Assembly (NCBI RefSeq): GCF_003955735.1
Contig: NZ_CP034464.1
Location: 4,402,001-4,466,000 of the forward strand
DNA from: Undibacterium parvum
Lineage (GTDB): Bacteria; Pseudomonadota; Gammaproteobacteria; Burkholderiales; Burkholderiaceae_D
Length of the DNA stretch: 64,000 bases
Direction: 5' to 3'
Shown here: positions 1 through 64,000 of the stretch, piece by piece
How the letters are laid out: each line of letters starts with the position of its first letter
How positions within the stretch are numbered: position 1 is the stretch's first letter
The notes under the pieces: generated by a model
Told to the model about the DNA's origin: nothing
Databases searched by the model: none
Seen by the model: only the letters and a program-made list of their open reading frames with translations
Translations under genes and position numbers: made by a program

Positions 1-2
1 AA

Positions 3-1010
3 ATTGAGCAAGTCAATGCCGACATAAACATCAGTGCCTTGCTGGCGCAGGAGATGCAAATTAAGGGTTTTGAGTTTATTTCGCCTGTGCTCAATGAAGA
101 GGCGCTGGGCTGGCTATTTTTTGAGAAACTCCAAAGTGCGGGCAATAAAGTACGCTATTTTAGCGCCAGCAATTTGAATCTCGATTGGCCGCAACTGAAC
201 CTGGGCAGCTTCGATGTGAGCGGCGAATTTGGAAATAATGGTGCCTGGCAAAGTATCAAACTGCTTTCCGCCAAGCAGTCTATGCAGATAGAAATGCAGC
301 CCAAAGACGGCACTGTGCAAGTGAAAATGAGTGCTAAAAGTTTCGAACTGCCATTGGGCGCTGAGCTAAAATTAGCTGACTTTAGCGCGGAAGGCAGTTT
401 GAGTCCAAAGTCCTTGAGTCTGACTAAATTTTATGGCGTGAACTACGATGGCAGTTTGACCGGGAGCGCCAACTTGAGCTGGGATACGCTCTGGAGTTTT
501 AAGGGTGATATCCACGCCAAGCAGATCAATCTCGCACTCGCTTTGCCGGCCTTATTCGAGAGTGGCAAGGTAGACGGGCATGCAAAGTTCGGCATGCAGG
601 CAACGCAAGCCAGTAAACTCTTCGCTGGCGCCAAAATGAATGGCAATCTGCAAGTGCATGGCGGTAGTTTGCTAGGGGTTAATTTACTTAATCTGATGCA
701 GACTGGCGCCAGCGGTGGCAAATCTGCATTCAATGATCTGGTGGCTGGATTTAGCTACGACGGCGCAAAAACATATTTTAGAAGCGTAAAATTATCCGCC
801 GGTCTGGTGTCGGCTTACGGTAGCGCAGATTTGGGCAAGAATGCGGAACTCTATGGTCGCTTCACGGTCTTGCTGGCCTCGCCGATACGCGAAGCGCGCT
901 CCGATTTACTCTTGTCTGGGCCACTCACCAAGCCACGCTTTAGCGCTGCCGCCGAAGTCACAAGGTCTATGCCTACACCGCTAGAGGATGTGACGGTAAC
1001 GCTGGAATAA
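3..1010 (+). CDS. AsmA-like protein, C-terminal part (cut by window edge)
   Basis: The frame is open to the left edge, so the gene begins outside the window and the first codon seen is internal. About 335 residues are visible, rich in alternating polar and hydrophobic beta-strand segments. Near the end they contain the glycine-rich repeat layout (LLGVNLLNLMQTG, then FSYDGAKTYFRSVKLSAG) typical of the AsmA/TamB-related C-terminal domain. Members are inner-membrane-anchored periplasmic proteins linked to outer-membrane assembly or lipid transport. The N-terminal anchor is not in view, so membership rests on the C-terminal pattern alone. A REP-like palindrome follows, before a gene on the opposite strand. 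Confidence 0.6.
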   Translation: MEQVNADINISALLAQEMQIKGFEFISPVLNEEALGWLFFEKLQSAGNKVRYFSASNLNLDWPQLNLGSFDVSGEFGNNGAWQSIKLLSAKQSMQIEMQPKDGTVQVKMSAKSFELPLGAELKLADFSAEGSLSPKSLSLTKFYGVNYDGSLTGSANLSWDTLWSFKGDIHAKQINLALALPALFESGKVDGHAKFGMQATQASKLFAGAKMNGNLQVHGGSLLGVNLLNLMQTGASGGKSAFNDLVAGFSYDGAKTYFRSVKLSAGLVSAYGSADLGKNAELYGRFTVLLASPIREARSDLLLSGPLTKPRFSAAAEVTRSMPTPLEDVTVTLE

Positions 1011-1080
1011 ACGCTAGACTCAGCGCCAAAGTAATCAGCAAAAGCACTTTGTTAAAAAATGAAATGATGCCTGGGCTGCG

Positions 1081-1138
1081 GCGCATATTCCATGCGCCTG
1101 GCAGGCCAGACTATCTGCTAAGCCGCATGGGTGCTGCG
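1081..1138. repeat. REP-like palindrome, copy 1
   Basis: Imperfect inverted repeat between convergent genes. The left arm GCGCATATTCCATGCG (1081-1096) and the right arm CCGCATGGGTGCTGCG (1123-1138) enclose a 26-base loop. It shares the layout and loop words (CTGCTAAGCCGCATGG) with the copies at 30231, 38157 and 39426. It may also help end transcription of both genes. A 10-base palindrome, CGAGTACTCG, lies just after it at about 1145-1154. Confidence 0.65.
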
Positions 1139-1188
1139 TTTGGGACGAGTACTCGTTGGAATTTGCGACACAGGCAGAAAGCCTGAAT

Positions 1189-2328
1189 TCAGCGCAAAAA
1201 GCTGCCGTTTTTGCCGATCACCACCATCTCGACAAAACTTGATCCATTGTGCATATTCGGGCCGAAGTTAATTGTATAACCGCCCAGATCTATGTTGCCC
1301 ATGGTTTCTGCGGTCTTGATAAAGCGTTCGCGGTTCAAGTCTTTGCCGACCTTGCTAGCGATTTCTGAAAACGTTTTGGCTGCGATATACCCCTCAAGGC
1401 TGGTGAAGTCATAAACGCTGTGTCCGGCTTTTTGCATGGCTTTTTGGTATTCGGCGACGATAGGACTACGGGTATTCCAGGGCAGTGGCACCACTTGCGA
1501 AATACTGACGCCGATGCCGTCTTTGCCTAAGGCGGCGGCAAATGCACTACTGCCTACCATCGAGGTATTGAAAAATTGTCCGAGATAGCCGGCCTTGCGC
1601 ATCTCTTTGATCAGGTTCGCTGAGGTCAGATAACTACAAAGTTGAATCACCGCATCCGGTTTTTTGGCTAATAGTTTGGCACTAACGCCAGTTGCGCCGA
1701 TGGCAATCGCGTTACGTCCTACCGAGGCAGTTTCAGCCAGTTCCAGACCTAGTTTTTGCGCAGCGCTTGCGACGGCGGTCATCGCCGATTTTCCTTCGGC
1801 ATCGTTTTGATAAAGAATTGCGATGCGTTTTATTCCCATGACTGACAACTGTTCTAAGCTATGGCGAATTTCATCGAGTAAGCTGGCGCGGGTATTAAAT
1901 ACATAGCGATTCGAGGCGTCGCGTAGCGGCGCCGCGCCCGAAAGTGGCGCGAAAAAAGGTAATTTTGCCTTGTTGACGAGCGCCAGTGCAGCGGTGCTGG
2001 TACTGCTACCGACATAGCCGAATAGGGCAAACACCTTATCGTTTTCTATATACTGGTTAGTGTTTTCTAGCGCATTGGACGGCTCAAAATTATCATCATC
2101 CTTGAGCAGTGTCACCTTACGACCAGCGACGCCTCCGCGCGCGTTTAGTGCATCAAAATAGGCCATGGCGCCCAGATTGGCGCGTATCCCAAGTTCGGCC
2201 GAGTCACCGCTAAACACGGCAGACTGGCCAAGGATAATTTTACCGTCGGTCACCCCATTTTCTGATGCAAGTAGTGCGCTTGAAAACATCAGCAAAGAGA
2301 TTAGGGTGCTTAGACGGAGAATTGGCAT
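1189..2328 (-). CDS. Periplasmic ligand-binding protein, branched-chain amino acid (LivK) type
   Basis: 379 residues with an N-terminal signal peptide (MPILRLSTLISLLMFSSALLA) and the type I periplasmic-binding fold of the Peripla_BP_6 family: ILGQSAVFSG near the start, ARGGVAGRKVTLLKDDDNFEP, FALFGYVGSSTS, then a RIAILYQND hinge region. Members bind amino acids, amides or similar small molecules for an ABC importer. No permease or ATPase gene lies beside it, so it must work with a transporter encoded elsewhere or act as a sensor. It is last in the putrescine/GABA cluster, 61 bases after the puuB-like gene, which suggests an amine or GABA-related ligand (inference). Confidence 0.85.
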   Translation of the reverse strand: MPILRLSTLISLLMFSSALLASENGVTDGKIILGQSAVFSGDSAELGIRANLGAMAYFDALNARGGVAGRKVTLLKDDDNFEPSNALENTNQYIENDKVFALFGYVGSSTSTAALALVNKAKLPFFAPLSGAAPLRDASNRYVFNTRASLLDEIRHSLEQLSVMGIKRIAILYQNDAEGKSAMTAVASAAQKLGLELAETASVGRNAIAIGATGVSAKLLAKKPDAVIQLCSYLTSANLIKEMRKAGYLGQFFNTSMVGSSAFAAALGKDGIGVSISQVVPLPWNTRSPIVAEYQKAMQKAGHSVYDFTSLEGYIAAKTFSEIASKVGKDLNRERFIKTAETMGNIDLGGYTINFGPNMHNGSSFVEMVVIGKNGSFLR

Positions 2329-2389
2329 AGTGTACTTTCATCGTTGGATGAGACCAAATCATACAGGTTATTGCTACTGTTGTACTTAT

Positions 2390-3691
2390 TTATACACCAA
2401 GTTTGTCGCGTAAATCGTACCAGACCGCGCCCATCGCTGTGAGCGGTACGCGTAACAAGCGGCCACCGGGGAAGGGGTAATGCGGCAGGCATTCAAAGGC
2501 CGAGAAACGCTCTGCCTGACCCTGTATGGCTTCGGCAAGCAAGCGGCCGATCAAGTGTGTGAAAGTGATACCATGCCCGGAACAGCCTTGCGAATAATAG
2601 ATATTCTCACTCAATTTGCCTACTTCTGGCATGCGCGAAAGCGTCAGCAAGAAGTTGCCAGTCCAGCCGTAATCAACCTTAACGTTTTTTAGCTGCGGGA
2701 ACACTTTATACATATTCGGTCGAATGATGGATTCTATGTGCGCTGGATCGCGCGCGCCGTAAATCACGCCACCACCAAAGATCATGCGTTTGTCGCCGGA
2801 CAGTCGATAGTAATCGAGCAGGAAATTATTATCTTCCACGCAGTAATCGGAAGGGATCAATTCATCTGCCATGCTACCCAAAGGTTCGGTCGTGATGACC
2901 TGGGTTCCGCAAGGCATGGACATCTTGGCCAATTTAGGTTCCAGATCACCGATGTAAGCGTTGCAGGCCAGGATGACAAATTTTGCTTTGACCTGTCCTT
3001 GTGCAGTGTGCACCACAGGATTGGCACCGCGATCGACCTTGGTGACGGCGCTATGCTCATAGATGACGCCACTGTTTTGTTCAAATGCGGCCGCTTCGCC
3101 TAGTGTCAGATTGAGTGGGTGAAAATGACCGCCCGTTTTATCCACGAGTATCGCCTCGTAGCGATCGGTATTTACGACTTTTTTGATCTCGCTGGGCTGG
3201 TCGATCAAACTGAGATTTTTATGCCCCCATTTTTCCCATAATTCTTTTTGTTCTTCTAGAGCCTTGACCTTTTTCTTGCTCAATGCGGCATACACGCCAC
3301 CGTCTTTGAGGTCGCATTTGATATTGTATTTTGCCACGCGATCGCGAATAATCTGGGCGCCTTCAAACATCATTTCTGCTAAAGGCTTGGCTTTTTCTTT
3401 GCCATAGCTAGACTCGATCACGTCGATGTCGCGTGAATAGCTATGCACAATTTGTCCGCCATTGCGCCCGGATGCACCCCAGCCTACTTTGGCCTGTTCC
3501 AGTATCACTACTTTAAATCCTGCCTCGGCCAAATGCAGGCCCGCACTGAGCCCGGTATAACCGGCACCGATGATGCAAATGTCGGCCTCGATTGCACCGC
3601 GCAAAGCAGGGCGTTCGGGTGATGGGTGGGCGGACGCTGCGTAGTAAGAAGGGGCGTGCTGAGTATCGTTAGTGGCTGCGCTGTTAGACAT
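2390..3691 (-). CDS. puuB: Gamma-glutamylputrescine oxidase-like FAD oxidoreductase
   Basis: FAD-dependent amine oxidase of the DAO/GlpO family, about 433 residues. The dinucleotide-binding motif is IIGAGYTGLSAGLHLAEAG, followed by GWGASGRNGGQI, the signature of PuuB/OrdL proteins. The C-terminal half has the family block YYSQGCSGHG. PuuB oxidises gamma-glutamylputrescine to the aldehyde in the glutamylated putrescine route to GABA. An ATG ten codons upstream (3721) also has a fair ribosome site (AGGA). The ATG at 3691 was chosen because AAGG lies six bases before it. Neighbours puuD-like, gabD and gabT support the pathway. No glutamylputrescine synthetase gene (puuA) is in the window. Confidence 0.82.
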   Translation of the reverse strand: MSNSAATNDTQHAPSYYAASAHPSPERPALRGAIEADICIIGAGYTGLSAGLHLAEAGFKVVILEQAKVGWGASGRNGGQIVHSYSRDIDVIESSYGKEKAKPLAEMMFEGAQIIRDRVAKYNIKCDLKDGGVYAALSKKKVKALEEQKELWEKWGHKNLSLIDQPSEIKKVVNTDRYEAILVDKTGGHFHPLNLTLGEAAAFEQNSGVIYEHSAVTKVDRGANPVVHTAQGQVKAKFVILACNAYIGDLEPKLAKMSMPCGTQVITTEPLGSMADELIPSDYCVEDNNFLLDYYRLSGDKRMIFGGGVIYGARDPAHIESIIRPNMYKVFPQLKNVKVDYGWTGNFLLTLSRMPEVGKLSENIYYSQGCSGHGITFTHLIGRLLAEAIQGQAERFSAFECLPHYPFPGGRLLRVPLTAMGAVWYDLRDKLGV

Positions 3692-3852
3692 AGAAAACCT
3701 TTTTTTGGGAAATTGCGCCATGTATTTTCCTATGCGTCGCCCTAGTTAAGGCCAGAAAATCATGACTATTATCATTATTCTGCACAAGCAAATGCCTGTT
3801 CGTGCAGGGTGTCTCATTGCGGTATAACTTAATTGCGTGCTTAATGGCGTGA

Positions 3853-4677
3853 CTAATTGCGTGATTTTTTCTCTACGGTTTGACGACAGGCATCACCAAA
3901 TGCCTGAAACATACGGATAGAAAATGGATTTTGCGCCGCCTGCCATTCCGGATGCCATTGCACCCCCAGTGTGAATTGCTCACACTCAGGTAGATGCACA
4001 GCCTCAATCAAGCCATCTTCAGCATGCGCTAATGCCTGTAAGCCCTTGCCTAAGGTTTTAATGCCTTGACCGTGCAAGGAGTTGACGGGGATTTCTGCTT
4101 GCTGCATTAAGCTGGCAAACCAGGTATCGGGCACCATTTTCACTGTATGAACATCGGCATACTGTTGGGCGACGCTGGCGCTATAATCTTCGCGGTGTTC
4201 GCGCATGCCGGGTATTGCATACAATTTTTGATACATGTCGCCACCAAGCGCAACGTTCAGTTCTTGCATGCCACGACAAATCCCGAACAGCGGCAAACCC
4301 ATTGCCAGCGCCGCATGAATCAGCGGTAAATCGAAACGATCCCTATCCTGGTCCTGGGTCTTTTCTGGTGTTAAATTCTCTTGCCCGTACAGGCTAGGAT
4401 CAATGTTACTGCCAGCGCCAGTCAGATACACCCCGTCCACCATGGACAAATAAAGAGCGAGGTCATTGCTGCCAAAGCAGGTCGGTGCCAGCACCGGCAC
4501 ACAGCCAGCATGCTCGACCAGAGGACGCATATATTTTTTGGTCATCACCTGGTACTCATGGCCGGCCCGCTCCTGAGCCCCCATAGACATCAGTACGATA
4601 GGTTTTCGGGTGCCGGAGGATGACTTAGAACTGGTTTCTTGAACTTGGCCGTGAGCCGTATTTTTGGTATTTGACAT
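3853..4677 (-). CDS. puuD: Gamma-glutamyl-GABA hydrolase (class I glutamine amidotransferase-like)
   Basis: 274 residues of the peptidase C26 family. The nucleophile elbow FGICRGMQELNVALGG places the catalytic cysteine near residue 134, and GVQWHPEWQ carries the catalytic histidine and the conserved acidic residue. PuuD releases GABA and glutamate from gamma-glutamyl-GABA in the cytoplasm. The first 25 residues are polar, Ser/Thr-rich and probably outside the fold, so a later start cannot be excluded, though the ATG used is the only early one. It lies between the oxidase and the succinate-semialdehyde dehydrogenase genes on the same strand, with gaps of 130-170 bases that could hold internal promoters. 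Confidence 0.85.
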   Translation of the reverse strand: MSNTKNTAHGQVQETSSKSSSGTRKPIVLMSMGAQERAGHEYQVMTKKYMRPLVEHAGCVPVLAPTCFGSNDLALYLSMVDGVYLTGAGSNIDPSLYGQENLTPEKTQDQDRDRFDLPLIHAALAMGLPLFGICRGMQELNVALGGDMYQKLYAIPGMREHREDYSASVAQQYADVHTVKMVPDTWFASLMQQAEIPVNSLHGQGIKTLGKGLQALAHAEDGLIEAVHLPECEQFTLGVQWHPEWQAAQNPFSIRMFQAFGDACRQTVEKKSRN

Positions 4678-4844
4678 GATATTTTTTACTACGCATAGCC
4701 TGCCTTAAGCAGCCTAATATAAATTTGAAAGAGGTGGTGCTGATGCCATCGCTGAGTTGAAGTGAACAAAACTTAGCAAATACTGAGGGCAGGGGTTAGC
4801 ATTTCCCACCCTCAGCGTTCTGCCTGGATTTACCCAGACATCAA

Positions 4845-6302
4845 TTACATACCGGCGATGCACCAGTATTTGATGACCAGATAGTCCTCTATCCCATACT
4901 TCGATCCTTCACGTCCCAAGCCGGATTGTTTAACCCCACCGAATGGCGCGACTTCACTCGACAAGATGCCGGTGTTGATGCCCACCATGCCGTATTCCAA
5001 TTGCTCGGCGACCCGCCAGATACGGCCGATGTCGCGGCTAAAGAAGTACGATGCCAGGCCAAATTCGGTGTCATTTGCCATCGCCACGACTTCTTCATCG
5101 CTAGAAAAACGGAACAAGGGAGCGATAGGGCCAAAGGTCTCTTCGCGTGCCACTGCCATCGCCTGAGTCACATCAGCTAATACTGTGGGTTCAAAGAAAG
5201 TGCCGCCCAATGCATGGCGTTTCCCGCCAGCCAGCACCCGTGCACCTTTGCTCAGTGCATCGTCGATTTGTGCTTCCACTTTCAATACTGCGGCTTCATT
5301 GATCAAGGGGCCTTGATTGACGCCAGCATCAAAGCCATTGCCAACCACGAAGCTCTTTTTGACCGCCTCTACCAATTTGCTACTAAACAAATCATAGACT
5401 TCATCTTGTACATAAATGCGGTTCACACAGACGCAGGTTTGGCCGGAGTTACGATATTTTGACGCCAGTACGCCTTCTACTGCGGCATCCAGATCCGCGT
5501 CTTTAAAGACGATGAAGGGTGCATTGCCGCCCAGTTCCAGCGAGAGCTTTTTGATGCTGCTGGCCGATTGCTGCATGAGTAGGCGGCCAACCGCAGTTGA
5601 TCCCGTAAAACTGAGTTTGCGTACCGTAGGGTTTGCTGTAAATTCTCCGCCGATTTCTACCGGGTTACCTGTGATGACATTGAAAACGCCATCCGGCACA
5701 CCGGCTCTACGCGCCAATTCGGCTAGTGCCAGCGCCGAGAAGGGCGTTAGTTCCGCCGGTTTGACCACCATGGTGCAACCAGCGGCTAAGGCAGGTGCGG
5801 CTTTGCGGGTGATCATCGCCGATGGAAAATTCCAAGGAGTGATGGCAGCGCAAACACCGATAGGCTCTTTGTTGACCATGATGCGGCGACCAGGTGCCGA
5901 GGCTGGAATGGTGTCACCGTAGATACGCTTGGCTTCTTCTGCAAACCATTCTATGTATGCTGCGCCGTAGGCGATTTCACCGCGGGCTTCGGTCAGAGAT
6001 TTGCCTTGCTCGGCGGTCATGATGATGGCCAGATCTTCGCAATTCTCTAACATCAGGCCATGCCAACGACGCAAAATGGCAGCTCTATCCTTTGCCAGCA
6101 ATGCGCGCCATGGTTTCCATGCCGCATTGGCGTTGGCAATTGCGCGATTGGCTTCAGATGCCCCCATCTTCGGTACATGACCCAAGATATCGCCAGTGGC
6201 AGGATTGTTCACGGCAATTTTTTCACCACTCTCAGCATCGCACCATTGGCCGTTGATATAGGCTTGTTGCTTAAACAGCGAGGGATCTTTTAATGTCAAC
6301 AT
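4845..6302 (-). CDS. gabD: NAD(P)-dependent succinate-semialdehyde dehydrogenase
   Basis: 485-residue aldehyde dehydrogenase. The proton-abstracting glutamate is in LSLELGGNAPFIVF, the catalytic cysteine in NSGQTCVCVNRIYV, and the GabD-like N-terminal block is ITPWNFPSAMITRK. The family oxidises succinate semialdehyde to succinate, the last step of GABA degradation. A TTG four codons upstream is in frame, but the ATG at 6302 fits the family N-terminus (MLTLKDPSLF) and has GGA upstream. It sits directly downstream of gabT with a 36-base gap, so the two are very likely co-transcribed. With no separate puuC visible, it may also oxidise gamma-glutamyl-aminobutyraldehyde (inference). Confidence 0.9.
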   Translation of the reverse strand: MLTLKDPSLFKQQAYINGQWCDAESGEKIAVNNPATGDILGHVPKMGASEANRAIANANAAWKPWRALLAKDRAAILRRWHGLMLENCEDLAIIMTAEQGKSLTEARGEIAYGAAYIEWFAEEAKRIYGDTIPASAPGRRIMVNKEPIGVCAAITPWNFPSAMITRKAAPALAAGCTMVVKPAELTPFSALALAELARRAGVPDGVFNVITGNPVEIGGEFTANPTVRKLSFTGSTAVGRLLMQQSASSIKKLSLELGGNAPFIVFKDADLDAAVEGVLASKYRNSGQTCVCVNRIYVQDEVYDLFSSKLVEAVKKSFVVGNGFDAGVNQGPLINEAAVLKVEAQIDDALSKGARVLAGGKRHALGGTFFEPTVLADVTQAMAVAREETFGPIAPLFRFSSDEEVVAMANDTEFGLASYFFSRDIGRIWRVAEQLEYGMVGINTGILSSEVAPFGGVKQSGLGREGSKYGIEDYLVIKYWCIAGM

Positions 6303-6338
6303 GATTGAGTCCAATATTTATTTATTTTTGAATTTCAA

Positions 6339-7607
6339 TTAAGCGCGCAAGGCCGCATCGAGGATGTCTAAGGCTTCGGCCATCACTGCATCCGGAATAG
6401 TTAAAGGAAACAGGAAGCGAATCACATTGCCATACACGCCGCAAGTGAGTAAGAGTAAGCCATTCTTCAAGGCATACGCTTGGACTTTTTTGGCAAACTC
6501 TGGATTCGGTTTGCCGCTATCGGCGTGTTTGAATTCGACTGCCAACATGCCGCCTAAACCGCGAATCTCTGCGATTTGAGGAACACTTTCCTGCGCTGCC
6601 TTGAGGCGTTTAGTTAGTTGTTGGCCCAGGCTATTAGCGCGTTCGCAGAGCTTTTCTTCTTCGATAATATTCAGAACGGCCAGCGCAGAGGCAACCGCCA
6701 ATGGATTACCCGCATAGGTGCCGCCTAAGCCACCCGGTGCTGGTGCATCCATGATCTCGGCGCGTCCGCATACGCCGGACAATGGCAAGCCGCCCGCCAA
6801 GCTCTTGGCCATGGTGGTTAAGTCGGCTAAGACATCGTAATGTTCCATCGCAAATAGCTTACCGGTACGGGCAAAGCCAGTCTGAATTTCATCAGCGATC
6901 AGTAGGATGCCGTGTTGATCGCAAATGGCACGCAAGGCGCGCATCAACTCTGGTGGCGCGACCACAAAACCGCCTTCGCCTTGGACTGGCTCGAGAATAA
7001 TCGCCGCGACGCGTTTAGGATCGATACTGGCTTTAAACAGCATTTGTATCGCATGTAGCGTGTCGTCTACTGACACGCCATGCAGTTCGCTAGGAAACGG
7101 TGCGTGATATACCTCACCCGGGAAGGGGCCAAAACCTAATTTGTATGGATCCACTTTACCAGTGAGTGCCATACCCATCATGGTGCGACCATGAAAGCCG
7201 CCTGAGAAAGCGATCACACCGGGGCGACCTGTGGCAGCGCGCGCGATCTTGATGGCGTTTTCGACTGCTTCGGCACCGGTGGTGAAGAAGGAGGTTTTCT
7301 TGGCATGTGTGCCCGGCGTGATGCGACTGATTTTCTCTGCCAATTCCACATAACTGGCATACGGTACGATCTGATACGCAGTGTGGGTAAAGCGCGTCAT
7401 TTGTTCGGTGATCGCGGCGATAATCTTAGGATGGCGGTGCCCGGTGTTTAATACCGCAATGCCGGCGGCGAAATCAATATAACGCTTACCTTCTACATCC
7501 CATAATTCTGCGTTTTCGGCGCGGTCGGCGTAAAAATCACACATGACACCGACACCGCGCGGGGTGGCTTGATCTTTACGGTTTTTTAATTCGAGATTTG
7601 TGCTCAT
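6339..7607 (-). CDS. gabT: 4-aminobutyrate aminotransferase
   Basis: 422-residue class III PLP aminotransferase. Visible blocks are FFTTGAEAVENAIKIARAATGR (PLP phosphate binding), the aspartate in LLIADEIQTGFARTGK, and the Schiff-base lysine in TTMAKSLAGGLPLSGV. The enzyme transfers the amino group of GABA to 2-oxoglutarate, giving succinate semialdehyde for the next gene's product. It is the first gene of the minus-strand cluster and faces a MocR/GabR-type regulator across about 240 bases. This arrangement is the usual one for GABA-responsive control. PuuE, the isozyme of the putrescine route, cannot be told from GabT by sequence alone. Confidence 0.92.
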   Translation of the reverse strand: MSTNLELKNRKDQATPRGVGVMCDFYADRAENAELWDVEGKRYIDFAAGIAVLNTGHRHPKIIAAITEQMTRFTHTAYQIVPYASYVELAEKISRITPGTHAKKTSFFTTGAEAVENAIKIARAATGRPGVIAFSGGFHGRTMMGMALTGKVDPYKLGFGPFPGEVYHAPFPSELHGVSVDDTLHAIQMLFKASIDPKRVAAIILEPVQGEGGFVVAPPELMRALRAICDQHGILLIADEIQTGFARTGKLFAMEHYDVLADLTTMAKSLAGGLPLSGVCGRAEIMDAPAPGGLGGTYAGNPLAVASALAVLNIIEEEKLCERANSLGQQLTKRLKAAQESVPQIAEIRGLGGMLAVEFKHADSGKPNPEFAKKVQAYALKNGLLLLTCGVYGNVIRFLFPLTIPDAVMAEALDILDAALRA

Positions 7608-7712
7608 GATTTTCCTTGCTGGCTAGGTGGTAATTTGGAGGTAATTGGGTGATGAATTGGGTCGTGAATTATTCAGTGCAGCCATGTTGCCTCGATTTGG
7701 CTCTATTAAATA

Positions 7713-7746
7713 GTGCCAGTTATAAGTTTTTGATGGTGCCACTTAT
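7713..7746. promoter_or_regulatory. Direct-repeat operator candidate for the MocR regulator
   Basis: Two direct repeats, GTGCCAGTTAT (7713-7723) and GTGCCACTTAT (7736-7746), differ at one base. Their starts are 23 bases apart, close to two helical turns. GabR and other MocR regulators are known to bind paired direct repeats rather than palindromes. The site lies in the gabT/mocR intergenic region, just upstream of a consensus -10 (TATAAT, 7758-7763) that points toward the regulator gene. Confidence 0.55.
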
Positions 7747-7771
7747 TTCTCTGGGTCTATAATGATATTTC

Positions 7772-7823
7772 TTTGATTTTGACTTTTAATTTCGACCTTT
7801 AATTTCGACCTTTGGTTTTGGTC
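7772..7823. repeat. Four 13-base tandem repeats in the mocR leader
   Basis: Head-to-tail units: TTTGATTTTGACT, TTTAATTTCGACC, TTTAATTTCGACC (identical to the second) and TTTGGTTTTGGTC. They lie between the putative -10 at 7758 and the ATG at 7845, so they would fall in the 5' untranslated region of the regulator mRNA. A role in DNA binding or in slippage-type variation is possible; neither is shown. Confidence 0.6.
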
Positions 7824-7844
7824 TTAAATTTTTTATTGATACGC

Positions 7845-9326
7845 ATGCGCACCTTTAATCTATCTGACTACTTGCTGCAATACTTAGACAAAGCCTCTGG
7901 CACACCGCGTAACCGTCAACTGTATCGCTTGATGCGACAAGCCATCCTCGACCGCGTGTTGCCGGCCGATACACGCTTGCCTTCTAGTCGTGATCTGGCC
8001 ACTGAATTAGCCATTTCCCGCAATACGGTGTTGTACGCCTACGAGCAATTGCTGGCGGAAGGCTATGTCGAAGCGCGCGCCGGTAGTGGCACCTATGTGG
8101 CTGACACCGTGCCCGACACGGTGCATTTGCCGACCGTGGCGACTAGACGGGTCGCGGCCATTCACGAGACCGCGCATTTGTCGCAACGCGGTCATAGATT
8201 GGTAGCGCAGGCCGGTGCCGCTACGCAGCAATGGGGCGCTTTTGTACCAGGCGTACCAGATGTGACGCAATTCCCGCATAAGATCTGGAACACTTTACAA
8301 AGCAAGGTCTGGCGCAAACCGCCTATCGCTGCGCTCACTTATGGCCATGGTGGTGGCTATCAGCCTTTGCGTGAGGTGGTGGCCGAATATTTAAAAGTCT
8401 CACGTTCGGTCGATTGTGAGGCTGGCCAAGTGGTGATCACGAATGGCATCCATCAATCCATCGATTTATGTCTGCGCCTGCTCAGCGATCCCGGTGACGT
8501 GGCATGGGTAGAAGATCCCTGCTATTGGGGCGCGCGCAATTTATTGTCGGCCTCTGGTGTCACGATACGTCCGATCAAGGTCGATGCCGAGGGGATCTGT
8601 CCTAGCGAAGCGGATCTGGCGGCAGTGCCGCGTTTTATTTTTGTGACGCCGTCGCATCAATATCCGCTTGGCATGGTGATGAGTCTGGCGCGCCGTCGCA
8701 GCTTATTGGATTACGCCAGACGGCATGGGTGCTGGATTATAGAAGACGATTACGATAGTGAATTTCGGTATAGCGGACGGCCGTTGGCCTCTCTGCAAGG
8801 GATGGATAGTGGCGAGCGCGTGCTGTACATGGGCACCTTTAGTAAAACCATGTTCCCCGGTTTAAGGCTGGGATATCTGGTGCTGCCGCAAGCCCTGAGT
8901 AAGCCTTTTGTGACCGGGATGGAAGAGTTACATCGATCTGGTCAAGCGCCGCTACAAGCGACCATGGCCGAGTTTATGACGCAAGGGCATTTTAATTCTC
9001 ACATACGGCGTATGCGTTTGATGTACGGGGCCAGATTAGAAATTTTGCAGCAGGAAATCGATAGCCATTTCGAAGGCACTGAGGTGCAGGCTGTCGGCAG
9101 TGATGCTGGCCTACATTTGGCGCTACGTCTGCCGGCGCGATGTGACGATAAATTGATCGCCCGTCTGGCATTAGAGCGCGGCGTGGCGGTGCGACCCCTG
9201 TCCTCGTATTACCACGATGCCAGCCAGGGCGATTCTGGACTAGTCCTCGGTTATGCCTGCGTCGACGATGCGAATATTGCGCCAGCCTTTGAAATACTGG
9301 CTAAGCAAATTAAGGCGTATTTATAG
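7845..9326 (+). CDS. MocR/GabR-type transcription regulator (GntR HTH plus aminotransferase fold)
   Basis: About 493 residues. Residues 15-80 form a GntR winged helix (LPSSRDLATELAISRNTVLYAYEQL, then AEGYVEARAGSGTYVA). The rest is a class I aminotransferase fold that binds PLP; the lysine is in TFSKTMFPGLRLGYLV and the DDYDSEFRY block is typical of MocR proteins. GabR senses GABA through PLP and activates gabTD while repressing itself. The divergent gabT/gabD cluster makes that role likely here. The ATG at 7845 was chosen because upstream in-frame codons translate the tandem repeats into an unconvincing hydrophobic stretch. No strong ribosome site precedes it. Confidence 0.88.
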   Translation: MRTFNLSDYLLQYLDKASGTPRNRQLYRLMRQAILDRVLPADTRLPSSRDLATELAISRNTVLYAYEQLLAEGYVEARAGSGTYVADTVPDTVHLPTVATRRVAAIHETAHLSQRGHRLVAQAGAATQQWGAFVPGVPDVTQFPHKIWNTLQSKVWRKPPIAALTYGHGGGYQPLREVVAEYLKVSRSVDCEAGQVVITNGIHQSIDLCLRLLSDPGDVAWVEDPCYWGARNLLSASGVTIRPIKVDAEGICPSEADLAAVPRFIFVTPSHQYPLGMVMSLARRRSLLDYARRHGCWIIEDDYDSEFRYSGRPLASLQGMDSGERVLYMGTFSKTMFPGLRLGYLVLPQALSKPFVTGMEELHRSGQAPLQATMAEFMTQGHFNSHIRRMRLMYGARLEILQQEIDSHFEGTEVQAVGSDAGLHLALRLPARCDDKLIARLALERGVAVRPLSSYYHDASQGDSGLVLGYACVDDANIAPAFEILAKQIKAYL

Positions 9327-9353
9327 CTTAGATTTTAATTTTTTAAACCGTTT

Positions 9354-9412
9354 GCGCAGTATCTATGCGGCTTGCAGCCCGAAAAGCTCTGGCTAGCCGC
9401 ATAGATACTGCG
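9354..9412. repeat. REP-like palindrome, copy 2 (perfect 17-base arms)
   Basis: The arms CGCAGTATCTATGCGGC (9355-9371) and GCCGCATAGATACTGCG (9396-9412) are perfect reverse complements around a 24-base loop. The element lies between convergent genes, 28 bases after the mocR stop, and could act as a shared terminator or mRNA-stabilising hairpin. The layout matches the other REP-like copies, but the inner arm bases differ on both sides, so pairing is kept. Confidence 0.75.
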
Positions 9413-9442
9413 TGTCTCATGCTGGAAATAGAGAAAAGCGGC

Positions 9443-9646
9443 TTAATCGCTCAGCGCTTCTTTGGCAGCTTCTTCTGGACTGAGTCCGTCATAAAACTGA
9501 TCTGTCAAAAAATCGATTTGATCTTCGATATATTCCTGCGCTTGAGCCACAGTGGCGCCGCCTTTTACCAGGTAACCCTCGACCTCGATGCACCACTCGA
9601 TGACCGCCATTGTTTCTGGATCTAGCTCTTCATTTTTCTTTGCCAT
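9443..9646 (-). CDS. Small acidic protein of unknown function (67 residues)
   Basis: Starts with MAKKNEELDPETMAVIEW and ends EEAAKEALSD. The start is set by an AAGGA ribosome site seven bases before the ATG; a longer reading from 9706 lacks such a site. The protein is acidic and predicted mostly helical, with one cysteine and no signal or membrane segment. I do not recognise the family. It stands alone between a REP element and an intergenic stretch that leads to the bPH2 gene. The good ribosome site and biased composition favour a real gene. Confidence 0.6.
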   Translation of the reverse strand: MAKKNEELDPETMAVIEWCIEVEGYLVKGGATVAQAQEYIEDQIDFLTDQFYDGLSPEEAAKEALSD

Positions 9647-9834
9647 GATATGTCCTTGGTTTGTTGTAGCGTATATTCCGATTGTAAGCCCGATATTGCC
9701 GTCCACAAAGCGAAACTAAATGCTTAGTTCTCAGCCAGGCTAGTAATCATGTTTGCTATTATCGCTGCTGCGCGCGGTAATAGCGTTTTTATTCAGCGAG
9801 ATTTTTTAATTTTTAGACCAGGGAAATACTGAAG

Positions 9835-10257
9835 ATGGCAAGTTATATTGAAGGCACGCTCATTAAAGACGAAAAACTTGTGTATGTCGGCAACATTAGT
9901 TTATGGACCCTGGCACCCTTGTTGTGCTTGGGTTTTGTTTTGTTGTTGGCCTATGGCCTAGGTCTCATCGTATTGTTGATAGCTTACATACGCTATAAGA
10001 CCACTGAGTTGGCGTTTACCAATAAAAGGGTGGTGGCGAAATTTGGTTTCATCAGTCGGAAAACCATAGAGATCAATATTAGCAAGGTCGAGAGCATACA
10101 AGTCCATCAAAGCATCACAGGCCGTATTTTTAATTACGGTAGTTTGGTGATTACAGGTTCAGGTGAGTCACAGGCACCGATCGCTGGCATCTCTAATCCC
10201 ATGGGCTTTCGACGTGCTTTTATGGAAGCGCAAGACATGGCGCAAAAAAATCAATAA
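9835..10257 (+). CDS. Membrane protein with bacterial PH domain (bPH2, YdbS-like)
   Basis: 140 residues. Two adjacent hydrophobic segments (about residues 24-52) form a membrane hairpin. They are followed by the bPH2 pattern TTELAFTNKRVVAKFGFISRK, INISKVESIQVHQSITGRIFNYGSLVITGSG. Such proteins are short membrane-anchored PH-like domains of unclear role, sometimes linked to membrane stress. The neighbours give no functional hint: an acidic small protein upstream and a DedA protein on the other strand downstream. Confidence 0.8.
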   Translation: MASYIEGTLIKDEKLVYVGNISLWTLAPLLCLGFVLLLAYGLGLIVLLIAYIRYKTTELAFTNKRVVAKFGFISRKTIEINISKVESIQVHQSITGRIFNYGSLVITGSGESQAPIAGISNPMGFRRAFMEAQDMAQKNQ

Positions 10258-10288
10258 ATTTTTTCAGCAGGGTTTGCATGAGTGGTGC

Positions 10289-11272
10289 TTAAACGCGATG
10301 TAGGCTAGGCAATCGGGCATCAGTATGAGGCGGCAAGATTAGTAAAGAGGCGTCGCTAGCGGCCATCATCTTCCAGGTTTCGAAACCACCTTGCAAGGGA
10401 TGGGCGTTGCGATAGCCTAGCTTTTGCAAGCTCTGCGCAACTTGTACCGCGCCTGCGTCTTGCGGACAGGCGCAGATAGTAATAATTGGATAGTCTTTAT
10501 CGATGCGGCCCAATGAGGCGCTAATTGCGTCGTAATTGGTTTGGTGAGCGTGCAGGATGCTGCCGGTTTCTGCGATCAGGCCAGTGCTGCGTAAATCGAT
10601 GATATGCGGTGGCCTAGCACTGGCTAGGGCGAGCTGCATTTCCCTGGCATCGACATGATGCATGCGGGCGCTGCGCTCGAAGCGGTATTTCATCAATAAC
10701 TTCCATCCTATCAAGAGCGCCATCAGGAATCCCGCTATCAGTGCCAAACGTATGCCGTGCTGCGACATCAGATCGAGTGCGAGCGCGATGTGGCGCTGTA
10801 GCGCATAGCCAGCCAGCAAGGCGAATCCTGACCAGAGTGCCGCGCCTATCGCGGAGGCGATAAAAAAGGAAGAGCGGCGCATGCCCAGTGCACCGGCAAC
10901 TGGTGGTGCTACGGTAGAAAAACCCGGAATAAATTTTCCAAATATCAGCGACCAGACCCCCCATTTAGTAAATCTCGCTTCAGTCTGATTGACACATGAA
11001 CTCGGATTGATGGAGAGTTTGCACAGCAGTGACAAGACCCGATAACCAAAGCGGCGACCGGCTTGATACCATAACCAATCGGCCAGTAAAGAAGCGAAGG
11101 TGGCCGCCAGTAACATCATCGAAAGCGCTTGCCAGCCACTGGCGCGACTGGCGGCCAGTATCATGGTTGGCACTGATGGCAAGGGGAAGCCAAGTTGCTG
11201 CAAGAAGACGTTCATAAATACCAGTAGGCTGCTATCTTGCTGCATGAATTGGGATAGCCAGGTACTTTGCAT
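10289..11272 (-). CDS. DedA-family membrane protein fused to a rhodanese domain
   Basis: 327 residues. Residues 1-205 are a DedA/SNARE-associated domain with four or more membrane helices and the family block FGKFIPGFSTVAPPVAGALGM. Residues 215-320 form a rhodanese-like domain (HIIDLRSTG, then the active loop ITICACPQDAGAVQVAQSL, then NAHPLQGGFETWK). The usual active-site cysteine position appears to be ICACPQ. DedA proteins act in lipid carrier (undecaprenyl phosphate) or phospholipid translocation and in proton-motive-force maintenance. The fusion is known in proteobacteria; its sulfur-transfer role is unproven. AGGA lies about seven bases before the ATG. Confidence 0.88.
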   Translation of the reverse strand: MQSTWLSQFMQQDSSLLVFMNVFLQQLGFPLPSVPTMILAASRASGWQALSMMLLAATFASLLADWLWYQAGRRFGYRVLSLLCKLSINPSSCVNQTEARFTKWGVWSLIFGKFIPGFSTVAPPVAGALGMRRSSFFIASAIGAALWSGFALLAGYALQRHIALALDLMSQHGIRLALIAGFLMALLIGWKLLMKYRFERSARMHHVDAREMQLALASARPPHIIDLRSTGLIAETGSILHAHQTNYDAISASLGRIDKDYPIITICACPQDAGAVQVAQSLQKLGYRNAHPLQGGFETWKMMAASDASLLILPPHTDARLPSLHRV

Positions 11273-11531
11273 GAACGATTCCTAAATGAGGTGCTGGTGG
11301 CCGCGGATTATTCGTAGTCAGGAATAGGGCGGAGCCGAATTCTATCCCAAGGGTAAAAATATTGTTTCATCGTACTCTCAATTTTTAGTTTTTCCGCGCT
11401 AGGCTAGAGTGGAGGTTAAAAAAGGAGCGTATGTTTTTTGAGTTCAAATCTTAATTTAAACAATAATAAATTCGCTAATAAAATAAAAAGGACTAGAATG
11501 GATTTAAGTTAATTTTACTAGGTAAAATGAC

Positions 11532-13853
11532 ATGCACACGCAGACAAGGAAGACCTCGTTATTAGTCGTAAGTATCTTAATAATACAGTGCAGTTATAGT
11601 GATGCGGCAGGGTTCGGCTCAGTAAGAGTGCAGTCCGGCCTGGGCGAGACGCTCAATATCAACATCCCCGTCTTAGGGGCTGAAAATAGCCCACAATGGT
11701 TTAACTGCGTCAAAGCGCGTGTTGAGTCTTTAGATGGGGCGCTGGCTATAGTGCCAAAAATTAGGCTTATACGCTCGGACCGAAATCCTTCCATTCAGCT
11801 AACTAGCATAGAGCATATCAATGAACCGGTGCTGACAATCGTAGTCGAGCATGGATGCAATATTGCGGTGCAGCGCAGCTATCAAATTTTGCTCGATCCG
11901 ATTGCCTTGCTGGCAAATGTGGATGATGCGTATCAAACAGCTAGCACCGCGCTCTCAAACACAGATAGTTTGAGCGTCCCGAATTTATCGGCTGGCGCTG
12001 AGAAAGTCTCACGCTCAGACTCTAGACTGAAAAAGAAAAATGCCAAAATAAGCGAGGGTAATACTGCGGATATGGCAGAGTTGCCGCAAGTGGCGAAAAA
12101 AAAATCACCTAAACGCGCGCCCCGCAATGTCTTACACGTCTCCTTATCGGAAGAGCCCTTAGTCGCCCCGGTGGCGGCTAAAGTTGCGCCAGAGGCTTTA
12201 CCTTTGGTGCTGACCCCGGCAATCACTTCCTCATCACCGATTAAGGCCGTCGGAGAGCTAACTGCGCAGGAAATTCCTTTGGCCGAGATGAGTAACTCTA
12301 CCCAATTGCAAATTATGCGTAGTTTGCAATTGGAAATTGACGCGCTTAGAAGTGAAAATTCACGCATGTCTGAGCTGGCCACAACCGACCAAAATTCCTT
12401 GCAAACTGTGCGGACGGAATTGTTGGTCTGGATTAAAAGTTTGGGGCTGATACTACTGCTTTGTTTGGGCGCATTTGCCTGGTTAGTGAAACGTTTTCTG
12501 GTGCTAAAAAAGGATCAAAATAAAGCAGCATGGTATCCACAGGGAGGCACGTCTGACCCCAGTCCCGGACGCCCCCGCATACGCGATAGCGCCAGAGAGC
12601 GCGACACGATGGGTCCAAGCCACGCTGGTTTTATGAGTGAGTCTCAGCTAAATATTTCCAAATCAGAACGGACACTCGCTAGTGCTGCGTTTGCTCCACA
12701 TAAAACCAATGGTACTAAACAGCAGGGCGCCTCGCCAACCTATGCGCAGCATCAAACGCTGCAGGAAGCTGCTGCAAATGATGCAGATGATTTGATGGAT
12801 TTTGATAAGCCCATGATGCAGGCTAGTGTTTTTAAAGCGGAAGAAATTTCTGACATTATGGAGTTGGTCGGCGCCTGGATGGCCTTGCACAAACCGGTTG
12901 AAGTGCTTGAATTACTTGAGCCGTTTAACCATATTGAAGCGCCAGAGTCGCCTTTACCCTGGCTGTGTTTGCTCGATGTGTATAACAGCATTAACGATCA
13001 AGAAAAATATGAGGCTATTGGCGAAAGAATTATCCGACTTTTTAATGTGACTGTGGCTCCTTGGGATCAGCGCATGCAATATGGCAAGGTCACGCTCGCT
13101 AATTTCCCTCGTATCACCGATAAGATACTGGCCATTTGGGATAGTGAAGAACTTCCTCACTATATTCACAGCTTACTAGTCAATGACAGGGTGGGTACTA
13201 GGGTGGGGTTTGATCTCGCCATCTATCGAGATCTGGCCAGATTAGAGGCCGTCGCGCGCGACCCATTGCGTCCGAAAAACATAGAAGAAATGAAGCAATT
13301 AAAAGCGTGCGCGGTGTTGTTCACCAATGGCTTGCCCGAGGCTGTTCAGGACGATGTTGCGCTCGCTAAATCGGCAAGTGCTTCTGAAAGTAATAGAGCA
13401 ATACCTAAACAGACCGCTGAGCATGATGCCAATACCTATCAATACGGTGGGCGCTATGATGGTTTTTCGAATGATAGATATGTAGCGCAAAAGATCCAAT
13501 CTGAAAACGGTTTGCCTAGAGTCACGGAAGAGTTGAGTTTGGATGAGCCCAAGCTTTTCATGCCTGACGAGGAGCAAAGCACAGCGCCAGCTAGTAGCAA
13601 GATCGGTCTGGAAGCGATACGGGATTTAACGCAAGTCTCCGGTGCCGGATTGAACAAGCATTTTCAAGCGGAAACGGGAATACATATTATGTCGCCCATG
13701 GCGGTCAAACTAAATTTAGGAATTGCCTACCAGGATATTGGTGATTTCGAGGGTGCAAATTTACTGAGGGAAGAAATTATTAAAGAGGGGACGCCTGAGC
13801 AGGCAGATCTGGCAAAATTATTACTCTCATCCAAGGCTGCAAAGGATGCCTAA
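11532..13853 (+). CDS. fimV: FimV/HubP-like inner-membrane protein
   Basis: 773 residues. A signal segment ends near AAGFGSVRVQSGLGETLNINIPVLG, the FimV N-terminal motif. It is followed by a low-complexity Ser/Ala/Lys linker, a coiled-coil stretch (TQLQIMRSLQLEIDALRSENSRMSEL), one membrane helix (about residues 300-322), an acidic cytoplasmic part, and a C-terminal TPR-like FimV domain (MAVKLNLGIAYQDIGDFEGA). FimV proteins organise the cell pole, type IV pili and peptidoglycan-linked assembly. The LysM peptidoglycan-binding domain usual between the N-terminal domain and the helix is not visible. The gene is alone rather than beside truA or asd, so it may be a paralogue. Confidence 0.75.
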   Translation: MHTQTRKTSLLVVSILIIQCSYSDAAGFGSVRVQSGLGETLNINIPVLGAENSPQWFNCVKARVESLDGALAIVPKIRLIRSDRNPSIQLTSIEHINEPVLTIVVEHGCNIAVQRSYQILLDPIALLANVDDAYQTASTALSNTDSLSVPNLSAGAEKVSRSDSRLKKKNAKISEGNTADMAELPQVAKKKSPKRAPRNVLHVSLSEEPLVAPVAAKVAPEALPLVLTPAITSSSPIKAVGELTAQEIPLAEMSNSTQLQIMRSLQLEIDALRSENSRMSELATTDQNSLQTVRTELLVWIKSLGLILLLCLGAFAWLVKRFLVLKKDQNKAAWYPQGGTSDPSPGRPRIRDSARERDTMGPSHAGFMSESQLNISKSERTLASAAFAPHKTNGTKQQGASPTYAQHQTLQEAAANDADDLMDFDKPMMQASVFKAEEISDIMELVGAWMALHKPVEVLELLEPFNHIEAPESPLPWLCLLDVYNSINDQEKYEAIGERIIRLFNVTVAPWDQRMQYGKVTLANFPRITDKILAIWDSEELPHYIHSLLVNDRVGTRVGFDLAIYRDLARLEAVARDPLRPKNIEEMKQLKACAVLFTNGLPEAVQDDVALAKSASASESNRAIPKQTAEHDANTYQYGGRYDGFSNDRYVAQKIQSENGLPRVTEELSLDEPKLFMPDEEQSTAPASSKIGLEAIRDLTQVSGAGLNKHFQAETGIHIMSPMAVKLNLGIAYQDIGDFEGANLLREEIIKEGTPEQADLAKLLLSSKAAKDA

Positions 13854-13895
13854 TCTGCGATTTCTCCGGCCTGGTGTATCAGCTAAAATTTTAAG

Positions 13896-14327
13896 TTAAT
13901 CACTGTTGAGTATGAGTTGGCGCAGATTCCAAGTAGCTGGTACATCTTGCGTTAAGGATGGATTGTGCATCTTGATCCCTTGTTCTAATTGGTTTTTCAA
14001 GCCATCTTCAAATGACATGAGTAGCCTATGCACTTGCCCGGCATCCGGCAGCATGGTGCCGAAGAAGATAATATTTTCTTCATGCTGAATTAAGATGGTG
14101 GGGAAGTTCTCTATATCTACCGCATCGACCAGATCGGCCTGATCCTCTATATCTATCCATGCAAAGCACTTATCTGGATGCTGCAATTGAAGTAAATCGA
14201 ATTGCTGGCGATAGGCGCCACAAGTATCGCACCAGGCAGCGCATAAGCAGGCAACCAACCAGTTCTTGTTTTGTAAATTCGCCTTGATCACGGAAAGATC
14301 GGCCGTGTTTTCTTGAAATTTTTCCAT
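13896..14327 (-). CDS. Thioredoxin-like protein
   Basis: 143 residues with a thioredoxin fold: the active site CAAWCDTCGAY (CxxC form CDTC) near residue 32, the FAWIDIEDQADLVDAVDI strand-helix region, and the cis-proline block NFPTILI. There is no signal peptide, so it is cytoplasmic. It is convergent with the FimV-like gene and divergent from tsaB. The substrate is unknown. Confidence 0.82.
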   Translation of the reverse strand: MEKFQENTADLSVIKANLQNKNWLVACLCAAWCDTCGAYRQQFDLLQLQHPDKCFAWIDIEDQADLVDAVDIENFPTILIQHEENIIFFGTMLPDAGQVHRLLMSFEDGLKNQLEQGIKMHNPSLTQDVPATWNLRQLILNSD

Positions 14328-14424
14328 ATACTATTTTAACCTAACACTTCGCCCTTCAGTAGCTCTGCATAAGTTTGTCTCTGCAAGTACGCGTAAGGGG
14401 GGCTTGGCGCGGTAAAATACGTCT

Positions 14425-15111
14425 ATGACTACATTACTTGCTATTGAAACTTCTACCGAACTCGCCTCTGTTGCCCTGCTAAACAAGGGCGAATTATCTA
14501 TTCGTGAGCTAACTGGGGTGCAGACCCATTCGCAAGGCGTACTTCCTGCGATACAAGAACTGCTAAATGCTGCCGGTTTAAGCTTAAGCCAATGTCAGGC
14601 AATTGCTTTTGGTTGTGGTCCCGGCGCCTTTACTGGTGTTAGAACCACTTGCGGCATCGTGCAAGGCTTGGCATATGGCTCGGATTTACCGATATTGCCG
14701 ATCATCAGCCTGCAAGCCATGGCGCAAGCGGCACGTGAGCAGAACAGTGACGCTGACTTTGTCTGTGTGTTAGATGCGCGTATGGCTGAAGTGTATTGGG
14801 CTCATTATCGTCTGCGTAATCAAGCTTGGGAACTGGTCAGTGAGCCTGCCTTGTCAGCGCTAGAGCTCGCGCTCGCCTATGCGGACGCACACGCGAGTGT
14901 CTTGGTGCTGGGGAATGGATTAACAGCTCCAGCTGAGACTGGCAGTATGAAGATCGTATTTAAAATGCCGCACGCTGCGCAAGTGGCGCAATTGGCTGCG
15001 GTGGACTTTTCGGATGGCAAGCAAGTTGCACCGGAAATGGCGCAGCCTGTGTATTTGAGAAACAAAATAGCCCTGACGACGATAGAACGCATGCAGTTAA
15101 AAAATTCATGA
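14425..15111 (+). CDS. tsaB: tRNA threonylcarbamoyladenosine biosynthesis protein TsaB
   Basis: 228 residues of the TsaB/YeaZ family: LAIETSTELASVALL at the N-terminus, VQTHSQGVLPAIQELL, and GCGPGAFTGVRTTCGIVQGLAYG. TsaB partners with TsaD and TsaE to make t6A at position 37 of ANN-decoding tRNAs. The gene leads a run of four: its stop overlaps the rimI start (ATGA), and UDG-like and DUF1853 genes follow. The 5' region is short of a ribosome site. A TAAAAT hexamer ends six bases before the ATG, so a very short or leaderless transcript is possible. Confidence 0.93.
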   Translation: MTTLLAIETSTELASVALLNKGELSIRELTGVQTHSQGVLPAIQELLNAAGLSLSQCQAIAFGCGPGAFTGVRTTCGIVQGLAYGSDLPILPIISLQAMAQAAREQNSDADFVCVLDARMAEVYWAHYRLRNQAWELVSEPALSALELALAYADAHASVLVLGNGLTAPAETGSMKIVFKMPHAAQVAQLAAVDFSDGKQVAPEMAQPVYLRNKIALTTIERMQLKNS

Positions 15112-15560
15112 GTACAGCTCAATTTTATCGCCTGAGTTTTGCTGATGTTGATCGCGTATTAGAGATAGAACAGCAGCTGTATAGCCATCCATGGACACGC
15201 GGAAACTTCCATGACTCTTTGTATAATTCGCACGAGATGGTTGGTTTGCAGGATGCGAGTAATAATTTGATCGCTTACTATGTACTGATGCCGGTAGTCG
15301 ACGAAATGCATTTGCTAAATTTTGCTATTTCCACTCAGTACCAGGGTTTAGGCTACGCCCGCAGCGTATTGGATCATCTGTGCGCCAGTGCCCGCGAACA
15401 AAAGTTTATTTCTGTATTGCTGGAAGTTAGGCTGAGCAATCTGCGCGCCATCAGTGTGTACACGCAGTACGGTTTTTCAGAAATAGGGCGACGCAAAGCC
15501 TATTACCCGGTTGCCGATAATATGCGTGAAGATGCGATCGTGATGCGCATGGAACTTTGA
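15108..15560 (+). CDS. rimI: Ribosomal protein S18 alanine N-acetyltransferase
   Basis: 150-residue GNAT acetyltransferase. The acetyl-CoA loop is ISTQYQGLGYARSVLDHL, and the RimI C-terminal block is LEVRLSNLRAISVYTQYGFSEIGRRKAYYP, followed by EDAIVMRMEL. RimI acetylates the N-terminus of ribosomal protein S18. Its start overlaps the tsaB stop by four bases, so translation is probably coupled; tsaB-rimI adjacency is widespread in proteobacteria. Confidence 0.93.
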   Translation: MSTAQFYRLSFADVDRVLEIEQQLYSHPWTRGNFHDSLYNSHEMVGLQDASNNLIAYYVLMPVVDEMHLLNFAISTQYQGLGYARSVLDHLCASAREQKFISVLLEVRLSNLRAISVYTQYGFSEIGRRKAYYPVADNMREDAIVMRMEL

Positions 15561-15574
15561 ATGAATTCGACACT

Positions 15575-16564
15575 ATGATGAATGACAAACGAGATTTTCT
15601 GCTCAGTGAGATGAGCTTAGGTCCGCTCTGGAAGTTGCGTCACGATGCGCCGATTCCAGTGCAGGGCGCTAGCGCTGTAGAACCGCCAGTCACACCAGTC
15701 ACACCAGTCAACTCGGAGCCAGCGCCTGCGCCGCTTCAAAATGAAGATGAAACGGCGGCTTTCGCGCTCTTCTTGAACGAGGAAGCTCATCAAGATACGA
15801 CTGAGCGCACTGAGTCGGCCGATAACGCTGTGCCGGTCGGGGTGGCGGATTTGCTGCCGGTGTTGGGCTTGCCTGATTTGCCTGAGATCGAAACACCGCA
15901 AGAACTCGCAACAAGCCCAGTCCCAAAGTCTGAACTTGATGCCGGCTTAGACTTGGCCTGGAGTAGCAGCGCCGCCGGTGAGGATCATGGCGTCTCCGCA
16001 CAAGGCTCGGTCTCAAACGGCCAACTGATAGAGCACGCGGCTTGCCTGTGTGGTTTGTCAGAAAAGCCGGAGCAAGCTCTGTTCCGGGCTGACCGTGCCA
16101 AACCAGATTATCTATTCGTGTATTGCGATGCGGCCGGGGGCGCGCGTAGACATCAAGCGGCCGCTAGCGCCCAAGCGCTATTTGAGAATATGTTACTGGC
16201 GATGGGCGTGCAAAGGGGCGCAAAAGCGTATCTGAGTAATGTTTTGATTGCAGCACCGGAGCTGCCGCGCGGCAAAGAGGTGACGGCCTTGGCAGCTGAA
16301 TATTCGCTATGCCTGCCATGCTTGCGTAGGCAGATAAAATTGATGCAGCCATCCGTGCTGGTCGCGCTCGGTAGCACAGTCGCGGGCGCGCTGCTCAGTA
16401 CCGATACCGCAGCAGTAATGGCAATGCGCGGCGGCTTGCAGCAGTTTGAGGGCTTGCCCCTGGTCTTGAGCGATGACCCGCGCTATTTGTTGACCAAGCC
16501 AATCGGGAAAGCTCGAGTCTGGGCTGATCTTTGCCTCGCCATGAATTCGCTGGCTAGTAACTAG
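15575..16564 (+). CDS. Degenerate uracil-DNA glycosylase family protein
   Basis: About 329 residues. The first 150 form a low-complexity Pro/Ala/Glu linker. The C-terminal 180 match the family 4 UDG fold in order (ALFENMLLAMGV, KAYLSNVLIA, PCLRRQIKLMQPSVLVALGSTVAGALL, PRYLLTKPIGKARVW). The usual GEAPG motif reads CDAAG, the KCRPP region reads IAAPE, and the HPSYLL histidine is replaced (DDPRYLL). Several Fe-S cysteines are shifted or lost. Base excision activity is therefore doubtful. A TTG at 15557 is an alternative start that overlaps rimI. The gene remains in the tsaB-rimI operon, so a non-catalytic role is possible. Confidence 0.75.
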   Translation: MMNDKRDFLLSEMSLGPLWKLRHDAPIPVQGASAVEPPVTPVTPVNSEPAPAPLQNEDETAAFALFLNEEAHQDTTERTESADNAVPVGVADLLPVLGLPDLPEIETPQELATSPVPKSELDAGLDLAWSSSAAGEDHGVSAQGSVSNGQLIEHAACLCGLSEKPEQALFRADRAKPDYLFVYCDAAGGARRHQAAASAQALFENMLLAMGVQRGAKAYLSNVLIAAPELPRGKEVTALAAEYSLCLPCLRRQIKLMQPSVLVALGSTVAGALLSTDTAAVMAMRGGLQQFEGLPLVLSDDPRYLLTKPIGKARVWADLCLAMNSLASN

Positions 16565-16583
16565 TAATTAGTAATTAGAGGCC

Positions 16584-17549
16584 ATGGAAACTTACCAAGC
16601 GCGCTTTCATCATGAATGGCAGCATTTACAAGACGTCCATGTGCGTGCTCTGGCATGGATACTCACTTCGCCAGGCTTACTCGACAGCGCCTGCGAACTG
16701 TGGCGTGACAAAATCGTTGATCTGAATTTACCCGAAAAAAGTAAGCTCGATGCCTGGTTGCAGCAATTGGATAGGCAGCCAACCGCATTGCATGAAGCGC
16801 TAGCGCTGCACAAGCATAGGCGCCTAGGGCATTATGCGGAAAATCTTTTGGCGTTCTTCTTGCATCATCAAGGCTTGTTGTATGCACATGGTCTGCAAGT
16901 ACATGAACGTGGTACCACGGTAGGCGAGTTTGATTTTTTATTGCATCAGGGTGAAGATCTTTTGCATTGGGAAATCGCCAGCAAATTTTATTTATTGGTG
17001 GCAGAGCAGGGTGGCGCTCGAGAGTCTGATCTGTATGATTATTTAGGGCCTAATCTGGCCGATACCCTAGGCAGTAAGATGGGGAAAACCTTTCAACAGC
17101 AGTTGGGTTTGGCGCAGCATCCCGAGGCGCAGAAACTAGTTCCGAAACAAGTGCTGGAGGCGCGCGCCCTGGTTAAAGGCTGGTTGTTTTATCGCGCCGA
17201 AACTATCGCTGCACCCGTCATCGCAGGCGTCGCGCCAGATCATTGCCGTGCCTACTGGTGGACTTTGGATGAGATAGAGCAGCTAGCGATACCCTATGCA
17301 TTACTACTCCCCAGACTGGAATGGCTAGCGCCAGCGCAGTGTGAGATCGATGCGGTGATGGTGAAAGATGATTTGACAGAGGTGCTTAAACGCCACTTCT
17401 TGAGTGATCAGAGTCCAGTCTTACTGGCGATCATGAGCAAACATGGCAACTGCATGCAGGAAATTTGCCGTGGCATGGTAGTGCCGAATGATTGGCCTAG
17501 TCGCGCGCAACAGAAACGGGCGAGCCTAAGAGCGCAGCCCGTCATCTAA
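16584..17549 (+). CDS. DUF1853 family protein
   Basis: 321 residues. The central block TTVGEFDFLLHQGEDLLHWEIASKFYLL, then LGPNLADTLGSKMGKTFQQQL, is the DUF1853 signature. The (E/D)xD...HWE pattern resembles a PD-(D/E)xK nuclease core (glutamate and aspartate in EFDFLL, glutamate and lysine in WEIASKF). This suggests a nuclease-like fold; I know of no established function. It starts 20 bases after the UDG-like gene, in the same operon. Confidence 0.82.
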   Translation: METYQARFHHEWQHLQDVHVRALAWILTSPGLLDSACELWRDKIVDLNLPEKSKLDAWLQQLDRQPTALHEALALHKHRRLGHYAENLLAFFLHHQGLLYAHGLQVHERGTTVGEFDFLLHQGEDLLHWEIASKFYLLVAEQGGARESDLYDYLGPNLADTLGSKMGKTFQQQLGLAQHPEAQKLVPKQVLEARALVKGWLFYRAETIAAPVIAGVAPDHCRAYWWTLDEIEQLAIPYALLLPRLEWLAPAQCEIDAVMVKDDLTEVLKRHFLSDQSPVLLAIMSKHGNCMQEICRGMVVPNDWPSRAQQKRASLRAQPVI

Positions 17550-17582
17550 TTAACAGCATTGGTATTGGCACACACTGATCGC

Positions 17583-18845
17583 TTAGTGTTTGTGCTCACC
17601 AATCAAGGCGATAGAATCGAATTCTCTTTGGTTGGCCTGATGTCTACGCATGACCATAAACATGGTAGCCGCCACGAAGAGGCCGAATAGGATGATCACC
17701 AGATGGATATTCATCTGAAACGACACCATTAATGCATACAATCCCAGCATCACCAGCACCGACAAATTCTCATTGAAATTTTGCACGGCGATTGAATGTC
17801 CGGCGCTCATCAATACATGGCCGCGATGTTGCAGCAGTGCGTTCATCGGTACTACAAAAAAACCTGCCAAAGCCCCGATCAAGATCAGTAAGGGATAGGC
17901 GACCCATACATTCGTCACCATGGTCATGGTGGTGACGACCAAGCCCATGGCGATACCCAAAGGCATCACCGATAAGGATTTCTTCAAAGGTACAAAGCGC
18001 GCTGCTCCGACCGCCCCCAGCGCCACGCCGACTGCGACCACACCTTGCAAAACGGCGGCTTTATTGAGTGGCATGCCCAGTGAGGTTCTAGCCCAGTCGA
18101 GTACGATAAATTGTAGTGTGGCGCCAGCCGCCCAAAATAAGGTGGTCACTGCCAGTGATATTTGTCCCAGTTTATCAGCCCATAAGGTGCGAAAGCAGCC
18201 GGCAAACTCTGTCACCATTTTGATAGGATTGCGCTGTTGACAGTCGTAGCGTGCACCAGTATCGGGTATGCGTAGATTGAAGGCTGCCGCCAGTGCATAA
18301 CAACCGGTAATGACTAATAGTGCCGCTTCAGTGGGGGAGTCTATGCCGAAATCGAACACCGGGAAATCAAGGCTTAATAAAGCTGATGAGACCTTAGGAT
18401 TAATCAGTGTGCCACCCAAGACTGTGCCGAAAATAATCGAAGTGATGGTCAAGCCTTCTATCCAGCCATTGGCAGCGACTAGTCGATCCGGCGGTAGTAG
18501 CTCGGTGAGGATGCCGTACTTGGCTGGCGAGTAAGCCGCCGCGCCAAATCCTACGGCAGCGTAGGCGAGCAAGGGGTGTACATCGGCGAACATCAATGCG
18601 CAACCGGCCACTTTAATCAGGTTGGTGACGAACATCACCTTGCCCTTGGGCAGAGAGTCGGCAAAAGCACCGACGAAGGCTGCCAGTAACACGTAGGACA
18701 TCACGAAGAATAATTTCAGCAGGGGCGTCATCCAAGCTGGCGCATCCATGCTAACTAAGAGAGCCATCGCTGTGATCAGCAATGCGTTATCGGCCAGCGA
18801 GGAAAAAAACTGCGCTGCCATAATTGTGTAAAAACCGCGTTTCAT
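17583..18845 (-). CDS. lplT: Lysophospholipid transporter LplT (MFS)
   Basis: 420 residues with about 12 membrane helices. The N-terminus MKRGFYTIMAAQFFSSLADNAL and the early loop PAWMTPLLKLFFVMSYVLLAAFVGAFADSLPKGKVMF are typical of LplT, which flips lysophospholipids to the inner leaflet for re-acylation. A GTG ten codons upstream is in frame; the ATG at 18845 fits the family start better. The usual partner aas (acyltransferase) is not next to it. The gene is divergent from radA. Confidence 0.87.
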   Translation of the reverse strand: MKRGFYTIMAAQFFSSLADNALLITAMALLVSMDAPAWMTPLLKLFFVMSYVLLAAFVGAFADSLPKGKVMFVTNLIKVAGCALMFADVHPLLAYAAVGFGAAAYSPAKYGILTELLPPDRLVAANGWIEGLTITSIIFGTVLGGTLINPKVSSALLSLDFPVFDFGIDSPTEAALLVITGCYALAAAFNLRIPDTGARYDCQQRNPIKMVTEFAGCFRTLWADKLGQISLAVTTLFWAAGATLQFIVLDWARTSLGMPLNKAAVLQGVVAVGVALGAVGAARFVPLKKSLSVMPLGIAMGLVVTTMTMVTNVWVAYPLLILIGALAGFFVVPMNALLQHRGHVLMSAGHSIAVQNFNENLSVLVMLGLYALMVSFQMNIHLVIILFGLFVAATMFMVMRRHQANQREFDSIALIGEHKH

Positions 18846-19001
18846 TCGTTTTCTATACCTGTTACATAATGTCACCGAATGGCTTTATACCATGAAAATT
18901 CAGAAATACTCATGAAATAGAGCAAGCATTTCGTAAGATACTGTTTAAAATATCAGTATATTTTGCATTTTTAGATCTATCCTTCCAACCAGACTTCGAC
19001 C

Positions 19002-20384
19002 ATGGCCAAAGCAAAGACAAATTACACCTGTACCGAATGCGGTGGCATTCTGAATAAATGGGCCGGGCAATGTCCGTCTTGCCAGCAATGGAATACTTTG
19101 GTGGAGACCATCATCGAGGTTGGCGGCAATCGCTTTTCAAATACCCACCAGAGCTTGGCGCAAACCGCGCCTGTGCTCAATTTGGCAGATATTGAGACTG
19201 AGGATATTCCGCGCTTCGGCACCGGCATAGAAGAATTCGATAGAGTGCTTGGTGGCGGCTTGGTGCCAGGCGGCGTGGTCTTGATCGGTGGCGACCCTGG
19301 CATAGGTAAATCGACGCTCTTATTGCAGGCGCTGGCTAGCCTTTCCAAGCTCAAAAAGGTGTTGTACGTCAGCGGTGAAGAATCCGGTTCGCAGATTGCC
19401 TTGCGCGCCAAACGCCTGATGCTCGATGCCACCGATTTACATTTGCAGGCCGAGATACAGCTGGAAAAGATTCTTAATACCCTGGCCGATTACAAACCGC
19501 AGGTGGTGGTGATCGACTCGATACAGACCGTGTATTCGGATGCGCTCAGCTCGGCGCCCGGCTCGGTGGCGCAGGTGCGTGAATGTGCGGCGCAGCTCAC
19601 GCGTATCGCCAAGGGCAATAACATCACCATGATCCTGGTCGGGCATGTCACCAAGGACGGTGCGCTGGCCGGGCCGCGCGTGCTGGAGCATATTGTCGAT
19701 ACCGTCTTGTACTTTGAGGGTGATACCCATTCTAGTTTTCGATTGGTGCGGGCGATTAAAAACCGCTTTGGCGCGGTCAATGAATTGGGCGTGTTTGCCA
19801 TGACAGAAAAAGGTTTGAAAGGGGTATCCAATCCTTCTGCTTTATTCCTGTCGCAGCACGATACCCCGGTGGCTGGCTCTTGCGTGATGGTGACGCAGGA
19901 AGGCACGCGCCCGCTCTTGGTCGAGATCCAGGCTCTGGTCGATACCTCGCATGCACCCAACGCCAAACGGCTGTCGGTAGGCTTGGATCAAAATCGGCTG
20001 GCGATGTTACTGGCGGTCTTGCACAGACACGCCGGCGTCGCCGCCTCCGATCAGGATGTGTTTATCAATGCCGTCGGTGGCGTTAAGATCACCGAGCCAG
20101 CCGCCGATCTGGCGGTGCTACTGGCGATTAATTCATCGATGCGCAATAAGCCTTTGCCGCGCGGCTTAGTGGTGTTTGGCGAGGTCGGTTTGGCGGGTGA
20201 AATCCGACCCGCGCCACGCGGTCAGGAACGCTTGCGCGAAGCCGCCAAACTAGGCTTCTCGATTGCCATCATCCCCAAATCAAATGCGCCAAAACAAAAA
20301 ATCGAAGGCTTACAAATCATCGCGGTCGACCGTATCGACGAGGCACTGAGCAAGGTCAGAGATATCGACGGTCTGCTCGAATAA
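19002..20384 (+). CDS. radA: DNA repair protein RadA
   Basis: 460 residues. The four-cysteine zinc finger (CTECGG, then CPSCQQW) opens the protein. Walker A is GGDPGIGKST, Walker B lies in VVVIDSIQTV, the RadA KNRFG motif is at KNRFGAVNE, and a Lon-protease-like C-terminal domain ends the protein (PRGLVVFGEVGLAGEIRP). RadA is a RecA-like helicase that drives branch migration in recombination. It lies near recBCD here, though separated by a repeat region. Confidence 0.95.
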   Translation: MAKAKTNYTCTECGGILNKWAGQCPSCQQWNTLVETIIEVGGNRFSNTHQSLAQTAPVLNLADIETEDIPRFGTGIEEFDRVLGGGLVPGGVVLIGGDPGIGKSTLLLQALASLSKLKKVLYVSGEESGSQIALRAKRLMLDATDLHLQAEIQLEKILNTLADYKPQVVVIDSIQTVYSDALSSAPGSVAQVRECAAQLTRIAKGNNITMILVGHVTKDGALAGPRVLEHIVDTVLYFEGDTHSSFRLVRAIKNRFGAVNELGVFAMTEKGLKGVSNPSALFLSQHDTPVAGSCVMVTQEGTRPLLVEIQALVDTSHAPNAKRLSVGLDQNRLAMLLAVLHRHAGVAASDQDVFINAVGGVKITEPAADLAVLLAINSSMRNKPLPRGLVVFGEVGLAGEIRPAPRGQERLREAAKLGFSIAIIPKSNAPKQKIEGLQIIAVDRIDEALSKVRDIDGLLE

Positions 20385-20542
20385 GGCTTTAAGAGTTGCA
20401 ATATACTCCCCGTGGTATGCGATTCCTATAGCCGCTTGCGCATAGGATATGCGGGCAAACGACCAATAGATGTGGATACTCCCCTTAAAAGTCTAATTTG
20501 GCAACTGTTCAGCCTGCTACTAAAATTATTGAAAACAAAACG

Positions 20543-20645
20543 AAAACCTCTCAAAGGAGACACAGAGGCACAGAGAAAAACGGAGAACTGCCTTGCTTTC
20601 CTCTGTGAACCTCTGTGTCTCTGTGCCTCTGTGTTGAGTGGTTTT
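20543..20645. repeat. Long inverted repeat of the CACAGAGGCACAGAG type
   Basis: The left arm (about 20543-20588) contains CACAGAGGCACAGAGA. The right arm (about 20598-20645) contains its complement TCTCTGTGCCTCTGTG plus extra CTCTGTG units, and both arms end in AAAACC/GGTTTT. The element fills much of the 340-base gap between radA and recD; nothing else clear is seen there apart from a small hairpin near 20424-20447. Similar CTCTGTG-rich palindromes occur scattered in many bacterial genomes, as I recall. It may fold as a transcribed hairpin between the convergent genes. Confidence 0.7.
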
Positions 20646-20725
20646 GACTTTCTTCATAGCGGGCTGAACAGTAAGCTAATTTGACGTAAATTTTAGGCAA
20701 ATCCTACGCAAATCCTACGCAAATT

Positions 20726-22771
20726 CTAGGCAAGTAAGCCGGTCAAACCGCTGGCGCGTAGGGTGCGGCGTTTTAAGGCTTCTTCAAACACCGATGCGAC
20801 TGGTGTGACTAGGGTGAAATTGCTTCTGGCGCGGGTGATGCCGGTGTACACCAGTTCGCGACTGAGCACGGGCGATGCGACTTCGGGCAAGACCAGCACG
20901 GTGTGACTAAATTCCGAACCCTGGGATTTATGCACCGTCATGGCGTAGGCGGTCACCACCTCGCGCAGACGGGTGGCCAGTACGCTGCGTACTGTTTGCC
21001 CTTCTAAAAAGTAGACGCGTGGGGCGTCTGCGCGCAACGGATCGGGCAGGCAGATGCCGATGTCGCCGTTGTAAACCCCGGTACCGTGATCATTGCGTGT
21101 GATCATCACTGGCCGGCCTATATACCATTCGGTGTGACGCTTGATCAGTTTTTGGCTCTCCAGAGCGAGCTCGATGGCAGTATTTAAACCAGCCACTCCC
21201 CATGCGCCTTCGCGCACCGCACATAAGATACGAAAACTTTCAAAACGCTGGAGTAGTTGCAAGGCCCACAGCTCATGTTCTGCCACCAGACTGGCGGGAT
21301 CTGCATAAACACGCGGCTGCTGGTTCAGCAGTGACAGATAACTGCGGTAACCGCCTTCCGCGCCGCTGCGACCGTTTAGCGCTAATTCCAAGATCTGTTT
21401 AGACTGAGCTTGTGTAATCCAATGCAAGTTGCTGCTATCGCCAGCGCGCAGACTAGCCACTGCGGCGGCGCTATTGCCGCTGTTGACCGCCAGTGCCAGT
21501 TTGCCGATAGGCCCACCGAAGCGCCGACTCTGGCGCAGCATCACGGTTTGCTGGCCCATGGCGGCAGCATCACCGCGGAACTGCGCAGGCAGCTTGACCC
21601 CGCAACTACTGCTCAAGTAGTCTAGCGTCTGATCGTTATAGCCGCCGGCCTCGGCATCCCGGCATAAGTCGCCGAGTACCGCGCCAGCTTCTACCGAGGC
21701 CAACTGATCTTTATCGCCCAGCAGTATCAACATGGTGCTGGCGGGCAGGGCTGCAAGTATCGCCGCCATCATCTCCAGATGTACCATCGAAGCCTCGTCC
21801 ACGATCAGCACATCGAGATCGAGTTGATTGCCGCTGTGATGGGCAAACAGGCGGGTATCCGGACGCGCACCAAGCAAGCTGTGCAGCGTGCGCGCCGCAC
21901 CCATACGGTTACTTAATTGCGCCAAGGGCAGGGCGCTGCCAACTTTATCACTGAGTTCTTGCAGCGCGGCGTCTATCGCTTGTTTAAGTCGGGCGGCGGC
22001 CTTGCCGGTAGGCGCGGCCAGTGCGATACGTAAATTTTCTGGTTTTGCAGCACTAGCGAACAGCAGCGCCAGTAAGCGCGCCACGGTATAGGTTTTGCCG
22101 GTGCCGGGGCCGCCAGTGATGATACTGAGTTGGCTACGCAGGGCAATCGCGCAGGCGATTTTTTGCCAGTCTGGCGCACTGGCACTCTCTGCACTTTCTG
22201 CACTTTTTGCACTGAGGTCGTTGCTATCAAACAGCTTATTGAGCCAGTGTTTGGCTAGCGCCAGATCGACTGTGCGTTGAGATCCTGCTCGTGCGCGTAT
22301 CGCCTTTGCGACATTGCTCTCATCGGTCCAGTAACGTCGCAAATACAGTCGGTCTTGATCCAGCACCAGCGGCTGTTGTTGATCTGCTTGCGTCTGCGCT
22401 AGCCAGATGTGCGGGCAATTGCTGAGACGCGCACGCCATTCGTTCGATCCATTCGGGAGCGGCTGCGCTAGTTCCGCCAAGGCCTGCCATTGCGCGCTTT
22501 TCCAGCCTAATAAGCCACAAGGATCATCCGCTAGTTCCTGCAATATCAGGCAACTATGGCCGCGACCTTCGAGTTCTGATAATAGCGTGCAAGCCAAAAG
22601 TTGCGCCGGGTCTTGCATGCCCAAGGACGCCATAAAGCGTGCTAAGGCAGGGCCAAGCCGACGCAACACGCCAGCTTGTGCGAATTCGTCGAAGGTCTCA
22701 AACAAAGTCTGCAAATTGTCTGGAATAACCTGGAAAGTAGCGGCATTCGTGAGGTCTGCACTGCGCATCAT
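20726..22771 (-). CDS. recD: Exodeoxyribonuclease V alpha chain RecD
   Basis: About 681 residues of the RecD family. Walker A is ITGGPGTGKTYTVARLLALL and Walker B is LIVDEASMVHLEMM. The motif near GDKDQLASVEAGAVLGDL, the arginine-bearing block MLRQSRRFGGPIG and the C-terminal YAMTVHKSQGSEF (helicase motif V/VI) are all present. RecD is the fast 5'-3' motor of RecBCD. The start at 22771 is set by the ATGA overlap with the recB stop; the open frame runs 25 codons further upstream into recB. Confidence 0.93.
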   Translation of the reverse strand: MMRSADLTNAATFQVIPDNLQTLFETFDEFAQAGVLRRLGPALARFMASLGMQDPAQLLACTLLSELEGRGHSCLILQELADDPCGLLGWKSAQWQALAELAQPLPNGSNEWRARLSNCPHIWLAQTQADQQQPLVLDQDRLYLRRYWTDESNVAKAIRARAGSQRTVDLALAKHWLNKLFDSNDLSAKSAESAESASAPDWQKIACAIALRSQLSIITGGPGTGKTYTVARLLALLFASAAKPENLRIALAAPTGKAAARLKQAIDAALQELSDKVGSALPLAQLSNRMGAARTLHSLLGARPDTRLFAHHSGNQLDLDVLIVDEASMVHLEMMAAILAALPASTMLILLGDKDQLASVEAGAVLGDLCRDAEAGGYNDQTLDYLSSSCGVKLPAQFRGDAAAMGQQTVMLRQSRRFGGPIGKLALAVNSGNSAAAVASLRAGDSSNLHWITQAQSKQILELALNGRSGAEGGYRSYLSLLNQQPRVYADPASLVAEHELWALQLLQRFESFRILCAVREGAWGVAGLNTAIELALESQKLIKRHTEWYIGRPVMITRNDHGTGVYNGDIGICLPDPLRADAPRVYFLEGQTVRSVLATRLREVVTAYAMTVHKSQGSEFSHTVLVLPEVASPVLSRELVYTGITRARSNFTLVTPVASVFEEALKRRTLRASGLTGLLA

Positions 22772-25700
22772 AGACTCGCGCTTTCTGTAATAAATAAATT
22801 GTCGAGAGCGTCCAGCAGGCTGCTGTTGGCTGGCAACTGGTAACAACCATGCGTCTGGCTATTGTGTATGCCGCGCAAGAAAAAGAAGATCGCGCCACCG
22901 AGTTGGGTGTCTGGATCATAGTGCGCACCAAGACGGCTCTTTAGCAGCCTATGCAGCGCCAGTAGATAGATGGATCCTTGCACATCATAGCGATGCTGGG
23001 CCATCGCGCCTGCCAAAGCATCGTGGTGATAACTGGCATCGTCGTCACCGAGGTGGTTTGATTTGTAATCGAGCACCCAGTAGCGGCCCTGATGTTCAAA
23101 CACCAGATCGGCATAGCCCTTGAGCATGCCGTGCAGTTGCCGCTCTGGCAGGGCAGGGCGCGCAATGCCGGCTAGTAAATGGCTTTGGCAGAGTTGGTCT
23201 AGCTCACTGGTGGCGAAATGCTCGCTAGGGAACCAGAATTCCATCTCGGGCAGGGTATGGTCTAACTCGAAATCGCACAGTGTGGCTGCGAGTGCGGGTA
23301 AGCGGGTGTTGGCAATTGCTTGTAGCCAGAGCGCGCTCTCCGCTTGCCTATGGCCCCAGCCCGCACGTTCACAACGCTCGCCTAGTCGCTGGGTAAAACT
23401 GGCGTGATGAACGATGTCAAAGCCTTCCAATCCCATCCATTCCAGTTGTTCATGCAAAAATTGTCCAGGTAGTGGGCCGCGTGGGAATTGATGCCAGGCC
23501 GAGTCTTGCGTGGGGCTAAATGGCGTGCGAATCAGCGCGCCAATCAGGAGCGTATTTTGAAGCTCTAAGTCAGGATTTTCTAAGAGTTTTTCTTCCTGCG
23601 CATGGCTGGCGAGCACAGGCTTGTTGGTGGCGGACATCGCCTTGGTGAGCGCGGTAAAACTGCTGACTGACCAATCGCGTTCAAAGCTGGCGCTAAATAC
23701 GGGTGCGTCGATAAGAGCAGGTTTTTGATCGAGTTGCGCCAGCATGCTGAGCGGACAGCCTTGCTCCAGTGTTGCGATAGGCAAGATAGCGATCGCTGCG
23801 CAATCGCCGCGCAATTTAGCCAGCTCATCCTTTAAATCCGCCGCAGCGAGAGCTCTACCACCAGCAATCAGATAACCCAAAGCAGAATCATGAATCTTGT
23901 TTTTGAGCGAAGCGACGCCTAGCCATAAGGCATGGCGTGCGCGGGTGAGTGCCACGTACAGGAGACGCAGATCTTCTTCGAGACGGGCCGCCTCCACCTG
24001 CGCCAGGGCATCATTGCTTAAAGCCAGATCTATGTGAGGTGCGCCGTGCTCATCGACATATTCTAAAAAGCTGCGATTGCGGGTGCTAGCCGGACGGGCG
24101 CTGACCGCGAAAGGCAAAAATACCAGAGGATATTCCAGCCCTTTGGATTTGTGCACGGTAACCACCTTGACCAACTCGGCATCGCTCTCTAAACGTAATA
24201 CCCTTTCGTCACCGCCTTCACTCTCATTCTCAATCTGCTCTGCCAGCCAGCGTATCACTGCTTGTTCACCATCGAGTTTTTGACTGACGCTTTGCAATAG
24301 CTCGGCCAGGTGCAGTAGATTAGTCAAGCGGCGTTCGCCACCGGCTTGTTGCAATAAGCGTGCTGGCAAGCCTAGATCGTGAATGAAACGTCTGAGCATC
24401 GCCAGGATGCCCTGACGTTGCCACAGGGTGTGCAAGCTCTTTAGTTGTTCTATTCTTTGCTCCCACAGCATATCGTCATCGACGTGGCTGGCCAGCGTCG
24501 CCAGTGTCAGCCCTGCGGTGGCGGTGGCAAAGGCGGCACGTCCCAGAGCATTATCTAAGGGATTCGAGACTGCGCGTAACCAGCGCAAGACATCGGCGGC
24601 TTCTTCACTTCGTATCACTGAATCTTTGTCGGATAAGTAGACGCTGGCGATCTGACGTTTTTGCAAGGCACGGCGGATGGCCGCAGCCTCATTGCGGTCG
24701 CGTACCAGGATCGCAATGTCGGCCGCCTGCAGACGCGTAAAACTTGGAACACCATCCACCACAGTCTGAAAGCCAGCCTGCGTATCGTTGAGTAGGTTGA
24801 CGATCTGTTCAGCGCAAATATTAGCAAACAACTGGTAGTAGTCATTCTTATTCAGATCAGATTCGGCGCTAGACCAAAGCGTCAGGGCGTTCAGCGCGCC
24901 CTGGCTATCGACTAAGCTTTCGTTGCGACCCTGGCTAGCGACAGGCTCAAACGGCAGCGGATTATCGGTCTCGCTACGAAACTTGAAAGCACCAGAGCTA
25001 AAGCCGCTGTGCTCGCTATCGCCTTCGGCATACAAAAACAGTTGATTCACGGCCTGCACCAAAGCCACGCTAGAACGGTAATTCGTGCCGAGCAAATAAT
25101 GTCTGCCGCTAGTGGCCAGACGCGCCGCCAGATAACTATTGATGTCGGCACCGCGAAATCCATAAATCGATTGCTTAGGATCACCGATCAAAAACAGCCC
25201 CAATTCCGGGCGGTTTTGTGCAACCTGGTACAGTGCATCAAAAATTTGGTATTGCTCGGGCGAGGTATCTTGAAACTCATCGATCATGGCCAGTGGATAT
25301 TGCGCCACGATACGCGCACGCAGCGCCGCGGCATTGTCACCTGTGAGTGCCAGACGTAAGCGCGTCAGCATATCGGCAAAGCCAAACTGGCGTTTACTTT
25401 GCTTGAGCGTGGCGACTCGCGCCGCAATTGCGTGGGCAGCATGGCGTATCAAGGCAAACTTAATAGGTTCAATTTTGCCTAGCTCGGCCTTTAATGCGCT
25501 TAGCAGACCGAAAACTTCCGGTACCACTACGCTATGCCCCTTGTTGCAGGCGTCAACGATGCCATCAGGAGTGAGGCGAGTCCAGGCTTTATCAAACGCG
25601 TCTGGCATCAGGGCCAGCGGATCTTGCGCCCATTCCCGTAAAGAGGCGAACCAGGCTTGCACCGTTGCCGTTTTGAGCTTGACGCCGCTAAAACACTTGG

Positions 25701-26532
25701 GCGTCGCAGTTTGCTGCGCTTCTATCCATGCCTGCATGTCTTGCGCGCGTTCTAACCAGCCTTGCTTTAGTTCGCCCAAGATCGCGCCTTGTTCACTTTG
25801 CACGCGATGAATTAGCTGAGCCAAAGTCTCTTTCGGCACAGCTCCTAGTAACTCGCTCTTACCCACCAAAGGACGTATGGCATTTTCTAATGCGCTCACT
25901 TCATTCCAGTAACTGCGCAGCACCGCTAAGGTCTGGGTATCGAGTTGGTAGACCTGTTGCCGCCAATAATCGCGCACTGCATCTTCTAACAGAGCAGTTT
26001 CATCACTGAGTAATTCTTCATCAAACAAGCTGCCGCTATCAAACGCATGTTCGCGCAACATGCGCTGGCACCAGGCGTCTATCGTGAAGATGGCGGCATC
26101 ATCCATACTCTCGGCTGCCAACATCAGACGGTGCGCCGCTTGCAGTCGCGCTTGCTCCGAGGTATAGGCCGCTATCAATTCGCACAGAAACACATCTTTG
26201 CGATCGGGCAGCGCACCGCGAAAACATTTTGCCGCATGCACCAGCCGCTCACGGATACGATGCGACAGTTCGCGGGTGGCGGCGCGGGTGAAGGTCATCA
26301 CCAGAATTTCTGAAGGGAGTAGGGCGCGTGGGAATGCGCTGTTCGTTCCAAGCTCGTCCCCAAGTTCGCTGCCATGCCCGAGCACCAGGCGCAGATACAG
26401 GGCGGCGATGGTCCAGGTCTTGCCGGTACCCGCGCTGGCCTCTATCAGGCGCGAACCATGCAGTGGAAAATGCAGCGCGTCCAGCACTTGGCTGCCGTTG
26501 GCTTGATTTAGTTGCTGCTGGTGATTGTTCAT
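22768..26532 (-). CDS. recB: Exodeoxyribonuclease V beta chain RecB
   Basis: 1254 residues, close to the usual RecB length. The superfamily 1 helicase has Walker A IEASAGTGKTWTIAALYLRL, motif II in AMIDEFQDTSPEQYQIFDAL, motif III GDPKQSIYGFRGAD and motif V/VI at VVTVHKSKGLEYPLVFLPF and LLYVALTRARHAL. The C-terminal nuclease has DLVFEHQGRYWVLDYKSNHL, containing the catalytic Asp and Lys. It overlaps recC upstream and recD downstream by four bases each, so the three subunits are translated together. This supports a functional RecBCD enzyme. Confidence 0.95.
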   Translation of the reverse strand: MNNHQQQLNQANGSQVLDALHFPLHGSRLIEASAGTGKTWTIAALYLRLVLGHGSELGDELGTNSAFPRALLPSEILVMTFTRAATRELSHRIRERLVHAAKCFRGALPDRKDVFLCELIAAYTSEQARLQAAHRLMLAAESMDDAAIFTIDAWCQRMLREHAFDSGSLFDEELLSDETALLEDAVRDYWRQQVYQLDTQTLAVLRSYWNEVSALENAIRPLVGKSELLGAVPKETLAQLIHRVQSEQGAILGELKQGWLERAQDMQAWIEAQQTATPKCFSGVKLKTATVQAWFASLREWAQDPLALMPDAFDKAWTRLTPDGIVDACNKGHSVVVPEVFGLLSALKAELGKIEPIKFALIRHAAHAIAARVATLKQSKRQFGFADMLTRLRLALTGDNAAALRARIVAQYPLAMIDEFQDTSPEQYQIFDALYQVAQNRPELGLFLIGDPKQSIYGFRGADINSYLAARLATSGRHYLLGTNYRSSVALVQAVNQLFLYAEGDSEHSGFSSGAFKFRSETDNPLPFEPVASQGRNESLVDSQGALNALTLWSSAESDLNKNDYYQLFANICAEQIVNLLNDTQAGFQTVVDGVPSFTRLQAADIAILVRDRNEAAAIRRALQKRQIASVYLSDKDSVIRSEEAADVLRWLRAVSNPLDNALGRAAFATATAGLTLATLASHVDDDMLWEQRIEQLKSLHTLWQRQGILAMLRRFIHDLGLPARLLQQAGGERRLTNLLHLAELLQSVSQKLDGEQAVIRWLAEQIENESEGGDERVLRLESDAELVKVVTVHKSKGLEYPLVFLPFAVSARPASTRNRSFLEYVDEHGAPHIDLALSNDALAQVEAARLEEDLRLLYVALTRARHALWLGVASLKNKIHDSALGYLIAGGRALAAADLKDELAKLRGDCAAIAILPIATLEQGCPLSMLAQLDQKPALIDAPVFSASFERDWSVSSFTALTKAMSATNKPVLASHAQEEKLLENPDLELQNTLLIGALIRTPFSPTQDSAWHQFPRGPLPGQFLHEQLEWMGLEGFDIVHHASFTQRLGERCERAGWGHRQAESALWLQAIANTRLPALAATLCDFELDHTLPEMEFWFPSEHFATSELDQLCQSHLLAGIARPALPERQLHGMLKGYADLVFEHQGRYWVLDYKSNHLGDDDASYHHDALAGAMAQHRYDVQGSIYLLALHRLLKSRLGAHYDPDTQLGGAIFFFLRGIHNSQTHGCYQLPANSSLLDALDNLFITESASL

Positions 26533-29500
26533 GCTGCATCCTGGTCATCGTTGCTAGTACTGAGGTAGGCGTCTATCGCGGTGATGCCCAGCGCGCTTTG
26601 CATCCATGCGGCTAAAGCACCGTATAGTGTCAGCGAGCAAGACTCATAATCTGGCTCGCTGCTGAGCGCTGCGTAGTCTGGCCATAGTCTGGCCAAGCTG
26701 GCCTCTTCGACTTCGCCGCGTAGTTGATAACCACCCTCGTACACTTGCTGAGGATTGCCTGCCTGTGCCAGAGCCAGACCGGTTTTACAGGCACTAGGTA
26801 AGGGTCTATCCATGCCAGCGCGCCAGCAGGCGAGCAAAGTGTGCAGGGTCTCGATTGCTTCAGCTTGGGCTAAAGGTTGCATGCTGATGATGGCATCGCG
26901 TGCTAATAAGAAACCCATCACCGGGCGTCCTAATGCTGCCGCTGCCAATTGACTGAGCCAGGCGTCTATCAATTTCTCGCCGCGCAATTCGCCTTTTTTA
27001 TTCGTGATCTTGCTGGAAATCTGGGTCAGGCTGACCACTTCGCCATTTTGCCCAGCAGTACTGCTGTGCATGCGCTCCAGCCAGCCGTCTAACTGTATCT
27101 CATCGATGATCAGATTGATCGCAACTTTCTCGGCTGGGTAAGGGTATTGCTGGCACAGCTCTAACCAGGCAGTGCGTACTGGCGTCAATGCATTCACCAA
27201 CTGGTTTTGCCATTGGCTACCGATTAGTCCTACCGGCAATACGCCTTCGCGCCCCAGCTTGGCGGCACGTTTACTGAGCGTGTCGGCCACTTCGGCGATC
27301 GCTTCTGGCTTGCCTAAGTCGTCTAATAGACTATCGGCACGCGCATATTCTTCTAGCGCATTCAGGCCGAAAGGTTCTTCATCCTCGCCCAGGGTTTGCT
27401 CATCATTGAACATCACCCCCAGTCGCTGCCGGAAAAAATATTTCGCCGGTTGCTTGATAAAGCGCGCCAACTCACTGAGCTTGAGGCGATACCCCTTATC
27501 GACTTCAAATGCGGCTAATGTCTCGCCGCTCAATGTGGCATCGGGCGCGATGGGCTGACCTAAAGTGATCTCATGATGAGCATTGCGCCATTCTCTGGCG
27601 TAGGTGGTCAAGCCAGCTTGCTCAAAGTAGCGCCGGCTAAATGCCTGCAGCGCATGCTGGGTCGTCATTTGTTCGAGCTCGCAATCCCAGGCTGCCTTGA
27701 GGTAATCACGCAATTGCGCCACCAGCACCGAGGCCGGCTGTTCACTATTGTCACGAATATTTTTTCCTACCCAAGAGATATACAGAGTGTCGCGTGCGGC
27801 TAGCAGCGCCTCTAGCATCAGATACCTGTCATCGTGGCGGCGCGAACGGTCACCCGGGCGCGCCATGCCAGCTTGTGCCAGTAAATCAAAATCAAGATGC
27901 TGGCTGCGACGCGGATAATCGCCATCATTCATGCCTAGCAAACACACCACTTTAAACGGCACCGCGCGCATCGGCATGAGTGTGCAAAAAGTCACGCCGC
28001 CGGAGACGAACTGATGGTCTACACTAGGCTGGTCGAGCGCGCTTAGCCAAGCTTCGCGCATAACGCTCAGGCTAATGCTTTCCTCAAAACCAGCGCTGCG
28101 GCATGCCTCTAACCATTGCTGTAGCGTGTCTTCTAATTGGCCCAAAGTGAGGCGATCAGCTTCAGCGAGTTGGCTACCTTCAGTCACAAAGAAAGCGCGT
28201 AACAGCGCACGCGCACGTTGCCCCCAGAGCTCGGGAGTGGCGGACTGCGCCAACACTGCCCGCCAATGGATCAAACTCTCGATAAACTGCGCCAGCGATC
28301 CCGCTAGAGAGGCATCGAGGCCGCCGATTTCGGCGTAGGGCTGTATCCCGGCGTAACTTTCTGCATTGCCACTGGCGTAACCGAGCAACATACGGCGTAT
28401 GCCAAAGATCCAGGCATTTTGCTCGCCAGTGGCACCTAACCCCAAGCCTTCGCGGTGGCTTTGATCCAGGCCCCAGCGTATCTCGGCGCCGGCGATCCAC
28501 AGGCTCAGTTGCGGCAAGTCTTCTGGCCTCACGCCAAATCGGGTTGCCAGTGCCGCGACATCCAATAGATCACGCACCTCACTCTGGCGGCAACGCTGCT
28601 GCGGCAAGCGCAGTAAATAATCGAGTGCCAGCAATAGCGGGTTGACGCTACGGTCTTTGACGTCGGCGATGGTGTAGGGGATATGACGGGCATCGCGTTG
28701 CGGGTATTGCCCGAACACGGCGCGGATGGCAGCTGAGAATACCTCGATATCGGGCACCATCACCACGATGTCCCTCGGTCTCAGGGCTGTTTTTTGTTCG
28801 GCTAGCATGCTCAATAATTGATCATGCAAAATTTCGACCTCGCGCTGCGTGCTGTGCGCAACATGGAAAACGATAGACCTATCGTCGGCATTAAAGCCGG
28901 GGTGAGGGTGCTCGTTGAGCGGCAGCATATCGCGCACCGAGGCCTGCAAGCCGGCTAATAAAGTAGAGCCTTGCTCTTCGGTAAACAGATCAATGCGCAA
29001 GCTGCTGAAATTTTCTTGGGTGGCCTTGGCATTGTCGAATTCATCCAGCAAGCGCACAAAATCGCGCCCCATGCGGCCCCATCCCGCCAGCAGAGGATGG
29101 CTGTATGCATGCAACTGATCTAAGGGGATCGTTGATAGGTCCAAGCCTTTGCGTGCTTGCTGGCGCTTGTGCTGGGCCTTGAGCAGTTCGCGTCCTTCTA
29201 TGATGTCGCCCCAATAAAACTGGCAAGGATTGGGTACTGCCAAGATCACCTGAGTATGCTTTGCCAAGGCTGCTAGCGCCTCCAGAGTTTGCTGCGGCAT
29301 CGCCGAAATCCCAAATAACACCACCCGCCGTGGTAGCTTGCTGACGGGCAGTTGGCCGCTTGCCACTTGCTCAAGAAAACGCTGGTGTACCGTCACCCGT
29401 CCCAGAGCATCGGCTGCATCGTCGCTATTGTTGACAACGTCAGTCAGAATGGCACGCCACAGTTGCGCCTGCCAGCGCTGATCAGGCAATAAAGCTTTTA

Positions 29501-30017
29501 CCTCTCCACTGGCGTTGCGCAAAACATCGCGCCCCTCGGCCCAGTCATTGAGCCAATCGGCGCGGTACACCTGATATTGATCGAGTAAATCGGCCAGACG
29601 TTCGGCCAATTGCAGGCGACGCTCGGGATTGCCGTCAGCTAGAAAGTGCCTGAGCGGTAAAAAATCATCTTGCTCCAGCAACTCAGGAATCAGGCGCATC
29701 AAACGCCAGGTCAGCGGTGCTTTATCTAAGGCGGATCGGCTGGGCACCTGATCGCGCCCTAACATAGCTCGATACACGCCCCACAAAAATCTCCCTGGCA
29801 AATCGATGCGGGTGGCAGCGCAGACGCCCAATTCTTCCGCCACGGCGATTTTCAGCCACTCGGCAATCCCGTTCGATTGCACCAAAAATAGCGCCTGCTC
29901 CAATGGCGCCAGTGGATGAAGCCGCAACCAGGCAAACACCGCGGCACGCAATTGTTCGAGCTGATTGCCATGCAGAATAATCAGACCAGGCGTGATAGTA
30001 GAAATTGGGACAGACAT
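26529..30017 (-). CDS. recC: Exodeoxyribonuclease V gamma chain RecC
   Basis: 1162 residues. The N-terminal helicase-like domain starts LIILHGNQLEQLRAAVFAWL and continues LVQSNGIAEWLKIAVAEELGV, typical of RecC, in which the ATP-binding residues are lost. The middle block VPDIEVFSAAIRAVFGQYP and LGMNDGDYPRRSQHLDFDL, and the C-terminal dead-nuclease region, follow the family order. RecC recognises Chi and holds the complex together. It is the first gene of the recCBD operon; the ATG at 30017 follows an intergenic region that leads to the IS element. Confidence 0.94.
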   Translation of the reverse strand: MSVPISTITPGLIILHGNQLEQLRAAVFAWLRLHPLAPLEQALFLVQSNGIAEWLKIAVAEELGVCAATRIDLPGRFLWGVYRAMLGRDQVPSRSALDKAPLTWRLMRLIPELLEQDDFLPLRHFLADGNPERRLQLAERLADLLDQYQVYRADWLNDWAEGRDVLRNASGEVKALLPDQRWQAQLWRAILTDVVNNSDDAADALGRVTVHQRFLEQVASGQLPVSKLPRRVVLFGISAMPQQTLEALAALAKHTQVILAVPNPCQFYWGDIIEGRELLKAQHKRQQARKGLDLSTIPLDQLHAYSHPLLAGWGRMGRDFVRLLDEFDNAKATQENFSSLRIDLFTEEQGSTLLAGLQASVRDMLPLNEHPHPGFNADDRSIVFHVAHSTQREVEILHDQLLSMLAEQKTALRPRDIVVMVPDIEVFSAAIRAVFGQYPQRDARHIPYTIADVKDRSVNPLLLALDYLLRLPQQRCRQSEVRDLLDVAALATRFGVRPEDLPQLSLWIAGAEIRWGLDQSHREGLGLGATGEQNAWIFGIRRMLLGYASGNAESYAGIQPYAEIGGLDASLAGSLAQFIESLIHWRAVLAQSATPELWGQRARALLRAFFVTEGSQLAEADRLTLGQLEDTLQQWLEACRSAGFEESISLSVMREAWLSALDQPSVDHQFVSGGVTFCTLMPMRAVPFKVVCLLGMNDGDYPRRSQHLDFDLLAQAGMARPGDRSRRHDDRYLMLEALLAARDTLYISWVGKNIRDNSEQPASVLVAQLRDYLKAAWDCELEQMTTQHALQAFSRRYFEQAGLTTYAREWRNAHHEITLGQPIAPDATLSGETLAAFEVDKGYRLKLSELARFIKQPAKYFFRQRLGVMFNDEQTLGEDEEPFGLNALEEYARADSLLDDLGKPEAIAEVADTLSKRAAKLGREGVLPVGLIGSQWQNQLVNALTPVRTAWLELCQQYPYPAEKVAINLIIDEIQLDGWLERMHSSTAGQNGEVVSLTQISSKITNKKGELRGEKLIDAWLSQLAAAALGRPVMGFLLARDAIISMQPLAQAEAIETLHTLLACWRAGMDRPLPSACKTGLALAQAGNPQQVYEGGYQLRGEVEEASLARLWPDYAALSSEPDYESCSLTLYGALAAWMQSALGITAIDAYLSTSNDDQDAA

Positions 30018-30230
30018 GAGGCTCGATTCAATAGTGTGGCTAGGAGGGGCAAAGTTTGGGATATTTTTGACTATTTAAATATCCGCCGGAAAATGCAGGG
30101 CGTAGCCTGCGCTACCACCCAAAAGCCAGTATTTTTGTAAGCTGCAATTTTAATCTATAGTCAACAAGTTCTATGCGTAAATATCCAGAATTCACATAAA
30201 TAGGCATCATCAATACGGCATGCCCGCACA

Positions 30231-30247
30231 CGCATACCCCATGCGGC
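30231..30247. repeat. REP-like palindrome, copy 3, left arm (split by the IS)
   Basis: CGCATACCCCATGCGGC is followed by TTAGCGGACAGGCAGGCTGG up to the insertion point. The matching right arm CCCGCATGGAATATGCG lies across the element at 31804-31820. Joined at the shared AAA, the two halves rebuild a palindrome like the perfect copy at 38157-38215. The rest of 30018-30230 has no gene that I can support; it contains a small dyad, GTAGCCTGCGCTAC, near 30098-30111. Confidence 0.75.
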
Positions 30248-30419
30248 TTAGCGGACAGGCAGGCTGGAAATGGAATGAACACCTTCCACCCGGATGAAAG
30301 AGTAACGGCAGTGCAATTGGGCAATAGTGAGAAAAAAAGAAGGATTCTCACAACCCAACGGCATCGATGTGCCAAAGTGGAGCTGTAACACCAAACCACT
30401 TGAGAGAAGGAGAATCCAA

Positions 30420-31502
30420 ATGAATCATACCGTAGACGGCATCGACATTGCCAAGAGCGTATTTCAGTTGCACTGGGTTGATCAGGAAACCGGTGAGATT
30501 TTCAATAAACAGCTCAAACGCGCGAAATTTCTCGACTATTTTGTGAACCTAACATCCTGCCTGATCGGCATGGAAGCCTGTGGTGGTGCGCAGCACTGGG
30601 GCCGCAAATTGACGGCAATGGGGCATCACGTCAAGCTCATGCCAGGTAAAGCGGTCAAGGCTTTTGTGATGGGCAACAAGAATGACGCCGCCGATGCGCG
30701 TGCCATCAGGATGGCCGTACAGCAGCCTGGTATCAAAGCGGTGGCGCTTAAAACAGAAGCACAACAAGCGGTGCTGGCACTGCACCGGATGCGTCAGCAA
30801 CTGATTAAATTTCGCACGATGCAAAGTAATGAACTGCGCGGTTTATTGATGGAATTTGGCGAAGTCATGGCGCTCGGTCGTGCCGCGCTCAATGCGGCTA
30901 TGCCGGGTATTCTGGCGCGCCTCGATGAGCGTTTGCCGGCCTTTCTGATCGAGACACTACGCGAACGCTGGAACATGCTCAGTACCCTCGATCATCAGGT
31001 CGCAGACATTGAGCGACGCTTACAGACCTGGATGAAAGAAGACCAGGCCAGCCAAGACATCGCAGAAATACCCGGTGTGGGCTTAATCACCGCCACCGCG
31101 GTTGTCGCTACCGTGGGTAATGCCAACGTGTTCACCTCGGGACGGCAATTCGCTGCCTGGTTGGGGATCGTTCCCGGGCAAACTGGCACGGGTGGCAAGG
31201 TGCGATTGCTAGGCATCAGCAAGCGCGGCGACAGCTACTTACGCACGCTGCTGATCCACGGTGCCCGATCTGTTCTTGAGCATAGCAAGGAGCCGAGCGC
31301 CTGGTTACAAGGGATCAATCCGCGGCGGCCAAAAAATGTCGTGGTCGTGGCACTGGCGAATAAAATGGCCAGGACAATCTGGGCAATTCTGGCGCACGGA
31401 AAAAAGTATGATCGTGGGCATGTCAGTGTCAAACCGGCCGACTTACCCACCGCGGCGAGCGTTCATGGTCTTGTGATGGACCACGCCCGCCGCCGTGGAT
31501 AA
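30420..31502 (+). CDS. IS110-family DEDD transposase (recombinase)
   Basis: 360 residues. The RuvC-like DEDD domain has D9 (GIDIAKSVFQLHWVD), E52 (IGMEACGG) and D89/D92 (NKNDAADARAI). The C-terminal Transposase_20 domain has the helix-hairpin-helix block EIPGVGLITATAVV and the nucleophile serine region FTSGRQFAAWLGIVPGQTG. The ATG at 30420 has AGGAGA ten bases upstream; an earlier in-frame ATG (30327) is inside the left end and lacks support. The enzyme moves the element by a circular intermediate guided by an RNA from the element itself. No frameshift or stop is seen. Confidence 0.93.
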   Translation: MNHTVDGIDIAKSVFQLHWVDQETGEIFNKQLKRAKFLDYFVNLTSCLIGMEACGGAQHWGRKLTAMGHHVKLMPGKAVKAFVMGNKNDAADARAIRMAVQQPGIKAVALKTEAQQAVLALHRMRQQLIKFRTMQSNELRGLLMEFGEVMALGRAALNAAMPGILARLDERLPAFLIETLRERWNMLSTLDHQVADIERRLQTWMKEDQASQDIAEIPGVGLITATAVVATVGNANVFTSGRQFAAWLGIVPGQTGTGGKVRLLGISKRGDSYLRTLLIHGARSVLEHSKEPSAWLQGINPRRPKNVVVVALANKMARTIWAILAHGKKYDRGHVSVKPADLPTAASVHGLVMDHARRRG

Positions 31503-31610
31503 GTATACGGCATTGCATGACTGAGTTTGAGCTCCAAAAGGAGTCAGTGGTAAGGCAAGACAAAGAAGTTCATAGTTTGCGTAAGGCTATTTTAGTGTGA
31601 TGGCAAATAG

Positions 31611-31750
31611 GTCAGACCGTGATTCACCAAACCTGTATGCGGGTTAGGGCTAACAGCCCGTCCTGGAAATGAGGCGTGAGTCAGCAGATTCCATCGGGGC
31701 CCGCAGGGTATTTACCTGCACTAAGGCCGGATATAAAACTGCAGCTTTAC
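31611..31750 (+). ncRNA. Candidate bridge RNA (seekRNA) of the IS110 element
   Basis: The region folds by eye into two loops. Stem TGATTCAC (31620-31627) with GTGAGTCA (31676-31683, one G-U) closes loop 1. Loop 1 holds ATGCGGGTT (31637-31645), the reverse complement of the right flank AACCCGCAT (31802-31810), and CTGGAAATG (31663-31671), identical to the left junction (30264-30272); a GGGC-TAACA-GCCC hairpin lies between them. Stem GCAG (31684-31687) with CTGC (31739-31742) closes loop 2. Loop 2 holds ATTCCAT (31688-31694), complementary to the left end (30270-30276), and ATATAAA (31731-31737), identical to the right end (31797-31803). Exact RNA ends are not known. Confidence 0.65.
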
Positions 31751-31803
31751 CTATTTAATAAAACATAAAAAATACCTTGGCAAATGGAAGGTGTTCATAT
31801 AAA

Positions 31804-31820
31804 CCCGCATGGAATATGCG
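31804..31820. repeat. REP-like palindrome, copy 3, right arm (split by the IS)
   Basis: CCCGCATGGAATATGCG, the partner of 30231-30247. Between here and the next gene (32008) I see no supported gene. A 67-codon frame at 31809-32012 starts inside the REP arm and lacks a ribosome site. The segment near 31939-31958 (rich in GGCCCGACCCC) resembles the GGGGTC...CTTG repeats at 34933 and 36488 read on the other strand. Confidence 0.7.
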
Positions 31821-32008
31821 CAGTGGCAGGGTGCGAACGGATTCCTTACTGCGCAAATGCAACACATTGACGCGATACGCAAAGATTGCTCTTTACTGAG
31901 CTTGGCATGTTGGTATCGTGGTACCAAATACGCTAGCGCAAGGCCCGACCCCGTTTCTCCAATTGACGAAAGCCACTTAGTCAATTGGCAAGGGCTAGTT
32001 AGAAAGTT

Positions 32009-34612
32009 TTAAGCTTGAACTGGTTTGAGTTTTATAACGAATGCATCCAATACACCAATAAATGTCGTCAAAACATTGGGCTTAACTTCGTATTCCAATT
32101 CACGTCCACGCCGCGAGACCAATCTAGCGAGACAACCAAGCAGACTCCACGGGTATTTTGGGTGGCCGTTTTCCAGTTCCAAATGGATTAGGTTTCCAGC
32201 GGAAAGTGGCCTCAGCGTGGGAAGCCCATCGATGCAAACGAAACCAAGGTTAGTTTCGGAAAAGTTGCACTGGCGATTCATCAAGCTAGGGATCGGTGAT
32301 GAGACCAAAATGTCAAAAATTTCATCAAAGGTTTTCAAGACAACTGTGAAATCAGGATAGACCAGTGGAAAAGAAATAATCTCGATTGGATCCAATTCGA
32401 GATTGGACAGATTTGAGGCCGCCCAATACAGTTGTTCCTGTGAAGCGTTTTTTTGGCGTAGGATTAAAATCTGTTCGTTTGCCCAAGCTTGCAAAACTCC
32501 TGTAGGCGCGACCTTCGTCCCAGAGTCCCTCTTCGCGGACGTCGGTTGGTTTTCGAAATAGCCTAAATATCCTCCTGCGCCACGATTCGTATTGTTGGTC
32601 AATCCTCCGATTGCGTCGGTCGTTAAATACTTTAATCCGTTGTGAGGCGGCAGGTCTATTAGCGCAGCGCACCCAACAATTCGCCCTTCGAATTCAATGC
32701 ACCTTATTCGCTCAAAGTTCTCACAAACGTATTTGGCAGAGGCGTCAACAGGCGAGCCTAGGACGTCGGAAAACGTCATATCGATTATCCACTCTCGGAC
32801 TTTATCCTGCGATCTGAGCGAATTGATGTTTTCGTGTACCTGTCTCTGAGATTCGCCTTCGATTTGAAGTGCAACTGATACGTCAAGACCAACTGTAATT
32901 GCGGCAAGATAGTTTTTTAACGGTACCCGCAGCTCAATCGGCTGCCCCTTATTTATCAGTCGATCCTTTACCGCTTCGATTGGCTCGTCGACTGTAATGC
33001 AAACGCGTGTGGAAAACGCGGCATCAAAGCCGTCGCCTCCACCTTTCGACAATATGGGCCGCAACGTTAGTCCATCGGGGAAATTTAGCTTCGTGACATC
33101 AGATATCCCGTCACTATACAGCCGACTCAAAACAGAAACTTCGGACGCGACCATAAATACCGAATAAAAGCCGATGCCAAATCGCCCTACAGGCTTGAAA
33201 TTTGACGATCTCAAGCCGGGAAATTCAGATTGAACCAGGTCAGAAGCCCAAAATGAAGTACCAAAGTCAAGGAGTGACCCTACCATCGTTCGCTGTGACA
33301 TGCCCACGCCGTCATCCCAGATTTCGATAACCGTTTTGGATTCGGATTTACGCGCAACCTTTATCAGAATTCGCCCGTTGAAATTCGCCGCTATCGCCAT
33401 ACGGGCCCTTATGGCGTCCCGCGCGTTCTGAATAAGCTCTCTGATTACAATTGCAAAATTGTCGCCTTCCCCGTACAGCTGCTTGCCCCCCAAATCGTTT
33501 ACTAATTTTTCCAAATTACCAACGTGAATTTTCGCGGCTGTCGGCGTCCAATCTTGCGTTCTGACAGAACGGCTCAGTTCCAGAGGGGACTCGGCGCCAG
33601 TAACTTTTCGCATCCGAAATTGCGGGCTTTCACCTTCACATTGGGGGCGCGAGGCCAGAAGGTCATTCGATGACTTTATTTCCGAGTCAATTAGGACTAT
33701 CGCGTCGTAAGCAACCCACCACGCTTTCGCATCTTCCGGATGAAATGAACTCATCGACGTGATCAGCAAGCTGCTATTGGACGAATCTGACGTATCAACG
33801 CTTGCCCTACCCAACCAGTTTTGCGCCTTCCAATGGTTTAGGGAAACCCCGCTTTGGCGTGTCAACGAAAATAGAAAATCAGGCGCGCGGCGTTCGTCGA
33901 TATGGGCAGCGTCCGCGCATCTCAATAAACATGCGATCTTGATTGGATCGACGATCCAGCCAATTGGCCATGTTCCAGGTGGATTGAATTGCGGTGGTAA
34001 TTTTCTTTTTACATCTTCAATGCTCCAGTTGTGACTAGCGGCAATTTGTCCAATTAATGAACCGTATCGACTGCGTAGCTCTGGATCTTCGATCAGAAAG
34101 AACGAAAGCATTCCGTTATTGCCCGGCCACTCGCGCACGCCGAGAACTTCTGCTTGCCTGGCATGCAATGACCTCATGGCGGCAAAGTCGCAGGACTTCT
34201 GGATCTGCTCTTGTATTGCGCCATTTCCCTTGCTGATTTCGGCGGCGTACGCGTCTTTCCAAACAACAGTGTCTCTTACGGCAGCTATTCCGCCGTCGTA
34301 AGCTTCGGAACAATGTGCCGCATCGTGTAAAAGAATAGCTCCGCCTAGGACAAATGCCTCCATTGCATTCAGAGGATACGTCGGCCCGGCAATCAAACTC
34401 GCGGTCTCCCACAGCGCGTCTAGGTGCGTAACGTCGTGGATTGTTAGCTCCGGAAATTGAGTCGCGATCCTTGATGTGAGTGCCGAGACGTTGTTGCGGA
34501 AGCGTGAAATCGTGGCACGCAAGATCTCTTTTTTTTGATCGGATTCATGGTCGGGGCCAGCTAGGCCAATACTATTTTTCCAAAGACTGGTGGCTTCGAT
34601 ATAAGGGGTCAT
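32009..34612 (-). CDS. HD-domain plus Hsp90-type ATPase protein, putative conflict/defence gene
   Basis: 867 residues, standing alone. An N-terminal HD hydrolase domain shows HDVTHLD (residues 59-65), LLHDAAH (94-100), MRSLHARQAEVLG and the closing RCADAAHIDERR (D233). A GHKL/Hsp90 ATPase follows: N-box RELIQNARDA (E392, N396), DDGVGM (433-438) and the lid loop VGRFGIGFYSVFMVA (476-489). The last 350 residues are unassigned. HD plus Hsp90-like ATPase pairings are known from predicted bacterial conflict systems; a link to phage defence is inference. AGGA lies seven bases before the ATG. It sits between an IS element and a repeat-rich, AT-rich stretch, consistent with acquisition. Confidence 0.75.
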   Translation of the reverse strand: MTPYIEATSLWKNSIGLAGPDHESDQKKEILRATISRFRNNVSALTSRIATQFPELTIHDVTHLDALWETASLIAGPTYPLNAMEAFVLGGAILLHDAAHCSEAYDGGIAAVRDTVVWKDAYAAEISKGNGAIQEQIQKSCDFAAMRSLHARQAEVLGVREWPGNNGMLSFFLIEDPELRSRYGSLIGQIAASHNWSIEDVKRKLPPQFNPPGTWPIGWIVDPIKIACLLRCADAAHIDERRAPDFLFSLTRQSGVSLNHWKAQNWLGRASVDTSDSSNSSLLITSMSSFHPEDAKAWWVAYDAIVLIDSEIKSSNDLLASRPQCEGESPQFRMRKVTGAESPLELSRSVRTQDWTPTAAKIHVGNLEKLVNDLGGKQLYGEGDNFAIVIRELIQNARDAIRARMAIAANFNGRILIKVARKSESKTVIEIWDDGVGMSQRTMVGSLLDFGTSFWASDLVQSEFPGLRSSNFKPVGRFGIGFYSVFMVASEVSVLSRLYSDGISDVTKLNFPDGLTLRPILSKGGGDGFDAAFSTRVCITVDEPIEAVKDRLINKGQPIELRVPLKNYLAAITVGLDVSVALQIEGESQRQVHENINSLRSQDKVREWIIDMTFSDVLGSPVDASAKYVCENFERIRCIEFEGRIVGCAALIDLPPHNGLKYLTTDAIGGLTNNTNRGAGGYLGYFENQPTSAKRDSGTKVAPTGVLQAWANEQILILRQKNASQEQLYWAASNLSNLELDPIEIISFPLVYPDFTVVLKTFDEIFDILVSSPIPSLMNRQCNFSETNLGFVCIDGLPTLRPLSAGNLIHLELENGHPKYPWSLLGCLARLVSRRGRELEYEVKPNVLTTFIGVLDAFVIKLKPVQA

Positions 34613-35302
34613 GGCTGTGTCCTGAATCTATGTTTGAAATGAAGGTTTTTGGATCTTGCGGCGCAACAACTACTACGTGCCAGTGTTTTTACAGAAGGCT
34701 CGCCGAAACAAAAAATTCACATGCTGACAATAAAAATGGAGTGCCGTCCGACTCATATGCGGGATACCCGAGCAAATCCATTTATGTTGACGTTTGGTCA
34801 GCTATGCTAGTATGTCCTACTTGTTAATTTAATTAACTATTTTAACATGTTTTTGCGAAGAAACTTTATCGTTAAAGATGAGATGAATCTTTTAAAATCA
34901 AATAATTGAATGAGCGGCATCGAATGGGCGGGGTCAAGTCTTGCGATGACAATCAGGTGATCTGATCACAGCGATTGAGCTTGGCGTAAGGTAAATCGTA
35001 GAATAGTAGGCACGGTTTTTGTGCTCGCTCTTTCTAATTTTGTATGATCCGACAGTGACTCAAATTATGATTTAGGTTTGGTAATGTTGCATATCAAGAC
35101 TTGATCCCATTTTTCCATTTTTTTCCAATAGACTAAGGACTTATGTGGGTGTCTTGCAATAATAAGGTTTGGTGTCTGACTAGTCGTTATTATTATCACT
35201 AGCACTAAATTGAAAAATTCCAGACTTCAACAATATTTTTACTCAGGGAAGGCATAAAGAGTCGTGCCTATCTGATAGATAGTCGCAGGTCTTCTGAAAA
35301 AG
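34613..35302. other. AT-rich intergenic region with repeat remnants
   Basis: About 690 bases with no coding frame that I can support. It holds GGGGTCAAGTCTTG at 34930-34943 and a diverged repeat at about 35088-35167, which is shared with 36486-36560. The first word resembles the ends of REP-associated (Y1) transposase elements, as I recall them; no transposase is left. Composition is clearly more AT-rich than the flanking operons. Confidence 0.5.
35088..35167 (+). repeat. Diverged about 75-base repeat, copy A
   Basis: Contains TCAAGACTTGATCCCATTTTT, an ACTAAGGACTTATGTGGGTGTCTT tail and T-runs. The same order of words occurs at 36486-36560 in the same orientation. The two copies flank the Tim44-like gene. 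Confidence 0.6.
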
Positions 35303-35340
35303 AAAAGGCCGGGGCATTTGAATGACCCCGGCCTTTTCTT
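35303..35340 (-). terminator. Rho-independent terminator, bidirectional
   Basis: Perfect 12-base stem AAAAGGCCGGGG (35303-35314) with CCCCGGCCTTTT (35326-35337) and an 11-base loop. It ends the Tim44-like gene, which stops 15 bases away on the minus strand; the T/A tracts on both sides allow function in both directions. Confidence 0.9.
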
Positions 35341-35354
35341 ACGGTTTTAGAGCA

Positions 35355-36299
35355 TTACACTTGCTGGATACCCGCTAAAGCCCAGCCGCCCTGGCCATTG
35401 ACAGGCTTGGACAGGTTCCACACTTCGGAGAACCCTTCGGCAGGCAGGTTAGGATCCTCTTTGATGACACCAGTAAATTTGACGCTGGCCAAATAATTGT
35501 TATTGACTGTTTCCAAGCCGAGCAACTGGGCATCGACAGAAACCACATCAGTCACATTGACCAAGCTGCCACGCTCCTGAATTTGCATCTTGATTTCTGC
35601 ATACATTTCGGCTGTGGTGAATTCGTGGATATCCTTGATATCCGCTTTATCGAAGGCGGCCTGCAAGCGTATGAAATACATCTTGGCATTACGCAAAAAC
35701 GCTGGCACATCGAAATCAGCTGGAATCGTCCAGTTACCCTGATCGGCAGGCGTAAATCCCGAACCAAAACCTGAAGCCGCGGAACCAGTGGCAGCACTGC
35801 CTGCATTAGCACCAGATTGATAGGACATCGGCTCTATGCGCGAACCGATTTCTGGTAACGCCGCACCAGCGCCGGCATAAGCGGGCTGCGGGGTGAATGC
35901 AGAAGGAGCACCGCCAGCTTTACGCTTCTGGTACATGCGGAACAAGAAGAAGGCCGCGCCAGCTAACAACAGCATAGGCAGAATCGAGCCAAGTGCGCTC
36001 GCCAATCCGCCGCCTAAGCCCATAGAGGAGAACATGGCGCCAAGCAAGGCACCGCCGATTAAGCCGCCGACGATACCCTTCCACGGGCTCGCTGGTTTTG
36101 GTGGTGTCGCAGCCGCTCCGGCTGTCGCTGGCGTTGCTGGTTTAGCCTGGTTAGCGGTTGCCGGAGCCGCCTGACGCGACACATTGTTGGATTGAGTACC
36201 GGAAGAGCCGCCGCCACCCACCCGTTTTGCATACGATTCCGGGATCACCATCGTCATTGCGCCAAGCGCCAACATCATCGTGAATAGTAATTTTTTCAT
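35355..36299 (-). CDS. Tim44-like domain membrane protein
   Basis: 314 residues: a signal or anchor segment (MKKLLFTMMLALGAMTMVIPES), an Ala/Pro/Thr/Gly-rich linker, a glycine-rich hydrophobic stretch (GIVGGLIGGALLGAMF) and a membrane helix (SILPMLLLAGAAFFLFRMY, about 108-126). A C-terminal Tim44 domain follows (FLRNAKMYFIRLQAAFDKAD, EFTTAEMYAEIKMQI, FSEVWNLSKP). Bacterial Tim44-like proteins are probably envelope proteins of unsettled function. AGGAG lies eight bases before the ATG. A strong terminator follows directly, so the gene is monocistronic. It is flanked by two copies of a diverged repeat. Confidence 0.87.
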   Translation of the reverse strand: MKKLLFTMMLALGAMTMVIPESYAKRVGGGGSSGTQSNNVSRQAAPATANQAKPATPATAGAAATPPKPASPWKGIVGGLIGGALLGAMFSSMGLGGGLASALGSILPMLLLAGAAFFLFRMYQKRKAGGAPSAFTPQPAYAGAGAALPEIGSRIEPMSYQSGANAGSAATGSAASGFGSGFTPADQGNWTIPADFDVPAFLRNAKMYFIRLQAAFDKADIKDIHEFTTAEMYAEIKMQIQERGSLVNVTDVVSVDAQLLGLETVNNNYLASVKFTGVIKEDPNLPAEGFSEVWNLSKPVNGQGGWALAGIQQV

Positions 36300-36485
36300 T
36301 TTGCAAACTCCTTAATTAAGACCAAAAACCAGATTCAAACCAAGTTGCCTCTTCACTTTTGGAAAAGGAGGTAGAGTGACTATACGGGCTGCGGAGTGAC
36401 AATAAAAGTCGAATATACTTGATGAATGCATCGTATATTTCGATCAATGCCTGGTTTTTAATCATTTTGAAACTCAATAATGGAG

Positions 36486-36560
36486 AGCGGGGGTCAAGAC
36501 TTGTTCCCATTTTTTTGCGCATTTTTCGTTCAAAACTCAAGGTTTTATATGGGTGTCTTC
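36486..36560 (+). repeat. Diverged about 75-base repeat, copy B
   Basis: Reads GGGGTCAAGACTTGTTCCC, a T-run, then CTCAAGGTTTTATATGGGTGTCTT. It matches copy A at 35088-35167 with substitutions and small indels. It lies in the 430-base gap between the Tim44-like gene and the diguanylate cyclase gene; nothing else clear is seen in that gap. Confidence 0.6.
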
Positions 36561-36727
36561 TTAATCTGTTTAATTTGACAAATTCTGTTGGTGACAAGGC
36601 ACTAAGTGTGAAATACTTCGATTTTTTTTGGGCTTGAATTTCCTATCCTTTTCACCTTACCTAAGGGGCATGAAGCGAATATACTTGCCCCGCAAGTGCT
36701 TGAAAGTCTATCCGAGGAGCGTTGCTT

Positions 36728-37924
36728 TTGATCTTTGATCTACGTACTGTCATTGTGATGAGCGCCATTAGCTGTTTGCTCATGGCTATTGTGCTGTTTG
36801 GCTCGTCCAAGGTGTACCCTCGGTCCATCGAAGGCTTAAAACATTGGGGGTGGGGCGCTCTGGGCTTTGGGGTTGCCAACTTGCTCTTTTCCTTGCGCGG
36901 ATTGGTGCCCGATTGGCTCAGCATCATCGTGGCCAACATGATCGGTGTAGCCTCGTTTATTGTTTGGTGGCGTGGAATGCGCTTGTTGCGGGGCTTGGCG
37001 CTTTCCTCCATGCGCCTTTGGTACATGGCCTTGGCGGCAGTGTTGCTGTTCTTGGCCTATTTCACGCTGGTGCAGCCCAATATTGTGCCGCGCCGATTCC
37101 TTATTTCCGGAATCGGCTTCGCGTTCTATTCCGGCATGGCATGGCTAGTGTGGCGGCGCGGCCAGCGCTTGCAGGGCGATTATGTTTTCATCAGTCTGAT
37201 GGTGTTCGGATGTCTTTTTACGCTGATCCGGGTGGTAGCCACCATGGCGAACCCTGCCAGCGCGGCGACTTTGTTGACACCCTCTAGTTCGCAAACGGCC
37301 TACGTTATTGCGTACAACATTATGTCGCTGATGAATTGCATCGGTTTTTTCCTATTGGCAACCAACAAGTTGCAATCCGAGTTGCAGCAAATGGCAGACC
37401 ACGACTCTCTCACCGGGGCGATGACCCGGCGTTCGCTCATGGATAAGTTGGCCATTGAAGTGGCGATTGCGCAGCGAAAATCCCAAACCATTGCACTGAT
37501 TGCGATGGATCTGGACTACTTCAAGCAGATCAACGATACGCTGGGGCATGATGGCGGCGACCGGGTCTTGTGCCATTTCAGCGCTGTGGTTTTCAAAAAT
37601 AAACGTCCGCAAGACCTATTCTCGCGCATGGGGGGGGAGGAGTTTGTGCTGGTATTGCCCGACACCGACTTACATGGAGCCCAACGGCTAGCACAACGCC
37701 TGCACGCGGCCTTGAACACTGCGCACAATGATGGTATCCCCGCTTATACCAGTAGCTTCGGCGTAGGCACCTGGAGTGGGACGCCAGTAGCTGCGGTGAA
37801 TTCACAATTTCCGCTAGACACCATAGAGGATTGGTTCAAGCGTGTTGATGATGCGGTCTATCGCGCCAAAGCGGCAGGGCGCAATCGTATCGAATTAGTT
37901 ACGGAGCCCTCTATTTCAGTATGA
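36728..37924 (+). CDS. Membrane diguanylate cyclase (GGDEF)
   Basis: About 398 residues. Six or seven membrane helices occupy residues 1-205 as an unnamed sensor domain. The GGDEF domain follows: DHDSLTGAMTRRSLMDKL, LIAMDLDYFKQINDTLGHDGGD, and active site SRMGGEEFVLVLP. An RPQD motif five residues before GGEEF is an intact inhibitory I-site. The enzyme should make cyclic di-GMP and be product-inhibited. The start is not an ATG: TTG at 36728 has GAGGAG eight bases upstream, which fits better than the TTG at 36722; the ATG at 36758 would cut the first helix. Confidence 0.88.
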   Translation: MIFDLRTVIVMSAISCLLMAIVLFGSSKVYPRSIEGLKHWGWGALGFGVANLLFSLRGLVPDWLSIIVANMIGVASFIVWWRGMRLLRGLALSSMRLWYMALAAVLLFLAYFTLVQPNIVPRRFLISGIGFAFYSGMAWLVWRRGQRLQGDYVFISLMVFGCLFTLIRVVATMANPASAATLLTPSSSQTAYVIAYNIMSLMNCIGFFLLATNKLQSELQQMADHDSLTGAMTRRSLMDKLAIEVAIAQRKSQTIALIAMDLDYFKQINDTLGHDGGDRVLCHFSAVVFKNKRPQDLFSRMGGEEFVLVLPDTDLHGAQRLAQRLHAALNTAHNDGIPAYTSSFGVGTWSGTPVAAVNSQFPLDTIEDWFKRVDDAVYRAKAAGRNRIELVTEPSISV

Positions 37925-38156
37925 ATCGTGTCTAAAAGCCTCTTGGCTATCACTCAATAATCACTCAATAAGACACCCATCTCAACTGACAGCGTTTTCC
38001 GGACGCCAAATGCTTACTCCGCATAGCGCATGCGACTACGGGCGACTAGACCGTTTTCATTGATCTCCATTGCTGTTCCGGATGTTTCAGATCTGGGATA
38101 GGTCTAGGGATCTCGATGCCGGCGGCGACGAGATTGCGCATTGCACCTAGCCCTGC

Positions 38157-38215
38157 GCGCATATTCCATGCGGCTTAGCGGGTAGGTAGGCCGGAGAGCC
38201 GCATGGAATATGCGC
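38157..38215. repeat. REP-like palindrome, copy 4 (perfect 18-base arms)
   Basis: GCGCATATTCCATGCGGC (38157-38174) and GCCGCATGGAATATGCGC (38198-38215) pair perfectly around a 23-base loop. This is the intact form of the repeat that the IS110 element split at 30231/31804. It lies in the 360-base gap between the diguanylate cyclase and RES genes; no gene is seen in that gap. Confidence 0.85.
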
Positions 38216-38287
38216 AGTGGCGGGGGACCGCGAATTAAACTTGAGCTTTCGCAACTAAGGTAGCTAGCAAGCAAAAGCGTAGCCAGT

Positions 38288-38746
38288 TCACTTCTGCATA
38301 CGCGCGTCGAAGCGAAATTCTCTTTCTATGCTGAGCTTGACTTGATCGTAGGCAGGGTGGTCGGCGTTGATCACGGCGTTGAGCGCTTCCGGGATGATGG
38401 CGGAGGGGATCAGCATCGCTAAAGCCTGATATTTGACGAGCGTGTCGCGCCCAAAAATCTGGGTGCTTTCCGGTGCCGGCAGCTCGGCCCAGTCTGGTGG
38501 TAAATCGGCGATCGCCGGTTGTATGATCAGGCTTTCCTTATCGGGTAGCTCAACGCTAACCAGGACCAGTGGCGGGTGCTGGGCGCCAGCTAAATGAACG
38601 AATTTTTCTAGTGCGCATATTTCCACCGTGGTGCCGGCATACAGCACCGGAAAGCCTATCGGATTCCAGCGCCCACCCTCGCTACGCGCGCCATAGCATG
38701 CACGATCCAGCGCATACTTTTTAGTGGTAATGCGCCACAACTTCAA
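38288..38746 (-). CDS. RES-domain toxin of a Xre/RES toxin-antitoxin pair
   Basis: 152 residues with the RES layout: an arginine in YGARSEGGRWNPIGFPVLYAGTT, a glutamate in EICALEKFVH, and a late serine in IPSAIIPEALNAVINADHP. RES toxins degrade NAD+ by phosphorolysis or hydrolysis. The start is TTG (MKLWRITTKKYAL), overlapping the antitoxin stop as TTGA. This couples translation, and the weak start codon may keep toxin below antitoxin (inference). Length and motifs are complete, so the toxin is probably functional. Confidence 0.9.
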   Translation of the reverse strand: MKLWRITTKKYALDRACYGARSEGGRWNPIGFPVLYAGTTVEICALEKFVHLAGAQHPPLVLVSVELPDKESLIIQPAIADLPPDWAELPAPESTQIFGRDTLVKYQALAMLIPSAIIPEALNAVINADHPAYDQVKLSIEREFRFDARMQK

Positions 38747-39285
38747 GCGACACCGCCGGTGGCGATGGCGTTTAGTATTTGCCTCACCGAGACCGCACCA
38801 GGCTCAGTATCCATTAACTCTAGAGGCATGGCATTGCCTAAGGCCAGATTAGGCTGGCGCATCCAGGCAATCGCATGCTCTTTATCTTCGAAGATTTCTA
38901 TCGCCATGCGGGTGACTGCGCCCATGCGATACACGCGTTCGGTGGCGGCGGAATCTATTTTAGCGGCAGCCTTTTCCAGGCGCGAAGCGGTGGTGGCTGG
39001 AACCCGCACTATGCTGAGTATGCGCGCTTCGGTTTCGCCAAAAAAACCGCTGACCGACTTTAAAATTTTGGCAGGGAAGCCTTCTCGTATCAATTGCACG
39101 GCATCAAAGCCACGTGGGCCATGTTCGACAATATTGGCGAACATGCGCGGATCGAGGGTGCCACTGCGGCCACCAACAGCTTTGAGACGCGGTGTGGGAT
39201 TTTTCACAGCGCTACGAAGCTTGCTCGCTCCGACTGGCTTGCTGGCTCTGGCGGCGGCAGTGCTGGATTTTTCTTTGATGAGCAT
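38743..39285 (-). CDS. Xre/MbcA/ParS-type antitoxin
   Basis: 180 residues. A basic, disordered N-terminus is followed by a Xre-like HTH (IREGFPAKILKSVSGFFGETEARILSIVRVPATTASR) and the MbcA/ParS toxin-binding domain (EDKEHAIAWMRQPNLALGNAMPLELMDTEPGAVSVRQIL), ending in the small C-terminal tail that blocks the RES active site in related pairs. It lies upstream of the toxin gene with a four-base overlap and probably represses its own promoter in the region after 39286. Confidence 0.9.
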   Translation of the reverse strand: MLIKEKSSTAAARASKPVGASKLRSAVKNPTPRLKAVGGRSGTLDPRMFANIVEHGPRGFDAVQLIREGFPAKILKSVSGFFGETEARILSIVRVPATTASRLEKAAAKIDSAATERVYRMGAVTRMAIEIFEDKEHAIAWMRQPNLALGNAMPLELMDTEPGAVSVRQILNAIATGGVA

Positions 39286-39425
39286 AATAAACCTCCATTT
39301 GGTAATTCATAATACACCAAATGGATAATATTGCCAGTTGTTTGGCAAAGCAGAGCGCACTCAGGGCTTAATTTGTCAACATCTTTACCAACATCTAAAG
39401 AAAATGAAATAGCCGACCCGCCAAG

Positions 39426-39484
39426 GCGCAATCCCACTGCGGTTGGTGGCAGGCATAAGCCCAAGACCCGCATGGGTACTGCGC
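39426..39484. repeat. REP-like palindrome, copy 5 (imperfect)
   Basis: The left arm GCGCAATCCCACTGCGG (39426-39442) and right arm CCCGCATGGGTACTGCGC (39467-39484) follow the family layout with several mismatches. It lies in the 515-base gap between the antitoxin and amidohydrolase genes; that gap shows no other feature that I can support apart from the likely antitoxin promoter near 39290-39330. Confidence 0.6.
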
Positions 39485-39801
39485 AAGCGGCTGGTGTGTA
39501 AATTAAAATCAGTGCGGCAATTACTGAAGATTTTTTTAGCAGGCTAAGCGATGGCCAATAGGTGAAAATTATCTTTCGTGTCGCTGAACTTCTTGTCTTA
39601 TTATCTGTCACAGAAACTTACGCCGCAGCTAAAGTGCTATTCAAGGTGACTGGCTCGTTAATTGTGTGCCAATGCCAACGCTAGCGCAATAAAGCAAAGA
39701 CTTAGGCAGCGGCTAGAGAAGTAAATACCCAAAACCAGTACCCAAAATGATAGTTGGCGGCCACCAGCTTAGCCGACACGACCACCATGAACGGAGACCC
39801 T

Positions 39802-42800
39802 ATGCGCAGTTTTCAAAAACGCCGCCTCAGCCTGTTAATTTCACTCATTTGTAGCCTAACTGCGAGCACCTTGCCAGGCACCGCATTGGCGACTGATGCA
39901 GTCACGCCTGCCAAAGATAGCCTGGAGAAAAAGAAATGGGATGTAAATCATCCCCCAGGCGCGGCAATTACCGCCACGCTCGACACCACCTCTGGCACCT
40001 GGATGAGCGTAGATGTCAGCCCGGATGGTAAGCACATCGTGTTTGATATGCTGGGTGATCTGTATCTGATGCCCATCGCAGGTGGCGAGGCCAAGGCCTT
40101 AACGCATAGCGTGGCGTGGGAAATGCAGGCGCGTTTTTCTCCAGATGGAAAACAGCTCACGTATATGTCGGATGCTGGTGGTGGCGACAATATCTGGGTC
40201 ATGAATGTCGATGGCAGCGATGCACATGCCGTCAGTAAGGAAGATTTTCGTTTGCTCAATAACCCGGTCTGGCATCCTAACGGCCAGTATATTGCGGCCC
40301 GTAAGCATTACACAGGCACCCGTTCACTGGGCTCTGGCGAAATCTGGTTATACCACCGCAGCGGTGGCGCTGGAGTGCAGTTAAATGAAAAAGCCACTTG
40401 GCAAAAAGATTTAGGTGAGCCTGCATTCTCACCGGATGGCCGCTACGTGTACTACTCGCAAGATACGACGCCAGGCAGCTCATTTGAATACAATAAAAAT
40501 TCCAATGGACAGATTTATCAAATTTTCCGTAAAGATTTACAGGATGGAAAAACCATCGCCATGGTCAGCGGGGCAGGTGGTGCGGTACGACCAACGCCTT
40601 CGCCAGATGGTAAATATCTGGCATTCGTGCGACGCGTACGTGGGACTGATGAGACTCAAAATAACTCGCAAAGTACTTTGTTTTTGAAAAACCTGGCGAC
40701 CGGTGAAGAGACTTCGGCGTGGGGCGAGCTGGAGCGTGATTTACAAGAGGCATGGGCGGTGCATGGTGTGTATCCGGCCTTTAGCTGGCTGCCCGATAGC
40801 AAGCAGATCGTGGTTTGGGCCAAGGGCAAGATTTGGCGTGTCGACCCATTTACCAAGACAGCCGCAGAAATCCCCTTCCATATCAAGGATAGCCGCGAAG
40901 TGCGCGCTGCGGTACGCTACCCAACTGCGGTGGCGCCCGAGCAATTTGATGTCAAGCAACTGCGTTGGGTCAATGTGGCACCTAAGGGCGATAAAGTCAT
41001 TTACTCCGCCTTGGGCTATTTGTACGTACGCGATTTGCCCGATGGTAAGCCACGTCGCTTGACCAAACAGGAAGATCATTTCGAGTTCTTCCCGAAATTT
41101 TCACGTGACGGCAATAGCGTCGTGTTTACCACATGGAATGACGAAAAGCTAGGCTCGGTGCGCAGCATAGACCTGCGTGGTGGACAAGAAACCATACTTA
41201 GTAAAGAAGCGGGGAAATTCAGTGAGCCGACTTTCTCGCCAGACGGTAAGCAAGTCGTGTTCGTCAAATCACGCGGTGGCTATCTGACCACGCCTTGGAA
41301 TGGTTTGAATACCGGTGTCTATGCCGTTAGCGCGGACGGTAAGGGTGTGCCACGTTTGCTCACCGATGAAGGTTCGGCGCCGCAATTTGGTAAAGATAAC
41401 GAGCATGTGTATTTGACCCGCACCCAGCATACCGGAGAAGTCGATTGGATCACCTCGCTGATACGCTTCAAGATGGATAAGAGTGAGCAGGTGGCGGTAG
41501 CAAAAGGTGAATTCGTGGAAGACTTCGCGGTCTCGCCAGATGGCGATTGGCTCGCTTTTGGCGAGCGCTTTCATGCCTATGTCACGCCTATGCCTTTGGC
41601 CGGTAAGGCGGTGACGGTGGGTTCTAAAATGGATGGTTTGCCAGTCAAACAACTCGACGTCAATGCGGGTGAATACCTGCATTGGTCAGGCGATAGCAAA
41701 AATTTGAATTTCTCACTGGGCGACGAATTATTTACCAGCCCATTGACGGCCGCATTCAGTTTTGTCGCTGGCGCAGCGAAAGAACTACCTAAGCCAGCTG
41801 AAAATGGTAAGAAGATAGGATTTCGCGAGAACGCCGATAAACCCAACGGTGTGACTGTGATCTCCGGTGCGCGCGTAGTCACCATGAAGGGCGACGAGGT
41901 GATAGAGAATGCGCGCATTGTGATTCGGGATAATCGTATTGCTGCGATCGGTAGTGCCGATAGTATTGCTGTGCCTGCAGGCGCCAAGCAAATTGCAGCG
42001 AACGGCAAGACCATCATTCCAGGCATCGTCGATGTGCACTGGCACGGCGGCATGGGCGAAGGACAGATTATTCCTCAGCAAAGCTGGGTTAATTATGCCT
42101 CGCTGGCGTTCGGCGTTACGACGATTCATGATCCCTCCAATGACACTGCCGAGATCTTCACGCAAAGCGAAATGCAGCGCGTTGGCAATGTGCTCGGACC
42201 GCGGATTTTTTCTACCGGTACCATTTTATATGGTGCTAAAGCGAATATGAGTGCCATTGTGAATAGCCTGGACGATGCGCTGACGCACTTGAAACGACTC
42301 AAGGCGAACGGGGCAATTTCGGTCAAGAGCTACAATCAACCGCGCCGCGAACAGCGTCAGCAAATTCTCGAGGCGGCGCGTCAGACCAATATGATGGTGG
42401 TGCCAGAAGGCGGCTCCTTGTTTCAGTCGAACATGAGTATGGTGGTGGATGGACATACCGGCGTTGAACATGCGCTGCCAGTTGCCAAGGTCTACGACGA
42501 CGTCAAGCAGCTCTGGTCGCAAACCAAAGTCGGTTATACACCGACCTTGATCGTTGGCTATGGCGGTCTGGATGGCGAGCATTATTGGTATGCCCGTACC
42601 GAAGTCTGGAAGCATCCTTTACTATCGCGTTACGTTCCTCATTCTATTTTGGAGGCGCGCAGCGTAAGACGTGAAACTGCACCAGATCAAGACTTCAATG
42701 TCTTCAATATCGCGCGCACCGCTACCGAGTTACAGCGTGCCGGTGTCGATGTCAATCTTGGTGCCCACGGCCAGCGTGAAGGCCTAGGCGCCCATTGGGA

Positions 42801-43137
42801 AATGTGGACTTTCGCCAAGGGCGGCATGACAGCATTGGAGACCATACGCACCGCCACCCTGAACGGTGCCAAGTATCTGGGCATGGATAAGGATATAGGA
42901 TCATTAGAAGTCGGCAAGCTGGCTGACTTAGTGATTATCGATGCCGACATACTCAAAGATATACGCCAATCTGACAAAATCTCACAAGTGATGTTAAACG
43001 GACGTTTGTACGATGCTGCCAGCATGAACGAAGTTGGCGGCAAATCCAAGAACCGTAAACCGTTTTTCTTTGAAGGCAAAAATGCTTCAGGAATGTCGGT
43101 GGAGAGCATTAGTCACGGCGATGGTCATGGGCATTGA
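39802..43137 (+). CDS. Secreted amidohydrolase with TolB-like beta-propeller
   Basis: 1111 residues. A signal peptide (RRLSLLISLICSLTASTLPGTALA) is followed by many TolB/WD40-like PD40 repeats (SPDGKHIVFD, SPDGKQLTYMS, SPDGRYVYYS and others, about 70-640). An amidohydrolase domain then has the metal motif DVHWHGGMG, a lysine in ISVKSYNQPR, GHTGVEHALP and NLGAHGQREGLGAHWEMW, and the closing KYLGMDKDIGSLEVGKLADLVIID. The protein ends in a His-rich tail (HGDGHGH). The family is a periplasmic peptidase/hydrolase type with unknown substrate. GGAG six bases before the ATG at 39802 fixes the start. Confidence 0.9.
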   Translation: MRSFQKRRLSLLISLICSLTASTLPGTALATDAVTPAKDSLEKKKWDVNHPPGAAITATLDTTSGTWMSVDVSPDGKHIVFDMLGDLYLMPIAGGEAKALTHSVAWEMQARFSPDGKQLTYMSDAGGGDNIWVMNVDGSDAHAVSKEDFRLLNNPVWHPNGQYIAARKHYTGTRSLGSGEIWLYHRSGGAGVQLNEKATWQKDLGEPAFSPDGRYVYYSQDTTPGSSFEYNKNSNGQIYQIFRKDLQDGKTIAMVSGAGGAVRPTPSPDGKYLAFVRRVRGTDETQNNSQSTLFLKNLATGEETSAWGELERDLQEAWAVHGVYPAFSWLPDSKQIVVWAKGKIWRVDPFTKTAAEIPFHIKDSREVRAAVRYPTAVAPEQFDVKQLRWVNVAPKGDKVIYSALGYLYVRDLPDGKPRRLTKQEDHFEFFPKFSRDGNSVVFTTWNDEKLGSVRSIDLRGGQETILSKEAGKFSEPTFSPDGKQVVFVKSRGGYLTTPWNGLNTGVYAVSADGKGVPRLLTDEGSAPQFGKDNEHVYLTRTQHTGEVDWITSLIRFKMDKSEQVAVAKGEFVEDFAVSPDGDWLAFGERFHAYVTPMPLAGKAVTVGSKMDGLPVKQLDVNAGEYLHWSGDSKNLNFSLGDELFTSPLTAAFSFVAGAAKELPKPAENGKKIGFRENADKPNGVTVISGARVVTMKGDEVIENARIVIRDNRIAAIGSADSIAVPAGAKQIAANGKTIIPGIVDVHWHGGMGEGQIIPQQSWVNYASLAFGVTTIHDPSNDTAEIFTQSEMQRVGNVLGPRIFSTGTILYGAKANMSAIVNSLDDALTHLKRLKANGAISVKSYNQPRREQRQQILEAARQTNMMVVPEGGSLFQSNMSMVVDGHTGVEHALPVAKVYDDVKQLWSQTKVGYTPTLIVGYGGLDGEHYWYARTEVWKHPLLSRYVPHSILEARSVRRETAPDQDFNVFNIARTATELQRAGVDVNLGAHGQREGLGAHWEMWTFAKGGMTALETIRTATLNGAKYLGMDKDIGSLEVGKLADLVIIDADILKDIRQSDKISQVMLNGRLYDAASMNEVGGKSKNRKPFFFEGKNASGMSVESISHGDGHGH

Positions 43138-43194
43138 TATAAGTCTGTTGGCAAGGGCCCTTTGAGTTAGTCGCAGATAATAGGTTTTAAGTTT

Positions 43195-43228
43195 AAAAAG
43201 CCGCAATGCAAGAATTGCGGCTTTTTTA
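43195..43228 (+). terminator. Rho-independent terminator after the amidohydrolase gene
   Basis: Stem AAAAAGCCGCAAT with ATTGCGGCTTTTT and a five-base loop (GCAAG), followed by TTATTT. It lies 58 bases after the stop codon. Confidence 0.9.
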
Positions 43229-43322
43229 TTTGATCTTTAGCTTCGAGGGTGACATGTGGGTCAATGCCTTAGACGCAATAATTGTCGGGCATATATTCCT
43301 TAAGCGCGGGAAAATTTGGACA

Positions 43323-43355
43323 ATGTAATAAATATTTATTGAATATTTATTACAT
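43323..43355. repeat. Perfect AT-rich inverted repeat
   Basis: ATGTAATAAATATT (43323-43336) and AATATTTATTACAT (43342-43355) are perfect 14-base reverse complements around TATTG. The repeat lies about 270 bases upstream of the secreted-protein gene at 43627 and well after the terminator at 43195, so it is more likely an operator or a structured leader than a terminator. The rest of the 489-base gap is AT-rich with no gene. Confidence 0.7.
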
Positions 43356-43626
43356 CCAGAATAAATCGATAGGCGTATTTAGTTTTCTTAAAGTTATTTT
43401 CTGAGAGTTTTAAGCTCTCAAAGATGCGAAATAATAGTAATTATCAATTGTTTATCGCCACTCGCTTACTCTATATTAAATTCAGTGAGATTTGGGGACT
43501 CACAAATAAAACTTATGTTTAATTGATTCCGGCAATTTTAAATTTGCCGCTTACATTTTTTTTGTTATTTTTTCAAAAGTAATTGTATTGAAAAATATTG
43601 AATTGTAAGGGCGTAAAAGGAAAATC

Positions 43627-44055
43627 ATGAAAAAATTAATTGCAATTTCGGTGCTCAGCGCACTGTCCTTCGCGGCATATGCGCAGACTTCAAGCGATGT
43701 GGCGACAGTGGAGATCTCTGGCGATAAAAATATTAATCTGCCTAGTAAAATTTACCGTATGGATTCGGATGAATTCTATAAGTTTAGGGGCTCATATTTT
43801 TTGTCCAATGGCATGACTTTGTCATTGTTTGAGCGAGGACGAGCAATGTTTGCCCGTATCGACAATCAAGATAGACACCAAATAGTCGCAAGCGCATCCA
43901 ATGCCTTTGTTGCCAAAGATTTACAACTAAAAATGCGTATAGATCTGGCTGATAATGGTGAGGTGAGTGGAGAGTTAACCTATGTAGTGCCAAGTCAACT
44001 TAATGCGGAAAATCAAGTGACAAAGCAAAAATTAGTGACGGCAGTATTTCCCTGA
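43627..44055 (+). CDS. Secreted protein of unknown function (142 residues)
   Basis: A clear signal peptide, MKKLIAISVLSALSFAAYAQ, with an AxA-like cleavage site. The mature part of about 122 residues is polar, has no cysteine and contains FYKFRGSYFLSNGMTLSLFERGRAMFARID, a short beta-rich segment. AGGA lies before the ATG. A terminator follows, so it is monocistronic. I do not recognise the family; it could be a small periplasmic protein. Confidence 0.75.
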   Translation: MKKLIAISVLSALSFAAYAQTSSDVATVEISGDKNINLPSKIYRMDSDEFYKFRGSYFLSNGMTLSLFERGRAMFARIDNQDRHQIVASASNAFVAKDLQLKMRIDLADNGEVSGELTYVVPSQLNAENQVTKQKLVTAVFP

Positions 44056-44098
44056 AGCTTATAATTAATCCTATCACTATCTATTTGTTCTTTTGCAA

Positions 44099-44139
44099 AA
44101 ACGACGAGTTCTTCACCTATATGATGAAGAGCTCGTCTT
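44099..44139 (+). terminator. Rho-independent terminator after the secreted-protein gene
   Basis: Stem ACGACGAGTTCTTCA with TGAAGAGCTCGTCTT around a short loop, then a T-run (TTTTTTATT). The 300 bases from here to 44418 are AT-rich and show no FMN riboswitch; a weak -10 (TACAAT, 44334-44339) is the best promoter word before ribBA. Confidence 0.8.
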
Positions 44140-44418
44140 TTTTATTCTTCCAACAGTATTTCCTCACCACTTATTGTTTTGCCGCCTTCAATTTAGCGCC
44201 TCAAAATGTATAAAATCTTCAATTTTCGGGGGATTGCTCATTTTTAATTGCAATAAATTACACTAATTTGAAGATTTCTGGCAGCGGCTGGAGATAAACA
44301 CATTTCGTGTTCGGGAAGTCATGCGAAATACTTTACAATAGAGGGTTAAATCTCAATAAAGTATGCGTGCGCATTTTGACGCGAAAAACATGCATACAGC
44401 GCCATCTAGGAAACTCTC

Positions 44419-45540
44419 ATGAGCATGTCAAGCACCCAAGAAATAGTAAATGAATTACGCGCTGGTCGCATGGTCATTTTGGTGGACGAAGAAGATAGAG
44501 AAAATGAAGGTGATCTGGTTTTGGCTGCCGATTTCGTTACGCCAGAAGCGATTAATTTTATGGCGAAATATGGGCGTGGTTTGATTTGTCTGACTTTAAC
44601 AGAAGAGCGCTGTGAGCTATTAAACCTCTCTATGATGACGGCACGTAACGGCACTGCTTATGGGACTAATTTCACCGTCTCTATTGAGGCCGCTGAAGGG
44701 GTTACTACCGGCATTTCTGCTGCAGATCGCGCCAAGACGGTGCAGGTTGCTGTTCATAAAAACACCACGGCCAACGATATTGTTCAGCCTGGTCACATTT
44801 TTCCTTTGAAGGCGCAAAAGGGCGGTGTCTTGATGCGCGCTGGCCACACCGAAGCTGGTTGTGATTTTGCAGAGTTGGCAGGTTTGACACCAGCCTCAGT
44901 GATCTGTGAAATCATGAAAGATGATGGCACTATGGCACGCCTGCCAGATTTGATGGAATTTGCCAAAGAGCACGATTTAAAGATAGGTACGATTGCTGAT
45001 TTAATACACTACCGCAGCCAGACTGAGAGTATCGTTGAGCGCGTCGCCGAGCGCGAAATGCATACGGTACATGGCAGCTTCAGAGCAATTGTGTATCGGG
45101 ATAAACCTAGTGGATCCGCTCATTTGGCCCTGGTGCATGGGGAAATTAGTGCTGAAAAAGATGCGCTGGTACGTGTGCATCAACCAGTGTCCATTCTCGA
45201 TTTACTCGAGAGTAAAATTTCCACGCATTCTTGGAATGTTGCCAGCGCGATGGCTGCAATTAAGGCTGCCGAAAGCGGCGTGATGGTCTTGCTTAACTGC
45301 GAAGAGACCGCAGAGCAAATGTTTGATCAATTTAAAGCCTTGAATAATCCTGATGCCAAACCGCTGGGTCGCGCAGCACGCATGGATTTACGCAACTATG
45401 GCATTGGCGCGCAGATACTTAAAGATGTCGGTGTGGGGCGCATGAAATTGTTAGCTAATCCAAGAAAAATGCCCTCGATGACGGGATTCAATTTGGAAGT
45501 AGTGGGTTATCTGGATAAGCCAGAAGCTACAAAGGCTTAA
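44419..45540 (+). CDS. ribBA: 3,4-dihydroxy-2-butanone 4-phosphate synthase with degenerate GTP cyclohydrolase II domain
   Basis: 373 residues. The N-terminal RibB domain is intact: [26 protein letters not shown] and [25 protein letters not shown] carry the acidic metal-binding residues. The C-terminal half keeps the GCHII outline ([14 protein letters not shown], then LANPRKM) but lacks the zinc-binding cysteine motif (CLTGD...RCDCG) and the GTP-binding SECLT region. It is therefore probably inactive as GTP cyclohydrolase II, the ribBX form known in betaproteobacteria. A separate ribA is expected elsewhere. AGGAAA precedes the ATG; ribH and nusB follow. Confidence 0.92.
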
Positions 45541-45618
45541 GGTTTAGACCAAGCCAAAGATAAAAATCAGTATAGAAACCTTAAATTAGTTTATGCGCGA
45601 GTCGCAGGAGAGAATATT

Positions 45619-46116
45619 ATGACAGTCGGACATTACGAATCAAACCTCGATGGCGCTGGCGTTCGAATTGGCATTGTGCAAGCACGTTTCAATGAAACTG
45701 TCGGCAATGGTTTGTTAAGCGCGTGCCTAGCAGAGTTAAGTAAGCTAGGTGTGTTAAATGAAGATATTTTGCATGTTACTGTACCTGGTGCTCTGGAAGT
45801 GCCACTAGCTTTACAGAAACTGGCCGACACAAATCAGTTTGATGCTTTAATTGCGTTGGGTGCGGTAATCCGCGGTGAGACCTATCATTTTGAGCTGGTT
45901 TCTAATGAATCTGGCGCTGGTATCACTCGCGTTGGTCTCGATAACGGTATCGCAATTGCAAACGCTATCCTCACCACAGAGAATGATGAGCAAGCTGAAG
46001 CTCGCATGTTAGAGAAGGGCACTGATGCTGCCCGTGTTGCGGTAGAAATGGCCAACCTGACTTTGGCGCTGGAAGAATTGATCGAGGCGACTGAGGATGT
46101 CAGCTACGACGCCTGA
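45619..46116 (+). CDS. ribH: 6,7-dimethyl-8-ribityllumazine synthase
   Basis: 165 residues of the lumazine synthase family: [37 protein letters not shown], and [21 protein letters not shown] with the catalytic histidine. It condenses the RibB product with the pyrimidine amine in riboflavin synthesis. AGGAG is nine bases before the ATG. It sits 78 bases after ribBA and 28 bases before nusB, the usual proteobacterial order. Confidence 0.96.
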
Positions 46117-46144
46117 TCACCCTATACATTTGCAAGAGAAAATA

Positions 46145-46609
46145 ATGACAAGTAAAACAGTACACGCTAACCCGGCCAAGAGTCGCTCACCTAGACATCG
46201 TGCTCGCGAATTTGCATTGCAGGGACTGTATCAATGGTTACTCAATAATGAAGTAGCCGGCTCTATCGATGCGCATATCCGTGAAGCACATGGCTTTGAT
46301 AAGGCGGACCGCGAGCATTTCAATTCTTTATTGCATGGTGCAATTAATCAATCCCTACAATTAAGGGAGGAAATCGCACCCTTGATCGATCGCACTATCG
46401 CTGAGCTATCTCCTATTGAACATGCCGCTTTGTTGATAGGGGCATTTGAACTCAAAAACCATATTGAAATCCCTTACCGCGTAGTGATCAACGAAGCGGT
46501 CGAACTGACTAAATCCTTCGGTGGTTTAGATGGACACAAATATGTGAATGGCGTGTTGGATAAGTTGGCAGCAAAATTGCGTGTCAATGAAGTGAGTGCA
46601 AAGAAGTAG
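46145..46609 (+). CDS. nusB: Transcription antitermination protein NusB
   Basis: 154 residues. The all-helical NusB fold shows [21 protein letters not shown], the polar middle helix [22 protein letters not shown], and the C-terminal [34 protein letters not shown]. NusB binds boxA RNA with NusE (S10) in rRNA antitermination. The ATG at 46145 is preferred; an ATG at 46097 overlaps ribH but adds 16 residues atypical for the family. Confidence 0.95.
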
Positions 46610-46711
46610 GGTAGTCAGACCTAGTATTTTTTATTACGACGGTTATCGACGTCAGATATATTATTCGCCTTATTTTCAAATGAAAGTAAGGCGTTTTTTT
46701 TGAGAAAAAGT

Positions 46712-47878
46712 ATGCACAATAATCTAGCATCTCGTCTATTGAATATCGCTCCTTTCCATGTCATGGAACTTGCAAAAATGGCGGCGGAACTAGAGAAGGA
46801 AGGTCGCAATATCATACATATGGGCATAGGTGAGCCCGATTTTACGGCACCTCAAGTGGTGATTGATGCAGCGGCTAGGGCGATGCAAAATGGAAATTTA
46901 CAATACACCTCTGCCCTCGGCCTTCCAGATTTGCGTCTAGCCATTTCAAAATATTACCTTGAGTATTACCAACTTACGATTCCTGCTAGCCGCATTATAG
47001 TAACGGCAGGAGCTTCTGCGGCGCTTTTATTAACGTGCGCGGCCTTGGTTGATCCTGGCTCAGAAGTGTTGATGCCTGATCCTTGTTATCCCTGCAATCG
47101 ACATTTTGTTGCGGCTTTTGAAGGCGTTGCGCGTCTGGTCGAATGTGGTCCGGAAGTAGGTTTTCAATTGACGGATGAGTTGGTGCGGGAGCATTGGACT
47201 ACAGCCAGTAAAGGCGTGTTGTTGGCATCCCCATCAAATCCGACTGGCACTTCTATTCCACGTGCTGAATTAGCAAAAATCATTGCTACTGTTAAGGCGA
47301 AGCAAGGGTTTACAATTGTCGATGAAATTTATCAAGGATTGTCGTATGACGATGAGGCTTTTTCCGCCTTATCTTTGGATGGGGACGTGCTTGTCATTAA
47401 TAGCTTTAGCAAATTTTTTAATATGACAGGTTGGCGTCTCGGCTGGCTGGTCGTGCCTGAGCGAATTGTGCCGCAGATCGAAAAACTTGCACAGAACCTA
47501 TTTATATGTCCATCGACGGTTGCGCAATATGCAGCCTTAGCCTGTTTCTCCAATGAAGCGATGAAGATCTACCAACAAAGAAAGGCAGAATTTAAACGAC
47601 GTCGTGATTTTATTGTCCCCGCATTAAGGAAGTTGGGATTTAAAGTTCCAGTTACCCCGGATGGTGCATTTTATGTCTATGCTGATTGTTCGGGTTTTTC
47701 TGATAATGCCGATCTATTTACGAGAGATCTATTACAAAAAGCGGGTGTTGTAATTGTGCCGGGGCTAGATTTCGGTTCTTACACAGCGCGTAAATATGTC
47801 AGGATCTCTTATGCAACGTCGATGGAGAATTTGCAGGAGGCCGTACTTAGAATTGAAAATTACTTAAGGCAGCAATAA
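46712..47878 (+). CDS. PLP-dependent aminotransferase, class I (AspC/AlaT-like)
   Basis: 388 residues: MGIGEPDFTAPQVVIDAA, ITAGASAALLL-type PLP phosphate loop, ASPSNPTGTSIPRAEL, the aspartate in TIVDEIYQGLSY, and the Schiff-base lysine in SFSKFFNMTGWRLGWLV. The substrate (aspartate, alanine or aromatic amino acid) cannot be told. The ribosome site before the ATG is weak. It follows nusB after 100 bases that contain a T-rich run; a shared transcript is possible. Confidence 0.87.
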   Translation: MHNNLASRLLNIAPFHVMELAKMAAELEKEGRNIIHMGIGEPDFTAPQVVIDAAARAMQNGNLQYTSALGLPDLRLAISKYYLEYYQLTIPASRIIVTAGASAALLLTCAALVDPGSEVLMPDPCYPCNRHFVAAFEGVARLVECGPEVGFQLTDELVREHWTTASKGVLLASPSNPTGTSIPRAELAKIIATVKAKQGFTIVDEIYQGLSYDDEAFSALSLDGDVLVINSFSKFFNMTGWRLGWLVVPERIVPQIEKLAQNLFICPSTVAQYAALACFSNEAMKIYQQRKAEFKRRRDFIVPALRKLGFKVPVTPDGAFYVYADCSGFSDNADLFTRDLLQKAGVVIVPGLDFGSYTARKYVRISYATSMENLQEAVLRIENYLRQQ

Positions 47879-47977
47879 TATGAGCACAACCCTAGAGTAG
47901 GATTTTGGCAAGATGAATCGGGTTAGCAGCCGTTAGCCTATTAATAGATCTAAGTGCATTGATTGGACTGGAGTCAC

Positions 47978-48364
47978 TTACTCAAACGTATACTCCAGGA
48001 GCACCTGTGAAGATTGCTCTGCTCCGCCGTCCCAAGTGGTGCAACCATGTCCTCTTATTCCAGCAAGATCCCCAGTTCCGGAACCGGAGAGTACATTTAA
48101 GGTACTTTCGTAGCGCCCTGCCTTGATGGAGCCAACATGTTGCAAAATAAAGCCCCCAGTGCGACCGCCTATGCGTCCAGACAAGTATTCTAATCCGACG
48201 AAGCTAGCAGTGTTTGCACAAGGTGCATACGTAAGGCACTCAAAGCGAGCCTCAGCATCAATATCACCGTTATAGCGATGATTCACGAGAGAACGAGTTA
48301 GACCTGTGTTCTGATCAAATTTTTCGTCCATGCCCTTAAGTTTTACGGTGCCAAATGCCAGCAT
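47978..48364 (-). CDS. DUF3224 domain protein
   Basis: 128 residues. The pattern NGDIDAEARFECLTYAP, FVGLEYLSGRIGGRTGGFILQHVGS and LSGSGTGDLAGIRGHG is typical of DUF3224, a small beta-barrel family of unknown function. There is no signal peptide. It stands alone, convergent with the aminotransferase gene. Confidence 0.8.
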   Translation of the reverse strand: MLAFGTVKLKGMDEKFDQNTGLTRSLVNHRYNGDIDAEARFECLTYAPCANTASFVGLEYLSGRIGGRTGGFILQHVGSIKAGRYESTLNVLSGSGTGDLAGIRGHGCTTWDGGAEQSSQVLLEYTFE

Positions 48365-48623
48365 ATCTTCCCTTTATCGATAAAAACTCTACTTTCAATA
48401 AGATCACGTGAATAAATACCTTTTGGGCGCTAAATTCACGTAAAGCTTTCACCTTATGGGTATTGCTGCAGGCAACATGTACTGGCACCAAGGTCCCATA
48501 TGAATGGGCTCAATTGCGAGCTATTGTTTACAACAAAATTGTTTTGCTTAGCGCTATTTCGGATATCAGGCCTTGCTCACAATCTGCATGGACAATATTC
48601 AATTTACCATATCATGTCCACTC

Positions 48624-48658
48624 ACAAATTTGTATTGGATATGTGAATTTGTTATAGT
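48624..48658 (+). promoter_or_regulatory. Putative promoter and palindrome before the LysR gene
   Basis: TTGTAT (48630-48635) and TATAGT (48653-48658) are 17 bases apart. A perfect palindrome ACAAATTTGT (48624-48633) overlaps the -35 word and could be a LysR (T-N11-A-like) or autorepression site. The remaining gap 48365-48623 holds nothing else that I can support. Confidence 0.4.
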
Positions 48659-48710
48659 CTGCGGTATCGCAGGATAGATGCATCCCGTAAATATATCTAA
48701 TGGATACAAA

Positions 48711-49613
48711 ATGATACAATTTAGGCAAATCGAAGCATTTCGCTGTCTTATGGTGGCCGGCACTAGCGTCGGTGCTGCGAGAAAAATGAATATTACACAA
48801 CCAGCGATCAGTCGCTTGATCTCTGATTTGGAATCAGCTCTGGGCTTTCGCCTTTTCAATCGGGCGAAAGGGCGTTTGGAGCCGACTATCGCTGGCGTCA
48901 GGTTTTATCGGTCCGTTGAAGAGAATTTTCTTGGATTGGAGCGATTAAGCCAGGTCGCCAACAATATTCGCAATGAGGCTCCGGAGGGCATTACTATTGC
49001 GTGTTTGCCAGTGCTTTCCAGCACAATATTGCCTTTGATACTGAAAGAGTTTTTTAAAACACACGCCGCGGTTCCCGTGACGGTGGATAGTAGTAATGGG
49101 CCAGAAATATTAGTCCGCTTGCAGGATCTGAAAGTCGATATGGCGATTTGCTTATCCTTTCCGCCATTGGCAGGAATCGAAGTGGAAACCATTATGCAGA
49201 TGAACGTTATGTGCGCTATGCCAGAAGGGCACAAACTTGTGGAAAAAGCGGTGATTACACCTTTAGATTTGGATGGTGAGAATATGATAGGCTGGGTTCC
49301 AATTACCTCTCAGGGTTATAAGGAAGAGCTCAGCACTTTAACCCAAGCTGGAAGTCATCCACGGCATGTCGTCAAGACGCACACTTCACACACTCGCTAT
49401 GCCATGGTGGCAAGCGGATTGGGCGTTTCCATTGTCGAGCCATTCGCTGCGAAAATTTGGCGCAATAACGGAGTGGTGGTAAGGCCATTCCTTAGTGATA
49501 TTAGTTATGAATATGTTTTGGCTTACCCAAGTGGAGGGATACGCTCTGAACTCATGCACGATTTTCGAGATGCTGTAATTAAAGTTGCAAAAACATATGA
49601 TTTTGGTTTTTAG
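48711..49613 (+). CDS. LysR-family transcription regulator
   Basis: About 300 residues. The N-terminal HTH is MIQFRQIEAFRCLMVAGTSVGAARKMNITQPAISRLISDLE, close to the OccR/NocR subgroup, followed by the substrate-binding domain (ITIACLPVLSSTILPLIL, MVASGLGVSIVEPFAAK). An ATG 11 codons upstream exists; the one at 48711 matches the family start. Its target is not clear: the neighbours are DUF3224 upstream, opposite strand, and a lytic transglycosylase downstream, opposite strand. Confidence 0.9.
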   Translation: MIQFRQIEAFRCLMVAGTSVGAARKMNITQPAISRLISDLESALGFRLFNRAKGRLEPTIAGVRFYRSVEENFLGLERLSQVANNIRNEAPEGITIACLPVLSSTILPLILKEFFKTHAAVPVTVDSSNGPEILVRLQDLKVDMAICLSFPPLAGIEVETIMQMNVMCAMPEGHKLVEKAVITPLDLDGENMIGWVPITSQGYKEELSTLTQAGSHPRHVVKTHTSHTRYAMVASGLGVSIVEPFAAKIWRNNGVVVRPFLSDISYEYVLAYPSGGIRSELMHDFRDAVIKVAKTYDFGF

Positions 49614-49722
49614 ATTTTAATATTTTTATAAAACACTCTGATATTTGCGAGGTATTAAACGAAAAAAACCGCCGGCTAGAAATCACGCGGGCGGTTCATG
49701 GTATTTACCTGTTGGCGAGCGC

Positions 49723-50685
49723 TTATAGGCGGGCTACTTGCTCTTGCATTCTTTGTTCTTGGATGATTTTTTTATTGTCCGCACTGTTTGGTTTGACATT
49801 TGTTTCAGTTTCTATTGCCCGAATCTGCGGTTGCGCCACAGGAGTGGTCACAAAAGTAGGAACGTTTTTGCCAGTTGCAACGTCTTTAAGTCTACGGTAT
49901 TCAGCCAGAACCCGCGATCCATAACCTGCGTCATTATCAAAAGCTGCGGCCCCTACGTACATCTTTAAGCCAGCTTCTACGGATCCGCCGCGCGTTACAT
50001 AGTCTTTTAAGATCAATGCTCCGACTCGAATATTTGCGACTGGGTTAAGCGCCGCCTTGACCCCCCCCATATCTTCAAATTTTTCATGGTGAATTTTGGA
50101 CATTACCTGCATAAGGCCCTGTGCACCGACCGGACTCTCTGCGAAAGGATTTAAGCCTGACTCGATCGCCATCACTGAGAGGATTAAAAGAGGATCAAGC
50201 TTTATCTCTTTTGCTGTTAGATATGCAGCTGAAACGAGCATATTACTAGCGTCATTGGCCACCCTATAACGCTTTGCGAGCCAGTTGGTCACCCAAAGCT
50301 GTTGTTTTTGATTCCCTAGCATTGATGTGTCGTCTAGGTACTGATCAGCAGTGGCGCTAGCATCAGATGCTTGCGCTTGGGCCAGTTGTTGAGGCGTTGC
50401 CATTAGTAGCGAAAGTTTAGGCGCAACGGTCTCATCTATTTCTTGTTCTAAATTAGATGGAGTTAAAGAGTAAGGTGACAGACTTTTGAATTTTTCTGTC
50501 AAATCTGGCTTGATGAACATCAGAGCGAGTAAAAAAATTGCGATTATGCCCAAGGACATCATCAAACGATGTATAACTGAAAGGATAAGCTTTTTTGTGA
50601 TCGAATAGTCTGTAGAGACGGCCTTACTCTCGTCAGAATATTTAAGTTGATTAGTTTGTGTTATTGAAGCTAAATTTTGAATCAT
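49723..50685 (-). CDS. Lytic transglycosylase (SLT domain), membrane-anchored
   Basis: About 320 residues. One N-terminal membrane helix (LMMSLGIIAIFLLALMFI), a variable linker, then the SLT domain: DPLLILSVMAIESGLNPFAESPVGAQGLMQVM contains the catalytic glutamate in the ESG motif and the GLMQ block; NIRVGALILKDY and YVGAAAFDNDAGYGSRVLAEY follow. It should cleave peptidoglycan in the periplasm. The start is fixed by AGGAGG seven bases before the ATG at 50685; the open frame runs 24 codons further. The residue order places it with MltC/Slt-like soluble types rather than MltG. Confidence 0.88.
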   Translation of the reverse strand: MIQNLASITQTNQLKYSDESKAVSTDYSITKKLILSVIHRLMMSLGIIAIFLLALMFIKPDLTEKFKSLSPYSLTPSNLEQEIDETVAPKLSLLMATPQQLAQAQASDASATADQYLDDTSMLGNQKQQLWVTNWLAKRYRVANDASNMLVSAAYLTAKEIKLDPLLILSVMAIESGLNPFAESPVGAQGLMQVMSKIHHEKFEDMGGVKAALNPVANIRVGALILKDYVTRGGSVEAGLKMYVGAAAFDNDAGYGSRVLAEYRRLKDVATGKNVPTFVTTPVAQPQIRAIETETNVKPNSADNKKIIQEQRMQEQVARL

Positions 50686-51167
50686 GTTACCTCCTGAATT
50701 TTTGCGAAGCGCACAATTTTCATTTAACGGAAAACTGCATATATTCAACTTCAGCAAATCAGATATTTCGTTTTTGTCCCAAGTTGCGAGTCAAAAACGC
50801 CGGAATTACTTACCATTTTTTAGCAAAGACTTCGGTTGTCGTGCTATCTGATAAATAATTTTTTTCGGGTGAAGGCAGGCGCCTTATGAAATCTAACCTT
50901 AGAATGTTATTTGGGACCCGGTTCCCGTGAATGATGTTACCTTTTGGCGTTGCTTTTTTTGTTCAAAAGCTGCGGAAGTTTTATGCCTCTTCATCAAGTT
51001 GGGCGAATTGTAGGTGGGCTTTTATATCGAGTCAATACTATAAAATCGTTTTGTTATAACTTTTGGATCTGGGTTGGCATTTTGCAGCGCAATAAAATTT
51101 AATGAAATCAAGTACTTACCCGACTTAATTGTGTTAATAAGTCAATAATGAAAAAAAGCGAAATAAC
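50686..51167. other. Divergent intergenic region between the transglycosylase and ubiD genes
   Basis: About 480 bases with no coding frame that I can support. It must hold the two divergent promoters. No strong terminator or known riboswitch is evident. Confidence 0.4.
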
Positions 51168-52652
51168 ATGAAATATACCGACTTGAGAGATTTTATTTCT
51201 CAACTTCAACAAAAAAATGAATTAAAACAAGTAGTTAGCCCAGTTTCAACTTATTTGGAAATGACTGAGATATGCGATAGGGTGTTGAGGGCTGAGGGAC
51301 CGGCTGTGCTTTTTACAAATCCTGTCGATCATACAATTCCTGTCCTTGGTAACTTATTCGGCACCACTAAACGCGTCGCGATGGGTATGGGGGTCAATGA
51401 CATTAGTGAGTTACGCCGAATCGGACACGTCCTATCTTCACTTAAGGAGCCAGAGCCGCCCAAAGATTTTAAAGATATTTTGGGCTTAGGTTCGCTGGTA
51501 AAAGCAGTCTGGGATATGGCGCCAAAGGAGGTTAGGGGCGCGGCCTGCCAGGAGATTGTATGGGAAGGTAATGATGTGGATTTATCTCGGCTTCCAATTC
51601 AACATTGCTGGCCCGGCGATATTGCTCCGCTAATAACTTGGGGCTTAGTGATCACCAAAGGGCCGCATAAAAAACGCCAGAACTTAGGGATATATCGACA
51701 GCAGGTATTGGGACCCAACAAGGTCATCATGCGTTGGTTAGCGCATCGTGGTGGCGCCTTAGATTTTCGGGAGCATGGTATCGTCAATAAGGGGCGGGCT
51801 TATCCTATCGCTGTTGCGCTTGGCGCCGATCCTGCAACGATCTTAGGTGCTGTAACACCGGTTCCAGACAACCTTTCTGAATATCAATTTGCTGGCCTAT
51901 TGCGTGGTAGTAGAACAGAGTTGGTGAAGGCATTGGGAAGTGATCTTCGAGTACCTGCGTCTGCTGAAATTGTTTTAGAGGGGCATATCTATCCAGACGA
52001 TAAGCATCCTAGTGGTTATGAGCATGCCATTGAAGGTCCTTATGGGGATCACACTGGATATTATAATGAGCAGGATAGCTTCCCAGTCTTTACTATAGAT
52101 AGAATTACCATGCGTAGGGATCCTATCTATCATTCGACCTACACCGGAAAGCCACCGGATGAGCCGGCAGTGCTTGGTGTTGCGCTCAACGAAGTTTTTA
52201 TTCCCTTATTGCAGAAACAATTTTCAGAGATTTTGGATTTCTATTTGCCGCCAGAAGGCTGTAGTTATCGTATGGCGATAGTTAAAATCAAAAAATCTTA
52301 TGCAGGCCATGCCAAGCGAGTAATGTTTGGCGTGTGGAGTTTTCTACGCCAATTCATGTACACAAAATTTATTATTGTTGTGGATGAAGATATTAATATT
52401 AGAGATTGGAAGGAAGTGATTTGGGCAATCACAACCCGGGTAGATCCTTTGCGTGATACCACTCTTATTGACAGTACTCCGATTGATTATTTGGACTTTG
52501 CATCACCAGTTAGCGGTCTGGGCAGCAAGATGGGTTTGGATGCGACGAATAAGTGGCCGGGTGAAACTAGTCGTGAATGGGGCCAAGCAATACACATGAC
52601 ACCAGCCGTTCGCTCCCGAGTTGACGCTATTTGGCAAGAATTAGGTCTGTAG
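51168..52652 (+). CDS. ubiD: 3-octaprenyl-4-hydroxybenzoate carboxy-lyase
   Basis: 494 residues of the UbiD family, which uses prenylated FMN to decarboxylate the ubiquinone precursor. Visible blocks: [58 protein letters not shown] (prFMN binding), and [15 protein letters not shown] with the catalytic glutamates. The prFMN supplier UbiX is not nearby. The ribosome site is weak. Confidence 0.95.
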
Positions 52653-52719
52653 CAGAGTAGTGGCGGGGTGTCGAGTAGTTTTAATTCTTGATATTTACCC
52701 CGCCTGCAATATGTTGAGC

Positions 52720-52725
52720 TATAAT
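52720..52725 (+). promoter_or_regulatory. -10 element of the 4.5S RNA gene
   Basis: Consensus TATAAT seven bases before the RNA 5' end, as expected for a strong stable-RNA promoter. No good -35 word is seen 16-18 bases upstream. Confidence 0.5.
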
Positions 52726-52732
52726 TACAGCT

Positions 52733-52828
52733 GGCGGGCCCCTGCGCATTGCGGCATGGCCAATCTGGTCAGGTCGGGAACGAAGCAGCCACAGTCATTT
52801 CCCGTAAGTGCCGCAGATCAGGCTCGCC
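52733..52828 (+). ncRNA. ffs: Signal recognition particle 4.5S RNA
   Basis: The apical SRP loop is clear: GGTCAGGTCGGGAACGAAGC followed by AGCCACAG. The ends GGCGGGCC (52733-52740) and GGCTCGCC (52821-52828) pair to close the long hairpin. The RNA binds Ffh to target nascent membrane proteins. Size (about 96 nt) fits the small bacterial form. It lies between ubiD and the patatin gene; exact ends may differ by a few bases. Confidence 0.9.
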
Positions 52829-52964
52829 TACTTTCCCCTCTAGCTCAACTACTCTTGTTGAACTCTATTAAACTTAAAAGAACAATTATTCCTTGGTCAT
52901 GCTAATTGCAGGGGCTAGCGTGACCTTTATATTTCCGTTCTCTGTCTTAAGTACAATCAAAAAT

Positions 52965-53894
52965 ATGCTCTTAATTTTAAAAAGAAACTCGCATTGGAAA
53001 TGGGTTCGTATAGTTCCTGTAGTCATTTGCCTGATGTTAAGCGCTTGTGTTGCTACTGCTCCCTTGGCGCCTGCGGTTGTCGTGGCTCCCATCGTTAAGC
53101 CGATCAAGTCGTTGCGAATAGGACTCGCTCTTGGTGGTGGTGCTGCTCGAGGATTCGCGCATATAGGTGTGATTAAAGCACTGGAGTCGCAAGGCATTGC
53201 TCCTGATATTGTTGTTGGCACTAGTGCGGGTAGTGTTGTTGGTGCAATGTACGCGGCGGGCAATAACGGATTTGCGCTACAGAAGCTTGCTTTGGAGATG
53301 GATGAGGCTGCAATCTCAGATTGGTCTTTGCCTCTGTTTTCAAAAACAAGTGGTGTACTGAAGGGTGAAGCCCTGCAGGCGTATGTAAACAAAATAGTAC
53401 TTCAGGTGCCGATAGAGCGACTCCGAAAACCATTTGGCGCGGTTGCCACAGATTTGATTACGGGGCAGCCAATACTGTTTCAAAGAGGAAATACGGGTTT
53501 AGCTGTGCGGGCCTCATCATCTGTCCCAGGGGTCTTCCAACCCGTGCGAATAAATGAAAGACAATATGTTGATGGGGGCTTGGTTTCCCCTGTGCCTGTT
53601 ATGTTCGCGCGTGAAATGGGGGCTGACTTGGTGATCGCCGTTAACATATCGTCTCAGCCTGAGGTGCAGGCGGCAGGCTCATTGGATGTGCTCATGCAAA
53701 CCTTTACGATTATGGGACAAAGGTTGAATTATTTTGAATTAAGGGGCGCTGATATTGTTATTAGGCCAGAATTGCTTGGCATGAGGGGGAATGACTTCGC
53801 GGGGCGAAATTTGGCAATTTTGGCTGGGGAGCGCGCCGCTATGGCAAACATGGCTGAACTTAAGCAAAAAATTCGAGCTATGCAAGAGCGATGA
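52965..53894 (+). CDS. Patatin-like phospholipase, probable lipoprotein
   Basis: About 309 residues. A lipoprotein signal with lipobox LMLSAC is followed by a Pro/Val/Ala linker. The RssA-type patatin domain has the oxyanion loop GLALGGGAARGFAHIG, the nucleophile GTSAGS and the catalytic aspartate in VDGGLVSPVPV. It is a Ser-Asp lipase in the envelope. Starts at 52893 or 52899 are in frame; 52965 gives the best signal peptide but has a weak ribosome site. Confidence 0.87.
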   Translation: MLLILKRNSHWKWVRIVPVVICLMLSACVATAPLAPAVVVAPIVKPIKSLRIGLALGGGAARGFAHIGVIKALESQGIAPDIVVGTSAGSVVGAMYAAGNNGFALQKLALEMDEAAISDWSLPLFSKTSGVLKGEALQAYVNKIVLQVPIERLRKPFGAVATDLITGQPILFQRGNTGLAVRASSSVPGVFQPVRINERQYVDGGLVSPVPVMFAREMGADLVIAVNISSQPEVQAAGSLDVLMQTFTIMGQRLNYFELRGADIVIRPELLGMRGNDFAGRNLAILAGERAAMANMAELKQKIRAMQER

Positions 53895-53956
53895 TTTAAT
53901 TATGTGGTTTTATTTAAATCGGTTTTGCACTTAATATGTTGCTGGCTGTGCAGTGC

Positions 53957-54484
53957 TCAGTCGTTTATGCGCCTGCCACCGTTGAATCTTTTTTTCCAGT
54001 AAGCTATATCCATGCTCTCCACTCGAACTTGCCCACCTGCGGAAGGTGAGTGAATGAATTTATTATCTCCGAGGTAAATGCCAACATGAGAAAATCCTTT
54101 GCGGAGCGTGTTGTAAAAAACCAAATCTCCTGGCTGCAAGTCCTTTACCTCAACATACTCCCCCATTTTGCTAATCTCTTGCGCAGTTCTTGGTAGTTCA
54201 GCACCCAAGGCATCTTTAAAAACCAATCTTACAAAACCACTGCAATCCAAGCCGTTTTCTGGCGTGCTTCCTCCTCGTTTGTAGCGTATTCCAAGTAAAT
54301 CTAGAGCCTTTACAGTTAGGTCGGAGGCTCTGTCACGCAATTCATTCAATTTTATGAAGGCGGTCGACGACTCTGGGAATGGATTTTCGGTGGCGTGGCT
54401 TTGTGTGCAAATGCCAAATTGAAATAATGCAATAATCAAAGTGATTTTAATTTTCTTCGAGCATCTTGAGGCACGTATTAGCAT
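53957..54484 (-). CDS. NlpC/P60 family cell-wall peptidase
   Basis: 175 residues. An N-terminal signal segment (KKIKITLIIALFQFGICTQSHA) precedes the C40 domain: GIRYKRGGSTPENGLDCSGFVRLVF with the catalytic cysteine, DLQPGDLVFYNTLRKGFSHVGIYLGDNKFIHSPSAGG with the first catalytic histidine. Such enzymes cut D-Glu-diaminopimelate bonds in peptidoglycan. It is divergent from carA. Confidence 0.92.
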   Translation of the reverse strand: MLIRASRCSKKIKITLIIALFQFGICTQSHATENPFPESSTAFIKLNELRDRASDLTVKALDLLGIRYKRGGSTPENGLDCSGFVRLVFKDALGAELPRTAQEISKMGEYVEVKDLQPGDLVFYNTLRKGFSHVGIYLGDNKFIHSPSAGGQVRVESMDIAYWKKRFNGGRRIND

Positions 54485-54696
54485 CTTTACACCCTATTAA
54501 AAAAACCTGATAACTTTAAGCGATCCCTTTAAGAATGTAAACTTTTTCAATCTAAATCATATAGGTTTGCTTTATTGAGATGGTGCCCTGGGTAAGCTAT
54601 TCGTGATGTAAGTGAAGGAATTGTTAGCTTAGGAGTTGGAGAAATTTTTAGTCCTTTGATTTTATGTGGAAAAGGCGTGTTTTATGGCTTGGGCGT

Positions 54697-54725
54697 TTGC
54701 TAGTGAGTGTGTTTTGCGCTATAAT
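54697..54725 (+). promoter_or_regulatory. Probable carAB promoter
   Basis: TTGCTA (54697-54702), 17-base spacer, TATAAT (54720-54725). This leaves a leader of about 145 bases before carA. No arginine or pyrimidine operator is recognised. The rest of the 54485-54878 gap shows nothing else. Confidence 0.6.
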
Positions 54726-54878
54726 TCGAGGGTTTAGCTAATTCATTATCCGCTGTAGCGCAGACTAATATCCCCATCATTCCTTTGATCGTTTCTTTTG
54801 CTACGCAGACGGCTCAGCGTGGAATTTGATCGAGATCATTCGGTGCGGCGCACAGCGGTAACACTACAGGAGTTACCC

Positions 54879-56054
54879 TTGCTGCCCATTCCGCAGTCCC
54901 TACGTTCTAATTCAGATGACATCGCAATTCTTGCCCTCGCTGACGGCACGATATTTACCGGTGTATCGATAGGCGCGACTGGCCACACCATAGGTGAGGT
55001 CGTCTTCAATACTTCTATGACCGGATATCAGGAAATTTTAACTGATCCAAGTTATAGCTCTCAAATCGTCACTCTTACCTATCCTCATATTGGCAATACT
55101 GGTGTGAACCCAGAGGATGTCGAGTCAGATAAGATACATGCTGCTGGGCTGATCATTAAGGATCTGCCTTTGCTTGTTTCTAACTTTCGATCAACTCAGT
55201 CTCTGGCTGAATATCTTAAATCGCAAAATATTGTTGCAATTGCCGGGATAGATACCCGTAAGTTGACGCGAATTTTGCGTGAAAAAGGTGCGCAAAGTGG
55301 TGCAATTCTGGTCGGCGCTGATGCGGAGAAGGCGATTGCTTTGGCGAAGTCATTTCCTGGCTTGTCAGGAATGGACCTTGCGAAGCATGTTTCAACATCT
55401 AAGCAATACGTCTGGTCTGAAACTGAATGGGCTCTAGGCTCTGGGTATGGAGTTGTTGGTGATGAGAAGTTTCATGTAGTCGCGTTCGATTTTGGTGTTA
55501 AACGGAATATTTTGCGAATGTTGGCGCATCGTGGTTGCCGTGTGACGGTCTTGCCTGCCCAGTCGACTGCCGCCGATGTGCTTGCTTTGCATCCTGACGG
55601 GGTTTTTCTATCGAATGGCCCTGGCGATCCCGCCCCGTGTGAATATGCAATTGAGGCGGCTAAAGAATTAATAGAAAAAGGCATTCCGACATTTGGCATC
55701 TGTCTTGGGCATCAAATCATGGCGCTCGCTTCAGGCGCTAAGACATTAAAGATGAAATTTGGTCATCATGGGGCGAATCATCCGGTTCAAGATCTTGATA
55801 GTAAGCAGGTTTTGATTACCTCGCAAAATCATGGTTTTGCGGTAGATGCAACTTCATTGCCGGAAAACTGCCGAGTGACGCATGTCTCGCTATTCGATGG
55901 ATCCTTGCAAGGGTTTGCGCGCACGGATAAGCCAGCGTTTTGTTTTCAGGGGCACCCTGAGGCATCTCCGGGACCAACCGATATTGCTTATTTGTTTGAC
56001 CGCTTTACTGCATTGATGGCTCAGGCACAAATGAAGGAAAATAAAAATGCCTAA
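54879..56054 (+). CDS. carA: Carbamoyl-phosphate synthase small subunit
   Basis: 391 residues. [20 protein letters not shown] opens the CarA fold. The glutaminase nucleophile is in [15 protein letters not shown], and the catalytic His and Glu are in [11 protein letters not shown]. CarA supplies ammonia from glutamine to CarB for arginine and pyrimidine synthesis. The start is a TTG at 54879 with AGGAG six bases upstream; upstream codons in the same frame have no family similarity. Its end overlaps carB by eight bases. Confidence 0.93.
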
Positions 56055-59000
56055 ACGTAGTGATATAAAAAGTATATTAATTATTGGCGCAGGTCCGATT
56101 ATCATCGGGCAGGCTTGTGAATTTGATTACTCTGGCGCGCAAGCCTGCAAGGCTTTGCGCGAAGAGGGTTATAAAGTTATTTTGGTTAACAGTAATCCGG
56201 CAACGATCATGACAGACCCGGAGATGGCTGATGTAACCTACATTGAGCCTATCACTTGGCAAGTATTGGAACGCATTCTAGATAAAGAACGTCCTGATGC
56301 CATTTTGCCGACCATGGGTGGGCAGACGGCACTTAATTGTGCATTAGATTTGCATAAGCATGGCGTGTTAGCAAAATACAACTGCGAACTAATCGGGGCG
56401 TCACCTGAAGCGATTGATAAGGCAGAGGATCGGTCTAAGTTTAAAGATGCGATGACGAAAATCGGACTCGGCTCAGCTCGTTCAGGTGTTGCGCATAGCA
56501 TGGAAGAGTCGTGGGCAGTACAGAAGACCCTGGGCTTTCCAACCATTATTCGTCCTTCGTTTACTATGGGTGGTACTGGTGGCGGTATTGCTTATAACGA
56601 AGAAGAATTCGAGACTATTTGCAAACGCGGACTAGAAGCCTCTCCAACCAATGAATTATTGATTGAAGAATCATTGATCGGTTGGAAAGAGTATGAAATG
56701 GAAGTTGTGCGCGACAAGGCAGATAACTGCATTATCGTATGCTCGATTGAGAATTTGGATCCTATGGGCGTGCATACGGGTGACTCCATTACCGTTGCGC
56801 CTGCCCAGACATTAACCGACAAAGAATATCAAATCATGCGTAATGCCTCAGTGGCAGTTTTACGTGAAATTGGTGTTGATACCGGCGGCTCTAATGTTCA
56901 GTTTTCGATTAATCCAGTCGATGGTCGTATGATCGTTATTGAGATGAATCCGCGTGTATCGCGTTCGTCGGCGCTAGCATCGAAAGCTACTGGCTTCCCA
57001 ATCGCTAAAATAGCTGCGAAATTGGCGGTAGGTTTTACTCTCGATGAATTGCGTAATGAAATTACCGGTGGCGCGACTCCAGCGTCATTTGAGCCGTCAA
57101 TAGATTACGTTGTTACGAAAATCCCTCGGTTTACTTTTGAGAAATTCCCGCAAGCTGACAACCGTCTGACGACTCAGATGAAGTCGGTAGGCGAGGTGAT
57201 GGCGATTGGACGTACATTTCAAGAGTCCTTCCAAAAAGCATTGCGCGGCTTGGAAGTCGGCGTCGATGGAATGAACGAAAAAACCCAAGATCGCGAGATT
57301 TTGGAGCGCGAATTAGGTGAGCCAGGTCCCGATCGTATTTGGTATGTTGGTGATGCTTTTGCGCACGGATTTACACTTGATGAAGTGCATGCCTTAACAC
57401 ATATTGATCCTTGGTTTTTGGCGCAAATTAAAGATTTGATCGATATTGAACTCTGGCTGGATACGCAGACTATCGATGCAATCGATAAAGATGTGTTGTT
57501 GAAATTGAAGAAAAAGGGCTTTGCAGATCGCCGCCTGGCAAAACTTTTGAAGACGACTGATACAGTCGTTCGGGAAAAGCGTAGAGCCCTGAATATACGC
57601 CCGGTTTATAAGCGTGTAGATACTTGTGCAGGAGAGTTTTCTACAAAAACTGCCTATATGTATTCAACTTATGAGGACGAGTGCGAATCCGCACCGACTG
57701 ATAAGAAAAAAATTATGGTTTTGGGTGGTGGTCCTAATCGTATTGGACAGGGTATCGAATTCGATTATTGCTGTGTGCATGCGGCATTTGCTATGCGTGA
57801 AGATGGCTATGAGACGATCATGGTCAACTGCAATCCTGAAACTGTTTCGACGGATTACGATACATCGGATCGCCTGTATTTCGAACCTCTGACGTTAGAA
57901 GATGTATTGGAAATTGTCGATTTGGAGAAGCCTGTTGGAGTGATTGTGCAATACGGCGGGCAAACACCCCTTAAGTTGGCACTTGAACTTGAAGCTAATG
58001 GCGTACCAATCATTGGCACGTCACCAGACATGATAGATGCAGCAGAGGATCGCGAGCGTTTCCAGAAGATGCTCCATGATTTGGGTTTGCGCCAACCGCC
58101 AAATCGTACCGCACGTACCGAAGCAGATGCCTTGATGCTGGCTCAGGAAATTGGATATCCTTTGGTGGTTCGGCCCTCTTATGTATTGGGTGGGCGTGCG
58201 ATGGAAATCGTTCATGAACAGCGTGACTTAGAGCGGTATATGCGTGAAGCCGTCAAGGTCTCGCATGACTCCCCGGTCTTGCTGGATCGATTCTTGAACG
58301 ATGCTATCGAGGTAGATGTTGATTGCTTGTCGGACGGGAATCGGACTTTCATCGGTGGTGTTATGGAGCATATCGAACAAGCGGGTGTTCATTCCGGTGA
58401 CTCTGCCTGTTCCTTACCACCTTACTCGTTAAAGCAAGAAACAATTGAGGAATTAAAACGTCAGACTTCACTGATGGCAAAAGGCCTAAATGTAGTTGGA
58501 CTCATGAACGTTCAGTTCGCGATTCAGCAACAGGAAGGCAAAGATGTCGTCTTTGTTTTAGAAGTCAATCCGCGCGCATCGCGAACGGTACCTTTTGTTT
58601 CCAAGGTGACTGGTTTGCAATTAGCAAAAATTGCAGCGCGTTGCATGGTTGGTCAGTCACTGGATTCGCAAGGGATTTTCAAGGAGGTCATTCCTTCGTA
58701 TTTCAGCGTGAAAGAGGCTGTATTCCCGTTTGTGAAATTTCCTGGCGTAGATACTATTCTTGGTCCAGAAATGAAATCAACTGGTGAGGTTATGGGCGTC
58801 GGAAAAACATTTGGTGAGGCGTTTGTTAAGTCGCAGTTGGGTGCTGGTATTAAATTACCAAAAACCGGGAAAGTTTTCCTTAGTGTAAAAGCCGCCGATA
58901 AACCAAGGGCGGTAAAAATCGCCAAAGACCTAGTGGATATGGGTTTTGGATTGGTCGCCACCAAAGGAACGGCTGCGGCTATTGTTGCATCTGGCGTGCC

Positions 59001-59265
59001 TTGCGCTACGATCAATAAAGTTGCGGAAGGTCGCCCACATGTCGTCGATATTATTAAAAATCGTGAGATCGCCTTGGTGATTAATACAGTGGAAGAAAAG
59101 CGTAATGCAATTAATGATTCACGGGCAATTCGGGTTTCATCATTGGCAGCAGGTGCTACGACTTACACAACCATCGCAGGCGCAGAGGCAGCAGTTGAAG
59201 GTATGCGTCATTTAAATGAATTACACGTCTATGATTTACAAGGTCTGCATAAAACCTTACACTGA
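56047..59265 (+). CDS. carB: Carbamoyl-phosphate synthase large subunit
   Basis: 1072 residues, full length. Two ATP-grasp halves are repeated: the first with [25 protein letters not shown] and [16 protein letters not shown], the second with [23 protein letters not shown] and [16 protein letters not shown]. The C-terminal MGS-like domain closes ([22 protein letters not shown]). It makes carbamoyl phosphate from bicarbonate, ATP and CarA-derived ammonia. Translation is coupled to carA by the overlap. Confidence 0.97.
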
Positions 59266-59288
59266 ATAACAAAGTAAGCTTCAATAGT

Positions 59289-59341
59289 GGGGCCACAGAT
59301 AATCTCGGAAAAAATGGGATTCATGTGGCCCCGATATTTTT
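59289..59341 (+). terminator. Rho-independent terminator after carB
   Basis: Stem GGGGCCACA (59289-59297) with TGTGGCCCC (59324-59332), then GATATTTTTAG. The loop is 26 bases. It separates carAB from greA. Confidence 0.8.
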
Positions 59342-59457
59342 AGCTGTTTACTAAATTTGCACACGTAAAGTCTAAAAATTTTTTGTGCAAGTCAGTGAAA
59401 GATTACTGCAGATATTTTATATACCCTTGCAGTCAACCCTATTTTTAAGTTAAAGCT

Positions 59458-59934
59458 ATGAGTACAGTACCTCTAACCAAGTTCGGAGCAGAATTGCTCA
59501 AGCAGGAATTACATAGACTAAAGACCAAAGAGCGGCCTGAAGTCATCAGTGCTATTGCGGAAGCAAGGGCGCAAGGTGACTTGTCTGAAAATGCCGAATA
59601 CGATGCCGCCAAAGAGCGCCAAAGTTTTATCGAGGGACGTATTGCAGATATTGACGGTAAATTAAGTGCGGCTCAAATTATTGACCCGACTACACTTGAT
59701 GCTGAAGGGCGCGTGGTATTTGGTGCAACCGTACATCTTGAAGATCTGGAAACGGATCAAAAAGTGAGCTATCAGATCGTTGGTGAGGATGAGGCCGACA
59801 TAAAAGAGCGCAAGGTATCAATTACTTCACCTATAGCTCGTGCATTAATAGGTAAATATGCGGGTGATGTGGTAGGGGTGCAGGCGCCAGCCGGTGTGCG
59901 CGAATACGAAGTGCTCGACGTTCAGTATATTTAA
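59458..59934 (+). CDS. greA: Transcription elongation factor GreA
   Basis: 158 residues. The coiled-coil N-terminus has the acidic tip [22 protein letters not shown], and the C-terminal FKBP-like domain ends [35 protein letters not shown]. GreA rescues backtracked RNA polymerase by stimulating transcript cleavage. The greA-yhbY-rlmE-ftsH order is standard for proteobacteria. Confidence 0.97.
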
Positions 59935-59948
59935 TTGACTTCAGTGAC

Positions 59949-59990
59949 AATTTAGAGGGGATGATGTTTGCACATCATCCCCTCTAAATT
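59949..59990. terminator. Bidirectional terminator between greA and yhbY
   Basis: A perfect 18-base stem AATTTAGAGGGGATGATG (59949-59966) with CATCATCCCCTCTAAATT (59973-59990) around a six-base loop. It abuts the yhbY stop codon at 59991 and ends both convergent genes. Confidence 0.9.
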
Positions 59991-60467
59991 TTAAGAGTTG
60001 CCCAAAGCAGATTTTTTTGCACTACTTTGACGAGGTTTTGCTCGCTTGATATTGCCGCCTTGAGTGACTCGCTCGTTGCCCTTGACCATTACTTTCGATA
60101 CGGAAGGCTTCTTAGTGCCGCTAGCGCTAGGTTTTACGATAGTAACTTCGCGCATACCTTTGCCTTTTTTAATCAGCTTGGTTTCTTTTTCGCCCTCTAA
60201 TTTTGGACGATAGATTACTAATAATTTACCGATATGTTGAATCGGAGCTGCCTCTAATGAGCTACAAATGGTATCGTACATTGCAACACGTGCTTCACGA
60301 TCGTCACCAAAGACACGGACCTTGATTAAACCGTGCGAATTCAAGCCAGCATCGATTTCTTTCAAGACCGCTGGAGAAAGACCAGCTTCACCAATCAGTA
60401 CGATGGGTTTGAGCGCATGAGCTTCAGAGCGTAATTCGCTACGTTCTGCGGGCGTGAGTTTTGACAT
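59991..60467 (-). CDS. yhbY: YhbY-type (CRM domain) RNA-binding protein, ribosome assembly
   Basis: 158 residues. The CRS1/YhbY domain is LTPAERSELRSEAHALKPIVLIGEAGLSPAVLKEIDAGLNSHGLIKVRV and HIGKLLVIYRPK. The C-terminal 60 residues form a basic, Lys/Ser-rich extension not found in the short E. coli protein. YhbY associates with pre-50S ribosomes. It is divergent from rlmE by 32 bases; AGGA precedes the ATG. Confidence 0.92.
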   Translation of the reverse strand: MSKLTPAERSELRSEAHALKPIVLIGEAGLSPAVLKEIDAGLNSHGLIKVRVFGDDREARVAMYDTICSSLEAAPIQHIGKLLVIYRPKLEGEKETKLIKKGKGMREVTIVKPSASGTKKPSVSKVMVKGNERVTQGGNIKRAKPRQSSAKKSALGNS

Positions 60468-60499
60468 ATAAATTCCTTTAAAAGCAGTATTTTACGCTA

Positions 60500-61138
60500 A
60501 TGGCCAAAAATAAATTCAATCAAAATTGGGTGCATGACCACATAAATGATCCTTATGTGAAATTAGCACAAAAAGAAGGCTATCGGGCCCGCGCAGTTTA
60601 CAAGTTAAAAGAGATAGACGAGTCCGAAAAACTAATCAAACCAGGTCAGATTATTGTTGATCTTGGCGCCACTCCGGGTAGCTGGTCTCAGTATGTCAGA
60701 GCTAAGTTGGCTGGCAAAGAGGGCGGGGGGATACTTGGCGAGATCTTCGCACTGGATTTGTTACCTATGGATCCGATTGCCGACGTCCAATTCTTGCAAG
60801 GTGATTTTGGCGAGCAAGATGTATTGGATAAATTGGAGGCGCAGTTGCGTGGGCGCAAAGTAGATCTTGTTTTATCGGATATGGCACCAAATCTCTCCGG
60901 CAATTCTCATGTTGACGCAGCAAGAATAGAAAATATTATTGAGTTAGCGGTGACCTTTGCCAAGGCGCACTTGAAGCCAAATGGCGCTTTGTTGGTCAAG
61001 TGTTTTCATGGTCCTAGTTATAATAATATTGTAGATATGTTCAAAACCGAGTTCAAAACAGTAGCAAATAAAAAGCCTAAAGCAAGCAAAGATAAATCTT
61101 CCGAGATTTTTTTGCTTGGAAAATGCTTAAAAAGTTAA
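60500..61138 (+). CDS. rlmE: 23S rRNA (uridine2552-2'-O)-methyltransferase RlmE
   Basis: 212 residues of the FtsJ/RrmJ family. [32 protein letters not shown] (catalytic Lys in RAVYKL), the SAM loop [29 protein letters not shown] (catalytic Asp) and LLVKCFHGP (catalytic Lys) are present. It methylates U2552 in the large ribosomal subunit. ftsH follows in the same direction. Confidence 0.96.
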
Positions 61139-61275
61139 ATAGTTGAATTCTCGCTCTTGATAATCATCAACATAGGCAACATATCTTGTCTAGCAAGCTC
61201 TATCCATTACGGGTAGAATGATCACCTACGTGTGCAAGGCAATTCGTGCGTTTATCGTACGTCCAAGGAGTTCTC

Positions 61276-63165
61276 GTGAACAATATGTTTTCTAAAGCAG
61301 CCATTTGGGTGGTAATAGCCCTAGTGCTTTTTATGGTATTTAAACAATTCGATGGCCGCGGTTTAAGTTCCGGTGCTACTTCTATGCCTTACTCTGAGTT
61401 TTTGGATGAGGTGAGGGCGAAGCACATCAAAGAGGCGACTATCGATGATGCAAATCGCACTGTGGTTGCAACCACACTTGAAGGTAAAAAAATACGTTCG
61501 CAATTGACTATTTTCGATCGCGGTTTGGTCGGCGATTTGGTTAATTACGGAATTAAGTTTGATAACAAACCGCCTGAAGAACAATCTTTCTTATCCCAAG
61601 TCTTTATATCTTGGTTCCCTATGCTCTTACTGATAGGTGTTTGGGTGTTTTTTATGCGCCAGATGCAAGGTGGCGGCAAAGGCGGTGCTTTTTCGTTCGG
61701 AAAATCTAAAGCGCGCATGCTTGACGATACCAATAATAACGTCACTTTTGCGGACGTAGCTGGTTGCGATGAGGCGAAAGAGGAAGTTACTGAGATCGTA
61801 GAGTTCTTACGTGATCCAACGAAATTTCAAAAACTTGGCGGGCGTATTCCACGTGGTGTTTTAATGGTGGGGCCACCAGGAACAGGTAAGACGTTGCTGG
61901 CGCGTGCTATTGCCGGTGAAGCGAAAGTACCTTTCTTCACCATCGCGGGTTCTGATTTCGTTGAGATGTTTGTTGGCGTTGGCGCCTCACGCGTAAGAGA
62001 TATGTTCGATAACGCGAAAAAGCATTCGCCTTGTATTATCTTTATCGATGAGATCGATGCAGTAGGGCGCCATCGCGGTGCTGGTATGGGCGGCGGCAAC
62101 GATGAGCGTGAGCAAACATTAAACCAAATGCTGGTCGAGATGGATGGCTTTGAGCCAAATTCTGGTGTGATCGTCGTTGCAGCTACCAACCGCGCGGATG
62201 TACTTGACAAGGCATTGTTGCGCCCAGGTCGTTTTGACCGACAAGTCACTGTTGGCTTGCCAGATATTCGTGGCCGCGAGCAAATTTTAAATGTACATAT
62301 GCGTAAGGTGCCAATCGCGCCTGACGTTAAGGCAGATATTTTGGCACGTGGAACCCCAGGTTTTTCTGGTGCAGATCTGGCAAATTTGGTTAATGAATCA
62401 GCTTTGTTTGCAGCCCGTCGCAATAAGCGTTTAGTCGAAATGCAAGATTTTGAAGATGCAAAAGACAAAATCTACATGGGACCTGAGCGTAAATCTATGG
62501 TTATGCGTGAAGACGAACGTAAAAATACAGCGTATCACGAATCTGGGCATGCTGTCGTAGCAAAACTTTTGCCGAAGGCAGATCCAGTACACAAAGTTAC
62601 TATTATGCCGCGCGGAAATGCTTTGGGTTTAACCTGGCAATTGCCTGAGCATGATCAAATCAGCGGCTATAAAGATAAGATGCTAGAAGAGATTGCGATA
62701 TTGTTTGGCGGTCGCATCGCTGAAGAATTGTTCGTTGGACAGATGTCAACTGGCGCCTCGAACGACTTTTCGCGTGCGACAAAGTTGGCAAGGTCGATGG
62801 TGACACGCTTTGGTATGTCCGATAGCTTAGGCGTGATGGTGTATGAAGATAGTCAGCAAGATGGTTATTTCGGTGGCGCCTCAAAAACAATTTCCGAAGC
62901 CACTCAGCAAAAAGTTGATGCAGAGATACGCGCAATTCTGGATGCTCAATATGCGATTTCGCGTCAGTTACTAGAGCAAAATCGCGATAAGGTTGAGGCA
63001 ATGACCAAGGCATTGTTAGATTGGGAAACCATAGACGCCGATCAAATTAATGACATTATGAGCGGGATAGAGCCAAGGCCGCCAAAAGCCGGACAGCCTA
63101 CTCCCAAAACGACATCTGATGGTAAATCTGGTGGCGTTACACCAAGCGCAACCGCTCCGGCTTAA
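61276..63165 (+). CDS. ftsH: ATP-dependent zinc metalloprotease FtsH
   Basis: 629 residues. Two membrane helices ([18 protein letters not shown] and [18 protein letters not shown]) frame a small periplasmic domain. The AAA module has Walker [19 protein letters not shown], Walker [13 protein letters not shown] and an SRH; the protease has HESGH zinc-binding residues. FtsH degrades membrane and unstable cytoplasmic proteins. The GTG at 61276 is the start, with AGGAG five bases upstream; the open frame begins ten codons earlier. Confidence 0.97.
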
Positions 63166-63206
63166 GACTATTGAATATCGCTGTCTTTGATTAATTATTT
63201 TGCATG

Positions 63207-63240
63207 TAAGGGTGAGGAGTAATCCTCGCCCTTATTTTTT
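63207..63240 (+). terminator. Terminator-like hairpin between ftsH and folP
   Basis: AAGGGTGAGGA with TCCTCGCCCTT (one G-U pair) around GTAA, followed by ATTTTTT. The U-tract ends four bases before the folP start codon, so it may attenuate read-through rather than isolate the genes. Confidence 0.8.
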
Positions 63241-63244
63241 ATCT

Positions 63245-64000
63245 ATGAATACATTTTTTAGATGTGGGCGTTATCGCTTTGCACTCGATGGCGCTGGCAG
63301 TCGCCCGATAGTAATGGGCATCCTGAACGTTACACCTGACTCATTTTCGGATGGTGGCAATTACCGTTTTCTTGATGACGCCATTTCTCGTGCGGAGCAA
63401 ATGATAGCCGACGGCGTTGATATTATTGATATTGGTGGCGAGTCAACAAGGCCGGGCGCTGCAACAGTCTCTATAGAAGTTGAGCTGCAACGCGTTATGC
63501 CTATAATTTTCGCTTTGCGGGACTGTGGCAAAGCGATTTCTATTGATACCTATAAGCCCGAAGTGATGCGTGAAGCGATTATGGCAGGGGTGGATATGGT
63601 AAATGATGTACGTGGTTTTGCCTCTATCGAGGCTAGGCAAGTAGTCTCCGACGTCGAGGTCGGGCTGTGTGTCATGCACATGCAAAATTTGCCGAGTAAT
63701 ATGCAGTTAGCACCGGCATATGCCGATGTTAATGATGCAGTAACCGATTTTTTTTCACAGCGACTTTCAGAACTAGATGCGCTTGGGGTGGATAGAGCAA
63801 GAGTCTGTCTGGATCCGGGTTTTGGCTTCGGTAAAACCTTAGCGCATAATATCTCGATGATGCGCCACCTTGCTGAGTTTCGAAATACTTTCGACCTACC
63901 TATCTTGGCAGGCCTTTCACGCAAAAGCATGATAGGCGAAATTGTGGGGCGTCCGGTTGAGCAGCGTTTGGCCGGCAGCCTGGCTGCTGCACTTGGTGCC
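63245..64000 (+). CDS. folP: Dihydropteroate synthase, N-terminal part (cut by window edge)
   Basis: 252 codons visible, open to the right edge. MGILNVTPDSFSDGG (residues 24-38), DIIDIGGESTRPGA, AISIDTYKPEV, VNDVRGF and VCLDPGFGFGKT are DHPS pterin- and sulfonamide-site motifs, followed by LPILAGLSRKSMIG. The enzyme joins pABA to the pterin in folate synthesis. The ATG at 63245 fits Burkholderiales homologues, but it has no ribosome site, since the terminator U-tract lies just upstream. Confidence 0.95.
   Translation, partial: MNTFFRCGRYRFALDGAGSRPIVMGILNVTPDSFSDGGNYRFLDDAISRAEQMIADGVDIIDIGGESTRPGAATVSIEVELQRVMPIIFALRDCGKAISIDTYKPEVMREAIMAGVDMVNDVRGFASIEARQVVSDVEVGLCVMHMQNLPSNMQLAPAYADVNDAVTDFFSQRLSELDALGVDRARVCLDPGFGFGKTLAHNISMMRHLAEFRNTFDLPILAGLSRKSMIGEIVGRPVEQRLAGSLAAALGA

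Follow-up and report, generated by a model that had tools for sequence, protein, structure and literature searches.

In a 64,000-nt stretch of the Undibacterium parvum genome (hereafter the window), we identified an insertion sequence (IS) of the IS1111 group that very probably carries, downstream of its transposase gene, a bridge RNA or seekRNA with target guides aimed at a dispersed host palindrome and donor guides holding the junction of the element's own ends. This small RNA appears to aim the element at one spot of a much-repeated host DNA repeat, and in many relatives the guides fit gene starts instead of the repeat. The bridge RNA had been proposed earlier from the letters of the window (the sequence-only reading); that proposal is confirmed, the observation being real and correctly read. 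The features discussed below are, all on the + strand:

30264 to 30270, + strand: left target half CTGGAAA of the host palindrome (from uninterrupted sites of the same genome)
30271 to 31803, + strand: IS1111-group insertion sequence (from three copies compared with uninterrupted sites)
30275 to 30288, + strand: left subterminal inverted repeat ATGAACACCTTCCA (inverted repeat search; 14/14 with 31785 to 31798)
30420 to 31502, + strand: transposase/recombinase of the DEDD type, 360 aa from the ATG at 30420 (PF01548, PF02371, NF033542)
31605 to 31756, + strand: predicted bridge RNA/seekRNA with two guide loops (fold; covariation in 43 sequences)
31620 to 31683, + strand: target-binding loop with its closing stem (7/7 consensus helix pairs changed on both sides)
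31637 to 31645, + strand: right target guide (RTG) ATGCGGGTT (9/9 with its own flank; 0/43 other flanks equal)
31647 to 31659, + strand: hairpin GGGCTAACAGCCC between the target guides (100% of cells paired; 2/4 consensus pairs changed on both sides)
31663 to 31669, + strand: left target guide (LTG) CTGGAAA (5/6 scored positions with its own flank; 2/43 other flanks equal)
31688 to 31694, + strand: right donor guide (RDG) ATTCCAT (complement of ATGGAAT in the left end; weak covariation, above all permutations)
31731 to 31737, + strand: left donor guide (LDG) ATATAAA (sense of the right end; 27/44 perfect over 7 nt)
31785 to 31798, + strand: right subterminal inverted repeat TGGAAGGTGTTCAT (inverted repeat search)
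31804 to 31812, + strand: right target half CCCGCATGG of the host palindrome (from the copies compared with uninterrupted sites)

The transposase matches NF033542 (IS110 family RNA-guided transposase) with 337 bits and contains both expected domains, the DEDD/RuvC-like N-terminal domain (PF01548) and the C-terminal domain (PF02371). An upstream GTG at 30327 is likewise in open frame with it. Residues D9, E52, D89, and D92, which are taken for the catalytic DEDD residues, do not vary in the protein alignment (60 of 60, the window's included). The sequence GIVPGQTGTG at residues 249–258 (pattern G-I-V-P-n4-T-G) fits the C-terminal motif G--P----S(t)G published for the IS1111 group (PMC11187229). 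The subterminal inverted repeats, 14 bp long with zero mismatches, lie inside the 7–17 bp range published for this group (PMC11208160), and a non-coding stretch of 282 nt extends downstream of the transposase gene, from its stop codon to the right repeat. These two features place the element in the IS1111 group. Its ends are ambiguous within an AAA common to 30268–30270 and 31801–31803. The nearest relative, L072 from an Undibacterium MAG, encodes a transposase 74% identical to that of the window; the sole named relative among those seen is IS884 (67% identity). A second IS1111-type transposase of the same genome (L042, G000:C1:229683-230687), 48% identical and with an open frame, has its own ends and a downstream RNA-like stretch, as judged by eye.

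Three near-identical copies of the element are present in the genome, which is a single contig of 4.91 Mb. Over 1,523 positions compared, one of the two other copies differs from the window element by one substitution and the other by none. All three break into a dispersed palindrome at the same point, the junction of its loop and right arm, and uninterrupted native sites of the same genome read CTGGAAACCCGCAT. Across the insertion, the order is CTGGAAA, then TGGAATG...CATATAAA, then CCCGCATGG. Comparison of the three copies with uninterrupted sites revealed no target duplication beyond the common AAA. One copy (L003, G000:C1:2162749-2164310) has an extra A at its right junction (CATATAAAACCCGC), which possibly arose by slippage in the AA(A) core; the sole close palindrome variant with four A in this genome (G000:C1:3313761) has two other mismatches.

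The 16-mer target GCTGGAAACCCGCATG occurs uninterrupted at 38 exact places among the matches listed, at 83 places of the genome with at most one mismatch, and at 312 with at most three, vs 17 when the pattern is reversed. A consensus built from 26 distinct exact sites, GCGCATATCCCATGCGG-loop-GGCTGGAAACCCGCATGGAATATGCGC, folds as a hairpin. Only two of these 26 sites fall within an ORF of 120 aa or more, vs 1,096 of 1,400 random positions from the same loci, so that the palindrome is mostly intergenic. By its hairpin consensus, its 312 near-matches, and this ORF count, it is REP-like: palindromic, extragenic, and present in many copies. Among the 43 genomes of the genus, the 16-mer is found with at most one mismatch at 17 to 101 places in G000, G006, G014, and G025, and at 0 to 4 in the other 39, a patchy distribution that would reflect a recent or patchy expansion. 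Three PF01797 (Y1_Tnp) matches in the genome (L152–L154, at G000:C1:2766789, 3570020, and 1270043) are possibly REP-associated tyrosine transposases, which could move the palindrome. The idea that L072 is aimed at a different part of this palindrome family found no support in a pattern test of three genomes; in its own genome, G006, the pattern gave 3+3 matches vs 5+0 for the reversed pattern.

Bridge RNAs have been predicted in 93.0% of IS1111 elements (PMC11208160). SeekRNAs described to date measure 70–100 nt. The four guide strings and the 8-base stem described in the sequence-only reading were all found where it had put them. It had set the RNA at 31611–31750; the predicted fold is slightly longer and ends with the helix 31605–31612/31749–31756. 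This outermost helix belongs to the window's own fold only and is absent from the consensus. The target-binding loop is closed by eight pairs, one G-U included (31620–31627/31676–31683). Within it, the RTG is antisense and pairs with top-strand AACCCGCAT, and the LTG is sense and pairs with the bottom strand. This arrangement, with the antisense right guide first and the sense left guide second, had been noted in that reading and agrees with the published IS1111 order, in which the top-strand match lies 5' of the bottom-strand match (PMC11187229). The uninterrupted site is matched by the RTG at 9/9 positions and by the LTG at 7, the two target matches overlapping at AA. Rfam, at gathering thresholds, gave no match at the bridge RNA locus, and no site passed in a sigma-70-like promoter scan of the right end. 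An unrelated Rfam match, the bacterial small SRP RNA (RF00169, 74 bits), lies at 52733–52831 of the window.

The left target guide had been read as a 9-mer, CTGGAAATG (31663–31671). However, the TG that follows CTGGAAA is nearly constant in the family: AATGAGG ends 41 of the 44 distinct loops, and the flank joined to the left end gives AATG in 40 of 44. Since AATG is near-constant and the uninterrupted target is CTGGAAACC, only the seven letters CTGGAAA pair with the target. The 9-mer read as the LTG is therefore not fully informative, and the calculation from two independent 9-mers was too generous. The family test across 44 loops reported below is independent of that calculation.

Covariation of the stems in homologous right ends had been proposed as a check of the RNA. 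We aligned by structure 43 of the 44 distinct loops, the window's included; L089 was left out, L088 being nearly the same. Covariation is present, with changes on both sides in 16 of the 29 consensus pairs. Overall, 98.8% of 1,247 cells are paired in the consensus structure. None of 500 shuffles was as high on any of five structure measures, and sliding the structure by one to three columns lowered pairing to 29–42%. Folded alone, the window RNA has a z of −1.06, and 30 of 200 shuffles equalled or bettered it; the support for the structure is thus comparative.

Relatives were taken from a scan of genome contigs (the best 80 of 305, with 56–74% identity over the best segment). From 83 loci plus the window, 23 in which the left end, the right end, or the loop could not be recognised were removed, leaving 61, and L045, found in G006 and the same locus as L072, was dropped, leaving 60. 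Guides were scored with motif-defined ends and one locus per distinct loop, giving 44 loops with the window's; among the 16 unscored loci, 13 have the loop of a scored locus and three (L110, L140, and L151) lack a full flank. The RTG scores 7.48 of 9 with its own flank vs 4.08 with other flanks (best of 20,000 permutations, 4.95), and the LTG 5.27 of 6 vs 3.03 (best permutation of 20,000, 3.70). For both guides, none of 20,000 permutations, which ignore relatedness, fitted the 44 loops as well, and the result was again 0/20,000 for both in the 25 loops away from Shine-Dalgarno/start sites. For the window's flank, the LTG taken alone is unspecific. The flanks of the two other insertions in the genome, a comparison proposed with the original reading, match the guides of the target loop. 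Donor guides were scored in the same way. The LDG matches the right end at 6.61 of 7 vs 5.86 (0/20,000; best permutation 6.18), perfectly in 27 of 44 loops, and the RDG matches the left end at 6.32 of 7 vs 5.97 (0/20,000; best permutation 6.25), perfectly in 18 of 44. These permutations too ignore relatedness, which matters most for donor guides, the RNA and the ends being inherited together; as relatedness is kept in, the RDG result is weak.

Recognition of the palindrome by the transposase protein alone, the guide matches being by-products, would suit a structured target such as this one, and before bridge RNAs were described the transposases themselves had been suggested to be responsible for REP specificity (PMC1525189). 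We nevertheless consider it very unlikely, because guides track flanks in 44 distinct loops, the window's RTG is equalled by none of the 43 other flanks, and closely related transposases such as those of L099 and L105, 95% identical, have different guides together with different flanks. The RTG and LTG repeat short pieces of the flanks, as would relics of a target captured into the right end and devoid of guide function. However, the matches are in opposite senses and keep a constant register within a structure that shows compensatory changes, and a single guide pair is found at several insertion sites (L096/L098/L099; L123/L125/L126/L127; L133/L134), which leaves such relics a negligible chance. 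That the three copies spread with the palindrome, by hitch-hiking or inter-repeat recombination rather than by guided insertion, might be suspected from the left flank of L003, nearly identical to that of the uninterrupted site L020 elsewhere, so that some flanks are duplicated. The outer flanks and palindrome variants of the three copies differ, whereas the break point is the same, and we regard this origin as extremely improbable.

Guided insertion, the reading that we retain, can be described by analogy with characterized elements. IS1111 and IS110 elements form a circle with joined ends, and their RNA-binding recombinase uses pairing of target and donor loops for recombination at a short core (PMC11187229, PMC11208160). 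From the work on IS1111 elements and IS621, we infer circle formation, RNA production, binding, and strand exchange for the window element. It would excise as a circle with its right and left ends joined, the presumed donor junction being CATATAAATGGAATG. The RNA-loaded recombinase would grip this junction via the donor loop, with ATATAAA in sense and ATTCCAT in antisense, and the target loop, with antisense ATGCGGGTT and sense CTGGAAA, would locate CTGGAAACCCGCAT in the dispersed palindrome. Recombination would then take place at the common AA(A) core, with no target duplication.

Many relatives are inserted at a different type of site. After removal of L110 and L121, with too little right flank, 58 insertions (57 relatives and the window) had both ends and enough flank for a count of start sites; 22,200 random positions from the same flanking DNA served as control. 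In 35 of 58, the start codon of an ORF of 50 aa or more lies within 14 nt of the right end (control, 21.9%), a Shine-Dalgarno-like motif is present within the 10 nt that precede the left end in 28 of 58 (control, 3.4%), and both are found in 27 of 58 (control, 0.8%). Counted by distinct loop, 19 of 46 are inserted between a Shine-Dalgarno-like motif and a start codon. The start-site loci are L074, L076, L077, L078, L096, L098, L099, L105, L112, L113, L114, L117, L118, L119, L123–L128, L131, L133, L134, L137, L139, L141, and L149. The start codon lies 6–9 bases past the element end in 26 of the 27, at 7 bases in 15 of them; the exception is L127, with an upstream ATG at 1 base and another ATG in the flank at 6. 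About half of the insertions are without the start-site pattern, those of the window element and L072 among them. Beside the window element, no Shine-Dalgarno-like motif of the list used is present, and the ATG of the palindrome opens 67 codons only. At L124, the ORF just downstream resembles an IS110-type transposase, the element being apparently inserted at the start site of another; the ORF beside the L076 and L113 insertions is presumably IS21-like.

Start-site insertions mostly have matching letters in the guides of their bridge RNA. AGGA, GGAG, or GAGG is present in the guides of 22 of 47 loops, and a start at 5–10 bases was found in 24 of 28 insertions with such a guide vs 8 of 30 others (Fisher p = 6e-6, counting related elements, which are not independent). 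Eight loops have several usable copies: five are at start sites in all copies (13 insertions: L077/L078, L096/L098/L099, L113/L118, whose flanks are nearly the same, L123/L125/L126/L127, and L133/L134) and three in none (7 insertions).

We also examined 11 plasmid loci from 60 listed (1,243 records), seven of them with both ends. Two of the seven, L158 and L162, have a Shine-Dalgarno-like motif on the left side and are followed, after 8 and 9 bases, by the start of an annotated gene, the genes being stbB and a ParB-family gene. At L164 an annotated gene begins at 15 bases and no such motif is present; at L160 an unannotated ATG lies at 8 or 9 bases, again with no motif of the list used; L155, L161, and L163 have none of the start-site features. 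Three hundred genomes of the order provided only two new loci for replication of the start-site result. In this wider set, 13 loci were parsed, L203 having no right end found and six no recognisable loop. L172 is a start-site insertion with the guide letters and flanks of L112, possibly from the same genome, and we do not treat it as independent. At L173, L197, L201, L204, and L205, no ORF start was found (ORFs of 50 aa or more). The last three, in a single genome (G356), have guides one or two letters apart and flanks that vary around one common position, which is suggestive of small natural re-aiming.

If start-site guides are indeed used, the left guide in this branch would carry Shine-Dalgarno letters (AGGAG, GAGGA, CGGAGG) and the right guide would pair with the spacer and with the opening letters of the start codon. 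The element would then be placed within a gene's 5' leader, in the same sense as that gene and under the control of its promoter. The palindrome of the window, GGAAA-CCCGC-ATGG, has the spacing found at start sites (GGAAA-n5-ATG), a geometry that suggests re-aiming from a start site. FastTree placed L072 as the sister of the window element (support 0.967), and the well-supported neighbouring branch (0.986) holds many start-site insertions; the nodes joining the two branches, at 0.38 and 0.48, are too weak to give the direction of change. L072 is away from any Shine-Dalgarno/start site, and this makes a simple descent of the window element from start-site elements less likely. We propose only tentatively, at somewhat less than even chances, that the window element comes from an IS1111 branch programmed against translation starts and was later re-aimed at an intergenic palindrome with the geometry kept. 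A "gene-start" guide would here have turned, in nature, into a "safe repeat" guide for an abundant intergenic palindrome.

The window provides a clean, fully readable natural bridge RNA together with its target, the same target in uninterrupted form, and three insertions; the element belongs to a group whose guides vary between close relatives. Start-site guides, if true, would explain in general and testable terms how an element with high site specificity can insert at many different sites, and they would bear on the choice of natural recombinases that insert cargo before genes. We found no report of start-site targeting by such elements in the literature searched (preprints, most subscription journals, and supplements were outside it). 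A term search of PMC11187229 and PMC11208160 found no "Shine"; "start codon" and "ribosome binding" occur once each, in PMC11187229, both unrelated to targets.

The closest described systems are the IS1111-type seekRNA elements ISEc11, ISKpn4, ISPa11, and ISPst6 (Siddiquee et al. 2024, PMC11187229). As predicted for the window, their RNA lies downstream of the transposase; it likewise has two short matches of opposite sense, the top-strand match first, that overlap in the target, as reported for ISEc11, and the elements have subterminal inverted repeats and cause no target duplication. The target and guide letters of the window element differ from theirs. IS621 (Durrant et al. 2024, PMC11208160) likewise has target and donor loops, left and right guides overlapping at the core, and insertion in REP sequences. 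It differs in that its RNA, of the IS110 type, is in the left end, upstream of the transposase gene, and its transposase matches that of the window significantly in the C-terminal part only (E 1.9e-7). The guide order of IS110-type elements, tested for ISEc21, is the reverse of that in the window (PMC11187229). Insertion into a dispersed extragenic palindrome, as here, was described for all counted copies of ISPa11, ISPpu9, ISPpu10, and ISRm19 (6/6, 7/7, 7/7, and 4/4, respectively), in palindromes different from that of the window (Tobes and Pareja 2006, PMC1525189). IS884, on plasmid pHG1 of Cupriavidus necator H16, has the same RNA layout and a readable loop, with target guides and flanks that differ from those of the window. 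For IS1111 and IS110 elements, the order of the guides, the position of the RNA, and insertion into palindromes have already been published; the apparent start-site programming in the relatives is the less expected and more interesting part of these findings.
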